In this document: one piece after another, positions 1-64,000 of the stretch | How the letters are laid out: each line of letters starts with the position of its first letter | Numbering within the stretch: position 1 is the first letter of the stretch | Origin: Methanocella arvoryzae MRE50 | GTDB taxonomy: Archaea; Halobacteriota; Methanocellia; Methanocellales; Methanocellaceae | DNA: 64,000 nt | Assembly: GCF_000063445.1 (NCBI RefSeq) | Contig: NC_009464.1 | Coordinates: 2,790,001 to 2,854,000, forward strand | Reading direction: 5' to 3' | The notes under the pieces: model-generated | What the model saw: only the letters and a program-made list of their open reading frames with translations | What the model was told of the DNA's origin: nothing | Databases searched by the model: none | Translations under genes and position numbers: made by a program

Positions 1-101
1 GGATTGTAGCGTTGAGCCCTTTAGAGAGCTTGTAGTGCCAGCAGTCGTGATGTTTTATGCCGATGCTGATGGTAATGCTATTGCCGGTCGGCGACCTGTC
101 C

Positions 102-109
102 ATATATAT
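102..109 (+). promoter_or_regulatory. Probable TATA box of ilvC
   Basis: An A/T-only ATATATAT stretch lies 67 bases before the ilvC ATG. Archaeal initiation about 25 bases downstream would give a leader of roughly 40-50 bases. No gene is visible in bases 1-101. Weak call, from position and composition only. Confidence 0.4.
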
Positions 110-175
110 CAATCACCGAATATGTTCGGGCTCAATCTTAAAGTAATCGGCCGAAGATGTAAGTATGGTGTTATA

Positions 176-1174
176 ATGGCGACCATCTACTACGAGAAGG
201 ACGCAGATCTCAAGATCCTCAAAGGCAAGAAAATTGCGATCATCGGCTACGGCAGCCAGGGCATGGCCCAGTCCCAGAGCCTCAAGGACTCCGGCCTCGA
301 CGTCGTCGTAGGCCTCCGCAAGGGCGGAGCCTCCTGGGAGCAGGCAAAGAAGGACGGCATGAAAGTGGCTACCATCGAGGAAGCCGCTCAGCAGGCTGAT
401 TATATCCAGATGCTCATCCCTGACGAGTTGCAGGGCAAAGTGTACCACGAGCAGATCGAGCCGTATATGAAGAAGGGCAAGATCCTCGGTTTCTCTCACG
501 GGTTTAACATCCACTACGGCATGATCAAGCCCGGCAAGGACATCGACGTCGTCATGATCGCCCCCAAGAGCCCGGGCCACCTCGTCAGGAGGATGTACCA
601 GCAGGGCGCAGGCGTGCCGGCCCTCGTCGCCATTCAGCAGGACGCCTCCAAAAAGGCGCTGCAGTACGCCCTCGCCTATGCGGCAGGCATCGGCTGCACC
701 AGGGCAGGCGTGCTCGCGACCACCTTCAAGGAAGAGACCGAGACCGACCTGTTCGGCGAGCAGGTAGACCTCTGCGGCGGCTGCACCGAAATGGTCAAGG
801 CTTCGTTTGAGACCCTCGTCAACGCCGGCTACCAGCCTGAAATTGCGTACTTCGAGACCCTGCACGAGCTCAAGCTCATCGTCGACCTCATGTACGAGGG
901 TGGCATGGCGGCCATGTGGGACAGCGTCTCCGACACCGCCCAGTACGGCGGCATGACCCGGGGCAGGAGGATCATCAACGAGCAGAGCCGCATGGAAATG
1001 TGGCGCACCCTCGAAGAGATCCAGGACGGCCGCTTTGCGAGAGAGTGGGTTCTGGAGAACATGGCCGGCAGGCCTCACTTCAACGCCCTGACCCAGCAGG
1101 ATGCAGAGCATCCGATCGAGATCGTGGGTAAAGAATTGAGATCCATGATGCCGTGGCTGAAACAGAAAAAATAA
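176..1174 (+). CDS. ilvC: Ketol-acid reductoisomerase
   Basis: Catalyses the NADPH- and Mg-dependent rearrangement and reduction of acetolactate or acetohydroxybutyrate in cytosolic valine, leucine and isoleucine synthesis. The 332-residue product matches the short class I family. Visible features are the Rossmann GYGSQG motif (residues 24-29), the metal-binding DLFGEQ segment near residue 190, and a second acidic helix ([12 protein letters not shown]) near 225-237. The reading frame stays open upstream to base 35, but family members begin at the equivalent of [12 protein letters not shown], so the ATG at 176 is chosen. No ilvB or ilvN is visible in the window; they may lie upstream of base 1. 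Confidence 0.95.
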
Positions 1175-1193
1175 GCTTTCAGCTTGGCTCTAC

Positions 1194-1209
1194 CATGCCT
1201 TGCGGCATG
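1194..1209 (+). terminator. Hairpin downstream of ilvC
   Basis: CATGCC and GGCATG form a perfect 6-bp stem around a TTGC loop, 19 bases after the ilvC stop. There is no following T-run, so it may act as a 3'-end processing or stability element rather than a terminator. Confidence 0.4.
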
Positions 1210-1431
1210 CTGGCCCGTCGGAGTTGAAAGGCTCCGATCTGGCGCAACAAAGAGGGCGACCTGGCGAAACAAATCTTTAACCACAGTAGCCCAATTCTCA
1301 TTTTTAATGGGTTCTCCGGACGAGCTTCTGTCATTGCTGTTAAGATCATAATCCCCGCCTCACCTTCATCACCATATATACTGTACTGATCACCATAGCT
1401 CTGTCACCGAGCAGCATGTGGTCGCCAGCCT

Positions 1432-3975
1432 ATGGATTCCGTAAAAATAACTAAGTGGTGGGCAATCTCTGGAGATGAGGCGCTTAAATACCTGCACATC
1501 GACGTCCGCAGAGGCCTTTCGGCAGCACGGGTATCGGATAGCCGGGCACGGCACGGCGTGAATGCTGTTGAGCTTGCCAGGCCAACGGCCATCATATCTC
1601 TTCTCGCGGACAGCCTCCGCCAGCCGATGATTCTCCTGCTCCTCTCGATCGCCGGGCTTTCGCTTCTCTTCGGTAAATACCTGGAAGCCGTAGTCATGGC
1701 TTTTGTCATCATCGCTTACGTCGTCGTGGAGTTCCTCAACAAGTTCCGCACGGACCGGGTGATGGCCGGGCTGAAACGGCTCACGCTTCCCACGACGAGG
1801 GTGATCCGGGAGGGGAAAGTGACTGAGGTTCCTGCGGAGGATATTGTAGTCGGCGATCTTCTCGTTCTCTCCCCTGGCTTCAGCGTTCCCGCCGATGCCA
1901 GGCTTCTTGAAGCCGGCGGCCTGCTGGTAGACGAGGCTTCGCTGACGGGTGAATCCGGGCCGGTGCTCAAAGACTCAGATGCAATACTGCCTGACGAAAC
2001 ACCCCTGCCGGACCGGGTTAACTGTCTCTATGCCGGCACATCCATCCTGGATGGGGAAGGAAAAGCCATTGTCGTCTCGGTGGGGGAGAGGACCGAGATG
2101 GGTCGTATCGGAGTAGCTCTCCGGACGTACGAAAAAGGAAAGACTCTGCTGCAGGAAGCGATGACCAGGCTGGCGAAAGTGCTCACTTTGCTGGCTATCC
2201 TCGTCAGTCTCCTGATTCCCGCCGTCGGCTTCCTTCGGGGGCTGGACCTTCAGCAGATGGTCCTTACCTGGCTCGCCCTCACCTTTCTCATGATCCCCGG
2301 CCAGCCGCCCATCATCATCCAGATGTCTCTGGCGCTGGCCTCTTTCAGGCTCGCCGGGAGGAAGATCGTGGTGAAGCGGCTGCAAGGAGCCGAGTCGATG
2401 GGCTCGGTCACAGCCATCCTGACGGACAAGACTGGCACACTCACGGAGAACCGGATGACGCTCAGGGGGATAGTACCGGCTGATGGCAGGGAACGATCGC
2501 CGGCTGAAATCCCTGCAGATATCCGGGAGGCCATAGCGTACTCTCTCCCCCGGTATCCCCGGGATCCCACAGACCTGGCCCTTGCAGAAGCCCTCACCGA
2601 GCCCGGAGGCGATCGGCCGATGCCTGCCTTTTCCGAGGGCTTTTCTACCGGGCGACAGTGGCGGACGTTCTCCTATCGTAAAGGCGGTGAATATCTCTAT
2701 GCTATCTCTGGAAGCCCTGAGGCGCTGATCTGGCGCTCCCGGCTTTCCCCGGGGGTGAAAGCGCATTTGCTCGATATCGCGGAAGAACAGGCCCGCGAGG
2801 GCAGGCGTGTTACGGCTATAGCGTCGGGCTCAGGCACTGAGAAACGGCCTGAGAGGCTGGAAGGCCTGCGTTTCGTCGGGCTGGCTGTCATCGAGGATCC
2901 GGTACGGCCAGGGGTAAGAGAGTCGATAAGAACGCTTGAGGATGCCGGTATAAAGACGTATATTCTTACGGGCGATCACCCGGGCACCGCAAAAGCCGTG
3001 GCAGAAACAGCGGGCATCAGGGGAGGTCTTATGGCCGGAGCAGAGCTGAGCCCCCAAGACGAACGGCAGCTGCAGAATACGCTGAAAGACGTCCGAGTCT
3101 ATGCACGGATTACTCCGGCCCAGAAACTGGCGATCGTTAAAGCGGCCAGGGATGCCGGGGAAGAGGTTGCCTTCGTCGGCGACGGCGTCAACGATTCTCC
3201 GGCCATCAAAGCAGCAAACGTCGGAATAGCGATGGGCGGGATAGGCACTGACCTGGCGAAAGATGCGGCAGATCTGGTGCTTACCGATGATCACTACGCC
3301 CGCCTGGCAGATGCGGTGAGGATTGGCCGGACCGCGATTGACAACTTCCGCAAAGGGCTGACTTATTACCTTTCTGCCAAGGCTGTCCTGCTGGCCATAT
3401 TCCTCGTGCCACTCGCGTTCGGCATACCCTTCCCGCTTGCCCCTATACACATCATCCTCGTCGAGCTGCTGATGGATCTGGCCTCTTCAACCATATTCGT
3501 CACCGAGCCCGAAGAGCCTGACGTAATAAAGCGCCCTCCCCGCAAAACGACGGACTTCCTCCGCCTGTCCATGGCGGGAGAGATCGCCAGAAATGGGGCC
3601 GGGCTGGCAATCGGAATTCTGGCAGTATATCTCTGGCTGTATTATACTACTGGTAACGTAGTCATGGCGCAGACGGCCGCTTTTGTCACCTGGCTGATCG
3701 GCCACATCCTGCTGGCCCTGAACCTGAAGCAGAAGGAATTACCACTGTTGAAGCAGGGCCTTATGTCCAACCGCTTCGGTGTATTGTGGCTGGCTGGAAT
3801 GGTAGTGCTCTCGGTGACTATCACCAGCATGTCTGCCCTGCATCCTGTTCTTAAGACTTCGGGGCTGCCAGCGGCCGCATGGATCGCCATTATCGCTATA
3901 GCGATTATTTCGACGTGCTGGATAGAGGCTAAAAAATGGATCGAGTTGCTCTCTGCTCCTGCATCTGTCTCCTGA
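1432..3975 (+). CDS. P-type cation-transporting ATPase (P2-like, ion unknown)
   Basis: An integral-membrane, ATP-driven cation pump of 847 residues. Diagnostic motifs are TGES in the actuator domain (about residue 172), the phosphorylation motif DKTGTLT (about 331) and the hinge GDGVNDSP (about 583). The C-terminal half has P2-type architecture, with a VELLMDLASS segment for M6 followed by an EPDVIKRPPR-type linker. The M4 motif reads PGQPP instead of the calcium-pump PEGLP, and the M5 positions corresponding to the calcium-binding Asn and Glu are Lys and Leu, so calcium transport is unlikely. Proton or another monovalent ion is possible. A TATA-like stretch lies at 1375-1380; no clear ribosome-binding site precedes the ATG. 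Confidence 0.88.
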   Translation: MDSVKITKWWAISGDEALKYLHIDVRRGLSAARVSDSRARHGVNAVELARPTAIISLLADSLRQPMILLLLSIAGLSLLFGKYLEAVVMAFVIIAYVVVEFLNKFRTDRVMAGLKRLTLPTTRVIREGKVTEVPAEDIVVGDLLVLSPGFSVPADARLLEAGGLLVDEASLTGESGPVLKDSDAILPDETPLPDRVNCLYAGTSILDGEGKAIVVSVGERTEMGRIGVALRTYEKGKTLLQEAMTRLAKVLTLLAILVSLLIPAVGFLRGLDLQQMVLTWLALTFLMIPGQPPIIIQMSLALASFRLAGRKIVVKRLQGAESMGSVTAILTDKTGTLTENRMTLRGIVPADGRERSPAEIPADIREAIAYSLPRYPRDPTDLALAEALTEPGGDRPMPAFSEGFSTGRQWRTFSYRKGGEYLYAISGSPEALIWRSRLSPGVKAHLLDIAEEQAREGRRVTAIASGSGTEKRPERLEGLRFVGLAVIEDPVRPGVRESIRTLEDAGIKTYILTGDHPGTAKAVAETAGIRGGLMAGAELSPQDERQLQNTLKDVRVYARITPAQKLAIVKAARDAGEEVAFVGDGVNDSPAIKAANVGIAMGGIGTDLAKDAADLVLTDDHYARLADAVRIGRTAIDNFRKGLTYYLSAKAVLLAIFLVPLAFGIPFPLAPIHIILVELLMDLASSTIFVTEPEEPDVIKRPPRKTTDFLRLSMAGEIARNGAGLAIGILAVYLWLYYTTGNVVMAQTAAFVTWLIGHILLALNLKQKELPLLKQGLMSNRFGVLWLAGMVVLSVTITSMSALHPVLKTSGLPAAAWIAIIAIAIISTCWIEAKKWIELLSAPASVS

Positions 3976-4040
3976 GCTGACGAACCGCCAACTCATGATC
4001 TTAGGCCGGAACCTTTTCTCGCGCAATTTTAATTGGTGAA

Positions 4041-4050
4041 TTTATAAATA
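4041..4050 (+). promoter_or_regulatory. TATA box of the Gln-repeat protein gene
   Basis: TTTATAAATA is close to the archaeal TATA consensus, 59 bases before the ATG at 4109. The gene also has a strong ribosome-binding site (GGGGAGG, 4095-4101). Confidence 0.6.
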
Positions 4051-4108
4051 AATACCCTCCAGATTGACTGGTGGATTCATAACAGGTATTATGTGGGGAG
4101 GATTGTGA

Positions 4109-4891
<783 letters not shown>

Positions 4892-4911
4892 CGCATAGCG
4901 TTTCATCCAGT

Positions 4912-4978
4912 AGATACTATAGTCCATGCTACGCCGTTCCAGCCGGGTGCGGCGCGGGCTGTAGTATCTCTGTTTTTT
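4912..4978 (+). terminator. Long stem-loop and T-run after the Gln-repeat gene
   Basis: AGATACTATAG (from 4912) pairs with CTGTAGTATCT (4959-4969) with one G-U pair, followed by TTTTTT at 4973-4978. Good position for a terminator of the preceding gene. Confidence 0.6.
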
Positions 4979-5384
4979 AAGCACGGGGGCTGATTACTTC
5001 CTGTTTTTACAAATAGCTTAAGAATATTACACATTGCTAATTGCATTATCGCCCGAATCAGGCAGCATTTCTATTATATTATACATCTTCCTTTTCGGGA
5101 TGATAGCTTACATAATTGGAAACGACCTCTGATCTGGCATTTGTCCATATTATTATTATCATAATTAACTGTCATATTATAGTCGCATGTTTTACTTTAT
5201 TGAAACAAACTCAATTTTGTTATATTTTTGTAATTCCATAACCAATTTTCCATATCTGAAATTATTTACGAATAATTTCGCAACAATTAGAAAAAATTTA
5301 TATTAGCACCCAGTCAAGTAGCTAATAGTGATAGCTAGGAGAATCCTAAGAGTTCTGGCTATAATGTAATGTGAGGTTAATACG
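4979..5384 (+). promoter_or_regulatory. AT-rich control region of the archaellin genes
   Basis: This 400-base stretch has no gene and is far more AT-rich than its neighbours. A TATA-like TTTATATTA at 5297-5305 would start a transcript with a leader of about 55 bases. Downstream are two TAGCTA sites about 7 bases apart and a small TAGGA/TCCTA hairpin near 5337-5349. The long AT-rich upstream part may hold regulator sites, but no specific operator is resolved. Confidence 0.55.
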
Positions 5385-5960
5385 ATGAAAAGCAACAGAA
5401 GGAAATTCCAGAAGAACGATGCGGCTTTCACGGGTCTTGAGGCTGCTATAGTGCTCATCGCTTTCGTGGTGGTTGCTGCTGTCTTCTCTTACGTCATGCT
5501 GGGTGCAGGTTTCTTCACTTCGCAGAAGAGCAAGGAAGTCGTGCACACAGGTGTAGATCAGGCAACGTCTTCGATTGAGATGGCCGGCGATGTCGTCGGT
5601 ATTGGTGCTTCTGGTAACCTGACTGGTCTTATGATGACCCTGCAGATTACCGCTGGTAACAACCCGGTTGACATTAACAAGACGATTATCTCGTACAGGA
5701 CGGCAAATGTCTACAATGAAAGTGTGTTCGACGGAACCTCCTGGGAAGAAGGTGGACAGGTAAAGTGGATCCAGCAGACTAATGAGAACAACTTGCTGGA
5801 GAAGTACGAGAAGGTTCAGCTGAAGATCAACATCGCTGAGGATGAGCAGGTTGGGCCTAACACCAAGATCACTCTCGAGGTTAAGCCTCCGACTGGTGCA
5901 GTCCTGTCGGTCTCGGTTACCACTCCGCCCGCAATTGAACCCATAATGTCGTTATTCTAA
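5385..5960 (+). CDS. flaB: Archaellin, copy 1 (archaellum filament protein)
   Basis: Major structural subunit of the archaellum filament, 191 residues. The N-terminus has a charged class III signal peptide (MKSNRRKFQKNDA) followed by the conserved hydrophobic core FTGLEAAIVLIAFVVVAAVF, expected to be cut by the FlaK/PibD peptidase just before the core and then to pack inside the filament. The C-terminal domain is beta-rich. It is the first gene of the archaellum locus and is preceded by GAGGTT 8 bases before the ATG. Its protein is identical to the next gene. There is one N-glycosylation sequon (NES at the NVYNESVF segment). Confidence 0.96.
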   Translation: MKSNRRKFQKNDAAFTGLEAAIVLIAFVVVAAVFSYVMLGAGFFTSQKSKEVVHTGVDQATSSIEMAGDVVGIGASGNLTGLMMTLQITAGNNPVDINKTIISYRTANVYNESVFDGTSWEEGGQVKWIQQTNENNLLEKYEKVQLKINIAEDEQVGPNTKITLEVKPPTGAVLSVSVTTPPAIEPIMSLF

Positions 5961-5968
5961 GCTGAAGC

Positions 5969-5984
5969 GGTGCCGTAAGGCACC
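5969..5984 (+). terminator. GTAA-loop hairpin after archaellin copy 1
   Basis: GGTGCC and GGCACC form a perfect 6-bp stem closed by a GTAA (GNRA-type) tetraloop, 8 bases after the stop, with no long T-run. It may protect the 3' end or attenuate transcription, giving excess archaellin mRNA over downstream genes. Confidence 0.55.
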
Positions 5985-6040
5985 CACAGCCCTTTATAAA
6001 AATTACAAGGTGAACCTAAAATACGTGTGAGGTTAATACG

Positions 6041-6616
6041 ATGAAAAGCAACAGAAGGAAATTCCAGAAGAACGATGCGGCTTTCACGGGTCTTGAGGCT
6101 GCTATAGTGCTCATCGCTTTCGTGGTGGTTGCTGCTGTCTTCTCTTACGTCATGCTGGGTGCAGGTTTCTTCACTTCGCAGAAGAGCAAGGAAGTCGTGC
6201 ACACAGGTGTAGATCAGGCAACGTCTTCGATTGAGATGGCCGGCGATGTCGTCGGTATTGGTGCTTCTGGTAACCTGACTGGTCTTATGATGACCCTGCA
6301 GATTACCGCTGGTAACAACCCGGTTGACATTAACAAGACGATTATCTCGTACAGGACGGCAAATGTCTACAATGAAAGTGTGTTCGACGGAACCTCCTGG
6401 GAAGAAGGTGGACAGGTAAAGTGGATCCAGCAGACTAATGAGAACAACTTGCTGGAGAAGTACGAGAAGGTTCAGCTGAAGATCAACATCGCTGAGGATG
6501 AGCAGGTTGGGCCTAACACCAAGATCACTCTCGAGGTTAAGCCTCCGACTGGTGCAGTCCTGTCGGTCTCGGTTACCACTCCGCCCGCAATTGAACCCAT
6601 AATGTCGTTATTCTAA
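6041..6616 (+). CDS. flaB: Archaellin, copy 2
   Basis: A 191-residue archaellin identical in protein, and apparently in DNA, to the gene at 5385-5960, with the same class III signal peptide and FTGLEAAIVLIAF core. Only 80 bases separate the two genes and no separate TATA box is visible, so both are probably on one transcript. The lack of silent differences points to a very recent duplication or ongoing gene conversion. The copy raises gene dosage rather than filament diversity. Confidence 0.95.
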   Translation: MKSNRRKFQKNDAAFTGLEAAIVLIAFVVVAAVFSYVMLGAGFFTSQKSKEVVHTGVDQATSSIEMAGDVVGIGASGNLTGLMMTLQITAGNNPVDINKTIISYRTANVYNESVFDGTSWEEGGQVKWIQQTNENNLLEKYEKVQLKINIAEDEQVGPNTKITLEVKPPTGAVLSVSVTTPPAIEPIMSLF

Positions 6617-6624
6617 GCTGAAGC

Positions 6625-6640
6625 GGTGCCGTAAGGCACC
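6625..6640 (+). terminator. GTAA-loop hairpin after archaellin copy 2
   Basis: Same 6-bp GNRA-loop hairpin as at 5969-5984, here followed by CCCTTTATTTCCC and a few hundred bases of AT-rich noncoding DNA, so the archaellin transcript may end here. Confidence 0.55.
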
Positions 6641-6653
6641 CACAGCCCTTTAT

Positions 6654-7298
6654 TTCCCAATAGTCCGCGTTTTTATATCTTTATTCAGCTTTATAGTGGC
6701 ACTTCTTTTCACCAGTTCTTCAATTAAAGGGCTGTGCGGAATGGGATAACAAGTATACTGGCATCAGGACCTACATCGTTACTATGTCAAGTTTCCTGGC
6801 ATTGATCGGTTGCCTCTCGATAGTCTGTTCAGCAATTTCAAGATCGTATTGGGCATACGCATGGATTGATGGCTGCAAGGCTCACCGGAATGCTCCATAA
6901 ACAGCACCTTGACTTGTATTGTATAATAACTTCCACCTGTACTACCTGGTCAGCTCTGTATCGCCTTTCCACTGACCATCTTCCAGGCAGGCTTTTCTAT
7001 AGCTGGCGCATACAATCCCTGCCTGAAATTTTTTCGGCAACGGTTGTTGCAATTTTGCAAATAAAATTCTTTAATCTCATTTTTTATACAAAAACTATAT
7101 TATAAGCAATTGTCAATTTTTTAGATGCTTAAGGTGCACTAATAGTGCCGATTAGGCCCCATAAACCTGGACAGCGTATGTCTTTCTACAATCTAGCAAC
7201 GCTGATCTCTGGTCTTCAAAGCACGGGGTCTGACAGGCATAGCTTGAGCATTTATTGAACATGCCTGCACAGCAAACGCCTGTGTGGAGGTGTTGCAA
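6654..7298 (+). other. Noncoding stretch between archaellin and accessory genes
   Basis: About 640 bases without a convincing gene. A 79-codon frame at 6866-7105 has skewed composition and no ribosome-binding site. The right end contains the promoter at 7096-7104 and then a leader of about 170 bases, unusually long for an archaeon. Confidence 0.6.
7096..7104 (+). promoter_or_regulatory. TATA box TATATTATA of the chimeric ArlC-like gene
   Basis: TATATTATA is preceded by TACAAAAAC. The same module (TACAAAAAA then TATATTATA) recurs at 8852-8869 before the next accessory gene, so the two genes seem to share a promoter type. Confidence 0.6.
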
Positions 7299-8693
7299 AT
7301 GGACCAGAGCGAAGTAACACAGATCCTCATGGATGCCGAACTATCACAGGGTTGCAAATGCAACCAGATAGAAAAGGAATTCATGATACTCAAGGGCTCG
7401 ATTAAAAAACTGATCCTCGATATCAGGGAACAGATGAACGCCGCGGAGAACCCTTTCAGCAACATCCAGATGCTCCAGATGCCGCCCCCGGCCCCGGTCA
7501 TCAAGGAAGATCCGATCGAGTTCGAGATGCCAGATGAGGAAGAAGAGAAGAAAGCGGCAGAAGATAAGGCAAAGGCAGAAGCAGCCAGGCAGGCAGAAAA
7601 GGAGAGAACTATGGCTCAGGAGAAGAATGCTGGCAATTACACCGGGTGTCCTTACGCGGCGAGAGTGAGCGAGGCGCACATGCACAATAACTGCCCGCTG
7701 TCGGCCTCAGTTAACAGCCCGGCTCAAGGCTGCCCTCTGGCGAAGAGGGCGGAGACTCCAAACCGGTCTTACGAGACTAACGCTCATTATCTTGAACTGC
7801 TAACTTATCTGCTGCAACTGATCGAGCAGTCCAGACCTGCCGATCGGGCAACGGGAAATGCCGGATTAGATCGCTATTCTGGCGGCCTCGCCCGCTCTGG
7901 CGAAAGGCACGTCTGTTCTGCATGCGGCAGGCCTGTGAGCCCCGATTATGATGTGCACCACAGGGGAAGCAGCTGGCCGTATTCTTATCCTCATTACCCT
8001 CACTATCCTCCTCAGGAGCACTGGCCTGACCGGTGGGGATACGGGATGTACCACGAGGCTTACGGACAGCCTTACTACGATCCTCGTCAGTTCTTCTACG
8101 AGCATCCTGAGTACGAGCCGGCACATTATGGCTATCCTTACTATGGCTATGAGGCTGAAGCTGGCGAGGCTGATCCCAGGTACCGTCCGCAGAATGCCGG
8201 GCGGCACAGAGATGCCAGATATCCTCCCGAGTACTATTACCGGGGCCATGGCGACCGGCGCTACTATTGGCATGAACCATATGGGTTCAGGCAGGAGCCT
8301 GTCAGAGACATGTATGAGCGGGACTACTATCGGCCTGCATCTGGTCCCCGGAGAGTATACCGGGGGACTGCCGGCCTTCCTGAAGACCGCTACTATGGGC
8401 CTGCGCCCGATGAGCTGCGAGGGCCTGCACGTTACCGCCCGGTCCAGAGGCGGCATCAGGAGCCTTCTCCACTATACCGGGGCTATGACACTGATGAAGA
8501 CGAGTTCGAAATAACCGAGCCCTTGCCGGATATTGACTTGCTGCCGAACGAGCCTGAGCAGGAGGAAGAGCCTCTCCGGATCCGGAAGAGGGCCCGTAAC
8601 GTCAGGATCGTGCCAGAGCCCGGACTCCCGCAGATTGTGGATCAGCCCAACCCCAGGCCCCGACGGAGCAGGGCTGTCAAGCACAGGGCTTGA
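7299..8693 (+). CDS. ArlC/D-like coiled-coil head fused to a Tyr/Pro/His-rich tail
   Basis: A chimeric 464-residue protein. Residues 1-80 resemble the ArlC/D/E (FlaC/D/E) accessory proteins: a coiled coil with LKGSIKKLILDIREQMN, then the AENPF motif and an acidic segment. The same block is nearly repeated at the start of the next gene. The middle (about 110-160) has spaced cysteines (CPYAAR, NNCPLS, GCPLAK), and near 210 there is a CSACGRP half zinc-ribbon. Residues 220-400 are dominated by Tyr, Pro, His and Arg (YPHYPHYPP, YYDPRQFFY, YYYRGHGDRRYYW); the end is acidic then basic. The ATG at 7299 is chosen because GGAGGTG lies 6 bases upstream. A link between archaellum motor and chemotaxis or cell pole is possible from the head; the tail is unexplained. 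Confidence 0.75.
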   Translation: MDQSEVTQILMDAELSQGCKCNQIEKEFMILKGSIKKLILDIREQMNAAENPFSNIQMLQMPPPAPVIKEDPIEFEMPDEEEEKKAAEDKAKAEAARQAEKERTMAQEKNAGNYTGCPYAARVSEAHMHNNCPLSASVNSPAQGCPLAKRAETPNRSYETNAHYLELLTYLLQLIEQSRPADRATGNAGLDRYSGGLARSGERHVCSACGRPVSPDYDVHHRGSSWPYSYPHYPHYPPQEHWPDRWGYGMYHEAYGQPYYDPRQFFYEHPEYEPAHYGYPYYGYEAEAGEADPRYRPQNAGRHRDARYPPEYYYRGHGDRRYYWHEPYGFRQEPVRDMYERDYYRPASGPRRVYRGTAGLPEDRYYGPAPDELRGPARYRPVQRRHQEPSPLYRGYDTDEDEFEITEPLPDIDLLPNEPEQEEEPLRIRKRARNVRIVPEPGLPQIVDQPNPRPRRSRAVKHRA

Positions 8694-8699
8694 GCACAG

Positions 8700-8736
8700 C
8701 AGGCATGGCTGACCATGCCTGTCACTCTACTTTTTT
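8700..8736 (+). terminator. Strong terminator after the chimeric gene
   Basis: CAGGCATGG and CCATGCCTG form a perfect 9-bp stem around CTGA, followed ten bases later by TTTTTT. It sits 6 bases after the stop codon, so the next gene needs its own promoter. Confidence 0.75.
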
Positions 8737-9122
8737 CTGGCGACCAGCATTTACCCTGTAGTATCCATTTTCAGTTTTACAATTAATAAATGGGAAATAA
8801 TCTGCTGATACTTCTACTTTTGAAATTAAATTCACTTAATTTCGCATTCTGTACAAAAAATATATTATAACACTGGCCGAGTTTTATGTGTAATTACGGC
8901 ACGCTACACGTGTGCTTGCATGCATAGAAGTGTAAGAAAGCCAGCTGGAGTAACTGAACATGACCCAGATCAATCGCGACAAAACAGGTGTTCACCGGAC
9001 CAGTTATTATCTTTATACGCCTGCAGCGGGCGCAATCAGTAATTGCTATGCGTTGCCTGCACCGCAGGCGACGGCTGAAATTCAGTCGCAAACCCGGGGA
9101 GTGACGGGCTAGAGGTGTGGGT
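8722..9122 (+). promoter_or_regulatory. Promoter and long leader of the ArlD/E-like gene
   Basis: A TATATTATA box at 8861-8869, preceded by GTACAAAAAA, should start transcription near 8895, leaving a leader of about 230 bases before the ATG at 9123. No gene is visible in the leader. It may be structured or regulatory; no known riboswitch is recognised. Confidence 0.5.
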
Positions 9123-10055
9123 ATGGAACAGATAGACCAGAACACCATCAATCGAATCATCATGGATGCCTCGAGCGAGGATCCCTCCAGGAAAGTGGAC
9201 AAGCTCGAGAAAGAGATCATGATTCTCAAGGGGTCGATCAAGAAGCTGATCGTTGATATCAGGGAACAGATGAACAACGCAGAAAACCCCTTCCTCAATA
9301 TCCAGCAGCTGCAGATGCCGGCCACTCCGCCGGTCATCAAGGAAGATCCCATCGAGTTCGAGATGCCGCCGAAGCCCGAAGAGGATGAAGCGGATGAAGA
9401 AGAGGAAAGGCCGGCTGTGAAGAGCAAGAAAAAGCCTAAGAAGAGCAAGAAGAAGCCTGCGGAAGTCGACGATGAAGAAGAGGCTGATGCGGGCGATGCG
9501 GATGAACTGTCTGCCGTTGGCGATCTCAGGCGACGTGAGCAGGAACTCCTGGAACGGGAGCGTGCGCTCGACAAAGCTATGGATAAGTACGGAGCCGCCG
9601 CCAGGGGCGAGAATGACCTTCCGGACGGTTACACGAAGCGTGACATAGAAGTCATGAACGAGTTCGAGGAGCAGCGGAGGATGCTGGAGACCATGCGGAA
9701 CAGGACACGCACCGGCGGGCCTGCCACGCTGACCGGCAGCCGCAAGATCGATCCTTACACGATCAACCAGATCATGGACTGGACTCGCAACATGATCCGC
9801 AAGAACGGGAGCGAGAGGCTCAACGACTTGCTGGAGATGTACGTGTCCACAGGCTACCTCAGCGAAGAGACGAAGCTCATCGTGCAGCGGATGTCCAAGC
9901 TGATGGAATCGGAGCCCCAGAGGCCTCCGAAGCGGCTCGACATCAAAGAATGCGTCAGCGATCTGTACACGCTGTACATGATCCTGAACCCCGGGGACAA
10001 GGAGCTTGACTCGAGGATGCTCAATGTCCTGCTCAACCCGGAAGAGCGGTACTAA
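9123..10055 (+). CDS. ArlD/ArlE-type archaellum accessory protein
   Basis: Cytoplasmic archaellum accessory protein of 310 residues, expected to belong to the ArlCDE ring linking the motor to the chemotaxis system through CheF. Residues 15-85 form the ArlC-like coiled-coil block shared with the previous gene (ILKGSIKKLIVDIREQMNNAENPF). An acidic/lysine-rich linker follows (about 85-120), then a coiled coil rich in Glu/Arg, and the FlaD/E domain at about 205-310 (WTRNMIRKNG...LEMYVSTGYLSEE...). The ATG at 9123 has GAGGTG 5 bases upstream; an in-frame GTG at 9117 overlaps that site. It begins the long unidirectional archaellum operon. Confidence 0.8.
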   Translation: MEQIDQNTINRIIMDASSEDPSRKVDKLEKEIMILKGSIKKLIVDIREQMNNAENPFLNIQQLQMPATPPVIKEDPIEFEMPPKPEEDEADEEEERPAVKSKKKPKKSKKKPAEVDDEEEADAGDADELSAVGDLRRREQELLERERALDKAMDKYGAAARGENDLPDGYTKRDIEVMNEFEEQRRMLETMRNRTRTGGPATLTGSRKIDPYTINQIMDWTRNMIRKNGSERLNDLLEMYVSTGYLSEETKLIVQRMSKLMESEPQRPPKRLDIKECVSDLYTLYMILNPGDKELDSRMLNVLLNPEERY

Positions 10056-10205
10056 TCGTAAAAACAACTGCGGGCAAGAGCCTGCCTGGACCATTGTGGG
10101 ATGGTTCCGGACACAACAGGCCTGTCTGCGGCAAAAACAATTACTGGCAGACATCAGCCTGCCGATAAAGACTGGTATAAGGCAAGTGTAGCGGGAGCAA
10201 AAACT

Positions 10206-10673
10206 ATGGTTCAGAACACGATGAGCACAGCGATTCTTATTATCGCCTCAGTGATCGCGGTGGTCGCTGTAGTCAGTGCTATTTATCCGACGCTTAACGG
10301 CTCGACCCGCGACATTCTTTCCTCTACCTCCGATACCGACAGCCGGGCTAAAACGCTGTTGTCCGTCTCATCATACAGCTTTGTCAACAGTACTGCTCTC
10401 GATGTGTGGGCCAAGAATACCGGGCGGACGCGCATCCCTGAAAGCGAATTGCAGGCCGTGCGGTTTTACTACGGCAACGATACGGGATCAATGACCTACT
10501 ATGTATCTTCCAGCAGCATCGAAGCGCCGAACAACGGCGACAGTTACCTGGATCCCGGGGAGACGGTGAAGATAGAAGTGATCTCTGCCGGGCTGCCACA
10601 GAACCCGGGAACGCACAGGATCAGGCTTGCCCTGCCTAACGGGGCCACCAGCGAGTACACGCTGACCATATGA
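10206..10673 (+). CDS. FlaG-like archaellum protein 1
   Basis: First of five tandem paralogues with an N-terminal membrane or class III-like helix (STAILIIASVIAVVAVVSAIYP) and an extracytoplasmic beta-sandwich of about 110 residues. FlaG/FlaF proteins are stator parts that bind the S-layer and hold the archaellum motor. The 155-residue form starting at the ATG 10206 is chosen because it aligns with its neighbours and has GGGAG upstream; the frame is open to 10101. Shared sandwich motifs are WAKNTGRTRIPES, DPGETVKIEV and HRIRLALPNG. Assignment to FlaG rather than FlaF rests on the N-terminal MxQ/E...STAIL pattern. Confidence 0.72.
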   Translation: MVQNTMSTAILIIASVIAVVAVVSAIYPTLNGSTRDILSSTSDTDSRAKTLLSVSSYSFVNSTALDVWAKNTGRTRIPESELQAVRFYYGNDTGSMTYYVSSSSIEAPNNGDSYLDPGETVKIEVISAGLPQNPGTHRIRLALPNGATSEYTLTI

Positions 10674-10685
10674 GCGGTGACAGAA

Positions 10686-11171
10686 ATGGCGCACGAGGTA
10701 ATCGGTACGGCAATAATGGTTATAGCTACGGTGATCATCACCACCGCCCTGCTGGGCGCCATCTTCCCGTCCATCCTCGGCAGCTCTGACAATATCCGGT
10801 CGACTGGCGGCGAGGCGGGTGACCGCGCTGCTACCAGCATAGCTTTCATCAATTATGAGGTGGCTTCTTCGTCGGAGTTCCGCTTTGACGTGCTGAACAA
10901 TGGCCGGGCAGAGATACCGGAAGAATCCTTCCAGACGATGACCGTCTACCTGGCAGAAGAAAACGCGCCCCTGATGCTTGTATCTGGCCAGGTCTCTGAG
11001 ACAGAGAGGTATTGGGACTACACGCTTACCGGTGCCGACACGAACTGGGGATACGGTGAAACCCTTATCATCAGGGTCTTCGACCCGGCGGCCAGCTTCT
11101 CGGGCGGCAACTACCGGATCAGGCTACAGCTTGCCAACGGCGGCATGAGCGAACAGACATTCACAGTATAG
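10686..11171 (+). CDS. FlaG-like archaellum protein 2
   Basis: Second paralogue, 161 residues: membrane helix from about residue 5 (VIGTAIMVIATVIITTALLGAIFP), then a sandwich domain with LNNGRAEIPEESF, GYGETLIIRVFDP and YRIRLQLANGG. It starts 12 bases after the previous stop with GGTGA 5 bases before the ATG, so it is translationally close to its neighbour. It is the most divergent of the five in the stretch after the helix. Same inferred stator-like location outside the membrane; a copy-specific role cannot be read from sequence. Confidence 0.7.
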   Translation: MAHEVIGTAIMVIATVIITTALLGAIFPSILGSSDNIRSTGGEAGDRAATSIAFINYEVASSSEFRFDVLNNGRAEIPEESFQTMTVYLAEENAPLMLVSGQVSETERYWDYTLTGADTNWGYGETLIIRVFDPAASFSGGNYRIRLQLANGGMSEQTFTV

Positions 11172-11203
11172 CTTAAGAATAAGATCATGAGGGACTGGTA
11201 AAC

Positions 11204-11692
11204 ATGGCTCAGGATGTCATCACGACTGCAATACTGATCATAGCGGCCATCATTTCCGTTGTCGTGCTGGTCAATGCCGTGTATCCCGCCCTCTTCACAG
11301 CTACGGGATCAATATCGAGCGTATCCGGCCTGGCCAGCGACCGGGCGAAGAGTGACATCCGGGTCGTGATGGCCAACTCGCCTAACTCTACCGCACTTCA
11401 GGTATGGGTCAAGAACGTCGGAAGCGTCGGAGTTCCCGAGAGCAGGATTACCTATACCGACGTATACTTCGGCGATAAAGGCAGCATGGCCAGAGCATCG
11501 CCCGACCCATCCGCCGGGTTATGGTGGGCTTACAGTCTCGACGATACTGACGGCAATGGCCAGTGGAACACCGGCGAGACGCTGGAGCTGACGGTCTACG
11601 ACCCGGGAGCCTCGAAGTTCTCCTCCGGCGATCACCAGATCAAGCTCGTGCTCCATAATGGCGCGAGCTTCGAAGGCACGATTACGATCTGA
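11204..11692 (+). CDS. FlaG-like archaellum protein 3
   Basis: Third paralogue, 162 residues. It has the same MAQ...TTAILIIA opening helix, the SDRAKSDIRVV segment after it, then VWVKNVGSVGVPES, NTGETLELTVYDPG and HQIKLVLHNGA of the beta-sandwich. It is transcribed with its neighbours (32 bases after the previous stop, 18 before the next start). Expected to be membrane-anchored with the domain facing the pseudo-periplasm. It is closest to copies 4 and 5 in the helix and in the DR(A/M)K(S/T)D motif. Confidence 0.72.
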   Translation: MAQDVITTAILIIAAIISVVVLVNAVYPALFTATGSISSVSGLASDRAKSDIRVVMANSPNSTALQVWVKNVGSVGVPESRITYTDVYFGDKGSMARASPDPSAGLWWAYSLDDTDGNGQWNTGETLELTVYDPGASKFSSGDHQIKLVLHNGASFEGTITI

Positions 11693-11710
11693 AGCGGGAG
11701 GCGAGAGATC

Positions 11711-12199
11711 ATGGCTCAAAACACCATCAGCACCGCAATCCTCATCATCGCCGGTGTCGTCGCCGTTGCGGCCCTCATCAACGCGATGTTTCCCGCCGTA
11801 TACGGCATCTCAGGATCAGTAACATCAGTGTCCGAAGCATCCGGCGACCGGATGAAAACGGACTTCACCATCATATCCGAGGGGCTCGACCCTTCGGTTT
11901 CAAGCACACTACACGTGTATGTAAAGAACACCGGGAAGCTGACTATCACCGGCGCAAACCTGGTTAAGACTGACGTCTACTTCGGCAGCGGGTCTGACCT
12001 GTACAAGTGCAAGACCGGTACAGCTCTGCCCTCCTGGCAATATGAGATCCAGGACGGCAACGGCGACCAGAACTGGGATCCCGGAGAGACGCTCGACATC
12101 GCCATCAGCACCGATGACTACGACTTCCGATCGGACCGTCAGATTGTCCGGCTGGTAGTATATAACGGCGTAGCAGCCGGGAAAGAGTTTACCCTGTGA
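11711..12199 (+). CDS. FlaG-like archaellum protein 4
   Basis: Fourth paralogue, 162 residues, opening MAQNTISTAILIIAGVVAVAALINAMFP. The DRMKTDFTI segment and the sandwich motifs VYVKNTGKLTITGAN and WDPGETLDIAI follow. The GDQNWDPGE stretch resembles the acidic turn of copies 3 and 5 and could be a cation-binding or surface loop. A GGGAGGCGAG ribosome-binding region precedes the ATG. The spacing suggests a recent tandem amplification that has since diverged strongly in sequence. Confidence 0.72.
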   Translation: MAQNTISTAILIIAGVVAVAALINAMFPAVYGISGSVTSVSEASGDRMKTDFTIISEGLDPSVSSTLHVYVKNTGKLTITGANLVKTDVYFGSGSDLYKCKTGTALPSWQYEIQDGNGDQNWDPGETLDIAISTDDYDFRSDRQIVRLVVYNGVAAGKEFTL

Positions 12200-12210
12200 G
12201 GCACTGAACC

Positions 12211-12705
12211 ATGGCAGAAGAGACCATCAGCACGACAATCCTGACGGTGGCGACCATCATCGCGGCAGTAGTGCTGCTGAACGCCATCTATCCGGCACTA
12301 TACAGTGCTTCGGGATCTATCCTGTCCATGAACAGTGTTACAGTTGACCGGATGAAGACAGACCTGAAAGTGCTGACGGAGTACCCCGGTACTGATGCAG
12401 AAGGCCACTTCACTCTGGTCGTCTGGGTGAAGAACACCGGCGACACGGTCATCAGGGAGTCCGACCTCGAACAGACCGACATATACCTGTACCCCGGCAA
12501 CGGGGTCTCGACCAGGATCTCACGGTCCGGAGACTCCCGATACTGGGATTACGTCATACTCGGAGGAGATGGCGACAGGGACTGGGATCCTGTAGAGACG
12601 CTGCAGGTGACCATAGATTACGGGAGCGCGCTTCCGGCCGGCACTGCAAAGTTCAGGATAGCGCTGGACAACGGCGTGTACGCGGAGGATACCTTCTCCT
12701 GGTAG
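12211..12705 (+). CDS. FlaG-like archaellum protein 5
   Basis: Fifth paralogue, 164 residues, with helix MAEETISTTILTVATIIAAVVLLNAIYP, the DRMKTDLKVLTEY segment, and sandwich motifs VWVKNTGDTVIRESD and DWDPVETLQVTI. It starts 12 bases after the previous stop. The next gene switches to the FlaF-like MGFG opening, so this closes the FlaG-type series. As with the others, only the family-level role of stator or S-layer contact is supported. Confidence 0.72.
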   Translation: MAEETISTTILTVATIIAAVVLLNAIYPALYSASGSILSMNSVTVDRMKTDLKVLTEYPGTDAEGHFTLVVWVKNTGDTVIRESDLEQTDIYLYPGNGVSTRISRSGDSRYWDYVILGGDGDRDWDPVETLQVTIDYGSALPAGTAKFRIALDNGVYAEDTFSW

Positions 12706-12714
12706 GTGGTAAAC

Positions 12715-13254
12715 ATGGGCTTTGGTGGCATCATCACAACGGGACTCTCGATCGTCATCCTGCTGGTGGCCGGCTACATGATCCTCGCCGGCATGAGCTA
12801 CACGATCAATGCTGCGACTGCATCAGCTGCCACGGTCAGTGATAAAAAGGCCGGGCAGCTAAATACGGCGTTGACTGTGGCCAATGTGACCAGGGTGAGC
12901 GAAGATACCCTTGAGTTCAACCTGACCAATTCAGGTAGCGCCAGTATCTCCGACGTCTCCGGGATGGACGTGCTCCTGAAGTACGTAGATCCGGACACCA
13001 TGCAATACGTGGATGCCATATGGCTCGGGTACGTGCCTGCAGCTGAGAGCCCCGTTACCGGCGCAGGCCAGTGGTACAGCGCCGGTGTCGCATCACCCAT
13101 GAGGAACACTACGAGTACAGTCCTGCTGCTGCCGGGGGAGTCGATGACGGTCCGGGCAGTACTGAGCGCATCTCACCCCTCTGCTACCGGGGTAGTACAG
13201 GTGGCGGCGCCCAACGGAGTATCTGCTATGACACAGTTCGATTTCAGGGTGTGA
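12715..13254 (+). CDS. FlaF-like archaellum protein 1
   Basis: Membrane-anchored protein of 179 residues, opening MGFGGIITTGLSIVILLVAGYMILAG as in FlaF, followed by a SDKKAGQLNTALTV segment and a beta-sandwich (LTNSGSASISDVS, LLLPGESMTVRA). FlaF is the S-layer-binding stator component of the archaellum. The frame is open from a GTG at 12706, but GGTGG at 12706-12710 is better used as the ribosome-binding site of the ATG at 12715. It sits between five FlaG-like genes and a second FlaF-like gene. Confidence 0.74.
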   Translation: MGFGGIITTGLSIVILLVAGYMILAGMSYTINAATASAATVSDKKAGQLNTALTVANVTRVSEDTLEFNLTNSGSASISDVSGMDVLLKYVDPDTMQYVDAIWLGYVPAAESPVTGAGQWYSAGVASPMRNTTSTVLLLPGESMTVRAVLSASHPSATGVVQVAAPNGVSAMTQFDFRV

Positions 13255-13258
13255 GAGC

Positions 13259-13783
13259 ATGGGTTTCGGTCCTGTGATTGCTACTGCCATTTCCATCGTC
13301 GTGCTGATAGCGGCGGGCTACGTCCTTATCGGGGGCATGGCCCACTCAGCGGACCTCACCACTGCGACACTGAAGAACTCAGGGGACCTGAAAAACCAGC
13401 AGCTCAAGACTGCGCTGGAGCTGGACGGGGCGGCAGGCTATCTGAACGGCTCGCTCGCGTTCGATGTGCATAACGTGGGCAGTGAAAAAATTACTGACCT
13501 CCCCCGGATGGACATAATACTCAAATTCACGGACCCTGGCAATGGTGTCATAGACACCTGCTGGGTACCACACCAGCAGCCGGACCAGACCACCGGCCTG
13601 TACTGGAGAAACGCCGGCATAGACTCGATCACCGGCGACGTCATCAACCCCGGGATACTGGATCCCGGCGAGACCTTGCACGTAGAGATCGCCAGCGACA
13701 GCGGGTTCCCCGCGAGCACCGGAACCGTACTGGTGGCAGCCCCGGACGGGGTTACGGCATCTACGCGCTTCATACTAACATAG
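13259..13783 (+). CDS. FlaF-like archaellum protein 2
   Basis: A 174-residue paralogue of the preceding gene: MGFGPVIATAISIVVLIAAGYVLIGG helix, LKNQQLKTALEL segment, then the sandwich (VHNVGSEKITDLP, LDPGETLHVEI, TGTVLVAAPDGV). The start is 4 bases after the previous stop, implying translational coupling. The pair suggests FlaF was duplicated as well as FlaG. Probable extracytoplasmic stator part. Directly followed by flaH. Confidence 0.74.
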   Translation: MGFGPVIATAISIVVLIAAGYVLIGGMAHSADLTTATLKNSGDLKNQQLKTALELDGAAGYLNGSLAFDVHNVGSEKITDLPRMDIILKFTDPGNGVIDTCWVPHQQPDQTTGLYWRNAGIDSITGDVINPGILDPGETLHVEIASDSGFPASTGTVLVAAPDGVTASTRFILT

Positions 13784-13795
13784 GTGAGTGAGAAA

Positions 13796-14536
13796 ATGAC
13801 CGAACTGACCGATTTTGCGGCTATAGAGAAAGAGAGGAAGAAAGAACTGCTCTCGACAGGCAACACCGAGATGGACAAAAAGATGGCCGATGGCCTCCCC
13901 ATCCACTCTCTCAACCTCATAGAAGGCGCGAACGATACCGGCAAGAGTGTCCTGACCCAGCAGATCTGCTGGGGCGGCCTCAGCCAGGGCTTTACTTTCT
14001 CCATCTACACGACCGAGAACACCATCAAAAGCTTCCTGAGCCAGATGGAAAGCCTGAGCCTGGACATCTCCGATCACTTCGCGTGGGGCTACCTGAAGAT
14101 CTATCCCATCCACGTCGAGGGCGTGGAGATGGCTGCCGACCTGTCCCGCAATTTCCTGCAGCGGCTCATTACTCACATCAAGGCTGGCAAGTCCCAGGTC
14201 ATCATCATCGACTCGTTCACTGTGTTCACTATCAGCGCTACCCAGGATGACATCTTCAAGTTCTTTGCAGAGTGCAAGAATCTCTGCGACGAGGGCAAGA
14301 CTATCCTGATCACTCTGCACCAGTACGCGTTCGACGAGGATACCCTGATCCGGATCAGGTCTATCGCCGACGGCCACATAAAGCTACGACTGGAGCAGGT
14401 GGGCGACAAATATGTAGCCATGATGGAGGTCTCCAAGATCCGGGGCGCGAGAAAGTCCACGGGTAACATTATCAGCTTCGAGGTACACCCGGGCTACGGC
14501 TTGAAAATCATTCCGTTCTCGTCTGCGCAGGTATAG
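13796..14536 (+). CDS. flaH: Archaellum regulatory ATPase FlaH (ArlH)
   Basis: A 246-residue RecA/KaiC-fold protein that sits on the motor ATPase FlaI and is thought to regulate its switch between assembly and rotation. Walker A is GANDTGKS (about residues 44-51), and a hydrophobic strand ending VIIIDS (about 132) is Walker B. The ATG at 13796 is preferred over the in-frame GTG at 13784 because GGTGAG lies 7 bases upstream of it. It is followed by flaI and flaJ in the order conserved across archaella. Confidence 0.93.
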   Translation: MTELTDFAAIEKERKKELLSTGNTEMDKKMADGLPIHSLNLIEGANDTGKSVLTQQICWGGLSQGFTFSIYTTENTIKSFLSQMESLSLDISDHFAWGYLKIYPIHVEGVEMAADLSRNFLQRLITHIKAGKSQVIIIDSFTVFTISATQDDIFKFFAECKNLCDEGKTILITLHQYAFDEDTLIRIRSIADGHIKLRLEQVGDKYVAMMEVSKIRGARKSTGNIISFEVHPGYGLKIIPFSSAQV

Positions 14537-14576
14537 GCTCAGGCGTATCGCATCATAAGCAAAGGAGGAGAAAAAT

Positions 14577-16355
14577 ATGGTGGAAGGCTTCACACTGCCG
14601 TTCGAGGCAAACAGAAAACCTGTAGATCACGACCACTCAGACCTGAACCAGTGCGGCATATACCGTATTCTGCCCGAGGAAGGGAAGCGAGAGGCTGAGA
14701 AGAACCCTTACCTGCTGGACTACCTCCACATGATCCCGATCGACGAGATTGGCATGCCCAAGATCTACCCAAAGCTCGACCGGAAGCTGGGCGAGCTCAA
14801 GACGCCGAACCTGATCTACCCGGCGGGTGACGAGATCTATATCCACATTTATCCGGACATGAAGGATGTGCGTAACTACTACATCCCTGTAGAGCAGCAC
14901 TTCATCGTCGACATCGGCCCGTATCTACCCATAGTAGAGGAACGGCTCGTCGATATGGTGGCCAAGTTCAATCCCACCAGCCTCGAGGAGCGTAAGGAGA
15001 TTCTCCGGGAGTGCCTGGCCAAGATATGCGTGATCGACGACAAGAAGAAGCAGAAGACTGCGACTACAGTGCAGAAGAAGAGTAATTTCCCGTTCGCCGG
15101 CCTGTTCGGCAGCAAGGAGAAAGCCGGCTTAAAAACAGTCACGCTCACCAAAAACGAGTACCGGGCTGTGGAATACTACGTTATGCGAGAGAAAGTAGGC
15201 ATGGGCCTGCTTGAGCCAGTGATCAAAGACCCGAACATCGAAGATATCACCTGTGATGGGTATGGCCCGATTTTCCTGGAGCACAAGGTCTTCAAAGGGC
15301 TGAAGACCACCGTGGAGTTCACTAACAAGGACCTGAACAAGTTCGTCCTGCAGCTGTCGGAAAAGATCGGCAAGCCGATTACCTTCGCCAGCCCCATCGT
15401 CGACGCCACTCTGCCGGACGGCAGCCGTATCAACATCGTGTACGGCGACGACGTGTCCAAGCGGGGCAGCAACTTCACCATCCGTAAGTTCTCCGACAAG
15501 CCCCTCAGCCTGCTCACCCTGATCGACGGCGGCTCGCTGGACTACACCATGGCGGCCTACCTCTGGATCATGCTGCAGGAAGGCATGAGCGCCTTCGTCA
15601 GCGGAGAAACTGCCAGCGGTAAGACCACTCTGCTGAATGCCATGATGGCTTTCATCCCGCCCAACGCTAAGATTGTGTCCATCGAAGACACGGCCGAAGT
15701 GCAGGCGCCTCACAAGAACTGGACCAGAGAGATCACCAGAGGCGCGGGCAAAGGCATGAATATGTCGGACGTAGGAATGTTCGACCTGCTGAAGGCAGCG
15801 CTGCGTCAGAGGCCTAACTACATCATCGTAGGTGAAATCAGAGGAGTAGAGGGTGCCATCGCCTTCCAGGCCATTCAAACCGGCCACCCTGTGCTGTCGA
15901 CGTTCCACGCTGCATCGGTAGAAAAGCTCATCCAGCGTCTCACCGGCGATCCGATCAACGTGCCCAAGACCTACGTGGACAACCTCAACCTGGTGATAAT
16001 CCAGAGCGCAGTGAGAAGGCCCGACGGCCGCATCGTCAGACGCGTGCTGTCCATCAACGAGATCGTGGGCTATAACCCGCAGACCAAAGGTTTAAGCTTC
16101 GTCGAAGCGTTCGCGTGGGACCCGGTCACGGACACTCACTCTTTCAAGGCCTATGGCTCCAGCTACCTGCTGGAGCAGAAAATAGCCAGAAAGCTGGGCA
16201 TTCCCCAGACCAGGACGAAACTCATCTACGACGAACTGGAGAAGCGGGCCAAGATCCTCAAGAAGATCGGCGAGTCCGGCATCCGGGATTACGCTGAGTT
16301 TTTCAGCATGATCACCCAGGTGGAGCGTAAAGGGCTCACCAAGATGGAGGTCTGA
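14577..16355 (+). CDS. flaI: Archaellum motor ATPase FlaI (ArlI)
   Basis: A 592-residue type II/IV secretion-family ATPase that powers archaellum assembly and rotation at the cytoplasmic face. Walker A GETASGKT is at about 343-350, the IEDTAEVQ Asp/His box follows near 368, and the VGEIRG Walker B with the GHPVLSTFHA His box is near 418-443. The N-terminal half is the usual family-specific domain, with an acidic start and a Lys-rich stretch near 155-185. AGGAGGAG lies 7 bases before the ATG. It is longer than many FlaI proteins because of an extended linker between N- and C-domains. Confidence 0.95.
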   Translation: MVEGFTLPFEANRKPVDHDHSDLNQCGIYRILPEEGKREAEKNPYLLDYLHMIPIDEIGMPKIYPKLDRKLGELKTPNLIYPAGDEIYIHIYPDMKDVRNYYIPVEQHFIVDIGPYLPIVEERLVDMVAKFNPTSLEERKEILRECLAKICVIDDKKKQKTATTVQKKSNFPFAGLFGSKEKAGLKTVTLTKNEYRAVEYYVMREKVGMGLLEPVIKDPNIEDITCDGYGPIFLEHKVFKGLKTTVEFTNKDLNKFVLQLSEKIGKPITFASPIVDATLPDGSRINIVYGDDVSKRGSNFTIRKFSDKPLSLLTLIDGGSLDYTMAAYLWIMLQEGMSAFVSGETASGKTTLLNAMMAFIPPNAKIVSIEDTAEVQAPHKNWTREITRGAGKGMNMSDVGMFDLLKAALRQRPNYIIVGEIRGVEGAIAFQAIQTGHPVLSTFHAASVEKLIQRLTGDPINVPKTYVDNLNLVIIQSAVRRPDGRIVRRVLSINEIVGYNPQTKGLSFVEAFAWDPVTDTHSFKAYGSSYLLEQKIARKLGIPQTRTKLIYDELEKRAKILKKIGESGIRDYAEFFSMITQVERKGLTKMEV

Positions 16356-16357
16356 GC

Positions 16358-17980
16358 GTGCAGGACGTCGGTAGCGCTGCTGCAAATGCAAAGGCCGTGA
16401 ACAAGAAGGCTGTCAAGGCTAAAGGCCATCAGCCGCTCCCGTTCGAAGGTATCCTGCGGCCCATTATCACCTACTTACAGAGCTACGCGGAAAGCGGCCG
16501 GATCGACATCGACCTGATGTACACCGTTACCTACATGAATACCATCGCGACCGCCGATCTGGCAAGGGACGAGATCTTCCGCCGGGTCGCGGAGCGAGAA
16601 GACTTCGTCTGCAGCAAATATTTCAAGCAGGTCTACATGCTGGCCAAGAACTGGAACTACGAATACGCGTACGCCTGCCAGATCGTCGCAAAAAGCGTGG
16701 CCAACAAGCGGCTGAAGGACTTCCTCATGCGCCTGGCCAACGCCATGTCTTCAGGCGAGCCGGAATCCAAGTTCCTCGAAAGCGAATACCTGACGATGAT
16801 GACGATCTATAAGAACGAGTACGAGCGGAGCCTCGAGTCCCTGAAAAAGTGGACCGACGCATACACAGCGCTGCTTGTGTCGATGGCCTTCGTCGCCGTG
16901 ACGATGCTCCTCTCCGTTATCCTGTATAACCTGGGCGACCCGTTCACCATGCTCATGCTTACGGTCCTCCTGACCGGGGGCGTAGGCGGCATCGCGGTGT
17001 TCGTCATCAATGCTGAGGCTCCCAAAGAGTACAAAACCCACCGGGCCAGGTACCTGTCCATTGAGCAAAAGCAGATCAAGGACATGCAGAACATCCTGAT
17101 ACCGGGAGGTCTCCTTCTGTCTGCGCTCCTCTTCATGCTCAATGTAAACATCGGCTTTATCCTGATCGTTTTCGGCATGTGCATAGCCCCGATCGGTTTC
17201 ATAGGCATGATAGACGACAAGAACATCGACCGCCGGGACCGGGACTTCTCCCAGTTCATCAAGATGCTGGGCTCCATGTGCGGCGGCATGGGCGTGACAG
17301 TCAAAGAAGGCATCAAGAAGGTGGACCAGAAGTCCATCGGCTCGCTGGACACCATGGTTCAGCGGGTCTATGTGCAGCTGATGATGGGCATGGATCCCAA
17401 GATTTGCTGGGAAAAGTTCGTAGGCAGCACTGGCAGCGAACTGATCCATAAATTCACCTACATCTTCCTCGATTCGGTCGAGATGGGCGGCGACCCGGTG
17501 AAGATCGGCAAGCTGGTCAACAGCTCGGACCTCGAGATCGTGCTGCTGCGCATGAAACGCAACCTGACCTCGTCCAGCTTTACCTCGCTGGCCATACCTC
17601 TGCACATCAGCATGTCCGCATTAATTATCTTCATCGTCGAGATCATGATCATCTTCTCCACGATGATCTCTAAACTCTATAGCTCTACTGACCTCATGGA
17701 CACTGGGGGTGTTAGCGGAGGCATATCCATCTCCTCTATGGGTTTTAACCTGTTCCAGAACGTGGACGTCACCCTCCTGAGCCAGTACATGGTCCTGATG
17801 GTGCTCGTGCTCACGCTGGTCAACACTCTCGCGTCGAAATGCGCTGTGGGCGGGGACAACTATAAATTGTGCTACTACGGCGCCATCATGTGCGTCTCTG
17901 CAGGCCTGTGCCTGATCATCGTACCAGTCTTAGTTCAGTCGATCTTTAACTTCCCTACATTAACGGCAGGTGGTTTATAA
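16358..17980 (+). CDS. flaJ: Archaellum membrane platform protein FlaJ (ArlJ)
   Basis: Polytopic membrane core of the archaellum motor, 540 residues, related to GspF/TadB platform proteins. Hydrophobic segments cluster at about 165-225, 250-285 and 415-535, with two long cytoplasmic domains between them. The GTG at 16358 starts 2 bases after the flaI stop, with GGAGG in the end of flaI as ribosome-binding site, implying coupling. The Lys/Ala-rich start (residues 1-27) is not conserved in the family, so an internal start is possible. Confidence 0.93.
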   Translation: MQDVGSAAANAKAVNKKAVKAKGHQPLPFEGILRPIITYLQSYAESGRIDIDLMYTVTYMNTIATADLARDEIFRRVAEREDFVCSKYFKQVYMLAKNWNYEYAYACQIVAKSVANKRLKDFLMRLANAMSSGEPESKFLESEYLTMMTIYKNEYERSLESLKKWTDAYTALLVSMAFVAVTMLLSVILYNLGDPFTMLMLTVLLTGGVGGIAVFVINAEAPKEYKTHRARYLSIEQKQIKDMQNILIPGGLLLSALLFMLNVNIGFILIVFGMCIAPIGFIGMIDDKNIDRRDRDFSQFIKMLGSMCGGMGVTVKEGIKKVDQKSIGSLDTMVQRVYVQLMMGMDPKICWEKFVGSTGSELIHKFTYIFLDSVEMGGDPVKIGKLVNSSDLEIVLLRMKRNLTSSSFTSLAIPLHISMSALIIFIVEIMIIFSTMISKLYSSTDLMDTGGVSGGISISSMGFNLFQNVDVTLLSQYMVLMVLVLTLVNTLASKCAVGGDNYKLCYYGAIMCVSAGLCLIIVPVLVQSIFNFPTLTAGGL

Positions 17981-17981
17981 A

Positions 17982-18977
17982 ATGGAACTAGAAGGCAACA
18001 TGCTCTTAATCCTACTCGTGGGTTTATCCCTCGCCATAGTGATAATAGTCGTAGCTATCCGGCTGACCGTCAAGAAGGACTCTGATGCTTCCGACGGACT
18101 GCTGCTGCCCGTGCTAAACCGTGGTCACGACCAGCAGGCCGCCGAAGAAGCAGAGACAGAGACTATTGAACCGGATGCCGGAAGTGCTGGCACGCCCGGA
18201 ACTGACGATCTGTCCCTCCCCGAGATCGAAGATCTCGACGGCCTCTCTTTCGAGCCGGAGGAGAACGTCATCGTGCAGGAAGTCCAGAAGCCTGAGGCAA
18301 ACTCTTCTGCGAACCTCATTACAGTCATCACCGATCTGCTCCGGGGCATCTTCAGCCGGGGCAAGGTCAGAGAAGAGACGAAGCAAGAGGTACAGAACAT
18401 CGACGAGCAGCTGGAGCAGGTACTCAGGGAGTCCCAGAACATAGGCCTGGATATCAGCAGCAACGTGAAGATCCCTAACCTCAGCACCCTCTCCGAGAGC
18501 AAGACCATGCGGGAAATTGATACCGGCATGCGTAACCAGCAGCCGGCTCAGGAGAAGAAGCCCGAAGCCCAGTCCCCGCCTGAGTCCCCGGAAGGCCTGA
18601 ACCCCTACACACAGGCCGGAGACATGGGCTTAAACCCGCCTGACGCCATGGCATCTGCACCGCAGGATCCGGCAAAGCCGAAGGAAGAGCGTAAACCAGA
18701 TCTCTCCCTGCAGCCACTGACGCCTAAGCCCCCAGAGTCCGGGTCACCGGAAAACGCTTTCACAGGAGAAGTCCATGATGCCGCATCCGATCTCCTCTCC
18801 GAGATCGCTGCCGAGACCGTCAAGGAGGAAGTCATCGACACGTCGATCATGAAGGACCTCGAAGGCGTACCTATCAGCTGCGAGGAACTGGAGAAAGACC
18901 TCACTGTGATCCTGGACCAGATCAGCGTCAACGTCCAGGCGAGCGGCAAGAAAAAGAAGGCCGATCGGTCTTCATAG
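17982..18977 (+). CDS. Acidic single-span membrane protein at the end of the archaellum operon
   Basis: Unrecognised protein of 331 residues. Residues 8-30 are one transmembrane helix (LLILLVGLSLAIVIIVVAIRL), followed by KK, which predicts a cytoplasmic C-terminal part. That part is mostly acidic, Pro/Ser-rich and probably disordered, with two helical stretches near 105-150 (a Glu-rich segment with EQLEQVLRES) and 260-320. The stop of flaJ is 1 base from this start, so the genes are surely co-transcribed. It could recruit or anchor a cytoplasmic partner to the motor. No catalytic motif or cysteine cluster is present. Confidence 0.7.
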   Translation: MELEGNMLLILLVGLSLAIVIIVVAIRLTVKKDSDASDGLLLPVLNRGHDQQAAEEAETETIEPDAGSAGTPGTDDLSLPEIEDLDGLSFEPEENVIVQEVQKPEANSSANLITVITDLLRGIFSRGKVREETKQEVQNIDEQLEQVLRESQNIGLDISSNVKIPNLSTLSESKTMREIDTGMRNQQPAQEKKPEAQSPPESPEGLNPYTQAGDMGLNPPDAMASAPQDPAKPKEERKPDLSLQPLTPKPPESGSPENAFTGEVHDAASDLLSEIAAETVKEEVIDTSIMKDLEGVPISCEELEKDLTVILDQISVNVQASGKKKKADRSS

Positions 18978-19125
18978 TCCGTCAACGCCCGATCGTATGG
19001 CCAAAATATATCTACTGGTTCCGTGAATATATGGCACCGGTAAAGTATATGCCGTAGATGCGCAGATACTTTAGAAAACCGAGGCCTGTACAACCCCGTA
19101 CAGGCCAGGGAAGGTGTCACAGTTG

Positions 19126-19281
19126 ATGAACGAGCGCTGCCAGTGCCCTTACGTGGCAACGATGTCCCTGTGTGTGCTGGAAGGCACGATGACCTGGACC
19201 TGCGTCCGCCTCAGGCGAACCGTAACAGAGGCACAATGCGAGCAGTGCAGGCTCGTCCTGACGCGCACTCCCGGTTTCTGA
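19126..19281 (+). CDS. Small six-cysteine protein (51 residues)
   Basis: A short frame of 51 codons with cysteines at 5, 7, 16, 26, 38 and 41, including CxC and CxxC pairs, which looks like a small metal- or cluster-binding protein. GGTG lies 9 bases before the ATG, and TATA-like stretches occur at 19005-19060. It starts 148 bases after the archaellum operon and precedes another small gene by about 15-30 bases, so those two may form an operon. Function unknown. A real gene is supported by the Cys pattern and ribosome-binding site, but not by any family I recognise. Confidence 0.5.
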   Translation: MNERCQCPYVATMSLCVLEGTMTWTCVRLRRTVTEAQCEQCRLVLTRTPGF

Positions 19282-19296
19282 CGCTAATCAAAGCTT

Positions 19297-19545
19297 ATGG
19301 AGATGAAACACATGAGGAAGGTTATGCACATTAACGCAAAAGACTACAAGAACAACCCCGAGCACACCATCAAGCACATCGTGCACTCGGCTAACATCGG
19401 CCGCCTCGAGGAAGGCACCCTGGAGCGGGTGAAGTCCACCGACGCCGCCTCCGTAGTCGACGTCTGGCATGCCCAGTGTGGCCAGAATACCTGCGAGATC
19501 AGCATCAACAAGCAGAAGTCCGAAGTAATCATCATCACGGTGTAA
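19297..19545 (+). CDS. Conserved-looking hypothetical protein
   Basis: Unrecognised small cytosolic protein of up to 82 residues. It has a basic N-terminal half (MHINAKDYKNNPEHTIKHIVHSA), a middle with LEEGTLERVKS, and an ending rich in beta-formers (SEVIIITV). One or two cysteines (AQCGQNTCEIS) lie near the end. The start is unsure: ATG 19297, or ATG 19312, which has GGAG 9 bases upstream and would give 77 residues. A strong hairpin overlaps the stop. Confidence 0.55.
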   Translation: MEMKHMRKVMHINAKDYKNNPEHTIKHIVHSANIGRLEEGTLERVKSTDAASVVDVWHAQCGQNTCEISINKQKSEVIIITV

Positions 19546-19558
19546 ATAGCACCGTGAT
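19534..19558 (+). terminator. Stem-loop overlapping the stop codon
   Basis: ATCACGGTG and CACCGTGAT form a perfect 9-bp stem around TAAATAG, which contains the stop codon; a short T-rich stretch follows. Confidence 0.6.
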
Positions 19559-19637
19559 CAAACTATTTTCCTAACTTTTTCTAAGCCTGAGAACTTCTTC
19601 AATATCTCGGCGGCAACTACTTCTTATTCCTGCGCCT

Positions 19638-20066
19638 TCATGCTTTCAGCTGGAGCGCATCGTGGAGGACTTGTATCAGTATGGCCGGTACTTCGCCTCT
19701 CGCACCCATCTCCTCTATCTTTTCAGCCGTCATCCACTTTGTGTCTGTGACACCGTCGCCGACTGTGGGTATTCCGGAAGTGTACCTGCCGAGGAAGTAG
19801 ATGAGGACGACCTGCTTTTCGAAGGGCGTTTGCGGATCGTAAATGATGTACGCCCCGACCTGTCTTTCGATTTCGAACCGGCAGGCGGTCTCCTCTAAAG
19901 TTTCCCTGTGGGCACAGGCTTCGAGGGTTTCGCCCATCTCCAGCTTGCCGCCAGGGAAGATCCACTTATCCGCCCAGTAGCCTTTCATCTGGCGGACCAT
20001 CAGGATCATGCCGCTGCGGTTGACGATGACAGCGCCGCAGCCGACTACAAAACGTTGCGTTGTCAC
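19638..20066 (-). CDS. Nudix hydrolase
   Basis: Small hydrolase of a nucleoside-diphosphate-linked substrate, about 142 residues. The Nudix box is present as GGKLEMGETLEACAHRETLEET, but the usual Gly near its end is Ala (EETAC). The longest frame begins at an ATG at 20093, but that ATG overlaps the only good TATA box (ACTATATATG on this strand). A leaderless start at the GTG 20066, about 30 bases from the box, fits archaeal practice and family length better. The substrate (for example 8-oxo-dGTP or ADP-ribose) cannot be told. Confidence 0.82.
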   Translation of the reverse strand: MTTQRFVVGCGAVIVNRSGMILMVRQMKGYWADKWIFPGGKLEMGETLEACAHRETLEETACRFEIERQVGAYIIYDPQTPFEKQVVLIYFLGRYTSGIPTVGDGVTDTKWMTAEKIEEMGARGEVPAILIQVLHDALQLKA

Positions 20067-20200
20067 GCTAAGAGCATATGGGCTGACGCCCATATATAGT
20101 TTTCAGGCTTCCACGTGATTTCTGTGCTGCCGCTGGCTGGACATCGAAACCTTTATACAGTCCGCGTCATATGTAAGATTCGCAAGAGCACATCTTTTAT

Positions 20201-20286
20201 GCTGAGGTAGCCAAGTGGACTACGGCGGCAGCCTTGAGAGCTGTTGAGGCGCAAGTCTCGCGCGGGTTCGAATCCCTCCCTCAGCG
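20201..20286 (+). tRNA. tRNA-Ser (anticodon TGA)
   Basis: A class II tRNA with acceptor GCTGAGG/CCTCAGC, anticodon loop CTTGAGA giving TGA, a long variable arm and a TTCGAAT T-loop. CCA is not encoded. It has no intron. One C-U mismatch is seen in my drawing of the T-stem. Confidence 0.92.
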
Positions 20287-20404
20287 CTGTTATTTTAAAA
20301 CTAGTTTTGTTTCCTGCGTTTATCATACAGATAGTCTACGATATCGTAGTCACCGGACTATATGACATATACTATTTATATGGATACTATCTTAAGCTAT
20401 TGTT

Positions 20405-20935
20405 ATGTCTATGCGCAAGGGCTGGCCCGTCATCTCGATCATCGTCGGTATGGCCACTTTAGCCCTGATCTGGTACGCATTTACAATTATCAGTTCGATC
20501 GATTTGAGCTTGTCCAGGATGTCGTGGAAGCTGTACGAACTGCAGGGGCCTGGAGGCCATTACTACTCGGCTCTCGACACTGCAGGCCTGTTTTTATTGT
20601 TTTTCGCGGTCACTATTCTGCTCTGCGGCATCCTTGCTGCGCTACTATCCCGGCCTTCGGGCGTCTCGCTGATCAAAGGGCTGTATGCGCCTTTGCTCGC
20701 AGCTTCGATACCGCTGGCAGCCATCGACTTGTTCTTGCTGCTGTCGTACTTTAACAGTACACAGCAGTACTACAATGATCGCATCGGCTCAGGGCCGTAT
20801 CCGACAGAGCCCCCGTTTCTGCCCGTCTACCTCCTGATCATGGCAATCACCACTCTGCCGGGAGTCGTGTTATCGATTGCCGGAGGTTTACTGGTGTGGT
20901 GGTCAGTAAACGATGATAATAATAAAGGCGTTTAA
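20405..20935 (+). CDS. Four-helix membrane protein
   Basis: Unrecognised integral membrane protein of 176 residues with four hydrophobic segments at about 9-31, 62-84, 90-114 and 138-166, and no cysteine or catalytic motif beyond a few polar residues. The TATA-like ATTTATA centred near 20377 lies 28 bases before the ATG, so the mRNA is probably leaderless. It stands alone between tRNA-Ser and a hairpin. Confidence 0.65.
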   Translation: MSMRKGWPVISIIVGMATLALIWYAFTIISSIDLSLSRMSWKLYELQGPGGHYYSALDTAGLFLLFFAVTILLCGILAALLSRPSGVSLIKGLYAPLLAASIPLAAIDLFLLLSYFNSTQQYYNDRIGSGPYPTEPPFLPVYLLIMAITTLPGVVLSIAGGLLVWWSVNDDNNKGV

Positions 20936-20963
20936 CGCTCGCTTCCCCTTTTGCTCTTCTGGC

Positions 20964-21042
20964 CTCCGGACGGTCGCTTATCGTAAGCCGAGTAAGGTTC
21001 CACCATCTACTAAAAGCCCCGTCCGGAGAGCGTATCTTTTTT
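20964..21042 (+). terminator. Nested hairpin with T-run
   Basis: CTCCGGACGG (20964-20973) pairs perfectly with CCGTCCGGAG (21019-21028); inside the loop GCTTA/TAAGC forms a smaller hairpin. TTTTTT follows at 21037-21042. Likely the end of the 20405-20935 transcript. A further CCGGAC-AAA-GTCCGG hairpin at 21083-21097 lies on the side of the minus-strand gene. Confidence 0.6.
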
Positions 21043-21131
21043 GGCCAGAGGATATAGAGCACAGGCTCAGCCCGCGCTTAAGCCGGACAAAGTCCGGGCT
21101 GGCTTTGATAATCCTGATCCTGACGTCAGAC

Positions 21132-21521
21132 TTAGCAGAAGCCGCCGAAACCGAAGCCGCTGCCGAAGCCGCCCATGCCGAAGCCGGCGAAGCCCAGTCC
21201 TGTATCGACCAGCGGGTATGCTAACGAAGCGGTCTGAGTGGTCTGCTCGAAGTCAACGTGCCTTAAGGTCTGGCCCTGGACGGCAGACTGAGAAACGCCC
21301 GGGAAGCCGCCGAAACCGGAGCTTGCACCAAGCAAGCCGACGTTCACCGCTTCATTGTTGAAGGCCTGCGCGAAATCCTGGTTGAAAGCCGTGGTCGTGC
21401 CCGACTGCACCATCTTCGGGAAGCCAAAGGCTGTGCCGCCGAGTAAGGCTCCGGCTGTGCCAGTCGCTACGATGGCCAGAAACGTGAGTATTAATGCCCC
21501 ATATGATATGATCTTTCTCAC
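21132..21521 (-). CDS. Secreted Gly/Phe-rich protein
   Basis: Protein of 129 residues with a signal peptide or N-terminal membrane helix (residues 5-27, ISYGALILTFLAIVATGTAGALL). A Gln/Asn/Thr-containing middle follows, then a Gly-Phe-rich C-terminus ending GFGFGGFC, with the only cysteine at the last residue. Unrecognised. The composition suggests an exported, possibly surface-associated or aggregating protein. It is followed on the same strand side by two larger secreted proteins, so 21.1-23.8 kb reads as a surface-protein cluster. Confidence 0.62.
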   Translation of the reverse strand: MRKIISYGALILTFLAIVATGTAGALLGGTAFGFPKMVQSGTTTAFNQDFAQAFNNEAVNVGLLGASSGFGGFPGVSQSAVQGQTLRHVDFEQTTQTASLAYPLVDTGLGFAGFGMGGFGSGFGFGGFC

Positions 21522-21699
21522 CCAATCCCTCCAATCAGGTTCACGACGAATTTATTCTAATAATTTATCGATTAAAAGAGCGCCTTAGGCGTCGTTAATG
21601 CAGGAAAAATCGGCTCTGCCGGACGGCCGGGCACCAGATCGTCGGCGATCCGGTGCCAGATACATCCACGTTCAAGTTCACCTTTCTAACCCTGATTAT

Positions 21700-22569
21700 T
21701 CACAGTCGCCAGTGCAGCGTGTGAAGTTTCGTGCCCGGATTCGTCATCTTCATCGAATCAGAGATCGCTTTACTCTGGTTAGTCATTTTTATGACGCTGG
21801 AATTCGGGTTGATCCAGGTGGGCCGCTCTATAGTACCCTTGTATGACTGCGGTAAGGGGCTTTTCACCTTGGCGTTTCTATACAGCTTCTCCATCCCGGA
21901 GGCACTCTGGATTTCATCTTTAGTGGCGGTCTTGTAGTTCAAAGGTTTTTTACTGCTCCCGGCGGTAGTATTGTTGGCAACGGCTGCCCCGGGGGCAGAG
22001 GTATTCGCCACTGTGTTATTGATCATGCCCGATTCCGGCGAGATTGTCACATTGCCCAGGCCTGAAGATGAGTTCGTATAAGGCTTGAATCTCATGGTCG
22101 TGGGTCCCGCTACCTCTTCAGGGGAGATCATGTACGGCCAGATCAAGCCTGACCCGAGCATGGGCCCGGATATGGGCGGGATCATTCCTCCGGCAGCTCC
22201 GACAATAAACCCTCCATTGTTGGTGAAATCATTGAAGCACCAGTTGGCCTGGAAAAATCCTGTATCCGTGCTTACTACTGCCGCATCGGATGTCTGGGCG
22301 ATGGTCGGGCCTGCCAGTGCCAGAGCGCCAATCTTATTTTCGGTGCTGACGTCGGGGAACGAGATGGCAAACGCTTCATTATCGCTTGCCGCTAGCGTTT
22401 GATGGTGGAACAACTGCTGGTTGGTTTTCCATACGCCGGCCTGGTTACCGTAAACGACGTCGCCGATAACAAACTTTATGTTGCTGGCTCCCCATGCATA
22501 TGCCTGGGTCGTGCCAGCAATTAGCATTGCTATGAAAAGCAAAGCTATTAATACCCTTCTCAATTTCAT
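21700..22569 (-). CDS. Secreted protein, paralogue A of a pair
   Basis: Exported protein of 289 residues with a signal peptide (residues 6-25, cleavage near YAWG). It is about half identical along its length to the gene at 22910-23782. Shared blocks are IGDVVYGN, LFHxQTLA(A/T)SD, ANWCFN.F.NNGG, GSGLIWPYM, MRFKPY.NSS, NYKTATK and ERPTWINP. Several N-glycosylation sequons (NSS, NVT, NNT, NTT) suggest an external location. No transmembrane anchor or known domain is seen. It is led by the same GAGGAGGGTATAGA leader as the paralogue. Family unknown to me. Confidence 0.7.
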   Translation of the reverse strand: MKLRRVLIALLFIAMLIAGTTQAYAWGASNIKFVIGDVVYGNQAGVWKTNQQLFHHQTLAASDNEAFAISFPDVSTENKIGALALAGPTIAQTSDAAVVSTDTGFFQANWCFNDFTNNGGFIVGAAGGMIPPISGPMLGSGLIWPYMISPEEVAGPTTMRFKPYTNSSSGLGNVTISPESGMINNTVANTSAPGAAVANNTTAGSSKKPLNYKTATKDEIQSASGMEKLYRNAKVKSPLPQSYKGTIERPTWINPNSSVIKMTNQSKAISDSMKMTNPGTKLHTLHWRL

Positions 22570-22909
22570 CTATTCTATACCCTCCTCAACCTGATCAATC
22601 TGTCAGTTCCCGTTGACTTAAAAACTCATACGGTTTCCGGGAGAATTTCGGGCGATAGGGATAAGATTGGTGCTAAAAGTCAATTAGACCCTTGAAATAA
22701 TTGCCGCCATCTACAACTACCGGCTTACAGGTAGGCCATGTTAATTTATTCCGATTGCGCTATGCCTGTACAGGTTGAACTGCTTGCCGGGCTCATCTAT
22801 CTCTCTGCTACCATTGAGCCAGCAAGAGTGAGGACGGTACTGATCTGTGCGTGCTATGCGCCAAGATATGTTCGGCTCAGGCATACGCTGTTCAGAGTTC
22901 AGCCCAATC
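22570..22909 (-). other. Noncoding gap between the two secreted paralogues
   Basis: About 340 bases with no convincing frame. On the minus strand it holds the leader of paralogue A, with GAGGAGGGTATAGA just before the start. Nothing else is recognised. Confidence 0.6.
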
Positions 22910-23782
22910 TTACAGGTCCCAGAAAAGTGTGTGGGCCTTCTCCCCCGGTCTGGTCATGTTCAGAGAGTCATTGAGCACCTTATTCCTGTCGGCCATCTTG
23001 AGGACGTCCGGGCTGGGGTTGATCCAGGTGGGCCGTTCTACCGAACCATTATAGGACTTGGGGACCGTGTTAGCCAGATTGGCGTTTCTCCACATCCTTT
23101 CTAGCCCGGATGCGTTCCTGATCTGCTCTTTCGTGGCTGTCTTGTAGTTGATCGGCTCTTTACTCTTCCAGGCCGCAGTTGAGTTATTGGTACCTACTAC
23201 AGTGGGGCTAGTAGCATTATCGACTGTATTATTGATCAGGCCGGCACCCGGCGATATGCTGATGTTGCCGGGGCTTTCGGACGAGTTGATGTACGGCTTG
23301 AATCTCATGACTGTGTAACCGGCCGTGGGGTCTGGCGTGTTCATATATGGCCAGATCAGGCCTGATCCGACCATGGAGGCTGATCTGATCGGGCTCATGG
23401 CCGCGATGTCGCCGACTGCCCATCCGCCATTATTGGAGAAGCAGTTGAAGCACCAGTTGGCGGTGTAAAAGCCTGTATCAGTAGCGAGGATGGCCGCGTC
23501 CGATGTCTGGGTGATTGTCAGCCCTGCCTGGAAAGCCGGAGCCACGCCTGTTATACTCAATGCTGCTGGAAACGCGATCGCAATGGCTTCGGTATCGCTT
23601 GTCGCCAGCGTCTGCTGGTGAAAGAGCGTCTGGCTAGGTTTCTGCAGAACGACCTCGTTGCCGTAAACGATGTCACCGATTACCCACTTCGTCTTTGCCG
23701 CCTTCCAGGCGGCAACCTGCACGGTGCCGGCCAGCAGAATTGCAATTATAAGCAAAGCTAACAAACACTTTCTCCAGATCAT
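22910..23782 (-). CDS. Secreted protein, paralogue B of a pair
   Basis: Exported protein of 290 residues, paralogue of 21700-22569, with signal peptide MIWRKCLLALLIIAILLAG. The shared blocks are the same; here the central motif is ANWCFNCFSNNGG, adding a second cysteine that could form a disulfide, whereas paralogue A has Asp in that place. Sequons NSS, NIS, NAT, NNS and NGS are present. GGAGGGTATAGAGGGT precedes the ATG. The role is not known; it may be an S-layer-associated or extracellular protein. Confidence 0.7.
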   Translation of the reverse strand: MIWRKCLLALLIIAILLAGTVQVAAWKAAKTKWVIGDIVYGNEVVLQKPSQTLFHQQTLATSDTEAIAIAFPAALSITGVAPAFQAGLTITQTSDAAILATDTGFYTANWCFNCFSNNGGWAVGDIAAMSPIRSASMVGSGLIWPYMNTPDPTAGYTVMRFKPYINSSESPGNISISPGAGLINNTVDNATSPTVVGTNNSTAAWKSKEPINYKTATKEQIRNASGLERMWRNANLANTVPKSYNGSVERPTWINPSPDVLKMADRNKVLNDSLNMTRPGEKAHTLFWDL

Positions 23783-24073
23783 ACCCTCTATACCCTCCTC
23801 AACCTCACCGATCAGTTCCGCCTCCGTATTATTAAAAATTAATACAGTTTTAGGTACTATCCTGGTCGTTTATCCGCGAAGAGGTGCGAAAAGCCAGGCT
23901 ACGGTGTTGAAATAGATTCAGGCATTGCCGTATCTGCTTTACAATCCAGGCGGTATGCTCCTTCAGCAGCACAGCAAAAACTCGTATTCACGATGTTACG
24001 GGCTTTCAGCCCGCTTAAAGGCGCGCTCAACGTTAAATATGCCGGGAATAAATTCACCTGTGGTGCATTAATC
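23783..24073 (+). other. Divergent intergenic region
   Basis: About 290 bases between the minus-strand secreted gene and a plus-strand small Cys protein. TTAAATATG near 24033 is a possible TATA box for the latter. No other structure stands out. Confidence 0.5.
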
Positions 24074-24226
24074 ATGGAGGAAGAGAAGAAAGGTGAATCC
24101 TGCGATACGACAGCATGCCAGACTTGCGGTGCCTCGGTAATCGAGAACCAGTGCTCCGGGTGCCACAGGGAACCTAAAGAGTGCGTCTGCGATAAGGACG
24201 TTACCAGTTCTGTATACCCGATGTAA
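24074..24226 (+). CDS. Small zinc-ribbon-like protein (50 residues)
   Basis: A 50-residue protein whose core is two CxxC pairs plus further cysteines (CQTC, CSGC, CVC), followed by a short Asp/Thr/Ser tail. It resembles small zinc ribbons of archaea. The frame is open upstream to 23993, but that part lacks coding character; the ATG at 24074 starts the compact acidic MEEEKKGES segment. A hairpin (GTAAGCG/CGCTTAC) overlaps the stop codon. Probably metal-binding; partner and role unknown. Confidence 0.6.
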   Translation: MEEEKKGESCDTTACQTCGASVIENQCSGCHREPKECVCDKDVTSSVYPM

Positions 24227-24293
24227 GCGTTTTATATTCGCTTACACAGGGCTATCGCCGGGACCGGGTAGATCTCCGGCGTCCCTGCGATAG
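24223..24293 (+). terminator. Two stem-loops after the small Cys protein
   Basis: GTAAGCG/CGCTTAC (24223-24245) is followed by a longer stem: CTATCGC with GCGATAG and GGGAC with GTCCC (24252-24293). No T-run follows. Probable 3' end structure. Confidence 0.5.
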
Positions 24294-24411
24294 TACCTGG
24301 CAGTAACTCGGATCATTTTTTCCTGTAGTCTTTTTCCTGGCAACACGCCTGCCAGTAGAGTACGAGAAAATATATATCTCAGTCCATCGCGGGTTTCTAA
24401 GGGGACTGCCC

Positions 24412-24972
24412 TTGCATAAAAAGACCGTTCTTACTCTGCTGATATCGCTCGTTATTACCATAGCAGCATTCGTAGTGCCGGCTTATGCCCAGACTGTATC
24501 CCCTGAGCCTGTTCCTGCACAGGTGAATCTCGGTAATATCTCAGGGGCTGTCGTCACTCTGTACTACTATGACGAGGCTGCCGGCGGAAAAGGCGAAATG
24601 GTGGAGCTGCCGGATAATCCCCAGTACGTGCAGTGGGACGAACAGGCGGCTGCGCCCGGCACCTATACCTTTACCCGGGTGCCGGAAGGCAAGTACTACA
24701 TCGAGGCGGTGCACAATAATAACAGCTGGTTTGCCATCGCTACTGTAGATAAAGGCACTACGACGGCAAACGTGGCGATACCGCCCAGGAACTGGACTGA
24801 TACGCCGACGATAGCTCCGTCTGCAACTGCGGCTGTCACCCCGCTGCCAACAGCCACGCCCTCCGCCACCGCCACACCGGCTTCTCCGCCAACACCGGCC
24901 CCAGGGATGGGAATTGAAGCTGCGCTGGCCGGCATCGGGTTAATCTCTGTTTATCTTCTCAGAAAAAAGTAG
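24412..24972 (+). CDS. Surface protein with PGM-type C-terminal sorting signal
   Basis: Exported protein of 186 residues: signal peptide (about 4-26, ending AYAQ), then a beta-rich domain of about 90 residues with a carboxypeptidase-regulatory-like look (GTYTFTRVPEGKYYIEAV), a Thr/Pro/Ala-rich linker, and an end reading PAPGMG, hydrophobic helix, LLRKK. The end resembles PGF-CTERM signals handled by archaeosortase A, with Met for Phe. The start is a TTG at 24412 with AAGGGGA 7 bases upstream and a TATA-like stretch at 24369-24377. Confidence 0.75.
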   Translation: MHKKTVLTLLISLVITIAAFVVPAYAQTVSPEPVPAQVNLGNISGAVVTLYYYDEAAGGKGEMVELPDNPQYVQWDEQAAAPGTYTFTRVPEGKYYIEAVHNNNSWFAIATVDKGTTTANVAIPPRNWTDTPTIAPSATAAVTPLPTATPSATATPASPPTPAPGMGIEAALAGIGLISVYLLRKK

Positions 24973-24977
24973 ACGGG

Positions 24978-25010
24978 TGAGCCTTTTGTCAAGGCTCAGC
25001 CATTCTTTTT
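24978..25010 (+). terminator. Terminator between convergent genes
   Basis: TGAGCCTT and AAGGCTCA pair perfectly (8 bp) around TTGTC; TTTTT follows at 25006-25010. It ends the plus-strand gene; the minus-strand HEAT gene also stops here. Confidence 0.7.
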
Positions 25011-27066
25011 ACGCGTTCAAGAACAGCGTTGCGATATCCCTGTTGAGCCAGCTGATGGGGAATGTGTACGGCAGGTCTATGTAGCCGAACTTGTTCAGGG
25101 CTAAGAGCAGTACCGCGGCTATGAGGAGCACCAGAATAACGATGGCAACGTACTCTAAGATGCTGGTCTTTTTATTTACCTCCTTATCTTCTGTCGCTGC
25201 TTCGGTAGCTTTGGTCTCTATCGCACCTTTCTGTTCCTCTTCGGCCGACGGCTTGACATTCAGGCTCTTCGAGATCTGGTCGATTACAGCCTCTACCTGG
25301 GACAGGCCGTTCTTCGAGATCATCAGGATCTTGAAGTGCAGGTCGGATTTTTCCTCCGCGGGCACTTTCATGTGGTTGACGATGGTCTTCAGGCAGGACT
25401 CGACGACCCTGAAGTCGTTGTAGGTGCCCGTGTCCATCTTGGCCAGCTCAGTCGACAGGCGCAGCGCCTGCGCAGCCGACTCTGTATCGGCCGAGGCTCC
25501 GAACTGGTCGATGAGGGTGCCGATCTTCTTCTGCACGATCTCTATGTCCGTGTGGAGTTTGGCGATCTCCTTCTGGCTGAGCTTCTTCGCCTCCTCCTTC
25601 GGCCCTTCGTCCAGCGGGATAAACCGCTCGATAGTCACGCAAGTGTCCACGTACTCCGCGAACAGCCCGGTGAAATTGTAGCTGCGGTCGGCGTAAGCCT
25701 TCCTGAGGACTGCGAGGACATCCCCGATGACGATCATGATCTCTTTCTTGTTATCGGTCTTCTCAGCGTCTTTCTTGAGGTCTGTGAAGTCCCTTTCTAC
25801 GTAGCCCATGATTTCCGCAGACCTGGATGTCATCAGCTTCAGATAGGAGCCGTAGAACAGCCGGTAGGCCTTGGCCAGGACGGTCTCGCCCTCGATGATC
25901 GACAGGTCGAAACACTTGACTGCTATTGTAATGTTCTGGCTCAGCTTATCCGGCGTTTCCGACCGGAGCGCCCGGATCACGTAGATTTTTCCCAGCCTCA
26001 GCAGCGCCTCACTATCGAGGGTCATGTGGGGCTTGAGCTGTTCACCAAGAGAGTCCAGGAATTCTTCCGCCATCTCAGGGCTGTCCAGGCTGTCATAGTT
26101 GCGGGCGATCAGGTTTGAGAGACTGATGGTGGACCATGCCTTGACGCTGTCGTCCTTTGTATTTTGGTAAATCTTATGGATGAGGCTAAAGGAGTCTGCC
26201 GTGCCAGCCGTGCCTAAGGCGTAGATGATGTCTTCGGACGGCTTATCTCCCCGGGCTTGCAGGGCGGCGATCAGGGCAGGCTCTGCAGCGGGGCCGATCT
26301 TGCCCAGCGTATATGCGGCGATCCACTTGATGTCCCGGTCGTTGTGCTCGAGCAGCTTGATCAGGTCGGGCACTGCGGAATCGCCGATCTTGATGAGAGC
26401 GTCACTGATACGTGAGCGGACTTCGATGCCCGCGTTCTGGATGTGGCTGATCAGGGGCAGGACGGCACGGTTGTCGCCGATCTTGCCCAGCGTATAGATC
26501 GCGTTGACCTGCACCCGGACGTCTTCGCTGTCCAGGCACTTGACCAGCGGCTCGACAGTAATGTTGCCTATCTCGTACAGCGCGCCCGAGGCCCTTACGT
26601 CCAGGTCGTAGGCTGCGTAAGCTTCCCGGCTGTGGAACCGCTGGATGATCCCTTCGATCGCCTTGACGTCGCTCTTCTGGCGGATCTCGTTGGCGGCGAA
26701 CCGGATCATGGGATGATTGTCGCTGGTGGTGAGCAGCTCGATCAGCTGCTGGGATGCCATCGAATAGTCGATCTGCCTGAATGCCCACAGGGCGTACGAC
26801 TGGACCTCCCGGTCTGGATCGGTGACGGCGTGGCGGATGAGCGGAATGGTCGCCTGCGGGTTTCTGATCTTGCCCAGGGCGATGGCCGCGTTGATGCGCA
26901 CCAGCCGGTCAGGGTCTTCTAGCGAATTCATGAGAGCCTGGACGTACTCGTCTTTAGGCACCTCCTGGAGCACGCGGAGCGCGCTCATCTTGACCGTTAA
27001 CTCGGGGCTCTTCAGCGCTTCCTGCATTCTCTGCTGGTTCCAGCTTGCACTTGGATATTCGACCAC
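25009..27066 (-). CDS. HEAT-repeat protein with C-terminal membrane anchor
   Basis: Protein of 685 residues. About residues 15-330 are tandem HEAT/PBS-lyase-like repeats with recurring VR.NAA.ALGKI and (A/V)LPLI blocks, a scaffold for protein binding. About 330-620 is a helical region, followed by a charged linker and one hydrophobic helix near 640-662 (YVAIVILVLLIAAVLLLAL) close to the C-terminus, so the repeats probably face the cytoplasm. No enzyme motif is present. The start is a GTG with GGTGAT upstream; a TATATA box at 27083-27095 is so close that the leader must be very short. The partner is unknown. Confidence 0.82.
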   Translation of the reverse strand: MVEYPSASWNQQRMQEALKSPELTVKMSALRVLQEVPKDEYVQALMNSLEDPDRLVRINAAIALGKIRNPQATIPLIRHAVTDPDREVQSYALWAFRQIDYSMASQQLIELLTTSDNHPMIRFAANEIRQKSDVKAIEGIIQRFHSREAYAAYDLDVRASGALYEIGNITVEPLVKCLDSEDVRVQVNAIYTLGKIGDNRAVLPLISHIQNAGIEVRSRISDALIKIGDSAVPDLIKLLEHNDRDIKWIAAYTLGKIGPAAEPALIAALQARGDKPSEDIIYALGTAGTADSFSLIHKIYQNTKDDSVKAWSTISLSNLIARNYDSLDSPEMAEEFLDSLGEQLKPHMTLDSEALLRLGKIYVIRALRSETPDKLSQNITIAVKCFDLSIIEGETVLAKAYRLFYGSYLKLMTSRSAEIMGYVERDFTDLKKDAEKTDNKKEIMIVIGDVLAVLRKAYADRSYNFTGLFAEYVDTCVTIERFIPLDEGPKEEAKKLSQKEIAKLHTDIEIVQKKIGTLIDQFGASADTESAAQALRLSTELAKMDTGTYNDFRVVESCLKTIVNHMKVPAEEKSDLHFKILMISKNGLSQVEAVIDQISKSLNVKPSAEEEQKGAIETKATEAATEDKEVNKKTSILEYVAIVILVLLIAAVLLLALNKFGYIDLPYTFPISWLNRDIATLFLNA

Positions 27067-27305
27067 TTCATCACCACTCTGCGAGTATATATGTCGATAA
27101 ATCGCCCTTCAATGTATTAATATTTACTCGTACCCCGGAAAAGGCGAAAACCGGTATACAGGCGCATCTTTTCGTTTATTATGCTCCTGGCGGGCTATAT
27201 ACAGGTCAGTATATATGACAGGCAATTATACAGGTAGCTCTGGCCTGCGTTAAGTTTATTTTGGAGAAGCAGTATTGACTTATAACCCAAAAATGGTGAT
27301 TTTAA

Positions 27306-27539
27306 GTGAAAGAGTTCCAGATCAGCGAATCAATTATTCAGCTCATCAAAAACCAGAAGCGGGATTACCGGGTCTGCACATCCTGCGGGGGTGCCATCCT
27401 GCTGCCGACGGCGATCAAGCGCCCCAAGCCCAATGACATCAAGATCCCGGTCGGGGAGAATTACCTGTACGTCTCCGCTACTCAGGCTCGCTATATCGAC
27501 GTGATCGACGACACGATGCTCATGTCTTTCATGAACTGA
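27306..27539 (+). CDS. Conserved small protein with one CxxC
   Basis: Unrecognised 77-residue protein with a single CTSCGG motif at about residue 24, a basic middle (TAIKRPKPNDIKIPVGENYLYVS) and an acidic end. A lone CxxC may dimerise around a metal. The start is GTG with GGTGAT 6 bases upstream. It lies 42 bases before archease and could be co-transcribed with it and RtcB, although a TATA-like stretch in that gap leaves separate transcription possible. Confidence 0.6.
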   Translation: MKEFQISESIIQLIKNQKRDYRVCTSCGGAILLPTAIKRPKPNDIKIPVGENYLYVSATQARYIDVIDDTMLMSFMN

Positions 27540-27581
27540 GCCTTTTTATACTTAATTCTCTAATTTTTATAAGGCGTTTTT

Positions 27582-28001
27582 ATGGATTACGAGTACCTCG
27601 AGCACACGGCTGACGCCGAGTTCATCGCTTACGGAGCTACACTGGAAGAGGCGTTCGTCAACGCCGCCAGGGCGACGTTTGCGCTGATCGTAGATCCCGG
27701 CAGGGTGAAGCCGGAGCTGGAGCGGGAAGTGCGCCTGACAGCCGAGTCGCTGGAGTACCTGCTGTACGACTGGCTATCCGAGCTACTCTACCTGACCGAA
27801 GTGGAGCGTCTGGTCTTCTCCCGGTTCGAGGTCCGGATCACCGGCAGCGACGGCAGCTACGAGCTGAGCGGCCGGGCTTACGGAGAGGCCGTTCGTCCCG
27901 AACACGAAGTCTCCCTGCATATTAAGGCTGTCACCTACCACGATCTGCGGGTAGAGAAGAAAAATTCTAAGTACGAAGCACAAGTTTTACTGGACATCTG
28001 A
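27582..28001 (+). CDS. Archease
   Basis: Protein cofactor that speeds RtcB guanylation and turnover in tRNA splicing, 139 residues. Family marks are the opening [11 protein letters not shown], with the conserved Asp, the [12 protein letters not shown] segment near 60-75, and the ending [12 protein letters not shown]...LLDI. The Asp and terminal acidic residues bind a divalent metal in known archeases. The next gene, RtcB, starts 11 bases later, the usual archaeal pairing. Confidence 0.93.
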
Positions 28002-28012
28002 GGCGTGCGATC

Positions 28013-29443
28013 ATGGTTAATTTAGTCAAGGTCAGAGAAGATATCTACGAACTGCCGATAGACTCCAAACCCGGAATGCTGGTCCCGGGGAGGATATTCC
28101 TGTCCGATCTGCTGGTCAAAGACCTGGAGCAGGACGCGATCCAGCAGGTGGCTAACGTTGCCACGCTGCCCGGTATTCAGAAGTACTCCATGGCCATGCC
28201 AGACGCCCACGTCGGCTATGGCTTCCCCATAGGTGGCGTCGCCGCGTTCGACATGGAAAATGGAGTGATAAGCCCCGGCGGGGTAGGCTTCGACATCAAC
28301 TGCGGCGTCCGACTATTACGTAGTCCGCTGCGATTCGAGGACGTGCAGGGCAAGACTGACGCCCTCATCGACAGCCTCTACCGGGAAGTGCCATCCGGCG
28401 TGGGCTCGGAGTCGAAGTTCCGGGCCTCCGAGGACGTCCTCACCCAGGTGTTCAACCACGGCGCCCGGTGGGCGGTAGAGAACGGCTACGGGGTGAAAGC
28501 CGACCTGGAGCACTGCGAGGAGAACGGCGAGATGAAGGGCGCCGACTCGGCAAAAGTATCCCGGAAAGCCCGGGACCGGGGCAAGCCTCAGCTCGGCACG
28601 CTCGGCAGCGGCAACCACTTCCTCGAGATCCAGCACGTGGAGAAGATCTACGACGAAGCTGCGGCAAAGGCTTTCGGCCTCGAGGAAGGCGGCATCACAG
28701 TCATGATCCACTGCGGCTCCCGGGGTGCCGGCCACCAGATCTGCACTGACTACGTCCGGACGCTCGAGCAGGCTTCCCGCAAGTACGGCATCAAGCTCGC
28801 CGACAGACAACTGGCCTGTGCCCCGCTGACCTCAAAAGAGGCACAGGACTACTTTGCGGCGATGGCCGCCGGTGCCAATTACGCCTGGGCAAACCGCCAG
28901 ATGATCTCCCACTGGGTCAGGGAAGCCTTCAACAAGCAATTCCACACCGACCTGAAGATGGACCTCGTCTACGACGTAGCCCACAACGTGGCCAAGTACG
29001 AAGAGCACACGGTCGACGGCGAGAAGAAAAAACTCTGCGTCCACCGCAAAGGCGCCACCAGGGCCTTCGCACCCGGCAGGCCGGAACTGCCCGCCACGTA
29101 CCGGGACATCGGCCAGCCCGTGATCATCCCGGGCAGCATGGGCAGCGCCTCCTACGTCCTCGTGGGAGCGCAGGGCGCCATGGAGATGACCTTCGGCAGC
29201 ACCTGCCACGGCGCAGGCAGAGTCATGAGCCGCTCTGCCGCCAAGAAAGAGGTCCACGGCAACGAGATCAAGCGCGAGCTCGCCGAGCGGGGCATCATCG
29301 TCAAGGCCCCCAGCGCCGCAGCGATCTCCGAAGAGGCCCCCGAAGTTTACAAGGACATAGACGAGGTGGTCGAAGTAGTGCACAGGCTGGGTATCTCCCG
29401 AAAGGTCGCCCGGCTCGTGCCGCTGGCAGTGGCCAAAGGATAA
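28013..29443 (+). CDS. rtcB: RNA-splicing ligase RtcB
   Basis: GTP- and Mn-dependent ligase that joins 2',3'-cyclic phosphate and 5'-OH ends, sealing tRNA exons after intron removal. It is 476 residues with no intein. Visible are the metal-site Cys in DINCGV (residue 97), [26 protein letters not shown] and the guanylated His in STCHGAGR (His399). It is encoded directly after archease. The tRNA-Ile and tRNA-Tyr genes with introns in this window are natural substrates once cut by the splicing endonuclease. Confidence 0.96.
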
Positions 29444-29498
29444 GGGAGATATACAACAGTCAAAGCAATTCTCGGCGACAGACCCCCTTGTACTTAAT

Positions 29499-29576
29499 TC
29501 GCAAGGGCGCAACGACGCAACGACGCAAAGACATATCAATAAAACTTTGCGTCGTTGCGCCTCTGCGACTTTGCGA
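29499..29576 (+). repeat. Long inverted repeat of GCAACGAC/GCAAAG units
   Basis: Left arm 29499-29530 and right arm 29545-29576. The inner 15 bases (29516-29530 and 29545-29559) pair perfectly around a 14-base AT-rich loop. Each arm is itself built from repeated CGCAACGA and CGCAAAG-like words. It lies between convergent rtcB and a minus-strand gene; it may be a bidirectional terminator or one copy of an interspersed palindromic repeat. Confidence 0.85.
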
Positions 29577-29610
29577 TTTAAAACCGAGGCCTCCCGGGGC
29601 CGAGAATATC

Positions 29611-30255
29611 TCATTTTTTCTTCTTGCTTATGCACCGGCCTCTCCGCAGCTTACGGGAGTACCGGTGTAATGCTGTCTCAAGCCGGACCCTGTCGATCCT
29701 GTGGTCGCGGGCATACTGTCGGATGTCGCCTATTCCCAGCGCCTTTGCTGTTTCCTTCTCTCTGGGCGTGGGTTCGGGGTCTGCCCTGGGCCAGACTGCC
29801 TGCATGTCCCGGAGAAACACTGAGACTGTTACGGGGCCGATGCCTTTGCCCAGGGCTTTGATGCGTTCCTCCAGGTCACGGCTGTCTGTGGCAGCGGCAT
29901 ACAGGCGGCTGAACTTGCCGTCGTACTGCTGCTGCAGCGTGCTAAAAATTGCGATCAGCCGGTCTGCGGTGCTTTCGTCATACCTGACGTAGCCGCCTTC
30001 GTCCAGCAGTCGTACCAGCAGGTCCCGGTCGATGCTTGCTATGGCGGCGGCGCTGGTCAGGCCGCTGGCTACCAGCGTCCGATAGGTCTCGGCTGCGGAG
30101 TCCTCCTGAATTGGCTTCGCGTAGAGAAATGCAGCCAGAAACCACTTCAGCCATTCAGGGTCTCCCCGCTTCAGGTCGATCCCGAGTATCGATGAATAGG
30201 GCTCGCCCATTTCCTGAATGATCTTCTCTACCTCAACTGCGCCGGCCATACACAT
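29611..30255 (-). CDS. Helix-hairpin-helix DNA-glycosylase-like protein
   Basis: Protein of 214 residues with a helix-hairpin-helix motif (KALGKGIGPVTVSVFLRDMQ, about residues 137-157) typical of the endonuclease III superfamily and a helical N-terminal half. The C-terminus is very basic (SRKLRRGRCISKKKK). The [4Fe-4S] cysteine cluster of Nth is absent and the lysine of Nth-type lyases is not evident, so this may be a catalytically different or non-catalytic member. The frame starts at a TTG at 30288, but a TATA-like GATAATAG there favours the ATG at 30255. Confidence 0.65.
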   Translation of the reverse strand: MCMAGAVEVEKIIQEMGEPYSSILGIDLKRGDPEWLKWFLAAFLYAKPIQEDSAAETYRTLVASGLTSAAAIASIDRDLLVRLLDEGGYVRYDESTADRLIAIFSTLQQQYDGKFSRLYAAATDSRDLEERIKALGKGIGPVTVSVFLRDMQAVWPRADPEPTPREKETAKALGIGDIRQYARDHRIDRVRLETALHRYSRKLRRGRCISKKKK

Positions 30256-30299
30256 ACTGTTCACTGGCAGGCTAAAAACTATTATCAAAATAAGGAGCT

Positions 30300-31226
30300 T
30301 CAGGCTTCCGGTTCCCTGTCGATCTTTACCCGCTTCTTAAGTTTGCAGGCCTGACAGACGCCCTGGATGCCCGGCTCCCCGCAGACCTCGCAATTATGCA
30401 GGGGTACCTGGGGGTATTTTTCCTTTAAGCAGTCGATCATGTTCTCGAACCCGCTCAGGACGGAGTACTTCGTGCCCGGATGCCTGGCTTCGAAGTCGTT
30501 GAGCATGTCCTTGATCTCGCCCCGGAACGATTCGCTGGTGTACGGGCATTCGCCCATGTAGAACGGCAGCTTCTTCAGGAATGCGTAAAGTGCGATCTCC
30601 TTCTCCGGCACGTCGATCAGCGGCTTGATCCTGGGGATCAGCCCTTCCTGGGCTCTTGAGGGCCTTAATCTGGCGAGACGCTCGACGTCTCCGTTCATGA
30701 CGTTCAGCAGGACTACCTGTGCCTCGTCGTCTAGATTGTGGCCTGTGGCGAGCTTGTTGGCGCCGATCTCTCTCGCCTTCCTGTTCAGCAAAGTACGGCG
30801 GAAGACGCCACAATAGGTGCAGGACGCTTCCTTGCGCTCCCGGCTGAGGATGTCGTCCAGCGTGTGCCCGATCTCTTCCTTGAACGAGACGACGTAGTGG
30901 GGCACGCCCAGGCGGTCGCAGAGCTCTTTCGCGTACGGGATCGACTCGTTCCGGTAGCCTTCGATGCCCTCGTCGACAGTGATGGCGGAGAATTTGATGT
31001 TAGACCTGGTGGTGAACGTGTCTACCAGTATGGAAAGGGTGACAGCGCTGTCCTTGCCGCCGCTCATAGCCACGGCTATGTGATCGCCTGGCTTCGCCAT
31101 CCTCTCCTTCCGCATCCTGCGCTTGATCTTCCGCTCTACGTCGGCGACCTCGTGGGGGCCGCAAAGATGCATCCCGGAGTACCTCTGAAATATGACCGCT
31201 TCCCGGTTGCACTTATCGCACTTCAT
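30300..31226 (-). CDS. tRNA 2-thiolation protein (TtuA/NcsA type)
   Basis: Cytosolic ATP-dependent tRNA thiolase of 308 residues in the TtuA/Ctu1/NcsA family. The PP-loop SGGKDS is at 55-60. N-terminal zinc ligands are at C3, C6, C22 and H25; a central CTYC pair is expected to hold the catalytic iron-sulfur cluster with a later cysteine; a C-terminal CEVC...CQAC zinc finger closes the protein. Substrate base is uridine 34 or 54, which the sequence does not settle. It sits just beside the tRNA-Ile pair and 2 kb from RtcB, a local tRNA-maturation neighbourhood. Confidence 0.88.
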   Translation of the reverse strand: MKCDKCNREAVIFQRYSGMHLCGPHEVADVERKIKRRMRKERMAKPGDHIAVAMSGGKDSAVTLSILVDTFTTRSNIKFSAITVDEGIEGYRNESIPYAKELCDRLGVPHYVVSFKEEIGHTLDDILSRERKEASCTYCGVFRRTLLNRKAREIGANKLATGHNLDDEAQVVLLNVMNGDVERLARLRPSRAQEGLIPRIKPLIDVPEKEIALYAFLKKLPFYMGECPYTSESFRGEIKDMLNDFEARHPGTKYSVLSGFENMIDCLKEKYPQVPLHNCEVCGEPGIQGVCQACKLKKRVKIDREPEA

Positions 31227-31337
31227 TGCGGGGTAATGATCACATACGGGTTTTATATACCTGTCGTACTCAGGCGTGTAAACATGTGCTTTCGCCCATA
31301 ACTTTTATGTAGTAGTAGTACCTTTTACAGAGATGTC

Positions 31338-31433
31338 GGGCCCGTAGCTTAGCCAGGTCGGAACTGCTCAAAAGCAGCGACAAGCGCTCGGCTGATAACC
31401 GAGAGGTCCTGCGTTCAAATCGCAGCGGGCCCA
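31338..31433 (+). tRNA. tRNA-Ile (GAT), copy 1, with intron in the D-arm
   Basis: Acceptor GGGCCCG/CGGGCCC, anticodon loop CTGATAA giving GAT, T-loop TTCAAAT. The 96-base gene is 21 bases too long. Removing 31363-31383 restores an ordinary 75-base tRNA with a normal D-arm. The insert and its flanks fold into a bulge-helix-bulge, so it is read as an intron between about positions 23 and 24, not at the canonical site 37/38. Copy 2 at 31549-31644 is identical. Confidence 0.93.
31363..31383 (+). other. Non-canonical 21-base intron in tRNA-Ile copy 1
   Basis: Central helix GTCG (exon) with CGAC (intron); 3-base bulges GAA and AAG on opposite strands; inner helix CTGC/GCAG with a TCAAAA loop. Cleavage after the second base of each bulge removes exactly 21 bases. 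The outer exon helix is weak. Read from sequence only. Confidence 0.8.
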
Positions 31434-31548
31434 TCATCTCACGACGGAAAAATATTGAGCTCGTTATCCTGCCTTTTACCATGAATCGCTACACATATCG
31501 TGCTGTATCATGCAAGGAAGGGCAAGGGATAAATGAGCAGGTCATTCA

Positions 31549-31644
31549 GGGCCCGTAGCTTAGCCAGGTCGGAACTGCTCAAAAGCAGCGACAAGCGCTC
31601 GGCTGATAACCGAGAGGTCCTGCGTTCAAATCGCAGCGGGCCCA
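31549..31644 (+). tRNA. tRNA-Ile (GAT), copy 2, with intron in the D-arm
   Basis: Identical in all 96 bases to the copy at 31338-31433, 115 bases downstream, with unrelated 5' flank. The intron is at 31574-31594. Two identical copies argue against a sequencing error in the insert and for a recent duplication or gene conversion. Confidence 0.93.
31574..31594 (+). other. Non-canonical 21-base intron in tRNA-Ile copy 2
   Basis: Same 21 bases and same bulge-helix-bulge fold as in copy 1. Confidence 0.8.
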
Positions 31645-31662
31645 TCACTTACAATAAACTAT

Positions 31663-33115
31663 TCATGAGCTAATTTTGGTCATTTCTGATTCTTTTAGCT
31701 GTGCCAGCCCGTAAAGCAGAGCTGCAACCGTTTTCATGCCTCTGTCAAAGTCTTCAAGGCTGAAATGTTCGTTGGGTGCATGAGCGCCGTCTTCCGGGCT
31801 GCTCCAGCCCATCATGAGGATATTCTCGATGCCTAACTCCCTGTGTAGCGCTGTCACCGCTCCTACTGTGCCGCCTGACCGGACCAGGACCGGCCGCCGG
31901 CCGAAGCCGTACTCGATGGCTCGCTTCGCCACCGCCATCGCCGGAGTGTCGGTGGGGGTGAGCATCGGGTCGTTTCCATACCAGTGTGGGATCGTTACCC
32001 TGGAGCCGGGTAGTGCCAGCGAGCATATGTAGTCTGCGACCAGCGGCCCTATCACATCCGCCTTCTGATCCGGCACCAGTCGTATGCTCACCTTTGCACC
32101 GGCTCTATGGGGGATAATAGTCTTCATGCCTTCTCCCTCGTAGCCGCCTGATATGCCTGTGACATCCAGCGTCGGGCGAACGTATCTGCTTTCCAGCAGG
32201 GTGTAGCCCTGTTCAGGTGCCAGCGTGTCCACGCCCAGGTATTTTCTCAGGGCTACGTCGTCAACCGGCAGATTAGCCATTTCTTTCCGCTCCCACTGCT
32301 CCACTCTCCTGACGTGATCGTAAAAGCCCGGTATCGTCACCCTGCCGTCATCGTCCTTCAGGTGGCACAGGATTCTGGCCAGCACCATAGCCGGGTTCCT
32401 TACGATGCCGCCGAATACGCCCGAGTGTACGCTGAAGACCGGGCCGGTCACTTCGATCTGCATGTTGACGAGGCCGCGGTACCCGTAGTGGATAGCTGGA
32501 ACCCTGGTACTGTACCGGGTTGTGTCCGACATCGCGAGGGTGTCAGCCTTCAGCATCCTCCGGTGCTCCCGGGCAAACCGCTCAATATTCGGGCTGCCAA
32601 TCTCTTCCTCCCCCTCCACGAGCAGTTTGACGTTGAGGGGCAGAGTGCCCTCGGCGGCTATGATGGAGTCCATGGTGTTCAGGTACGTGAGCACCGGGCC
32701 TTTGTTATCTGTTGCCCCCTCTGGCATATATAGCTCCATCCTTCACGACCGGGGTGAAAGGCAAAGTTTTCCAGGCATGCAGAGGCCCGGGTGGCTGGAC
32801 GTCATAGTGGCCGTAAACGAGCAGTGTCGGCGCTGCTTTCTCCGGCCAACGCTCCGCGTAGACTATCGGATGTCCCCGTGTCTCGAACACTTTTCCAGAA
32901 AAGCCCGACCGCTCCACCCTTGCCAGGAACCACTCCGCCGCCCTTCTCATATCGGCTGTATGGCGCCGATCTGCGCCGACGCTCGGGATCTCCAGAAATT
33001 CTGCCAGCTCTCTCAGGTAACGGCCCCGGTTCCGCGCCAGGATATCCAGCACTCGCCCGGGGACCACAATCCGGCTATCTTCCGGTTTCCTGGTTGTGGA
33101 CGCACTTACTGGCAT
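31663..33115 (-). pseudogene. M20-family dipeptidase, split by a frameshift
   Basis: A zinc metallopeptidase of the M20 (dipeptidase/carnosinase-like) family that would be about 483 residues if read through. The N-terminal part (33115-32705) carries the HYDVQPPGP motif; the rest (to 31663) carries DNKG, EGEEEIGSP, DTTR and the late His of APNEHF, all metal or catalytic motifs. Between YARG and ATDNKG a run of five Gs on the coding strand (32715-32719) shifts the frame by +1; four would restore it. No other lesion is seen, so this is either a very recent pseudogene, a phase-variable run or a sequence error. Confidence 0.85.
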
Positions 33116-33394
33116 GTAATCCGCAGTCCCTGGTAAAGTTAAAACACCGGCTCGAAATAGTTAATTTACAATAATGGCGGCCGGTCCTGCCTGCTACCTG
33201 AATACTGCGTGGCCGGCGGCCGGTTTTATTGATCGGCTCAAGGCTCTCGGTATGCGCCGGTTACCTTTCTGTAATTATGGTCCGTATGCACACGCAACCT
33301 TAATTAGCGACATTAGGACATAAATGCGTGTTAAAAAACGCCTGATGCCGCGATAGTGGCCGACTCTGCCGGCGCTTTTTAGGAGGTCTCAACA
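33116..33394 (+). other. Intergenic region before the methyltransferase
   Basis: No gene seen. It contains GC-rich GGCGGCCGG words near 33176-33224 that can pair imperfectly, and ends in a strong AGGAGG ribosome-binding site at 33381-33386. Confidence 0.5.
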
Positions 33395-34219
33395 ACGGAT
33401 ACGGAAAAAGTTCACCTGACGAAGGAGAAGGAAACGTCTCTTATGACGTTGTACGGCAAAGCGCTGGATAACAGGGTAGAGCACCCCATCCTGGGCGATA
33501 AGTTCGCAGACGAAGCCGTCAAACGGATCGACTACGATTTTGCCAGGCTTGGGTTTGAGAGGGGTGGCCACATCACTCTCCCCATGAGGGCCAGGCACCT
33601 GGACGGCTGGGCGAGGGAGTTCATCGCCGCCAACCCGGTTTCGACAGTGCTGCACCTGGGCTGCGGCCTGGATACCCGGGTTTTCCGGATCGACCCTCCG
33701 GCTTCGGTCCTCTGGTACGACATCGACTACCCGGACGTGATCGAGCTGCGCAGGCGCCTGTATCCAGAGCGCCAAAATTACGCCATGATCGGCTCTTCGG
33801 TCACGGATCTGCGGTGGCTTGAAGAGGTCCCGTCTGACAGGCCGGTGCTGGTGATCGCCGAAGGGCTGGTGATGTACCTTTCGGAAGATGCGGCGCTGGC
33901 GCTGTTCAGGCGAATCACCGGGACATTCCCGGCCGGCGAGTTCGTGTTCGACGCTTACAGCAGGCTGATGACACGGCTGATATCTCTGGTCCCGGCCGTC
34001 AGGGCGTCAGGCATTACTCTGGCCTGGGGCATCGGCGATCCCCTGGAGCTCGAAAAGCAGGTTCCCGGTCTCAGGCTGGTAGATTCGGTCTCCTTTTTGA
34101 CCATGCCCGAGCTCGTCGACCGGTTATCCGTGTCCCGGCTTCAGCGCGTGACGTCCGGCGTAATGGGCAGGCTCGGCTTCTACCGGAGGCTGATCCGGCA
34201 CCTGCGTTACCGGTTTTAA
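33395..34219 (+). CDS. Leucine carboxyl methyltransferase-family (class I SAM) protein
   Basis: SAM-dependent methyltransferase of the LCM/PPM family, which includes carboxyl methyltransferases and polyketide O-methyltransferases. Motif I is VLHLGCGLDTR; the family block LWYDIDYPDVIELRR and the segment VIAEGLVMYLSEDAA follow. The first ATG is at 33443 (258 residues), but the frame is open back to a stop at 33380 and the preceding codons read TEKVHLTKEKETSL, which matches family N-termini. A strong AGGAGG sits at 33381, so translation may begin at a non-standard codon near 33395; no ATG, GTG or TTG exists there. The substrate is unknown. Confidence 0.75.
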   Translation, partial: TDTEKVHLTKEKETSLMTLYGKALDNRVEHPILGDKFADEAVKRIDYDFARLGFERGGHITLPMRARHLDGWAREFIAANPVSTVLHLGCGLDTRVFRIDPPASVLWYDIDYPDVIELRRRLYPERQNYAMIGSSVTDLRWLEEVPSDRPVLVIAEGLVMYLSEDAALALFRRITGTFPAGEFVFDAYSRLMTRLISLVPAVRASGITLAWGIGDPLELEKQVPGLRLVDSVSFLTMPELVDRLSVSRLQRVTSGVMGRLGFYRRLIRHLRYRF

Positions 34220-34232
34220 CGAGTGTCGCAGG

Positions 34233-35117
34233 TCAGGCAAGGTTAGCGGCTGTCAGGAGCAATATGACGACGATCATATCCGTCATCGTCAGGTAGAGCC
34301 GGCGCATTTTCGCCCGGCCTTCCCGCGGTGTCAGGCTCCTGTACAGCCCGAAGGCCAGGTAAGCGATGGCTGTATCCGCCAGCAGTATAGCGGCGAGGTA
34401 GCCGTATCCCAGCCAGCCTGCCAGGTACGGCAGCAGGCTGAGCCCGATGAACCCTGCGAACAGCAGCATGGATGCTCGCAGCGCGGGCTGCCTGCCGTAC
34501 ATCAGGGCAAGCGTCCTCGCGCCCCTCTGCCGATCGCCCTCCATGTCCATCGCAGTCCCCGCTATCTCTTCGGCGAGATCGAACAGGAATGCCATGGCGC
34601 CGAAGGTCCAGACAACTCCGTCCATCGGCCGGCCGGCAGCCATCCCTCCGCATATAAACGTCATACCCACAGAGACTGCTACCATCATGTTTCCCGGCAG
34701 GCCCGACTCTTTGAGTTTCCAGTTGTACAGGATGCCGATCACCAGCAGCAGGACGGCAACAGCGAGAAGCAGGGGGCTTAACAGCGCCGCAGCGACGAGG
34801 CCGGCGACGCTGAACAGTGCCGCCATTACCGCCATCTCCAGGATACTGACCCTGCCGGACGGCAACGGCCTGTCCGGGTGGTTGATCCGGTCGACCTCGA
34901 GATCGAAGTACTCGTTAGTGATCATTGCCGAGCCTGAGATGAAAAAGCCCGTAGCGAAGCCCAGGATGGCGACAGGCAGCGAAGGCAGCCCGCCCAGCGC
35001 CAGGATTTCTCCCGCCACCACACATATGCCTGCTGAGAGGGGTAGCTCCGTCCTCACGAGATCTGATAGGGCTCTGGCCTTTGCCATGCCAGCTCGAACA
35101 ATAACTGCGTCTGCCAT
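34233..35117 (-). CDS. UbiA-family prenyltransferase (possibly DGGGP synthase)
   Basis: Polytopic membrane prenyltransferase of about 294 residues. The first Asp-rich motif NEYFDLEVD (about residue 71) and the second, DMEGDRQRG (about 192), bind the Mg-prenyl diphosphate. About nine hydrophobic helices are spaced as in UbiA proteins. In archaea the commonest member is digeranylgeranylglyceryl phosphate synthase of ether-lipid synthesis, but other UbiA enzymes share these motifs, so that is a likely rather than certain assignment. The ATG at 35117 is chosen over the GTG at 35126. Confidence 0.85.
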   Translation of the reverse strand: MADAVIVRAGMAKARALSDLVRTELPLSAGICVVAGEILALGGLPSLPVAILGFATGFFISGSAMITNEYFDLEVDRINHPDRPLPSGRVSILEMAVMAALFSVAGLVAAALLSPLLLAVAVLLLVIGILYNWKLKESGLPGNMMVAVSVGMTFICGGMAAGRPMDGVVWTFGAMAFLFDLAEEIAGTAMDMEGDRQRGARTLALMYGRQPALRASMLLFAGFIGLSLLPYLAGWLGYGYLAAILLADTAIAYLAFGLYRSLTPREGRAKMRRLYLTMTDMIVVILLLTAANLA

Positions 35118-35195
35118 CCTTACCACTGTCTGCTATCCCTAAAGGCGGCGTGAACATAATCTTTGCCGTAGGTTCAGCCGGCAAGCCAGGTACAG

Positions 35196-35221
35196 GAGCC
35201 GATCCCTGTGAGGGATGGCTC
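35196..35221 (-). terminator. Stem-loop between UbiA and hemerythrin genes
   Basis: GAGCC/GGCTC and ATCCC/GGGAT form a 10-bp stem with one bulged base around TGTGA. It lies 17 bases past the hemerythrin stop on the minus strand and probably ends that transcript. Confidence 0.5.
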
Positions 35222-35237
35222 TCTGTAAAAAAGTGAT

Positions 35238-35858
35238 TTACTTCGCTCTGCGGGTAAAGTCCTTGAGGCCACTGATGCCAGCCGAAGACTCCAGCTCTGA
35301 GACCATGCCGTAGATCTTCATGGTAGCGTCTTCCCCGAGGAGCTTCTTTTCATGCTTCTCCTGGGTCTCCTTGAGGTTGTCCAGGTCGCTCTGGGACCAG
35401 GTGCCTTCCATACACGGGAACAGGCAGGTCTCCTCCCAGGCGGCATGAGCCATGACCATGTCGTGGAAGTCCATGAACGTATTCCTCAGCTCGTCGACGT
35501 CGCTGCCCTTGCTGGCGAGGTTCTCCATCCTGGCGACCATCTTGCGCATCTCGGTGTGCTGATCTTTCAAGACCCTGGCCAGGTCTGCCAGTTTAGTGTT
35601 CTCGAACCTGGGGTAGATTTCCTCTTCTTCCATCACCATGTGGTGCTTGTCTACAACCTGCTTGATGAGCTCACATCCCCTGACGCAGGGCTCGAGACTG
35701 GATTTTGAGCCTTTTCCGGCCATCCTGATAGTATGGTTCATAGCCAGCATAATCCGGTCGAGCAGGGCGTGCTCCAGGCCTAACTCCTGCGTCGCCGAGA
35801 TCTTCTCGATGCCATCCTCAAGTCCTGACGGTGGCTTCTTCATCATCATCTGCGCCAT
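35238..35858 (-). CDS. Hemerythrin-like HHE-domain protein
   Basis: Four-helix cytosolic protein of 206 residues with the di-iron ligand pattern of HHE/hemerythrin proteins: EHALLD, DKHHMVMEEEEIYPRFE, DQHTEM and HAAWEETCLFP. It probably binds oxygen, NO or peroxide, or senses iron or redox state; in an anaerobe a protective role is plausible but unproven. The start ATG at 35858 has GGAGTGA on its 5' side; an in-frame GTG at 35867 overlaps that site. It is a single-gene unit. Confidence 0.88.
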   Translation of the reverse strand: MAQMMMKKPPSGLEDGIEKISATQELGLEHALLDRIMLAMNHTIRMAGKGSKSSLEPCVRGCELIKQVVDKHHMVMEEEEIYPRFENTKLADLARVLKDQHTEMRKMVARMENLASKGSDVDELRNTFMDFHDMVMAHAAWEETCLFPCMEGTWSQSDLDNLKETQEKHEKKLLGEDATMKIYGMVSELESSAGISGLKDFTRRAK

Positions 35859-36044
35859 AATAATCACTCCAGAACAAGTATTCTGACAAATTTATTAAAT
35901 AATATCCTGCAGTTATCGCAGCAATCCGGACTTCCGGCACGCCATCACACAAGTATGGGCACTAAGGGTATGCGTACATGCCTGTCTGTGATCGCACGTA
36001 ACAACTGTTATTATAGATGCCTCACAATCTGGCATCGAATCATC

Positions 36045-36470
36045 ATGGCTGACGTTGCACAATATTTCCGGGACAATGATCTATTTGCACAGCACTGCGG
36101 CATCGAGCTGCTGGAGGCGGCAGGCGGAAGCTCGAAGGCCAGAATGGTCATTCAGAAGCACCACCTTAACGGCATCGGGACAGTCCACGGCGGCGTCATC
36201 TTTACGCTGGCCGATTATGCCTTCGCCTCAGCCTGCAACTCTCATGGCACCGTGGCGGTAGCCATCAACTGCAGCATCTCATATGTGAAACCCTCATCGA
36301 CCGGCGTACTTACAGCCACCGCCCGGGAAACGTCGCTGGGCGGCCGCATCGGCACCTACGCCATCGACATCACCGACGAGAACGGCTGCCTTATCGCCAT
36401 ATTCCAGGGCATGGCCTACAGGAAAAAGGAGACCATGGATGACCTGATCAAGATGAAGGCTCAGCACTGA
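36045..36470 (+). CDS. PaaI-family (hotdog) thioesterase
   Basis: Acyl-CoA thioesterase-like hotdog protein of 141 residues. Motifs are NGIGTVHGGVIFTLADYAFA, with the substrate-contacting HGG and Asp, and the segments NCSISYVKPS and YRKKETM near the end. The substrate, likely an aryl- or acyl-CoA, is unknown. The frame runs open from 35955, but the ATG at 36045 is chosen: homologues start here, and the TATA-like TTATTATAG centred near 36014 is 31 bases upstream, giving a leaderless mRNA. Confidence 0.88.
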   Translation: MADVAQYFRDNDLFAQHCGIELLEAAGGSSKARMVIQKHHLNGIGTVHGGVIFTLADYAFASACNSHGTVAVAINCSISYVKPSSTGVLTATARETSLGGRIGTYAIDITDENGCLIAIFQGMAYRKKETMDDLIKMKAQH

Positions 36471-36491
36471 TCTTTTGTTCCTCTCTGGCTC

Positions 36492-37217
36492 CTAAAGGGA
36501 CCAGACACCCTTCTTTTGTAATATCATGATGCCTTCGGACGTGATGTTGAACGCGTAGCTCTCCAGCGGGATGCTTGTCGCCCTCATCTTGCTGATCTCG
36601 AGGTGCCGCTCTCTCAGGTTCGTGTACGGATTCTCCTTGATGGAGAGGCGGATCACGCCATATGCGGAGTAGGATGCCACGCCCTCCGTGCGGCGGTTGG
36701 ACGTGTCGTCCATTATGTACAATGAGGTATAGTGTTGCTTGCCCAGCAAAAGGTTGAGGGTATCCAGCTGTTTTCGAAACTCATCCATGGACATGTTCAG
36801 GGTAAACACGCCGAGGTTATCGATGACGACCAGGTCTGTCTCTCCCGGGATCTTCTCGACCAGGCTGATGATGTCCGACTGCAGGCTGTCGATCTTTTCA
36901 AAGCCCAGGGACATCGTCTGAATTGTGGTGTACGCTCTCTCCTCGTATAGCTTAATGATCTTCAGCTGGCCGGACTCGTAGAAAGGCCTGATGTCCCGGC
37001 CGATGCTCTCCGCCTGATGCAGGATGTCCTCCAGCTCTTCTTCAGTGGCTATATAAACGCATTTTTTACCGTCCTGGCAGCCCCTGTAGATGAAGTGGAT
37101 GGCAATAATAGTCTTGCCAGATCCGGGAGTCCCTGTTACGAGCACGCTTTTTCCCCGGGGGTAGCCTCCGCTGATAAACTGGTCCAGCTCATCTATGCCT
37201 GTCGAAACGCGTTCCAT
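36492..37217 (-). CDS. KaiC/RecA-like ATPase
   Basis: Single-domain KaiC-family protein of 241 residues. Walker A GTPGSGKT is at 29-36, the EE pair ATEEELEDIL near 59, and Walker B LVVIDNLGV near 129. Single-domain archaeal KaiC proteins are often paired with signalling partners, but none lies beside it here. Its promoter (CTATATTATAG, 37273-37283) is embedded in one of the repeated GTTTCA elements that also lie before grpE, so it may share control with the heat-shock genes. Confidence 0.88.
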   Translation of the reverse strand: MERVSTGIDELDQFISGGYPRGKSVLVTGTPGSGKTIIAIHFIYRGCQDGKKCVYIATEEELEDILHQAESIGRDIRPFYESGQLKIIKLYEERAYTTIQTMSLGFEKIDSLQSDIISLVEKIPGETDLVVIDNLGVFTLNMSMDEFRKQLDTLNLLLGKQHYTSLYIMDDTSNRRTEGVASYSAYGVIRLSIKENPYTNLRERHLEISKMRATSIPLESYAFNITSEGIMILQKKGVWSL

Positions 37218-37278
37218 GGTGGCAACCCATTCATTTTTCAGTATGCGGTTACAGGGTAGTTACCTGTCCCTGCTATAA

Positions 37279-37375
37279 TATAGTCCTTTATGAAACTATA
37301 CAGCCTTTCAGCAGCCCCCGCATAGCCGGGGATACAACCTGCCGGACTGTATACCATGTTTCAAGAAAGACTATA
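37279..37375 (+). repeat. Diverging pair of GTTTCA elements (A and B)
   Basis: Element A (minus strand, 37303-37279): CTGTA-N2-GTTTCATAAAGGACTAT. Element B (plus strand, 37344-37375): GGACTGTA-N6-GTTTCAAGAAAGACTATA. They point away from each other; each overlaps a TATA-like ACTATA. Confidence 0.75.
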
Positions 37376-37579
37376 ATAGCAATTGCCGTTCTTCTTTAAA
37401 AAGCCTTATGGTTGGAGGGTTTTCGCTGGCAGGGCAGGGCATGGATGGGCTATCCGGGAGCGTCCAAATCTATCTGCTTTAGTTGTCAGCGTCCGGAAAA
37501 ACTGGCGGCGCTGGAAAATATTTATGCTTTGTCTCTTTAAATTTATACTCTGAAGTAATGGGTTGTTGCAGGATTAATG

Positions 37580-37640
37580 GTCATTCTTGAAACATATTGT
37601 ACAGTCCCCGGACTGTAGAAAAAGTTTCACAAAGGACTAT
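37580..37640 (+). repeat. Compact diverging pair of GTTTCA elements (D and C)
   Basis: On the plus strand the order is TGAAAC, 6 bases, TACAGTCC, CC, GGACTGTA, 6 bases, GTTTCA. The two halves (D on minus, C on plus) meet in a perfect palindrome and use the same 6-base spacing as element B. Confidence 0.85.
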
Positions 37641-37693
37641 CGTTTTCTGCTCACGGGGCTGCATCTGCACTCATGCAGATATCGTGAACCACG

Positions 37694-37747
37694 CCGTGAA
37701 CGGTGATCGTACCGTGGACGGTGATCGCACCGTTTACGGTGCGCAAT
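37694..37747 (+). promoter_or_regulatory. Three tandem 18-bp operator-like repeats before grpE
   Basis: Three consecutive 18-base units start at 37694, 37712 and 37730. Each contains CCGT-N2-ACGG, with spacers GA, GG and TT; the third is extended to GCACCG-TTTA-CGGTGC. They end 22 bases upstream of the grpE TATA box, where a repressor or activator array would be expected. Confidence 0.8.
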
Positions 37748-37769
37748 TACACGATCGGTTGTACGATAA

Positions 37770-37780
37770 ACTATATATAG
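37770..37780 (+). promoter_or_regulatory. TATA box of grpE-dnaK-dnaJ
   Basis: ACTATATATAG, 58 bases before the grpE ATG, predicts a leader of about 35-40 bases with GGAGGG near its end. Confidence 0.7.
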
Positions 37781-37837
37781 AAGTGCAAACATTACGTTAA
37801 ACCCGTCTATATAATAACCGGGCTACGGAGGGCATGT

Positions 37838-38371
37838 ATGGACTCGAAAAGCGTCCCCGGAGGGGATGAATCTGAAAAGATTAATCGGCAAGAGCAAGCT
37901 ACAGCCGAGGAACCGAACGAAGGCGACGAAGTCGCCCGCCTGACACGACAGGTGGAGGAGTACCTGACCGGTCTGCGCTACCTGCAGGCGGATTTCGAGA
38001 ACTACAAGAAACGCGTTGCCCGGGAAAAGGAAGACGTCGTCCGGTACGCTAACGAAGGGCTCATCCTCGAGCTCATCGACGCGTACGAGAACATGGAACG
38101 TGCCGTTGCAAACGCAAAGAAGTCGGGCGACGGACAGATGGCCAAAGGACTGGAGATGATCTACGCCCAGATGTCGGCCACGCTGTCCAGACATGGCCTG
38201 AAGCCGATCGAGGCGGTGGGCAAGAAATTCGACCCACGCCTGCATGAAGCGATGATGCAGGAAGCTTCGGAGGATGTCGAGGAGGGCACGATTCTCGACG
38301 AGTTCCAGCGAGGCTATATGTTACATTCAAAAGTCATTCGCTGTGCGAAAGTGAAAGTATCTAAGAGGTAG
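37838..38371 (+). CDS. grpE: Nucleotide exchange factor GrpE
   Basis: Co-chaperone that releases ADP from DnaK, 177 residues. It has an acidic, Gln/Glu-rich start, a long coiled-coil helix (about 25-75) and the C-terminal beta domain with the family block [14 protein letters not shown]. The ATG is preceded by GGAGGG. It leads the grpE-dnaK-dnaJ operon, with 7 bases to the DnaK start. The system is thought to have entered archaea from bacteria. Confidence 0.95.
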
Positions 38372-38378
38372 ATTGCAA

Positions 38379-40250
38379 ATGTCCAAAATTCTAGGAATTG
38401 ACTTAGGGACCAGCAACTCGGAAGCGGCGATTATGGAGGGCGGCAAGCCCGTCATCATCCCCAGCGCCGAAGGCGCCAGGATGTTCCCGTCGGTGGTGGC
38501 GTTCACGAAGACCGGCGAGCGTCTGGTAGGCGAAGCCGCCAGGCGACAGGCCGTGACCAACCCTGAGCGTACCATCATAGCAATCAAGAGGAAGATGGGC
38601 ACCGACTACAAGGTGGAGATCGACGGCAAGAAGTACACTCCGCAGGAAATCTCTGCCATGATCCTGCAGAAGATCAAGCAGGACGCAGAAGCGTACATCG
38701 GCGAGAAGATCACCAAGGCAGTCATCACGGTGCCGGCGTACTTCAACGACAACCAGCGTCAGGCTACCAAGGATGCGGGTACTATCGCCGGCCTGGAAGT
38801 CCTCCGTGTCATCAACGAGCCGACCGCAGCGGCTCTCGCTTTCGGCCTCGACAAGAAGGGCAGCCAGAAGATCCTGGTCTTCGACCTGGGCGGCGGCACT
38901 CTCGATGTCACCATCATGGAGATGGGCGACGGCGTGTTCGAGGTACTCTCCACGTCGGGCGACACCCAGCTGGGCGGCACCGACATGGACAACAAGATCA
39001 TCGACTACATCGCCAGCCAGTTCAAGAAGGACACGGGCATCGACCTCCGCAACGACAAGATGGCAATGCAGAGGCTCAGGGATGCGGCAGAGAAGGCCAA
39101 GATCGAGCTTTCCAGCACCCTGCAGACCCAGGTCAACTTACCCTTCATCACAGCCGACGCAAGCGGCCCGAAGCACCTCGATATGATGCTTACCCGCGCC
39201 ACGCTCGAAGAGCTGGTAAGAGAAGTCGTCGAGCGTTGCTATGCCCCTATGCGGCAGGCGATCTCTGACGCGAAGCTCACCGCAAACCAGATCGACAGGA
39301 TCATCCTGGTCGGCGGCCCCACGAGGATGCCCATCATCATCGAGACGATCAAGAAGTTCTTCGGCAAGGAGCCGGAGCGGGGCATCGACCCGATGGAGTG
39401 CGTCGCTATGGGTGCCTCTATCCAGGGCGGCGTTCTGGCAGGCGAGGTCAAAGACCTGCTGCTGCTTGACGTCACCCCGCTGAGCCTCGGCATCGAGACG
39501 CTGGGTAACGTGGCTACCCGCCTCATCGAGCGCAACACCACGATCCCGACGAGGAAGAGCCAGGTTTTCTCCACGGCGGCCGACAACCAGACCTCTGTAG
39601 AGATCCACGTTATCCAGGGCGAAAGACCCATGGCTTACGACAACACCACGCTGGGCAGGTTCCACCTGATCGGCATTCCCCCTGCACCGAGGGGCATCCC
39701 CCAGATCGAGGTCACCTTCGATATCGACGCCAACGGCATCTTGAACGTCAAGGCAAAAGACCTGGGCACCGGCAAGGAGCAGGCGATTACCATCACCGCC
39801 TCGACCAAGCTGGACAAGTCCGATATCGAGCGCATGGTCAAGGATGCCGAAAAGTTCGCGGCAGAAGATGCGGCCAAGAAGGAGAAGGCCGAGGTCATGA
39901 ACCAGGCAGACACTCTCCTGTATTCCGCTGAGAAGACCCTCGCAGACGCGGGTGACAAGATCACCGCAGACCAGAAGGAGCGCGTCACCAAGGGCTCCGA
40001 TGCTCTGCGCGAAGCCCAGAAGACCGGCGACATCGAGAAGATCAAGGCTGCCACCGCCGACCTGACCAAGACCATGAACGAAGTGGCGACAGTCCTGTAC
40101 CAGGCTGCCCAGCAGCAGTACCAGCAGCAACAGGCAGCAGAGCAGGCAGCGCAGCAGCAGTCCGGCGGCCAGCAGGCGTCTGGCAGTAACCCTGGCAAAG
40201 ACCCCAACGTCGTGGACGCCGACTACGAAGTCGTCAACGACAAGAAATAA
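38379..40250 (+). CDS. dnaK: Chaperone DnaK (Hsp70)
   Basis: Cytosolic Hsp70 of 623 residues. The ATPase domain starts [11 protein letters not shown], contains the phosphate-binding loop [13 protein letters not shown] and the VGGPTRMP block; the substrate domain starts around 370 with [14 protein letters not shown]. The end is Gln/Ala-rich and closes on [12 protein letters not shown], as in bacterial DnaK. The short N-terminal domain lacks the extra insert of proteobacterial DnaK, as in Gram-positive-type proteins. The ATG at 38379 is chosen over a TTG at 38373; GAGGT lies 10 bases upstream. Confidence 0.97.
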
Positions 40251-40278
40251 ATAGAAACGGTTCCGGGGATGTAGTACT

Positions 40279-41421
40279 GTGGCTGTTAACAAGCGAGACT
40301 ATTACGAAGTACTGGGAGTCGAGAAGGGTGCCAGCACGGACGACATAAAAAGGGCGTACCGTAAGCTCGCCCTCCAGTACCACCCCGACCGGAACAAAGA
40401 GGCAGGCGCCGAGGAGAAGTTCAAGGAGATCTCCGAGGCGTACGCCGTCCTGTCCGACGACCAGAAGCGGTCCAGGTACGACCAGTTCGGCCACGCGGGC
40501 ATGGAAGGCTACTCTCAGTCGGACATCTTCAACAACTTCGACATCTTCCGGGACATGGGTTTCGGAGACTACGACAACCTGTTCGAAATGTTCTTCGGCA
40601 GGGGAGGCGGCGGCTCCAGAGGCCAGCCTAACCGTGGCAGCGACCTGCGCCACGACCTGGAGATCGAATTCAAGGAAGCCGCTTTCGGCTGCGAGAAAGA
40701 GGTCGTCGTCCCCCGGATGGAGCCCTGCGACGTATGTAACGGCTCCGGCGCAAAGCCCGGGACGAAGATCACCACCTGCCCCCAGTGTAACGGCTCCGGC
40801 CAGGTGCGCCAGGTAACCCAGAGCCTGTTCGGCCAGATGGTCCGGGTAGGCACCTGCGGCCGCTGTGCCGGTAAAGGCAAGACCTTCGACACCCCTTGCC
40901 CCGAATGCAGGGGTAAGGGCAGGACACGAAAAGTCAGAAAAGTCCTCGTCAAAGTGCCCGCAGGCGTCGACAACGGCCTTCAGCTCCGGATCACCGGCGA
41001 AGGCGAGCCCGCGCCGATGCCAGGCGGCATGCCAGGCGACCTGTACGTCCAGATCAGAGTCCGGTCGCACCCGTTCTTCCAGCGGTACGGCGAAGACGTG
41101 GCGTGCCTCATGCCCATCTCCTTCGCCCAGGCGGCTATCGGCGACGAGGTCGAAGTCGAGACACTGACCGGCAAGGCGAGAATCAAGATCCCGGCCGGCA
41201 CCCAGACAGACACCGTCTTCAGGCTCAAAGGCGAAGGCATCCAGAGCTTGAGATCTAATCGCAGGGGCGACATGCACGTCAAAGTCGTGATCAAGACCCC
41301 GTCGAAGCTGTCTGACAGCCAGCGGAAGATGTACGCCGAGATCCTGGCCGCCGAGAAGGAAGAGGCCAGGAAGGGCAAGCACAAGACTATCTTCGAGAAG
41401 ATCGGCGACGCGTTCAAGTAA
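40279..41421 (+). CDS. dnaJ: Chaperone DnaJ (Hsp40)
   Basis: Class A J-protein of 380 residues that delivers substrates to DnaK and stimulates its ATPase. The J domain has HPD at 35-37; a Gly/Phe-rich linker and four CxxCxGxG-type zinc motifs ([32 protein letters not shown]) at about 150-220 follow, then the C-terminal beta domains. The start is GTG with GGGGATG upstream. It closes the operon; a downstream gene runs in the opposite direction. Confidence 0.96.
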
Positions 41422-41488
41422 AAAGAGCGCTTCGCTGATGTGCTTATTTTTAAATTTTCAGAATTATCGATCTTTGAGGAAGCGCCTT

Positions 41489-42253
41489 TCACCTGTACCC
41501 TGCCTTCTCCATCACTCTCTTCACCGACGCGTATCCCTGGCTATCATCGGGCAGATCGAGCAACGATCGCCCTGCTATAACGGCATCCTGGACCTGCCGG
41601 TCGAACTCTATCTTACCTAGATACGGCTGGCCAGTCTGCTCGGCCGCCTCCTTCTCCAGCTCTTCTGGAAACAGGCAGCCTCCAACCAGGTAGAACCGGT
41701 CGAAGCCGATCTCGATCTCTTCCATGATCCGGAGGGAGCGCTTCGCGTTCTCGAAGGATTTGTGGGACGGCCCCATCACTGCGAAGACGTCGTTCACCTG
41801 CGTTGCTATTTTGCGGTTCAGGTGCTCGAGGCCTGCCGGGGAGTCGATCAGGACGTATCTGTAATTCTTAGTGAGGGCCTGCAGGGCACTCTTGAGCGCC
41901 TCGTCGGGGAGGCAGTAGCAGCCTTCGATCCACCTGGTTCCGACCGCCAGCAGATCGAATGTCTCGCCCTCGTACAGCCCGTGCTCGAAGATGGCTGCCT
42001 CGATGCGATCGGCCGGGGATATGCCCACGGAGGTCCCTCCCTTTTCGAGGAAGGTATCTGTGACCAGCTCAGCGATCGTTTTCACGCCTTCGCTTTCCAG
42101 GTCTACGCCTACCATCTCGGCCAGGTTCTGGTCCGGGTCGACGTCTACGAGGAGGACTGGAGTCTCCTCTTTTTCGAGGAAGTACTTCGTCATCAGGGCC
42201 ACGAAGCTGGTCTTGCCCGTACCGCCGCGGCCGGCCGTCACCAGTCTTTTCAC
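41489..42253 (-). CDS. CooC-type nickel-insertion ATPase, second copy
   Basis: MinD/Mrp-fold ATPase of 254 residues with deviant Walker A GRGGTGKT (about 8-15), the DVDPDQN segment and a GCYCLP stretch holding the CxC pair that in CooC proteins binds metal at the dimer interface. It is expected to help load nickel into CODH or acetyl-CoA synthase, or to serve a related maturation step. It overlaps the previous gene by 4 bases and is last in the cdh operon. Confidence 0.85.
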   Translation of the reverse strand: MKRLVTAGRGGTGKTSFVALMTKYFLEKEETPVLLVDVDPDQNLAEMVGVDLESEGVKTIAELVTDTFLEKGGTSVGISPADRIEAAIFEHGLYEGETFDLLAVGTRWIEGCYCLPDEALKSALQALTKNYRYVLIDSPAGLEHLNRKIATQVNDVFAVMGPSHKSFENAKRSLRIMEEIEIGFDRFYLVGGCLFPEELEKEAAEQTGQPYLGKIEFDRQVQDAVIAGRSLLDLPDDSQGYASVKRVMEKAGYR

Positions 42254-43068
42254 GCTTTACCACCTTCCTGAACTGCCTTCGTCTCGCTCGTTTCCGAGGC
42301 CTGAATGAGCAAGCCTGTCAGCTTATCTATCGCCCGGGCGGCGCAAGAGTCCCGGAGGGTCAGCGTGGAGCTGCCCAGTATGCCTGCCTGGACGACTGCA
42401 CTGTCGTAGGGCACGATCCCCAGCAGCGGGAGTTCCTCCTCCCGGGCAAAGGCCCTGATGATCTCGTGCTGGGCACCGTTTTCGACGCGATTTCCCACCA
42501 GCCGGACTTTTGGGATACCCGTCTCCCGGGCCAGCCTGGCGATGGCCCTGGCGGTGAGCAGTGATTTTTGGTTCACGTCGCTGACCACCAGCATGCAATC
42601 GACGCTTTCTGCGGTTTTCCGGCCCAGGTGCTCGACTCCCGCTTCCAGGTCCAGGACCACCGCCTCGTCTCGCTCCACTACGAGATGGCGGAGCAGGGCC
42701 TGGAGCAGGCTGTTGGCAGGACAGGCGCATCCTGATCCGGCGGCCTTCACAGTGCCCATGACCAGCAGGTGCACGCCAGCCGGAGTCCTGACCGAGAAAT
42801 CCCGGACCACGTCGTCCACGGTGAAGTTCAGGTTGTAGACTCCCGCATAGTCTGTACCGGTTTTGCTCCGGATCAGCTCCTCGTTCTCCAGAACTGGCCT
42901 GATCTCTGCCGCTTCCCACCGGGTAAGGCCCAGTGATAGCGCGAGGTTGGGTGCTTCGTCGGCATCGATGGCCAGCGTGGTATAGCCTGCCCGGGCCAGA
43001 GCCCAGGCGATACTGCTGGCGAGGACTGTTTTTCCGACTCCGCCTTTTCCTGCGATAGCGATTTTCAT
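42250..43068 (-). CDS. CooC-type nickel-insertion ATPase, first copy
   Basis: A 272-residue MinD-fold ATPase with Walker A GKGGVGKT (7-14), a DADEAPN segment and the GSGCACPAN stretch with the CxC metal pair. CooC proteins dimerise on ATP and donate nickel to the CODH C-cluster; a close relative, AcsF, serves acetyl-CoA synthase. It differs from the second copy in most of its length, so the two may serve different metal sites. It is encoded 27 bases after the corrinoid activator. Confidence 0.87.
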   Translation of the reverse strand: MKIAIAGKGGVGKTVLASSIAWALARAGYTTLAIDADEAPNLALSLGLTRWEAAEIRPVLENEELIRSKTGTDYAGVYNLNFTVDDVVRDFSVRTPAGVHLLVMGTVKAAGSGCACPANSLLQALLRHLVVERDEAVVLDLEAGVEHLGRKTAESVDCMLVVSDVNQKSLLTARAIARLARETGIPKVRLVGNRVENGAQHEIIRAFAREEELPLLGIVPYDSAVVQAGILGSSTLTLRDSCAARAIDKLTGLLIQASETSETKAVQEGGKA

Positions 43069-43095
43069 TTACAAAACTCCTTTTTCCCTATCCTT

Positions 43096-44973
43096 TCATC
43101 TACTTTCATACAGCGTTCCTTTCCCTCCGTAAGAGACCGGGAACAGCTCGCGTTTTCCCGGTATGTACAGGGCGGCCAGGTACTCCTCGAAAAACTCCGA
43201 GTCTACCATCAGGTCCACGTAGGCTATTTTCCTGGCGATCTCTTCAGCCACGACTCTCTGGCTCCGGGAAACCAGCGTGGCATAAGCGCCCGAGAGCGAT
43301 CCGTTGCCGATCGGGTGAACCTCCGCACGGGGAAACTCCGGGATGATGCCCAGCTTCGTCGCGCTTGCCAGATTCGTGTAGGCGCCGAAGGCTCCCGCCA
43401 GGTATACCTGCCGGACGTCTGTCACCTTCAGCTTGCACTTGTTCAGGAGCACGCCGATGGCGCCGCAGACGGCAGCTTTAGTGTCCATGAGGTAGTCGAT
43501 GTCCTGCTGGGTGATCACGATGTCCCGGCCTATGGCAGACCTGCCGGCGGGCACCAGCACGTATTCAAGGCCTTCTTCTCCGGGGCGTACCCGGGAATGG
43601 CCGCTGTTCAGCTTGCCAGCGAAGTCGAGTGCGCCAGTCGTTACCATGGCTGCGACAGCATCGATAATGCCCGACCCGCAGATCCCCCGCGGAGGCACAC
43701 CCCCGATGGTAGTGAAGGATACATCTGATGTCGCCGGGTCGAGGCTGACGTGGTCGATGGCTCCTTTCATCGCCCGGACGCCGTAGGTGGCCCCCGCGCC
43801 TTCGAAGGCGGGGCCCGAGGCGCACGATACAGACACCATCCAGTCCTTGTTCCCCAGAATGATCTCCCCGTTAGTCCCCAGGTCCACGACCAGCGAGATC
43901 TCGTCCGAGCAGTACATATTCGATGCCAGCACGTCTCCGATGGCGTCCCCGCCGACGAACCTGCTCACGCCGGGGAGGCAGAAGACAGTTGCGCCATCTC
44001 TGAGAGAAAGTCCCAGGCTGGCCGCCTTTTTCACTACTGGGACCCTCGAGACGTCCGCGTTGGCCAGCTCCAGGTAGCGCGGGGCCATGCCGAGGAACAG
44101 GTGGTGCATCACCGTGTTACCGGCGAGGCACATGTCAACGATGTCGGTTTTTCGGATGCCGGCTGCTTCCGCCAGCGAATTGATGACCTGGTCGACGCTT
44201 TCGACCGCTGCCTTTCTGATCTCTTCCAGACCTGCCGGTGTGCTGGCGTAACCGATGCGGGTCATCAGTTCCTCGCCGTAGGTGATCTGCCTGTTAAGGG
44301 CCGATCCGGTGCCGACGATCTGGCCTGACTGCAGATCGACCAGGCAGCCGACGACGGTCGTCGTACCTAGATCCACAGCCACTCCGTAAAGTGGTCCGGC
44401 TCCTCTGGCAGCCTCTACTCCTGTGATCTCCGGAGGTATGCGTGCCAGAGAGAGCGTGGCTAGCATGGGCTCGTCTGGCGCCCGCAGCTGCTGATAGACT
44501 GTATCCGGTACGTGTGGTCTGGCTCCTGTATAGCCTGTCAGCCTGATAGATTGCATGCCCGGGAGCGGACCGATCGATGGCATGGTTTCCACCGGGTAGC
44601 GGACGACCGCAGGGTTAACCCTATCGATCTTTACCGTGGCCGAGAGCAGGATCTGAGGCGAGTCGATCCGGCTCTCGACCGGTATGGTGAACTCGCAGTC
44701 TTCGACGACCCGTACCTGGCAGGCCATGTAGTAGCCTTTCGCCTCTTCCGCCGCTGTGAGCCTCTTCCCCCCGATCCGGGCATCTACCTTACATTTACCC
44801 CTGGTCAGGATCACCCGGCACTTCCGGCAAGTCCCCTTTCCCCCGCAGACGGACTCGATAGCCAGGCCTGCTGTCCGCATCGCGTCCAGCAGCAGCGTCC
44901 CTCCGGGCACTGTGAGCACTCTGTTCATGGGCTGGAAGATGACCCGGGCTTCTCTCTCAGGCACCTGCAGCAT
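43096..44973 (-). CDS. Reductive activator of the corrinoid iron-sulfur protein (RACo-like)
   Basis: A 625-residue protein with an N-terminal [2Fe-2S] ferredoxin domain (C43, C49, C52 and C85) and a C-terminal ASKHA-type ATPase fold (GVAVDLGTTTVVG near 197; VDLGTNGEIILGN near 366). RACo proteins use ATP to drive reduction of Co(II) corrinoid to Co(I). It overlaps the end of cdhE by 17 bases, which ties it to the CdhDE corrinoid protein. Methanogens more often have RamA with 4Fe-4S clusters for methyltransferases; this is a different type. Function is inferred from family and position. Confidence 0.85.
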   Translation of the reverse strand: MLQVPEREARVIFQPMNRVLTVPGGTLLLDAMRTAGLAIESVCGGKGTCRKCRVILTRGKCKVDARIGGKRLTAAEEAKGYYMACQVRVVEDCEFTIPVESRIDSPQILLSATVKIDRVNPAVVRYPVETMPSIGPLPGMQSIRLTGYTGARPHVPDTVYQQLRAPDEPMLATLSLARIPPEITGVEAARGAGPLYGVAVDLGTTTVVGCLVDLQSGQIVGTGSALNRQITYGEELMTRIGYASTPAGLEEIRKAAVESVDQVINSLAEAAGIRKTDIVDMCLAGNTVMHHLFLGMAPRYLELANADVSRVPVVKKAASLGLSLRDGATVFCLPGVSRFVGGDAIGDVLASNMYCSDEISLVVDLGTNGEIILGNKDWMVSVSCASGPAFEGAGATYGVRAMKGAIDHVSLDPATSDVSFTTIGGVPPRGICGSGIIDAVAAMVTTGALDFAGKLNSGHSRVRPGEEGLEYVLVPAGRSAIGRDIVITQQDIDYLMDTKAAVCGAIGVLLNKCKLKVTDVRQVYLAGAFGAYTNLASATKLGIIPEFPRAEVHPIGNGSLSGAYATLVSRSQRVVAEEIARKIAYVDLMVDSEFFEEYLAALYIPGKRELFPVSYGGKGTLYESR

Positions 44974-46408
44974 GCTTATCGTCCTTCGGGGGCCACTGGG
45001 TTTTCAGGTACTCGGCCAGGCCCGAAGAGTCCCTCGGCCCGACCATGACGTTCCAGCCGCTCGCCTCTTCGGTGTCCCCGCTGAGGCGGGCGGCCAGGCC
45101 CGGCAAGACCAGGTGGCGGTGTTCTACCAGATCAGCTACCTTGTAATCGCTCAGGGCGTTCGAGATGGACTCCGCTGTCAGGTACCTGCCTGCGACGGCG
45201 CTCTCTACGCTGTTGCCGCCCGTGTCGGCAACCACCAGGTAACAGTGGATGCTGGCGGTCTTGATGTCGTTCTCCACTATGAAGTAGGTCAGCGCGTAGT
45301 TCGAGGTGATGAGCACCGGCGCTTGCTTATCTGGCGAGCCGAAGGTCTTGACGCCTGCATCAACCGAGACGGGCTTGCGCGGGTCAGTGTACACGTTGAA
45401 CCGCCAGATCAGCTGGGGCAGGAGTACCCAGCCTTCGACGCTGTGCATGATGAGCATGTCCGCGTGCCTGGAGAGGAGCAGCGAGGCCATCCACGCCTCC
45501 TTCCACTGGACGACTTCGGGGGAAAGCTCGGGAGATAGCCAGGCGCTGATGGGGGTGCCCAGCAGCGGGTAGCCGAGGAGCTCGTCGTCCTGCTGGAAGA
45601 CCGAGCGCCGAATCTGAGAGAACTCATGGATCGTCCGGGCGAGGTCAGACTCTACAGATGTGCCCGGATCGAGGATGAGGTCGGAAATGCCGTACTCTGT
45701 AAGGGTCCTGACCAGCGAACGCAGGCCAGGGATGTCGTGCGGGGCTGAGACGACCAGCGGGCAGCTGTACTGCAGGGCAAGCTCTGCCATTTCCTTCCAG
45801 TTCTCTTTCGTGGCCGCATACAGCAGCGGTCGCCGATCTTTGACCTGGTCAAGCCCGGCGGCCATTGTTGCAGGGTCGTATGCGCAGAGCACGAAGGGCA
45901 GATCAGTCTGTCCGGCCACGTCCTTGACCACCGTGGCAAAGGTCGCCGGCTCATTCGTAGTCGAGCGGATGGCCACTGCATCCAGCCGCAGAGTTCGCCC
46001 GATGTAGTTGAACGTGAACGAGCTGACCATCTTCAGCCTGGCATCGATCTCTTCTTTCGCCATGTAGTCGGCCACGTCGATGGCGATGGGCGGAGGGTTG
46101 TGGTAGGTGAACTCGTGCCGGTAGAGAACGTATTTTCCCCCGACTTTCGCAGCCGTCTCGCCGGTGCCGAACGTGACCGTCCTGACCGGCGGCCTCATCA
46201 GTTCCCGCAGCTTCTCGTAATCTGCCATGTATTTTTTACCGGCGATCGGGGGGCAATCCTCGACTGTGAGCTCGCCGTTGACCACCCGGGTGGCAAAGGT
46301 CATGCAGTTGGCCTCGTGGCACTCCCCGCAGTTCGTCTTCGGGAGCAGCTTGTACACGTCGATGGGGCTGATCTCCCTGATGCTCTTTTTCACTTTAGAC
46401 TCTGACAT
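44957..46408 (-). CDS. cdhE: ACDS corrinoid iron-sulfur protein, large subunit (gamma)
   Basis: A 483-residue corrinoid and [4Fe-4S] protein that carries the methyl group between tetrahydromethanopterin and the A-cluster. The cluster ligands are C27, C30, C35 and C52 in TNCGECHEANC and DCPP. A TIM barrel and C-terminal corrinoid-binding domain follow. It is encoded 15 bases after cdhD. Together with CdhD it makes the methyltransferring part of acetyl-CoA decarbonylase/synthase. Confidence 0.95.
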   Translation of the reverse strand: MSESKVKKSIREISPIDVYKLLPKTNCGECHEANCMTFATRVVNGELTVEDCPPIAGKKYMADYEKLRELMRPPVRTVTFGTGETAAKVGGKYVLYRHEFTYHNPPPIAIDVADYMAKEEIDARLKMVSSFTFNYIGRTLRLDAVAIRSTTNEPATFATVVKDVAGQTDLPFVLCAYDPATMAAGLDQVKDRRPLLYAATKENWKEMAELALQYSCPLVVSAPHDIPGLRSLVRTLTEYGISDLILDPGTSVESDLARTIHEFSQIRRSVFQQDDELLGYPLLGTPISAWLSPELSPEVVQWKEAWMASLLLSRHADMLIMHSVEGWVLLPQLIWRFNVYTDPRKPVSVDAGVKTFGSPDKQAPVLITSNYALTYFIVENDIKTASIHCYLVVADTGGNSVESAVAGRYLTAESISNALSDYKVADLVEHRHLVLPGLAARLSGDTEEASGWNVMVGPRDSSGLAEYLKTQWPPKDDKHAAGA

Positions 46409-46423
46409 ACCAGTTTCACCTCC

Positions 46424-47683
46424 TCATATCCTGGCCGTGCTCCAGCACATGTTCGCTTCCGGCGACGGTACAGTTTCTTTTCGGATCAGCATCTGGATGA
46501 TCTCTTTCAGGGTTTTCAGGGTGGCCGGATGGGCTACCATGAAGATGTCGACTCCGGCGAGCACCAGAGTGAGCGCGTTGAGGGTCTCCCACAGCGGGCC
46601 CCGGAATTCCCTGGGGCCGTACACCGGATCCATCTTCGTCCGGGCCTCCCTGGCCACCCAGGCGTTGGATGCCGCGGAGATGGTCGGCTGCTGCAGTTCA
46701 TCGTCCCCCAGCAAGGCGGCCTGCCTTGCACGCTCGTGGATGCTGAAGGAGTACTCCAGGCCGTAGCCCAGCGCCACTGTGGTGAGGTCCATCACGATGT
46801 CTTCCGGCGGCAGGTAGTCGAACAGCCTGCGGTTCAACTCCTTCGCCTTGTTCAGCTCCAGGCCGGTCAGCCCGATCACCGCGTGGCCGTGGGCCTTAGC
46901 CGCTCCTGTAATGGTCTCAAGTACGCCTGCAGCTGCCATGTCCAGCGTGACCGAGTTCAGCAGCAGCCGCTCCCCCGAAGCCGCCTCGGAGACTTTGGCG
47001 AAGACTTCGGCATCCTTCTGCGGATCGCCGCAGCCGCCTATGATCAGTGGCACGTCCACCGCCTGCAGCACGTCCTCGACCGTCCGGGCCGCCTCTGCCG
47101 GCGAAGAGTCCTTGCCCAGCGGATCGGTGGACACAAGGTGAACGGTGACCATGTCTGCGCCGAACTGTTCGACGTTTCTCCGCGCCCATTCTGCCGGGTC
47201 GTCCATGACGTCCCGGATGTCTGCCTTGACGGCGGCGGGCATCGGTATGGACATATCAAAGACGTCCATGGCGAAGACCGGCAGGTTAGCCGGCGGCCTA
47301 TCGGCGTAGACAAACGGCGGCGAGCCAGATCCGCCCAGGGTGAAAGTCCTTCTCCGGCTGCCCCCGTCTTTTCTGGTGGCGCCAAGCCTGACTTCCCGGA
47401 TGCTGCACGGGAAATTTTCAACCGGGGGTACATAGGTTTCGCTGAACAGCGCCGACGGCTTTTCCTGCATAATCTGGGACGCTACAGGCTGTACCGCCTG
47501 CGGCATCGCCCGGGACATTGCCCGCCGGGCAGGAATCCAGAGCTCCAGGTCTCCGATCTCCATAGTGAAGTTTTCAAGCTCGATCCTGTCTACGCCGGCC
47601 ATCAGCGAGAGAATGTCCGGCATGTTGTCACGCATCTTTCCGCCGCCTGTCAGCCTGTTATCTTTTCCTGCCATGTCATTCAC
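46424..47683 (-). CDS. cdhD: ACDS corrinoid protein, small subunit (delta)
   Basis: Small (delta) subunit of the corrinoid protein, up to 419 residues, TIM-barrel type. The middle has VHLVSTDPLGKD and GGCGDPQKDAEV, the late part VYGPREFRGPLWETLNALT, typical of CdhD. The first ATG (47683) overlaps cdhC by 8 bases; an ATG at 47674 with GGTGA upstream is an alternative that removes three residues. It lies between cdhC and cdhE as one operon. Confidence 0.94.
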   Translation of the reverse strand: MNDMAGKDNRLTGGGKMRDNMPDILSLMAGVDRIELENFTMEIGDLELWIPARRAMSRAMPQAVQPVASQIMQEKPSALFSETYVPPVENFPCSIREVRLGATRKDGGSRRRTFTLGGSGSPPFVYADRPPANLPVFAMDVFDMSIPMPAAVKADIRDVMDDPAEWARRNVEQFGADMVTVHLVSTDPLGKDSSPAEAARTVEDVLQAVDVPLIIGGCGDPQKDAEVFAKVSEAASGERLLLNSVTLDMAAAGVLETITGAAKAHGHAVIGLTGLELNKAKELNRRLFDYLPPEDIVMDLTTVALGYGLEYSFSIHERARQAALLGDDELQQPTISAASNAWVAREARTKMDPVYGPREFRGPLWETLNALTLVLAGVDIFMVAHPATLKTLKEIIQMLIRKETVPSPEANMCWSTARI

Positions 47684-49076
47684 CTGCTCCTGGTTTTTTG
47701 GGTTTGCTCCACTGGATGATCGCCCGGTCCGCGTAGATCCTGGCGTTCTTCAGCGTGATCTTCAGGCCGCCGTAGCTGAGGGGAAGCTCCCCTGCGGAGA
47801 AAACCGGCATTTCGGCATGCCCCGGTTCTTCCACATGCTCTTCCTCCGGGTTTTCCTCCTCTGCCTCCCAGCGCTGGATAACCGGGTGGGACCGCTCTAC
47901 GAGGAATTGCCGGAGCTCGCCCACGTTCTTCACTTCTCTCTCCGTCGCGATCTTGCCGAAGATCTCCGGCGGGATGAACGGCTTCATCTGCTCCTTCAGC
48001 CCGGCGGGCATCCAGGCAACCCTGGCATAGCCGCCATCTGCAGCGAGAAACTTTTGGGAGCGCATGTATTCCAGGGACAGGCCATGGAACCCGTCGATCT
48101 GTCTACCTCCCCCCGTGGAGTCCGCCATGGCCGAAAAAGGCAGGCCGTTCACCGTGGCCTCCTTATAGCCCCGGGTGACGATGCCGAAGCCCTCGACCTC
48201 GGGGATGTAGAAGGCGATCCCTTCAAAGCACCCGCAGGACGTATGGGGATAGGTGAAGGCACTGTAGAGGTAGACCCGGCTAACCTCCCCCAGGGAGCGT
48301 TTGCCGGCACTTTCGTTGATCCCGGTGTACTCCCCCTTTTCCGGGTCCAGGCAGCTGCCTTTCTCTATGGGGAAGATCAGGCCTTTCGGGTCGATGCGGG
48401 CGGCCGCCCGCCCGTCGAACCAGCTGATGGCGCCGCAGTTCGCATATCTCTGCGGGGTGATGACGCACACGTGGCCGGGCGCGAACGACTGGCAGAGGGC
48501 GCAACCGTAGAAGACGTCCACCTCGTCGTCGGTCAGGCCTCTGGCCCGGGCGTCCCGGGCTTCGTAGGAGTTCATCGCCTCAGCATAGGCAGACGATATT
48601 TTGGCAGCGTCGGTGTAGAAGGTGATCTGCATCTGCCCGATGATCGGGAACTCGTTCCGGAGAAGTTGCTCCAGCACCTCTCCCACGAACCTGAGTGTGG
48701 TAAAGCCCTTGCCGTAGGCTTTCTTCGAGAGCCTTATCCACGTATCGTAACGCTGGTTGAGGTGCATGAGCCCTTCGATATAGTTGGCGTACTCGTGGAT
48801 CCGCCGCTCGATCACTCCCTCGAAGTCGGGCTCAAGCTCCGGGCCCGCTACTTCGATCAGGATGCCGAGGGGATAGCTCTTTCCGGGCTCCATGTCGGCG
48901 ACATCCGGGCCGATGACCGTGATGGCACTATCCTTTACCTGGTCGCCCTGCCGGACTTTGACCAGCTCGAACTTCTCTTCGACGTCCGGGCCTCCGAGCT
49001 CGACGTGCAGGTCATTTTTCCGGATGCGTTCACCCGCATGTGCAATGCTGACATCAACTGGTATCTCCTTGAACAT
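47676..49076 (-). CDS. cdhC: Acetyl-CoA synthase, beta subunit
   Basis: Carries the Ni-Ni-[4Fe-4S] A-cluster where acetyl-CoA is assembled or cleaved. About 466 residues. The cluster motif is YGCALCQSFAPGHVC with later NCGA, and SCGCFEG near 280, giving the conserved cysteines. It lacks the N-terminal CODH-binding domain of bacterial ACS, as in archaea. The frame is open to 49127; the ATG at 49076 (MFKEIPVDV) is chosen from family N-termini and GGAGGG upstream. The C-terminal 90 residues are acidic and Glu-rich in part. Confidence 0.95.
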   Translation of the reverse strand: MFKEIPVDVSIAHAGERIRKNDLHVELGGPDVEEKFELVKVRQGDQVKDSAITVIGPDVADMEPGKSYPLGILIEVAGPELEPDFEGVIERRIHEYANYIEGLMHLNQRYDTWIRLSKKAYGKGFTTLRFVGEVLEQLLRNEFPIIGQMQITFYTDAAKISSAYAEAMNSYEARDARARGLTDDEVDVFYGCALCQSFAPGHVCVITPQRYANCGAISWFDGRAAARIDPKGLIFPIEKGSCLDPEKGEYTGINESAGKRSLGEVSRVYLYSAFTYPHTSCGCFEGIAFYIPEVEGFGIVTRGYKEATVNGLPFSAMADSTGGGRQIDGFHGLSLEYMRSQKFLAADGGYARVAWMPAGLKEQMKPFIPPEIFGKIATEREVKNVGELRQFLVERSHPVIQRWEAEEENPEEEHVEEPGHAEMPVFSAGELPLSYGGLKITLKNARIYADRAIIQWSKPKKPGAGE

Positions 49077-49081
49077 GCTTT

Positions 49082-49621
49082 TTAACCCTCCATCTGCCCT
49101 ATGACGGCTTTCAGGCTTTCCAGCCACTGCTCAGTCGGAATGCTGGCAAACGAATAGCCGGCGTGGGGCTGGTACCCGTTGCCCAGGGACACAGTCCTGA
49201 CGTGCGGGGCAAAGTGCTTCAGCCCGGACAGGATCGTCCACTCCAGGTAGTAGGGCAGGCCGGCGAAAAAGGCCAGATCGTGCGGCCCTTTTCCATCCAG
49301 CCCCTGCCATCCGGAGTCTGCAAGCCTGTGGGCGGCTTCCACTGCCGGCAGGATCGTAGCCTTCGTGTACCCTCTGCTCACCAGATTGCGGTTGGTGTGG
49401 CCGGTTGCTATGATAGGGATGTTCTTCGTGTTTCCGAGGTCGATCAGATAATCCAGCAGCTTTCTGTCGCCCGCGGCGATCTCTGCGGCCAGATGTCCGA
49501 TGATCATGACAGGACGTTTCGATCGTTTGATCATGGCGACTACCACTTCAGGTTTAGAGATGGCCGCCGCCTTTCTGGGCCCGGAGATCTCGGCGATCTG
49601 CCAGGGCTCGAGTATAGCCAT
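49082..49621 (-). CDS. cdhB: ACDS CODH accessory subunit (epsilon)
   Basis: Epsilon subunit of the CODH component, 179 residues, forming an alpha2-epsilon2 complex with CdhA. Typical segments are the opening PWQIAEISGPRKAA, KRPVMIIGHLA, GHTNRNLVSRG and GYQPHAGYSFASIP. It has no metal motif. It lies 59 bases after cdhA and 5 bases before cdhC, in the order seen in other methanogens. Confidence 0.95.
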   Translation of the reverse strand: MAILEPWQIAEISGPRKAAAISKPEVVVAMIKRSKRPVMIIGHLAAEIAAGDRKLLDYLIDLGNTKNIPIIATGHTNRNLVSRGYTKATILPAVEAAHRLADSGWQGLDGKGPHDLAFFAGLPYYLEWTILSGLKHFAPHVRTVSLGNGYQPHAGYSFASIPTEQWLESLKAVIGQMEG

Positions 49622-49680
49622 TGCTTATCATACCTCCCTATTCGAGAACTCGTCAGCTCCCGGCCAGTGCCGGGAGCCAC

Positions 49681-51993
49681 TCACGGCCTCTGGCCTGGAG
49701 CTTTTCTCTCCTGCCAGCCGGCCTGCTGTAGCACTCTGGAAATTTCCTCCTTCATGGTGATCGGTACGTCGCTCATGCTGCGGACAAACAAGGGCAGGTC
49801 CTCAGGGATAGTGCCGAGCACCCGCCTGTGGAGATCAATGTAGTGGGTGAGCTTGATCGCCCGCCCTTTGCCGGTGTCGTTCGGCCGCATGCAGAGCTTG
49901 GCGGCAAGCACCATCGCCTCCTCTTTGGTCTCCGCGGCGATGAACAGGTGCTCGGGCACGGGGCCGGCGTAGACCTGCTCGCCCGTCCCGGGATCGGAGG
50001 TGTACCAGTCCTCCTCCCTGTCAGCCCGGCCCAGTAGCATCCGTCTGTACTTCGACCCGTGGGGCCCGACTATGACCGGTATGCCCAGCCGCACAAATCC
50101 CATCGCTATGGCCGCCGCCTTCTGGGACATGGCACCCCAGACCACGCCTACTGCCCCGACGCGGTTGTAGACGTAGTCGGCGATCTCCTCGAAGTTGCCG
50201 CGGAGGCTGCGCCTGGCGAAGATGCTGGCGATCTTGACTGCGGCGCCGGCTATGTGAGCGTTGGAGACACACGAGCCCACGTTGACAATGCCCCCTGCGT
50301 CGAAGTCACCCGGGTGCTGCTCGTAGGGTGTCTTTCCTTCCTCGTCTCTGTACATCGAGATGGACATAGCCGCGCAGCCGGAGGTCACCGCGATAAACCT
50401 GCGCCGGGCGAACTCAAGGCACATCTCGGCCACCTCTTTCCCGCCGTTCGGGTAGTTGGCGCAGCCGGCAAACGCGATGACTCCCGGGATCTCTCCCAGG
50501 ACGATCGGCCCTCCAACCTGCCGGATTTCCACGTCCTGAATGGCACCTCTGCCGACGCGGATCTTGAACTTCTCGTCCCTGGTTTTGTGGGCGGCCGCCG
50601 CAGTCATGACGGAATATACGGGGATCTTTTTGGGGCACGCCTGCTCGCAGCGGACGCAGCCGTTACACCTATCGTATACCTCGCCGATCGGCGCCAGATC
50701 TCTGGCTGCGACCGCCCTGATCGCCCCGGGCACCGGGAGGTCGTTGGGACAGGCCCGCCGGCACTGCTTACAATCGGTGCAGGCCCTGGCCATATCGGCG
50801 ATATTCGGGGGCGTAGAGACTTTGTTCCTGCGCGCCGGCGCAACTGAGCGAGCGACTCTGACAGCGATCTTCCCGGCTTTTTCCGGGTCGAGGACCAGCG
50901 CCCCGGCCGCTTTCCCCGTCTCCAGGTCAGCGACTATCGCGTCGGCCGGATCCCCTGTCCGATCGGGCAGGCCCATGCAGTTCTTCTCCGAGGTCGCGAT
51001 GACTCGCGAGCCGATTTTTTCCGCCTCGAAAAGCACATCTGTCCGGATGCACTGCTCATCTGTTACGATGACATCCGGAATGCCGCTGCGGATGTACTTG
51101 ATCTGCCAGGAGAGAGGGCCTACGATCTTCGCGCTCTGTGAATACCTGGTAGCATCGATGGCTGTGCAGCAGATGCCGGTCACTTCGACCTGTCCGGTGA
51201 GGCCTTGCTCTTTGAGGTACTCGATGATGCTGACCGAGGGAAGCACGTTGTGCCCGACGACCAGGATGACCGGCATAGACTGATCGATCGTGCCCATGCC
51301 CAGTTCGGCCAGCGGTGCGTCAGGTTCCGCTTTCGGGTACTCCAGGGCCGAGATCTGAGCTATGTCGGCGACCTCCAGGCCGACCAGGTCCAGCATGCCG
51401 GAGTGGAACACTTTGGACTCGAAGTCGAGGCAGTCTCCCTCCTGCCCGGTGTGCGCCGTCGCGAGCAGGCCGGTGATCTCCTTTTCGAGGTAGTCCAGCA
51501 CTTCGTCCAGATCGCCCAGCTTTTCGGGCTTGAGCCCGCACACCAGCCGCGTCAGCGGCGCTTCGACCTCTGTCGAGAGCCCGCCGACGTCGAGCGGATG
51601 GCCGCTGCCGTACCGGCTGATCAGGTGGGTGACCAGCTCTCTGGCGTGGCTGACGTGGGTGGCGGCCCCGATACACGTGGCGATCAAAACCATGCGGGAC
51701 TGCTGGGCCGCCATCTGGATTCCGCAGGCTCCCCGCCTGTCACCGGTAAGGTCGCATTTTCCGGCTGTACATATGCAGCAGACGTCGCAGTACGGCATGT
51801 AAAACGGCCGATAGCGCCCGAGGAGTTTCCTGTCCCAGCCTCGAAGTGCCGTCATCGACGGAAACGGGGTGGGGCCGACTTTTTCTTCCCAGTTTTGCGG
51901 AGCTATCCTGCCGACTGAGACCTCAAATTCCTTGATGCGCCCCAGTTCGGATTCCAGCTCTTTAAACCTGAAATTCAGATCTTTCAGATCCAA
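49681..51993 (-). CDS. cdhA: Carbon monoxide dehydrogenase, alpha subunit of ACDS
   Basis: Catalytic CODH subunit with the NiFe C-cluster, about 770 residues. The Cys-rich start CDVCCICTAGKCDLTG...GACG (about 67-95) holds the B/D-cluster ligands. Two ferredoxin-type motifs, CTDCKQCRRACP (about 405) and CNGCVRCEQACP (about 444), carry the archaeal E and F clusters. First gene of the operon. The frame starts at a GTG at 52002, which overlaps the GGAG ribosome-binding site; a TTG at 51993, 8 bases from that site, is preferred. Promoter region and a 16-bp palindrome lie just upstream. Confidence 0.95.
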   Translation of the reverse strand: MDLKDLNFRFKELESELGRIKEFEVSVGRIAPQNWEEKVGPTPFPSMTALRGWDRKLLGRYRPFYMPYCDVCCICTAGKCDLTGDRRGACGIQMAAQQSRMVLIATCIGAATHVSHARELVTHLISRYGSGHPLDVGGLSTEVEAPLTRLVCGLKPEKLGDLDEVLDYLEKEITGLLATAHTGQEGDCLDFESKVFHSGMLDLVGLEVADIAQISALEYPKAEPDAPLAELGMGTIDQSMPVILVVGHNVLPSVSIIEYLKEQGLTGQVEVTGICCTAIDATRYSQSAKIVGPLSWQIKYIRSGIPDVIVTDEQCIRTDVLFEAEKIGSRVIATSEKNCMGLPDRTGDPADAIVADLETGKAAGALVLDPEKAGKIAVRVARSVAPARRNKVSTPPNIADMARACTDCKQCRRACPNDLPVPGAIRAVAARDLAPIGEVYDRCNGCVRCEQACPKKIPVYSVMTAAAAHKTRDEKFKIRVGRGAIQDVEIRQVGGPIVLGEIPGVIAFAGCANYPNGGKEVAEMCLEFARRRFIAVTSGCAAMSISMYRDEEGKTPYEQHPGDFDAGGIVNVGSCVSNAHIAGAAVKIASIFARRSLRGNFEEIADYVYNRVGAVGVVWGAMSQKAAAIAMGFVRLGIPVIVGPHGSKYRRMLLGRADREEDWYTSDPGTGEQVYAGPVPEHLFIAAETKEEAMVLAAKLCMRPNDTGKGRAIKLTHYIDLHRRVLGTIPEDLPLFVRSMSDVPITMKEEISRVLQQAGWQERKAPGQRP

Positions 51994-52025
51994 TGATATC
52001 ACTCCGGATGTTTTTCCCAGATACC

Positions 52026-52041
52026 TAATGATTAATCATTA
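52026..52041 (-). promoter_or_regulatory. 16-bp palindrome at the start of the cdh transcript
   Basis: TAATGATT-AATCATTA is perfectly symmetric. On the minus strand it lies about 30-40 bases past a TATA-like TTAAATATAAAT (about 52068-52080), near the expected start of transcription and 33 bases before the cdhA start, a typical place for a repressor site. Confidence 0.6.
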
Positions 52042-52177
52042 CGATTTTACACGTGAGTATTTCATGATTTATATTTAATACCATTAGTTAAAACATAATT
52101 TAATAATACAACTTTATTATATGGCGGAATTGGGCTGTAGAGTCCGTTATCCTGTATGCAAGGGACTGCTTACAGTT
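52042..52177 (+). other. cdh promoter and upstream gap
   Basis: AT-rich DNA with the cdh TATA-like region near 52068-52080 (minus strand). No gene is seen. Confidence 0.5.
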
Positions 52178-52284
52178 GGTTATGCGAGGGAGACCTTCGT
52201 CTCGGTTATGCAAGAGAGACCTTCGTCTCGGTTATGCAAGAGAGACCTTCGTCTCGGTTATGCAAGAGAGACCTTCGTCTCGGT
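52178..52284 (+). repeat. Four tandem 26-bp repeats, each with a hairpin
   Basis: Units at 52178, 52204, 52230 and 52256 plus a 3-base tail. Units 2-4 are identical; unit 1 differs at two bases. Each contains GAGAC-CTTC-GTCTC, a perfect 5-bp stem. A 68-codon frame across it is a product of the repeat, not a gene. Confidence 0.9.
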
Positions 52285-52466
52285 CACAGCGCAGCATTCG
52301 TGTTCGTGTACCTTCCCTTGTGAATAAGTAAGGGCAGAGGTATAGTTACCGATAAAATGTGAGAAACTCAGAATTATTCAACACAGCATTTAGAATTAAT
52401 TATTTATCCACTCGGGCCGTATTGTATAAGGTTATTGTCCTTCATGTGACATGCAGGTGATCTCTC
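52285..52466 (+). other. Spacer before the 105-residue gene
   Basis: No gene. TTTAGAATTAATTATTTATCC near 52389-52409 may supply a TATA box for the gene starting at 52467. Confidence 0.4.
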
Positions 52467-52784
52467 ATGCCCACCCGGGAAGAAATGCTCGAACACGCCA
52501 ACCAGAACATCAACGCCATCATCGCCAAGATGCTCGCCGACGAGGAAGAGCTCGAAAGAGACGTCAGAAACCTGGAGCACTACTCCGACGTCTTCCTCAT
52601 GCTCATGGATCTGGACGAGAAGCAGAAAAACTGGACCTCGGACGTCTGGAAAGGCGAGATCCACGCGCTGTATGATCCCCTGATGGAGCTCCGCAAGAAC
52701 ATCCTGCTTATCCGGGAACGGTTCTGGACTTCGGGCGAGAAAGCGAGGGACTACACCAAAGAGCCGGATATCGTCAAACCTTAG
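52467..52784 (+). CDS. Small helical protein
   Basis: Unrecognised 105-residue acidic, almost all-helical protein, with heptad-like stretches at about 10-45 (INAIIAKMLADEEELERDVRN) and 65-90. No cysteine or catalytic motif. Cytosolic. It has its own small region between the tandem repeats and an inverted-repeat cluster. Coding is supported by composition and a likely ribosome-binding region (GGTGAT, 52457-52462). Confidence 0.6.
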   Translation: MPTREEMLEHANQNINAIIAKMLADEEELERDVRNLEHYSDVFLMLMDLDEKQKNWTSDVWKGEIHALYDPLMELRKNILLIRERFWTSGEKARDYTKEPDIVKP

Positions 52785-52837
52785 TCCAGAACATTATCTC
52801 CTAATATCCGTTTAGAGATTGGGGATTGTTTACCACA

Positions 52838-53054
52838 GGGGTTCATATCGGCTGTTCACCACAGAGACCCATAGAGATACGGTTTACCACAGAGGCACGG
52901 AGGTTCACAGAGAAACGGTTTACCACAGAGGCACAGAGGGACACAGAGACTTACTTTAAAATTAATTATCAATATGTCCTTATATCTAATATTCTCTGTG
53001 CGTCTCTGTGCCTCTGTGGTTGACCGTTTCTCTGTGCGTCTCTGTGGTAAACCA
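52838..53054 (+). repeat. Cluster of ACCACAGAGGCACAGAG-type words in both orientations
   Basis: At least four forward copies of TTTACCACAGAG-like words (52830-52950) face reverse copies (CTCTGTGCCTCTGTGG) at 52993-53048, which can pair into a long imperfect hairpin. It lies between convergent genes. The word type is familiar from interspersed repeats in other prokaryotes. Confidence 0.8.
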
Positions 53055-53065
53055 GTCGCTGAGGA

Positions 53066-54574
53066 CTATTCCTCGTTCTCCTCAGCCCCGGCCGGGGAGA
53101 CTATGGAACCTTTGCTGACCAGTAGGTTGATCGAGTCGTTCTCCTTATTGTACCTGACCAGCACATTCTCGAACTCTAAAACGTCTCCATACTTTGCCTT
53201 CAGCAGCGCCTCATTGTCCGGCTTGACGTTGTACTGCGCCAGCATGGCATACGTCGGCCCTGCGGGAGTGCCGTCGCATATCTTGAAGACGTGGTCTTTC
53301 TTGTCTCCCAGATCGCCGGACATGACTGCGGCGACGACGTTGAGGCGCTTCTCCACGTGCTTTTTGAGCATGGCGAGCCTCATATAGCTCGCCCGGCGGG
53401 GCACTCTGTACTTTTCTCTGGTCAGGGTATCTTTCCTTAAGATTGCATAGGAGAACTTGATGTCCGTATTCAGGTACTTGTAGGACTCTTCCGTGTCCGC
53501 CAGCTTCTTCATGAGGCCGGTGGGCTGGATGTCGTCCTTCTCCTCGAAGCTCCAGCACATGTCTGCCTTGCACTTGTCGCACCATATAAATGCACAGGGG
53601 CTGTATATGCCCAGGCCTTTATCGAGCAGCCTCCGGACCAGGCGGCGCATTCGGGTGGAGTTTTCCTTATCTGCCGGCTCTATGATGACGATGTTGCCGT
53701 CCGGCGCCAGGTGGGAAGCCAGCTCGACTACCGCGTCGACCTTCGCATCGAAGGGCGCGTCGATCTCGTTGAGGACATTGGAGAATACCATCAGGTCAAT
53801 GCCGTCTGGCACCGGGGGCTTTTCCATGAGATCAGCTTTCACCGGCTTCTCTATCCTGACACGGCCTTTCTGTCCGGCGTACTCCGGCACCAGCGTAAGG
53901 TATGCCTCGATGTTCTCGTCGTATTTTTCCAGCGAGTATACGGTAGCCTCAGCCCTGTCCAGCCGGTTGTAGTAATCGACGATGGCGAGGGGTACGGTAC
54001 CGGGGCCTGTGCCGATGTCCAGCACCTTGATACGGTCCTTCAGCAGGCCGTCTGTGGCCAGATCGTGGAGCACGTGCTGGAACTGGACGAAGTAGACGGG
54101 AAACTGGTATGCTAAATAGCCCAGCACGCTGTAGCCGCTGCTGTAGTCGATCTTCCTGGCCTTGCCTTCCTTCCAGTACTGCGTTTTCTGCGCCTGGACT
54201 GCCTGCCGGAGTTTCTCGAGCACCGCGGGATCGTCATACTGCCTGTGGGTTTTCCTTTCCACGTAATTCTCGATCAGCCGCTCGAGCTTCCTTGGCACTC
54301 TCGGAGCCTTGAAAAAGGTCTGCACTCTCTCCAGTTCCTCTTTGCCCAGCGCAAGCGGGGCAGGTTTGGGCAGCCGCTCGATACGGTAGTCTTCCCCTTC
54401 GGGCACCGCCCTCAGCCCGGTTTCATCCAGCAGCGGCTCGACGATCCTGTATACGTCGGCCGTGCTTACTTCATCCTTCGTATAGTCCCGCAGCTCGGAA
54501 AGCATGAAGGATGGCTTCATCCTCGAAACGTATTTCAGGGCTGAGACGATCTCCCGGTCACTCATCGCTGTCAC
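53066..54574 (-). CDS. Rsm22/METTL17-like SAM-dependent methyltransferase
   Basis: A 502-residue protein with class I SAM motif VLDIGTGPGTVPL (about 184), MVFSNVLNEID (about 255), VIIEPADKEN (about 299) and a cysteine cluster CAFIWCDKCKADMCW (about 335), the place where Rsm22-type proteins carry a metal or iron-sulfur site. The family acts on the small ribosomal subunit in mitochondria; the archaeal role is inferred. A helical N-terminal half and a C-terminal extra domain of about 80 residues (like an OB fold) follow. Two candidate starts lie close by (MTAM). Confidence 0.78.
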   Translation of the reverse strand: MTAMSDREIVSALKYVSRMKPSFMLSELRDYTKDEVSTADVYRIVEPLLDETGLRAVPEGEDYRIERLPKPAPLALGKEELERVQTFFKAPRVPRKLERLIENYVERKTHRQYDDPAVLEKLRQAVQAQKTQYWKEGKARKIDYSSGYSVLGYLAYQFPVYFVQFQHVLHDLATDGLLKDRIKVLDIGTGPGTVPLAIVDYYNRLDRAEATVYSLEKYDENIEAYLTLVPEYAGQKGRVRIEKPVKADLMEKPPVPDGIDLMVFSNVLNEIDAPFDAKVDAVVELASHLAPDGNIVIIEPADKENSTRMRRLVRRLLDKGLGIYSPCAFIWCDKCKADMCWSFEEKDDIQPTGLMKKLADTEESYKYLNTDIKFSYAILRKDTLTREKYRVPRRASYMRLAMLKKHVEKRLNVVAAVMSGDLGDKKDHVFKICDGTPAGPTYAMLAQYNVKPDNEALLKAKYGDVLEFENVLVRYNKENDSINLLVSKGSIVSPAGAEENEE

Positions 54575-54607
54575 TTTACCTGTGCCGAGTATAAAAGCGT
54601 TGCCTGT

Positions 54608-56278
54608 CTACCAGCGTCTGGCCATTAGAATGCTTGAGAATCGCGGGTGTTTTTTAATCACGTTTCTCATGATCTGCCTGACCTCGCCGTGCCTGCCGTC
54701 CAGCGCCAGAGCCTGCCTTAACCGCTCTACAGAGTACAGCACGCCCTCGACATAGTCTATGTTGCACGAATAGTTCAGGGCAGACGTGAAATAGTTGGCA
54801 GCCCGGGCATACTCCTTTTTCCCGCTCGCTGCCAGGCCGAGGTTGATCAGCTGATCGGCCACGCTTCTGGTGTTGCCTGCTTCCCGTGACGTCCTGAGGG
54901 CTTTCCTGCAATAGTGGTCTGCCAGGTCAAACTCGCGCATACTCAGGTATATTATAGCCATCAGGCTGTAGGTCACAGTACGCATCTGTCGGGCAGTCAG
55001 CCGGCCGTTATACGGGAAAGAGTTTTCGGCCTCTTCTAAGGCTTTGAGCGCAGCCACGGGGTTTCTCATGGCTATATAGCAGGTGCCGATGTTATTGCTC
55101 ACGGTCATGGCGTCGCATTCGTCCGTGCAGCCTGCTCTTGCTTCCCGGAAGCTGTCGATCGCGCCCCCGGCGTCGCCCAGTTCATACTGTAGCACCCCCA
55201 TGTAGAATTTTATCAGTGACCTGGTTTTCAGGTCTGCGAGGCTGATGCCTGTCTCGAAAGCCCTGATAGCCTCTTCATAGTCGCGTAGCTGTATTTTTAT
55301 GCAGCCTGAAAGCAGGCAGTCGTAGGCTTTCATATCTGCATCTGTCGCCACCTCGTACGCTTTTCTGGCATATTGCGCAGCCAGTCTGCTTCTGCCCGTG
55401 ATCAGGCTGTTCAGCGTCAGCACCGCATAATAGGCATGCTGCAGATATCGGTTTGCGGTGCCGGGGCGTAGCTTCGCCAGGTAGTCGGCGAGCTGCGGGG
55501 ACGGGTGAATGTTGAACAGGAGGATGGACAGGGCTATGATAAGGTCCTGCTTGTCTTCTCCGTCCTCCGGGTAGCTCCGGAGCTTTTCCACGGCCTGAGC
55601 CAGCGGTCTCGACGCCTCTGCTTTTCGCGTCTTCTCCAGCATGGCGAAATACCATGGGTAGGCAGAAATCCTGTCCAGGTTCTGCCTGACTCGGTTACTG
55701 AGATCTCTACCGAGACATTTTCTATCGTACCGATCGATCAGGATGTGGACATATCTTACCATGGCCGTCACCTGGCGTACGTTACTCGGCAACTGCGACG
55801 TTTCACCGTATCTTCTCCCGGGAAGGTGCCTCAGCTCCGCAACTGCCTCGAACGCCAGCGGATTGTCAAGGTCCACGATCTCCTTTTTTACACCGAGGGC
55901 ATAGAACGCCCCGCGAAGCGTCGTTTCCACTCTGCGCAAGAACTGGCTGAAATAAGGGTAGAATGTCTCGAAGGGCGGTAAATTTGCGCTCCGGGCTCGT
56001 GTTTCCGACAGACCGTCGTAGACGTGCCTGGCGAGAGCGCACTCCGTGTCCGGGCCTGCCAGTTGGTGGAGACGATCGTAATCCGTCGAACCGATGATCG
56101 TGATCGCTGCCATCATTCCCTCTCTGCCAGCGGCCTTCTTTAAAATCTCGGCCGATGCCAGGAGCCATTTCCCGGCGTCAGCCTCGTCGATCCTGCCCGC
56201 CAGGTACCGGGCAGTCTCGCTGTTTTCGATGAGTCCCAGGTATGTGCCCAGACTGATCAGGGTCTCCCTGCCATCCAT
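54608..56278 (-). CDS. TPR-type helical repeat protein
   Basis: A protein of about 556 residues. The C-terminal 330 residues are tetratricopeptide-like repeats (LL.GCIKIQLRDYEEAIRAFETGIS, IKFYMGVLQYELGDAGGAIDSFREA, LINLGLAASGKKEYARAANYFTSAL), a protein-binding scaffold. The N-terminal half is helical and without a known motif. No membrane segment. The frame opens at 56335, but the ATG at 56278 (MDGRETLISL) with GGGCAG-type upstream sequence is preferred. It is divergent from the HicB-like-repeat gene; a link is possible. Confidence 0.72.
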   Translation of the reverse strand: MDGRETLISLGTYLGLIENSETARYLAGRIDEADAGKWLLASAEILKKAAGREGMMAAITIIGSTDYDRLHQLAGPDTECALARHVYDGLSETRARSANLPPFETFYPYFSQFLRRVETTLRGAFYALGVKKEIVDLDNPLAFEAVAELRHLPGRRYGETSQLPSNVRQVTAMVRYVHILIDRYDRKCLGRDLSNRVRQNLDRISAYPWYFAMLEKTRKAEASRPLAQAVEKLRSYPEDGEDKQDLIIALSILLFNIHPSPQLADYLAKLRPGTANRYLQHAYYAVLTLNSLITGRSRLAAQYARKAYEVATDADMKAYDCLLSGCIKIQLRDYEEAIRAFETGISLADLKTRSLIKFYMGVLQYELGDAGGAIDSFREARAGCTDECDAMTVSNNIGTCYIAMRNPVAALKALEEAENSFPYNGRLTARQMRTVTYSLMAIIYLSMREFDLADHYCRKALRTSREAGNTRSVADQLINLGLAASGKKEYARAANYFTSALNYSCNIDYVEGVLYSVERLRQALALDGRHGEVRQIMRNVIKKHPRFSSILMARRW

Positions 56279-56554
56279 CTGCCCATCGCGCCTCCCGTAT
56301 TGTAAAAGTCGGAAGCCGCAGACATATAGGTTCACATTTGATCAGGCATTCAGAGCCGGGTATTTCTCCAGAAATACCGACTATGTCTCCAGGTCCTCTC
56401 AGCCCGGATCGCCTGATAAACAAGATATGTTTGGACGGGCTTACTCTGAAGGCTGTGCGAGTGCAGCCCTGGATAGAAAATGGCAGGGACGGCAGGCGTT
56501 TTTACTGAGAAAGGGATGAGAAAGAGTTTAAATGATCAGCCGGGATGTCTTCTC

Positions 56555-57502
56555 ATGTCCGGTATAGCCAGGGATGAGTTGACCGGTAGGATAGATGCGA
56601 TCATTTACCGGTCGCGTGGTCCAGATTCTTTTTATGTGTCCGAACATGCATGCTCTGCTGCTCGTGGCAGACAGATCAATACGTCTCTGCGTAACCTGGC
56701 CCGGGAAGTCCGGAAAGACGTGGGGCTGGGCTTATATGCTTTGCCGAGGTACCGGCGACTGCACACTTTTGTGACGCTGGCCCGGGTGACCGTACACCTG
56801 AAAGACGGGTACAGGTCCCAGTGGTTCCCCTGCCGGGTCGACGAAGTCGAAGATTACCGGGGCCGCCGTTCTTTCGAGGCGTCCTGCCCTACCAATTACC
56901 TGCACGAATCGGGCAAGACCATTAAGGAAGCTATGAACCGGCTGGGCGACGTCATCGAAGCCCGGTACAAAGGCGAAGGTCTCCACGATCTAATGCGAGA
57001 GATACCCAAATGCCCGATACTGGCGACGATCGATGTCTCTCCTGATCAGCAGTCCCGGTGGGGGACTGCGGTAATCACTCCGGGACAGGGGAGCTATACA
57101 GCCAGTATCCCCGGGTCTCAGGTGGAGGCGAGCAGTCGGGATCCCTATCAGGCCTTACTGAACGCCGAGCAGAAACTGGCCGGGCAGGGCACGACTATCG
57201 CCCCTCTCTCCGACGAACCGGTGTTCTGCGTGGCCGATGTCCCGCTTGCGCTGTTTGATGGGACCCACTTACACCGGTTTTTAATATCGATCTCTTTTCA
57301 CGAAAACGACGGCTCTTCCTTCTACGTTGCCCGCGCTCCTCAGGCCGGGGATCTTTCTATTCAGTCTCAGAGCTTCGACGATGCCCTCGCCGGCATCAGA
57401 GATGCCATAGCACTCGAATGCAGGGAAAAGACGCTGGCGGAAATCACCGAAATGCTGAAAGTCCCGCCTTTCCTGGCCACAGTCAGGCTGCCCCGGACAT
57501 AA
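56555..57502 (+). CDS. Protein with four HicB-like repeats
   Basis: A protein of about 315 residues not matching any full-length family I know. Four segments follow the HicB pattern, a beta strand (S/G)(F/Y)xxxxxP-like, then a gap and a helix (A/S)xxxL..I: DSFYVSEH...SLRNLAREV, RSFEASCP...AMNRLGDVI, GSYTASIPG...ALLNAEQKL, SSFYVARAP...ALAGIRDAI. HicB is the antitoxin part of HicAB systems; no HicA is nearby. The frame is open from 56480, but a TATA-like GTTTAAAT 25 bases before the ATG at 56555 favours a leaderless start there. Confidence 0.6.
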   Translation: MSGIARDELTGRIDAIIYRSRGPDSFYVSEHACSAARGRQINTSLRNLAREVRKDVGLGLYALPRYRRLHTFVTLARVTVHLKDGYRSQWFPCRVDEVEDYRGRRSFEASCPTNYLHESGKTIKEAMNRLGDVIEARYKGEGLHDLMREIPKCPILATIDVSPDQQSRWGTAVITPGQGSYTASIPGSQVEASSRDPYQALLNAEQKLAGQGTTIAPLSDEPVFCVADVPLALFDGTHLHRFLISISFHENDGSSFYVARAPQAGDLSIQSQSFDDALAGIRDAIALECREKTLAEITEMLKVPPFLATVRLPRT

Positions 57503-57522
57503 CCGAAAACTTAAGAAGGTTT

Positions 57523-57543
57523 ATGGCCTGTCATTCAGGCCAT
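57523..57543 (+). terminator. Hairpin between convergent genes
   Basis: ATGGCCTG and CAGGCCAT pair perfectly (8 bp) around TCATT, overlapping the stop codon of the minus-strand UspA gene. It can serve both transcripts. Confidence 0.6.
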
Positions 57544-57990
57544 GTCTATCTTGCCCCGGACGACCAGCACCGGGCATGGAGCCCGCTTCACCACCGTTTC
57601 CGAAACGCTGCCCATGAACATGTATTCGAGGTTGGTCTTGCCAAGGTTGCCCACGATGATCATGTTTACCTTTTCGCTCTCCGCGAGCTTGATGATGTCT
57701 TCGGCTGGGTAGCCTCTCACGATGGTAGTGCTGACTTTGACATCCTGCTCGTTACACTTTGCGGACAGGTACCCGAGCGCTGCTTCGCCTTCTTTCTTCA
57801 GCCTCGCGTTTTCCGCCTCGTATCCGGATATGTTATCGTGGTGCTCAAGAGCGTAGATCTCGAGGCTTTTCATGTTGACTACGTAAAGCCCCAGAACGTC
57901 ATAGCCGAGCTTCCTGGCCATCATCACGCCGTAATCGACGGCCAGGTTGCTATATTTAGAGCCATCTGTAGCGATCAGTATCCTGCCCAT
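57535..57990 (-). CDS. Universal stress protein (UspA family)
   Basis: A 151-residue adenine-nucleotide-binding stress protein. It opens ILIATDGSKYS and has the late nucleotide motif VGNLGKTNLEYMFMGSVSETV (G-x2-G-x9-G-S), close to the ATP-binding form of UspA. The role is regulatory or protective and not specific. It is a single gene with its own hairpin at the 3' end. Confidence 0.92.
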   Translation of the reverse strand: MGRILIATDGSKYSNLAVDYGVMMARKLGYDVLGLYVVNMKSLEIYALEHHDNISGYEAENARLKKEGEAALGYLSAKCNEQDVKVSTTIVRGYPAEDIIKLAESEKVNMIIVGNLGKTNLEYMFMGSVSETVVKRAPCPVLVVRGKIDMA

Positions 57991-58072
57991 AAGTGGTCAT
58001 CATGATGTTATCGCTGTAAGCTTAAAAGCATATCGAGAGCCATGCTGTATGCCCGGTTTATGCGCCCATCTA

Positions 58073-58699
58073 TCATAGTACAGCCTGTAGCAGCTCGTAA
58101 CCGAGCTTGAGTCCATAGAGGATGACCACTGTACCGCAGAGTACGTTAATCCATTTCATGACTTTCTCGTCGAGCGCACTCTTAAATATCCTGGTCGCAG
58201 TCGCCAGCCCGCAGAACCACAGGCATGAGGCGGTGACTATTCCGAAGATGAAGGCTGTAGCCATACCTGCTGGAAGGGACGCTCTCATGCTACCCAGAAG
58301 CATGGTACCGTCGAGCACTGCCTGAGGATTCAGCCAGGTCACCGCAAAACATGCAATAGTGACCTTCAGCAGCGGCTCGTTGACGTTTACCTCCCGGTCT
58401 GAGGACGGCTTCGCGGTGATCATCCTGACGCCGAAGTAGGACAGCGCCAGACAGCCTACCAGCAGCATCACGTTAATCAGCGCAGGTACTTTCTCCAGCA
58501 GCAGGCCGACTCCGAAGAAGCAGCTGAGGGCCAGCGAGATGTCGAAAGCAGTGGTGATCCCGGCTACCTGATAGGTGCGTAACGGGCCCATTCGCAGCGC
58601 CGTGTTCATGACATACAGGTTCTGCATGCCAATAGGGGCCAGGTAAGCCAGGCCCAGTAGCGCTCCCTGAAGCCAGTACTGCAGAGCAGCCGCATCCAT
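58073..58699 (-). CDS. LysE/RhtB-family exporter
   Basis: A 208-residue membrane protein with about six helices and the family start GALLGLAYLAPIGMQNLYVMNTALR, followed by helices to the end. LysE-type proteins export amino acids such as lysine, arginine or threonine; the substrate here is unknown. Single gene. The start ATG has no clear ribosome-binding site and a possible TATA region lies near 58727. Confidence 0.85.
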   Translation of the reverse strand: MDAAALQYWLQGALLGLAYLAPIGMQNLYVMNTALRMGPLRTYQVAGITTAFDISLALSCFFGVGLLLEKVPALINVMLLVGCLALSYFGVRMITAKPSSDREVNVNEPLLKVTIACFAVTWLNPQAVLDGTMLLGSMRASLPAGMATAFIFGIVTASCLWFCGLATATRIFKSALDEKVMKWINVLCGTVVILYGLKLGYELLQAVL

Positions 58700-58757
58700 G
58701 GCATGCCAGTCTGCACATAACTCATTTATAGTTTATCGTTGCGGGGGTAGATCAGCC

Positions 58758-59429
58758 CTACTCTTTCAGCCAGCCTTTGCTGACCCAGCGGGCATAGTCA
58801 GAAGCCCAGCGGTCCTTGTTGTATTTCACGGAGATAGCAAACCGCTTTCTAAAGTCCTCGTGCAGGGCGTCCTGATCTGGATATCGCTTCTTCTCTCTGA
58901 TCGCGGATACCAGCTCTGCTCCCAGCCTCTTTGCCTCTTCTTTCTTCTGCGGCAGCAATGCGTAATCCTTGCCTACTGCGATGCCTACGCCTCCGATGGC
59001 GTTTGCGCCGGATTTGGTCAGGAAGGAGTTCATAATCTGGAGGATGAAATCATCATTGCCCCCGCCTGAGGTAGTGATTGAGAACCCGTATTTGCCATCG
59101 AACAGCTGGGCGTGAATGACGTCTGCCATGCGGTCGAGCAGGGTCTTGAGCTGGCCTGTCACGTTATCGATGTAGTTGGGGCTGCTCAAAATAATGCCAT
59201 CGGCTGCCAGCATCCTGTCCAGCACTGCCTGAAAATCGTCCTGTTGTGGGCATCTGCCTTTAGCGTAGCAGGTGATACATCCTTTGCAGTAGTTGATCTT
59301 GAGCTTCGTGATGTCAATGAGCTCCGTATCTGCGCCAGCCTGCCGGGCTCCTTCCATTGCTGCCTCGACCAGGCCCAGCGTAGCGCTTTTTTTGCCGTGC
59401 GGGCTCGAGAGAATGGCGATGATTTTCAT
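58758..59429 (-). CDS. Iron-sulfur flavoprotein (Isf-like)
   Basis: Flavodoxin-fold protein of 223 residues with the compact cysteine motif C48-x2-C51-x2-C54-x5-C60 typical of archaeal iron-sulfur flavoproteins, which bind FMN and one [4Fe-4S]. Flavin contacts are SSPHGKKSAT and SSPNYIDNVTGQLKTLLDR. These proteins take electrons from ferredoxin and are linked to oxygen or peroxide defence in methanogens. The C-terminal 60 residues (DRWASDYARWVSKGWL) are an extra helical tail. Confidence 0.88.
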   Translation of the reverse strand: MKIIAILSSPHGKKSATLGLVEAAMEGARQAGADTELIDITKLKINYCKGCITCYAKGRCPQQDDFQAVLDRMLAADGIILSSPNYIDNVTGQLKTLLDRMADVIHAQLFDGKYGFSITTSGGGNDDFILQIMNSFLTKSGANAIGGVGIAVGKDYALLPQKKEEAKRLGAELVSAIREKKRYPDQDALHEDFRKRFAISVKYNKDRWASDYARWVSKGWLKE

Positions 59430-59519
59430 AAAACAGTATTTTTCTGAGAGCGACGATATAGTTTATGTATGCTTTCCCAGCGTCGGCCTGCTAAAACCCG
59501 CTATACTCACTTCTTCTGC

Positions 59520-60167
59520 CTATAATCGTCTGGTCATGACAATCCACAGGGCGACGCAGGCTATGATAAACTGTATTATTATCAGGACGCCTAATCCTGC
59601 CCGCAATATAAACGGGTCATCGTTACCCTGCTTTTCCTCTGGTATAGATGGGGCAGGTATGACGGTCACGACCGGCTCGCTGGTGGCAGGCCTGCTACTG
59701 GGGCCCGGTGTCGACGTTGTGACCTGATGGCCGCCTGAGGGTGAAATCTCAAAGTCGACTATCAAAGTCCCCTCGTGCACTTGTTTGATCTCGGGGTAGC
59801 GCATACCGTTCACGTCGACGATGATGTCGTAGGTTCCCGGCGGCACTCCCGTAAACTCGTAATATCCCGCTTTATCGCCGCTGGAAGTGTATTGAGGGTT
59901 ATGTTCTACCGTCGTCAGTCCTGTATCGAACGTCTTGCCCTCGATGATCGTCATGTTGTACAGGGTTACTTTCGCCCCGGCGATGCCTTTTCCATGACTG
60001 TCTACGACCTGGCCGGCAATCGTGCAGGTCTGCGGAGCCGACTTCGGCGTAGCCGTAGCTTTTGCGACGGCAGCAGCGGAAAGAGCTGATAGTAGCAGAA
60101 CGGAAAGAAGGATCGTAAGGATGGCGACAGCCCACAGCCCTTTACCTCTCAGGGGCATTGTCTGCAC
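59520..60167 (-). CDS. Exported protein with carboxypeptidase-regulatory-like domain
   Basis: A 215-residue surface protein: N-terminal signal or anchor helix (about 10-33), a CarboxypepD_reg-like beta domain at about 47-147 ([22 protein letters not shown]...[20 protein letters not shown]), a Ser/Thr/Pro linker, and a C-terminal helix near 189-211 followed by RR. The linker and terminal helix resemble other surface proteins here but lack a PGF motif. It overlaps the preceding J-domain gene by 26 bases, so the two are probably co-transcribed. Confidence 0.72.
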
Positions 60168-60678
60168 CTTCCCCTCTCTTCAGGATGCTGAAGGCGTCGA
60201 GGACTGCGAAACCCCAGACAAGCAGCGCCAGGATGCCGATTTCAAGCCCGTACAGGAGGGCCAGCGCCCAGCAGACGAAATAGCTGACCAGCAGCCATCC
60301 GCCCAGCTTTTTCTCGCCCGAGCCCAGATGAGCCAGCCCGGGCACGATCAGCGAGAGCAGGAAGATCAGAGTCTTTTTACCGTTGGCCGGGGGTCGTTCG
60401 TAGCTTCCCCCGTCGGCCGCGGCAGCCCTCTCTCTGCGGGCCTCCTTCGTGTGCGGGTGCTTTTCCGCATCGTACGTCTCTCGCGCTTTTGGATCTGACA
60501 GTACTTCGTAAGCCTCGGTGACCGCGTTGAATATCTCTGTGGCGTTTGGCGACTTGTTGACGTCGGGGTGATACTTCTTCGCCAGTACTCTGTATGCCTT
60601 CTTTATCTCTTCTGTTGAGGCCGTGCTATCCAGGCCAAGGATGGCATAATAGTCTTTCTCGAAGTCCACATCTATCAA
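60142..60678 (-). CDS. Membrane protein with an N-terminal J domain
   Basis: A 178-residue protein with a J domain at about 8-72 (HPD at 37-39, DPKARETYD end), a charged linker, then two or three hydrophobic helices at about 103-118 and 124-162. It resembles DnaJ-like membrane proteins that recruit Hsp70 to the membrane. The separate dnaK operon lies about 20 kb away. It overlaps the next gene by 26 bases. Confidence 0.82.
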
Positions 60679-60730
60679 TAACTATAGTTTATAGTTATAA
60701 TCCTTTCCGGGCTCGCCATGCGGTCGCCCT

Positions 60731-61447
60731 CTACTGGTCCTGCGCGTTTTCCTTAGACGCCGCCAGCCTGCGGGCCAGGCAGTCCTCGATCTCGGCAAAC
60801 GACTGCATGATGTCGTCTGCTTCTTTCAGATATTCCGGCGGAAGTGTGGTGGTTACGGCGATCACGTAGCCTGCGCCCGCCGCTTTTGCCGATTTGATGC
60901 CCAGGGGCGCATTTTCGACCACCACGCAGTTCTCTCCGGGTACGCCAAGCTTTTCCATGCCCTTCAGGTACGGTTCAGGGAAGGGCTTGCCCCGTGGCGT
61001 ATCGTCCCCGGTCACGATCGTGTCGAAAGCGTTCTCCAGCCCCGCCTTACTCAGGGTTTTCCTGACTGAGACCAGATTGCTGCCGGTGATGAGCGCCAGT
61101 TTGATCCCCTGCTCCCGGAGCATCCTCAGGGTTTCGGGCACCGCAGGGTAGGGTAAAGCATGCTCTACCGTGAGAGACCTGTATATCTCACGCTTCTCTT
61201 CGACCAGCTTCCTGATCTGCTCTTCCTGTAGATTCGAGCCTTTGAGCCTGACGATCTCCCGGCCCACATCCATCGAAGGCATGCCCTCGAGGAGGTAAAT
61301 ATCCAGCTGGCTCACAGCTATGCCATACTTTTCAAAAGCCCTGCGGTACGCCTCGTAATGCAGGCTCATTGTGTCAGTGATCACGCCGTCCAGGTCAAAA
61401 AGTACCGCTTTATATCTGTCTGTATCAATTCGGCAGGTTCTGGCCAT
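60731..61447 (-). CDS. HAD-superfamily phosphatase / phosphomutase-like
   Basis: A 238-residue beta-phosphoglucomutase-type HAD protein. Motif I FDLDGVITDT (Asp at 18 and 20), motif II LALITGSN near 111, motif III lysine GKPFPEPYL near 148, and motif IV VVVENAPLGIKSA near 170. The cap is helical as in subclass I. The substrate is a small phosphorylated sugar or similar, unknown. The start MARTCRID precedes the family start by 12 residues. Confidence 0.88.
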   Translation of the reverse strand: MARTCRIDTDRYKAVLFDLDGVITDTMSLHYEAYRRAFEKYGIAVSQLDIYLLEGMPSMDVGREIVRLKGSNLQEEQIRKLVEEKREIYRSLTVEHALPYPAVPETLRMLREQGIKLALITGSNLVSVRKTLSKAGLENAFDTIVTGDDTPRGKPFPEPYLKGMEKLGVPGENCVVVENAPLGIKSAKAAGAGYVIAVTTTLPPEYLKEADDIMQSFAEIEDCLARRLAASKENAQDQ

Positions 61448-61501
61448 CGATAGTACTTAGCGTTAAAAATATTAATAATGTCTCTATGACCAGCGCGATC
61501 A

Positions 61502-61726
61502 CTACTGGCCATGAAGAGTCGCTCTGGCGTGGAGCATCAGGTGTAGTAAGCCGACGATGAAGAGGTTGGCGATCGCCATCACTCCGAAGAAAACCATGGC
61601 GGTGAAGATCTTTTTATTGCCTTCCTGGAGTTCGCCGCATGCCGGGCACTCGCAGGTTGCGCCATACTGGCCCGGAGGCCTCATGTGGTACTCAGTCTGT
61701 TTCAAATGCTTACGTGAAAATCCCAT
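61502..61726 (-). CDS. Small zinc-ribbon membrane protein
   Basis: A 74-residue protein with CECPACG near 25-31 (CxCxxC) and one hydrophobic helix at about 41-66 (IFTAMVFFGVMAIANLFIVGLLHLML). Basic N-terminus. It seems to be a real small gene by composition; function unknown. It ends about 55 bases from the HAD gene start on the same strand. Confidence 0.6.
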   Translation of the reverse strand: MGFSRKHLKQTEYHMRPPGQYGATCECPACGELQEGNKKIFTAMVFFGVMAIANLFIVGLLHLMLHARATLHGQ

Positions 61727-61934
61727 AACAACTTACCTCGAATTATCGACCTTAGTTCTATGAACTGTTTCGGAAACGCGATGATAAGGGTGATGCAGAT
61801 TTTTCTGGGAGGAAAGTTCCCTCAGCGCCCTCTCAAAAACATTACATAAAAGTGTCCTTTCAGGACTTGATCGGGAGTTGTGAGTCAGGGGAACCTTTTT
61901 GGAAAAGGTTCCCCCGACACCCTTCTAAAACCAG

Positions 61935-62007
61935 CGCTCGGATCGGGATTCGAACCCGAGTCGGAGCCTCGACAGGGCCCCATGATAGGCCTCTACACTA
62001 TCCGAGC
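61935..62007 (-). tRNA. tRNA-Asp (anticodon GTC)
   Basis: Read on the minus strand: acceptor GCTCGGA/TCCGAGC, anticodon loop CTGTCGA giving GTC, T-loop TTCGAAT. No intron. CCA is not encoded. Confidence 0.95.
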
Positions 62008-62112
62008 ATTTTGCGTTTTAGCGCAGCATTTAGCGCACCTACAAGAGCTTGAAAGCACTTATAGTTTTCCGTATGTGGGCATGTGTTTGGGGACACATAA
62101 ATGAGGAAAAGG

Positions 62113-62207
62113 TCCCGTCCCCCGAATTTGAATCGGGGACCTGTCGGTTTCCGCAGTCGTATTAAGGTCTACAGCCGACCGCTCTGACCAGGCTGAGCTA
62201 GGACGGG
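62113..62207 (-). tRNA. tRNA-Tyr (anticodon GTA) with a 20-base intron at 37/38
   Basis: Acceptor CCCGTCC/GGACGGG, with C1-G72 as expected for archaeal tRNA-Tyr, D-arm GCTCAGCCTGGTCAGAGC, anticodon loop CTGTAG...A. The insert at 62149-62168 fits a BHB: CTGT pairs with GCGG (two wobbles), bulges AGA and AAA. Splicing gives a normal tRNA. Confidence 0.92.
62149..62168 (-). other. Intron of tRNA-Tyr
   Basis: Twenty bases at the canonical 37/38 position, cut after the second base of each 3-base bulge. Exact ends are inferred from the BHB fold. Confidence 0.8.
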
Positions 62208-63059
62208 ATTGTCCTGTTCCACATATTGCACCACACGGGTGCGAAAATCCACATAGCTTTCAACGTACTTAAAAGTTTCGGGCTGTTTAAAATGGTATCT
62301 GGATAGTAATGCCACTCTAAGCTAAATTATCCAGTACTTCGCCCGTTTTTATGATAACTTCACCGGGGCGTTCGTTTATATGCTCTTGCAGGAACACGCA
62401 TTGCCTTACAAGAGGCATGCCGACACAGTCGTTTTGGAGATTCGTCATTAAAATCCTCCATGGCCTCCGGTCCCTCACTGTTCTCCTCTCTGATCTCCTA
62501 ACCTCTCTGACCTCTCCCTGAGATCGTTCTCTCTGATCTCCGGGGCCTCGGAAACCTCCCTGTTGTCCGGCTTGCGCACACGTACCATGGAAAATGTGAG
62601 GATGGGGAGTGCCCGGAGGTCCGGGAGACTTTTCAAACTGGGAGGTCGGGAGGTCTGAGAGGAGGAAGGTGATAGGCTGGAGGAATGGGGAGGGAAAAAT
62701 CAGTTATTGGGAATCGCCTTGAGAATGCCTGCATTCGCAGGCGTTCAAGAGGCGAATATCCCGGCATAGGGAATGTCTAAAAAGTTTTTGGAAAGACTCA
62801 TGGATGAAAAGGGTATTTTCAAGTGGGTGTATGAAAAATTGAAAGTTAGCCCTGTCTGAGTCGAAAATACCGCCAAGCACGCCAAGGAGCCAAGCACGCC
62901 AAGATTTTTTGGCGGTATCTTCTTTTCCAGATCACAAAGTTCTTGGCATTCCATAAAAATTAGCTCTTGGCGAGCTTGGCCTCTTGGCGAGCTTGGCGGC
63001 CATATAACCATAGCCAATATAACACATTTTCATAAGACTATCTTCTGCACTATATGGCT
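62208..63059 (+). other. Repeat-rich noncoding region
   Basis: About 850 bases with no convincing gene. 62455-62565 is C/T-rich with CCTCTCTGATCTCC words, and 62600-62690 is G/A-rich with the complementary words. 62866-63001 holds CCAAGC/GCTTGG repeats. A 90-codon minus-strand frame at 62745-63017 only crosses these repeats. Confidence 0.6.
62866..63001 (+). repeat. Inverted array of CGCCAAGC words
   Basis: ATACCGCC (about 62867-62874) pairs with GGCGGTAT (62911-62918) as an inner hairpin, and the CGCCAAGCACGCCAAGG array faces GCTTGGCGAGCTTGGC at 62966-63000. Made of short direct words repeated in opposite orientations. Confidence 0.8.
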
Positions 63060-64000
63060 CTATATGGCCTCCATGAACCTCTTCTTGATGTCGACGTTAG
63101 AGAGCGGAATATTCGGCACGTCGGCGTTCTTCGCCAGTACTGGCACGTGGATGAACCTGGGGCCTTTGCCAGCCTTCTCCAGGGCACTGAGTAGCTCTTT
63201 AGCCGTCGCCGCTTTGGTCGTGTTGCCGATGCCGTAGACGCGTGCCAGCAGTTCTAAGTCCATGCGAGAGGAGTACGTGGGCTGATTACCCGTGGATCCG
63301 TGGGCACTGTTGTCGAAAGCTATCACTGTCAGGTTCTCCGGGCTTTCCTGAGCGATCATGCCCAGGGTGTTGGGATTGAACAGGATGCTGCCGTCGCCGT
63401 CGAGCACGACTACCTCTTTTTGCTGCCCGATGGCGAGCCCGTTGCCGATCGCCGAAACTTCTCCCCAGCTGCCGGTCATGTAGAAGTTGGTCGGCTGGTC
63501 CAGGGCTGCATATAGCTCTTTGCTGGGCACGCCAATGTTGGAGACTACGATCTTTCCCCGTAAGTAAGGTACAATTGCCTTGATCATGTCAAATCTGGTC
63601 TCAGTTGCCCGGGGCATTCTGGTGCTGCAGTTGAGATCGAAACTCCTCTCCTGTGGCTGCGGGGCAGACTCCGCCTCTTTCGCGGTCGAGCCTTCCCAGA
63701 TCTTCGGGGAGAATAGGATGACGTATGGCGTATTCTCTTTGTATGACTGGTCGATCGCCTTGCGGACGGCGGGCAGATCTGCAGGCTTTTCAGCCACGAG
63801 GTATGGTATTCCCATGTTGTCGAGGACGCCGGGCAAGAACTTGCCGAAGTGCACCTGCGCCTGGATGCTTTCCTTGTAGACGCCCCGCCAGCTGGCCAGT
63901 ATCGGCAGCGGGAGGTCGTACGTCTTGTGGAGCGATGATAATGCTGTCAGCGAGTTGCCGATGCCTGTGCTCTGGATGACCATTGCCGGTTTCTTACCGG
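63060..64000 (-). CDS. comDE: Sulfopyruvate decarboxylase, fused ComD-ComE (partial)
   Basis: TPP enzyme converting sulfopyruvate to sulfoacetaldehyde in coenzyme M synthesis. 313 codons are seen; the frame is open through the window edge (GKKPAMVIQSTGIGNS), so the gene continues beyond base 64000 and roughly the first 70-80 residues are missing. The ComD part ends near the SPKIWEG segment and the ComE part contains the TPP motif GDGSILFNPNTLG and FDNSAHGSTG. Methanocella and Methanosarcina-type genomes carry the fused form. Cytosolic, key evidence for a methanogen. Confidence 0.92.
   Translation of the reverse strand, partial: GKKPAMVIQSTGIGNSLTALSSLHKTYDLPLPILASWRGVYKESIQAQVHFGKFLPGVLDNMGIPYLVAEKPADLPAVRKAIDQSYKENTPYVILFSPKIWEGSTAKEAESAPQPQERSFDLNCSTRMPRATETRFDMIKAIVPYLRGKIVVSNIGVPSKELYAALDQPTNFYMTGSWGEVSAIGNGLAIGQQKEVVVLDGDGSILFNPNTLGMIAQESPENLTVIAFDNSAHGSTGNQPTYSSRMDLELLARVYGIGNTTKAATAKELLSALEKAGKGPRFIHVPVLAKNADVPNIPLSNVDIKKRFMEAI

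Follow-up and report, generated by a model that had tools for sequence, protein, structure and literature searches.

Both tRNA-Ile(GAT) genes of the rice-field methanogen Methanocella arvoryzae MRE50 are interrupted in the D-arm by the same 21-nt insert which, as judged from sequence comparison, is a real, conserved and structurally constrained non-canonical tRNA intron, and whose removal is probably the work of a kind of enzyme believed unable to handle such introns. The genes lie on the forward strand of the window (the whole 64,000-nt stretch of DNA that was analysed) at 31338..31433 (copy 1, anticodon GAT at 31394-31396) and 31549..31644 (copy 2, anticodon at 31605-31607), are identical at 96/96 nt, and each match Rfam RF00005 with 60.7 bits. 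The insert, ACTGCTCAAAAGCAGCGACAA, occupies 31363..31383 in copy 1 and 31574..31594 in copy 2, between tRNA positions 23 and 24, and taking it out leaves a 75-nt tRNA-Ile(GAT) with a normal cloverleaf, as for a tRNA intron of the BHB class. The original prediction, of two identical 96-base genes that carry a 21-base insert at about 23/24 and give an ordinary tRNA-Ile(GAT) once it is deleted, is thus confirmed by the sequence, the Rfam matches and the cloverleaf. Reading the boundaries one base earlier gives the same product; the 23/24 placement comes from every relative and from a cut rule, derived from canonical 37/38 geometry, by which each 3-nt bulge is cleaved ahead of its third base. Cuts under this rule would excise exactly 21 bases, as had also been proposed, and the comparison of four families lends strong support to an intron with these boundaries. 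A group I intron does not fit the insert, which is 21 nt long and lies at a site where Rfam matches tRNA only.

In the predicted fold (coordinates of copy 1, forward strand), the exon sequence GTCG (31357..31360, holding G19-G21) pairs with CGAC in the intron (31378..31381) to form a central helix with pairing probabilities of 0.99-1.0. This helix is flanked by the 5’ bulge GAA (31361..31363, predicted cut 31362/31363), a 3-nt bulge in every relative, and by the three bases AAG on the 3’ side (31382..31384, predicted cut 31383/31384), while the intron itself closes as the hairpin CTGCT-CAAA-AGCAG (31364..31377). Together, the central helix and the 5-bp inner helix CTGCT/AGCAG reach probabilities of 0.85-1.0, which bears out the GTCG/CGAC helix and the GAA and AAG bases of the original prediction but lengthens its inner helix by one base pair. 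The outer helix, previously described as weak, is absent: no helix closes the 3’ bases, and the single candidate pair, G18-C25, has a probability of 0.0 in M. arvoryzae and of at most 0.05 in every sequence folded. The 4-bp central helix, 3-nt bulges and inner helix are those of the BHB class, but a strict BHB (hBHBh’) would have an outer helix closing the 3’ bulge. Since that helix is missing, the 3’ site falls in an open loop, and the motif, with one bulge and helix, is a bulge-helix-loop (BHL), which is classed as a relaxed BHB (PMC2237900, PMC6379350).

When the 21-mer was shuffled, the central helix with at least four inner pairs arose in place in 17 of 2,000,000 shuffles and with five inner pairs in none. 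Across nine distinct loop-free cores, two of them (L086 and L096) from records outside the four families, 72/72 cells were paired and 5/8 pairs showed changes on both sides, with a covariation score of 0.667 as against 0.04-0.16 for slid partners. Because these sequences are few and related, shuffle counts are not to be read as probabilities, and the control with slid partners is fairer. Exon and intron change together between families at pair 3 of the central helix (C-G and U-A) and at pair 4 (G-C and U-G), and a compensated T-A to C-G change is found in the inner helix within the Methanocellaceae, whose cores fold with probabilities of 0.97-1.0 over seven tested pairs. For f2 and f16, two other carrier families, thermodynamics does not favour the weak A-U/G-U central helix (0.01-0.09), which counts against our main explanation.

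Comparison with the tRNA-Ile genes of related genomes, which had been suggested as a check, found an insert at the same site in all four Methanocellaceae genomes and in three further families. A pattern search of 393 Halobacteriota genomes, which misses introns longer than its gap or with diverged exons, detected it in 18, belonging to exactly four families: Methanocellaceae (4/4), f2 (7/7), f16 (4/4) and f12 (3/5, the other two, G051 and G076, giving no tRNA-Ile(GAT) match in this search). Three of the 21 pattern matches (G035, G038, G287) were not tRNA-like and were dropped, and an uninterrupted tRNA-Ile(GAT) was read directly in families f3, f5, f6, f8, f10, f14, f19, f20, f21, f23, f24 and f26. 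A class-level search returned the four Methanocellaceae genomes only, the other three carrier families lying outside their GTDB class; the distribution of the intron thus spans more than one class of the GTDB taxonomy. Named records with the same sequences include Methanocellales MAGs, UBA148, Met33H, and bog, fen and SPRUCE MAGs.

Among carriers the stems and cut sites are kept and the loops vary. The four Methanocellaceae introns measure 21, 22, 25 and 26 nt, with the same stems and differing loops; overall the lengths range over 16-34 nt, with constant 3-nt bulges and cut-site bases. The same splice rule yields a normal mature tRNA in all relatives read whole, except for one f16 gene with a second intron. 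Two f16 loci, L278 (G027) and L280 (G082), carry besides the D-arm intron a second insert of more than 100 nt at about 37/38, just 3’ of the anticodon, and their tRNA-Ile(GAT) thus reads as a two-intron tRNA gene in an alpha’2 lineage.

Shared by related archaea with matching base-pair changes, the insert looks like a real and old intron, and the comparison identifies it as ancient and maintained. It would have been inherited vertically from an ancestor of at least the Methanocellaceae, and is probably common by descent to this family and its three neighbours. Against the single origin alone stands the possibility that the D-arm introns were gained independently or by transfer, which we regard as somewhat unlikely. 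An EF-2 tree leaves the carrier families disunited, placing Methanocellaceae, f2 and f12+f16 apart, weakly, and a similar intron occurs at the same site in a DPANN genome; yet site, tRNA and splice geometry are all shared, and a single carrier clade is not rejected on EF-2 (p-AU 0.10), a marker that alone does not resolve these families. The DPANN intron (L086, from the Aenigmatarchaeota MAG G403) is 16 nt long and reads GTTG GAA GAT-TAA-ATC CAAT ATG, and the sole PF01974 match of that genome lies in a 199-aa frame. The other record from outside the four families, L096, comes from a MAG labelled Desulfotomaculum and is probably misbinned archaeal DNA. Many further matches in L068-L125 (Bathyarchaeota, Nitrososphaeria, Vulcanisaeta and others) have tRNA-Ile(GAT) inserts apparently elsewhere in the D-arm or in the anticodon stem, and were not counted as the same intron.

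Introns at non-canonical sites led the original prediction to expect a broad-specificity, heterotetrameric splicing endonuclease, an expectation that failed. EndA is encoded in the genome by one open frame, in which PF01974 and PF02778 each occur twice, and there is no second PF01974 gene. Its closest PDB matches are the alpha’2 EndA of A. fulgidus (1r0v/2gjw), and motifs read by eye place the Tyr, His and Lys triad in the C-terminal repeat, the N-terminal repeat lacking the His. The enzyme lacks a Crenarchaea-specific loop, nothing being inserted between FYG and the helix that follows; the third PDB match, 3p1y, apparently an A. fulgidus EndA into which a loop was engineered, aligns with a gap over that loop (FYGNPMDDRRLQLSLVE in Methanocella as against 26 residues in 3p1y). 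The same short loop is found in aligned carrier and non-carrier relatives, and in the Halobacteriota carriers searched a single frame holds two EndA domains, with the exception of G402, where the match ends at a contig edge. With neither a heterotetrameric or three-unit EndA nor a CSL/ASL loop, the intron does not belong to the class served by (alpha-beta)2 or epsilon2 enzymes. The genome encodes the ligase RtcB as well as EndA, as expected for a BHB-class intron: rtcB, a candidate for joining these exons, lies on the forward strand at 28013..29443 (PF01139, 612.8 bits), and is near the tRNA-Ile gene in 4/4 Methanocellaceae. In the same four genomes an Ncs6/TtuA-like tRNA thiolation gene also accompanies rtcB (28013-31226 for the pair) beside the interrupted genes; in f2, f12 and f16, with one genome examined per family, neither was found within about 6 kb of tRNA-Ile.

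EndA architecture and tRNA intron site are a standard example of RNA-protein co-evolution. A review restricts the alpha4 and alpha2 enzymes of Euryarchaeota to canonical BHB motifs, a point that counts against our main explanation, and, among archaea with an alpha2 enzyme, credits Korarchaeum alone with non-canonical introns (PMC4033280), a statement to which the carrier lineages are exceptions. Euryarchaeal tRNA genes are elsewhere described as having one BHB intron only, at the canonical position (PMC4090602), with three thermophilic methanogens allowed as exceptions (PMC3218864). Short introns off 37/38, with a 4-bp central helix, a 3-nt bulge, an inner hairpin and an exact cut rule, are shared with the relaxed-BHB introns (BHL, hBH, HBh’) of Crenarchaeota, Thaumarchaeota, Nanoarchaeum and ARMAN, whereas here the host is Halobacteriota, the enzyme an alpha’2 EndA without CSL, and the intron confined to one tRNA and one site in several families. 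The strict BHB introns at 37/38 of euryarchaeal tRNAs have the central helix and bulge geometry in common and presumably use the same enzyme, but there the anticodon stem serves as outer helix, whereas none forms at 23/24. Korarchaeum cryptofilum likewise combines a homodimeric EndA with non-canonical introns (PMC4033280), though its enzyme has a specific loop linked to broad specificity which that of Methanocella lacks. Methanopyrus kandleri and Methanothermobacter share non-canonical or multiple introns in methanogens but, unlike Methanocella, are thermophiles, and M. kandleri EndA is (alpha-beta)2 (PMC6379350).

A BHL can be cleaved by homodimer or heterotetramer enzymes (PMC2237900), and the A. 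fulgidus alpha’2 EndA is able to excise introns of BHL form from position 37/38 of full-length pre-tRNA (PMC6379350). Together with the cutting of a minimal BHB at 30 C by a Ferroplasma homodimer (PMC8707768), this makes native cutting by the Methanocella EndA plausible without a new factor. What is new appears to be the place of the intron, a loopless alpha’2 lineage of at least four families, and with incomplete literature coverage an earlier description is possible. A conserved intron without outer helix, in an apparently sole essential tRNA gene of cultured methanogens with a loopless alpha’2 EndA, offers a direct natural test of the rule tying non-canonical introns to (alpha-beta)2, epsilon2 or loop-bearing enzymes. 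If such an enzyme does natively process this intron, that rule would be wrong for this branch, and enzyme specificity would have changed by a different route.

Gene, motif, conservation, covariation and enzyme genes were computed, and from them we infer the cutting, the joining and the acting enzyme. Each tRNA-Ile gene would be transcribed as an interrupted pre-tRNA, in which the end of the 5’ exon (G19-G21) and the 3’ part of the intron would form the 4-bp helix beside the 3-nt bulge and the intron hairpin; the single alpha’2-type EndA would then cleave 3’ of A23 and 5’ of G24, and the exons would be joined by RtcB into an ordinary tRNA-Ile(GAU). We hold this explanation as a whole, vertical inheritance of the intron included, with high confidence, and lean towards the broader proposition that a loopless alpha’2 EndA natively processes a BHL intron in the D-arm of an essential tRNA in several archaeal families. 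Cutting by another enzyme or a helper is improbable: alpha’2 enzymes are described as narrow and the motif lacks an outer helix, but the genome has no other PF01974 gene, the carriers searched keep the same two-domain EndA apart from the contig-edge match, and another nuclease would leave the exact 4-bp/3-nt geometry unexplained. The hairpin is predicted to be stable by itself and might persist in the mature tRNA, lengthening its D-arm, which we consider very improbable, because the central helix takes up G19-G21, exon bases that the D-arm and elbow require, and because the variable length with constant bulges and cut-site bases is that of a splice substrate. That both genes are pseudogenes, with AUC/AUU codons served by another tRNA, is scarcely credible. 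Such a view could draw on the two identical copies and on copy 2, which lacks a conserved upstream block; however, relatives whose only copy of the gene is interrupted have intact, conserved exons, and no third or uninterrupted tRNA-Ile(GAT) was found when the complete genome was searched by anticodon-arm pattern (up to 3 mismatches), by BLAST with the mature tRNA, and by Rfam with ARAGORN run on the 50 tRNAs matched. The insert-free third gene that was to speak against splicing was, in these searches, not encountered.

The duplication is particular to M. arvoryzae, the other three Methanocellaceae genomes giving one match each. The upstream block, CATAACTTTTATGTAGTAGTA, precedes copy 1 at 31297..31317 (forward strand) and has a similar counterpart ahead of the one gene that relatives possess; it is likely a promoter, and is absent before copy 2.

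Default ARAGORN missed both tRNA-Ile genes in the window and, with introns allowed, misplaced the intron into the anticodon loop, so euryarchaeal introns of this kind may be under-reported. It also missed, on the window, a tRNA-Tyr(GTA) at 62113-62207 on the reverse strand, whose intron occupies the canonical position. A 2011 table lists 54 tRNAs for MRE50, five of them intron-bearing, and 48 for M. paludicola, four intron-bearing; tRNAscan-SE is among the tools used in that paper (PMC3146512), as is the screen for BHB introns of Sugahara et al. 2007. Five versus four fits two tRNA-Ile versus one, plus three others, and the tRNA-Ile introns were thus probably counted then and, within the part available, not discussed. 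Four intron-bearing tRNAs were seen by us in the genome (two Ile, Tyr, and a Met with an intron of canonical 37/38 type); tRNA-Trp, sought as the fifth, gave no pattern match and none clear among the 50 Rfam matches. The genome also has five tRNA-Cys(GCA) genes (L026, L027, L028, L137, L138), several of them mutually diverged.
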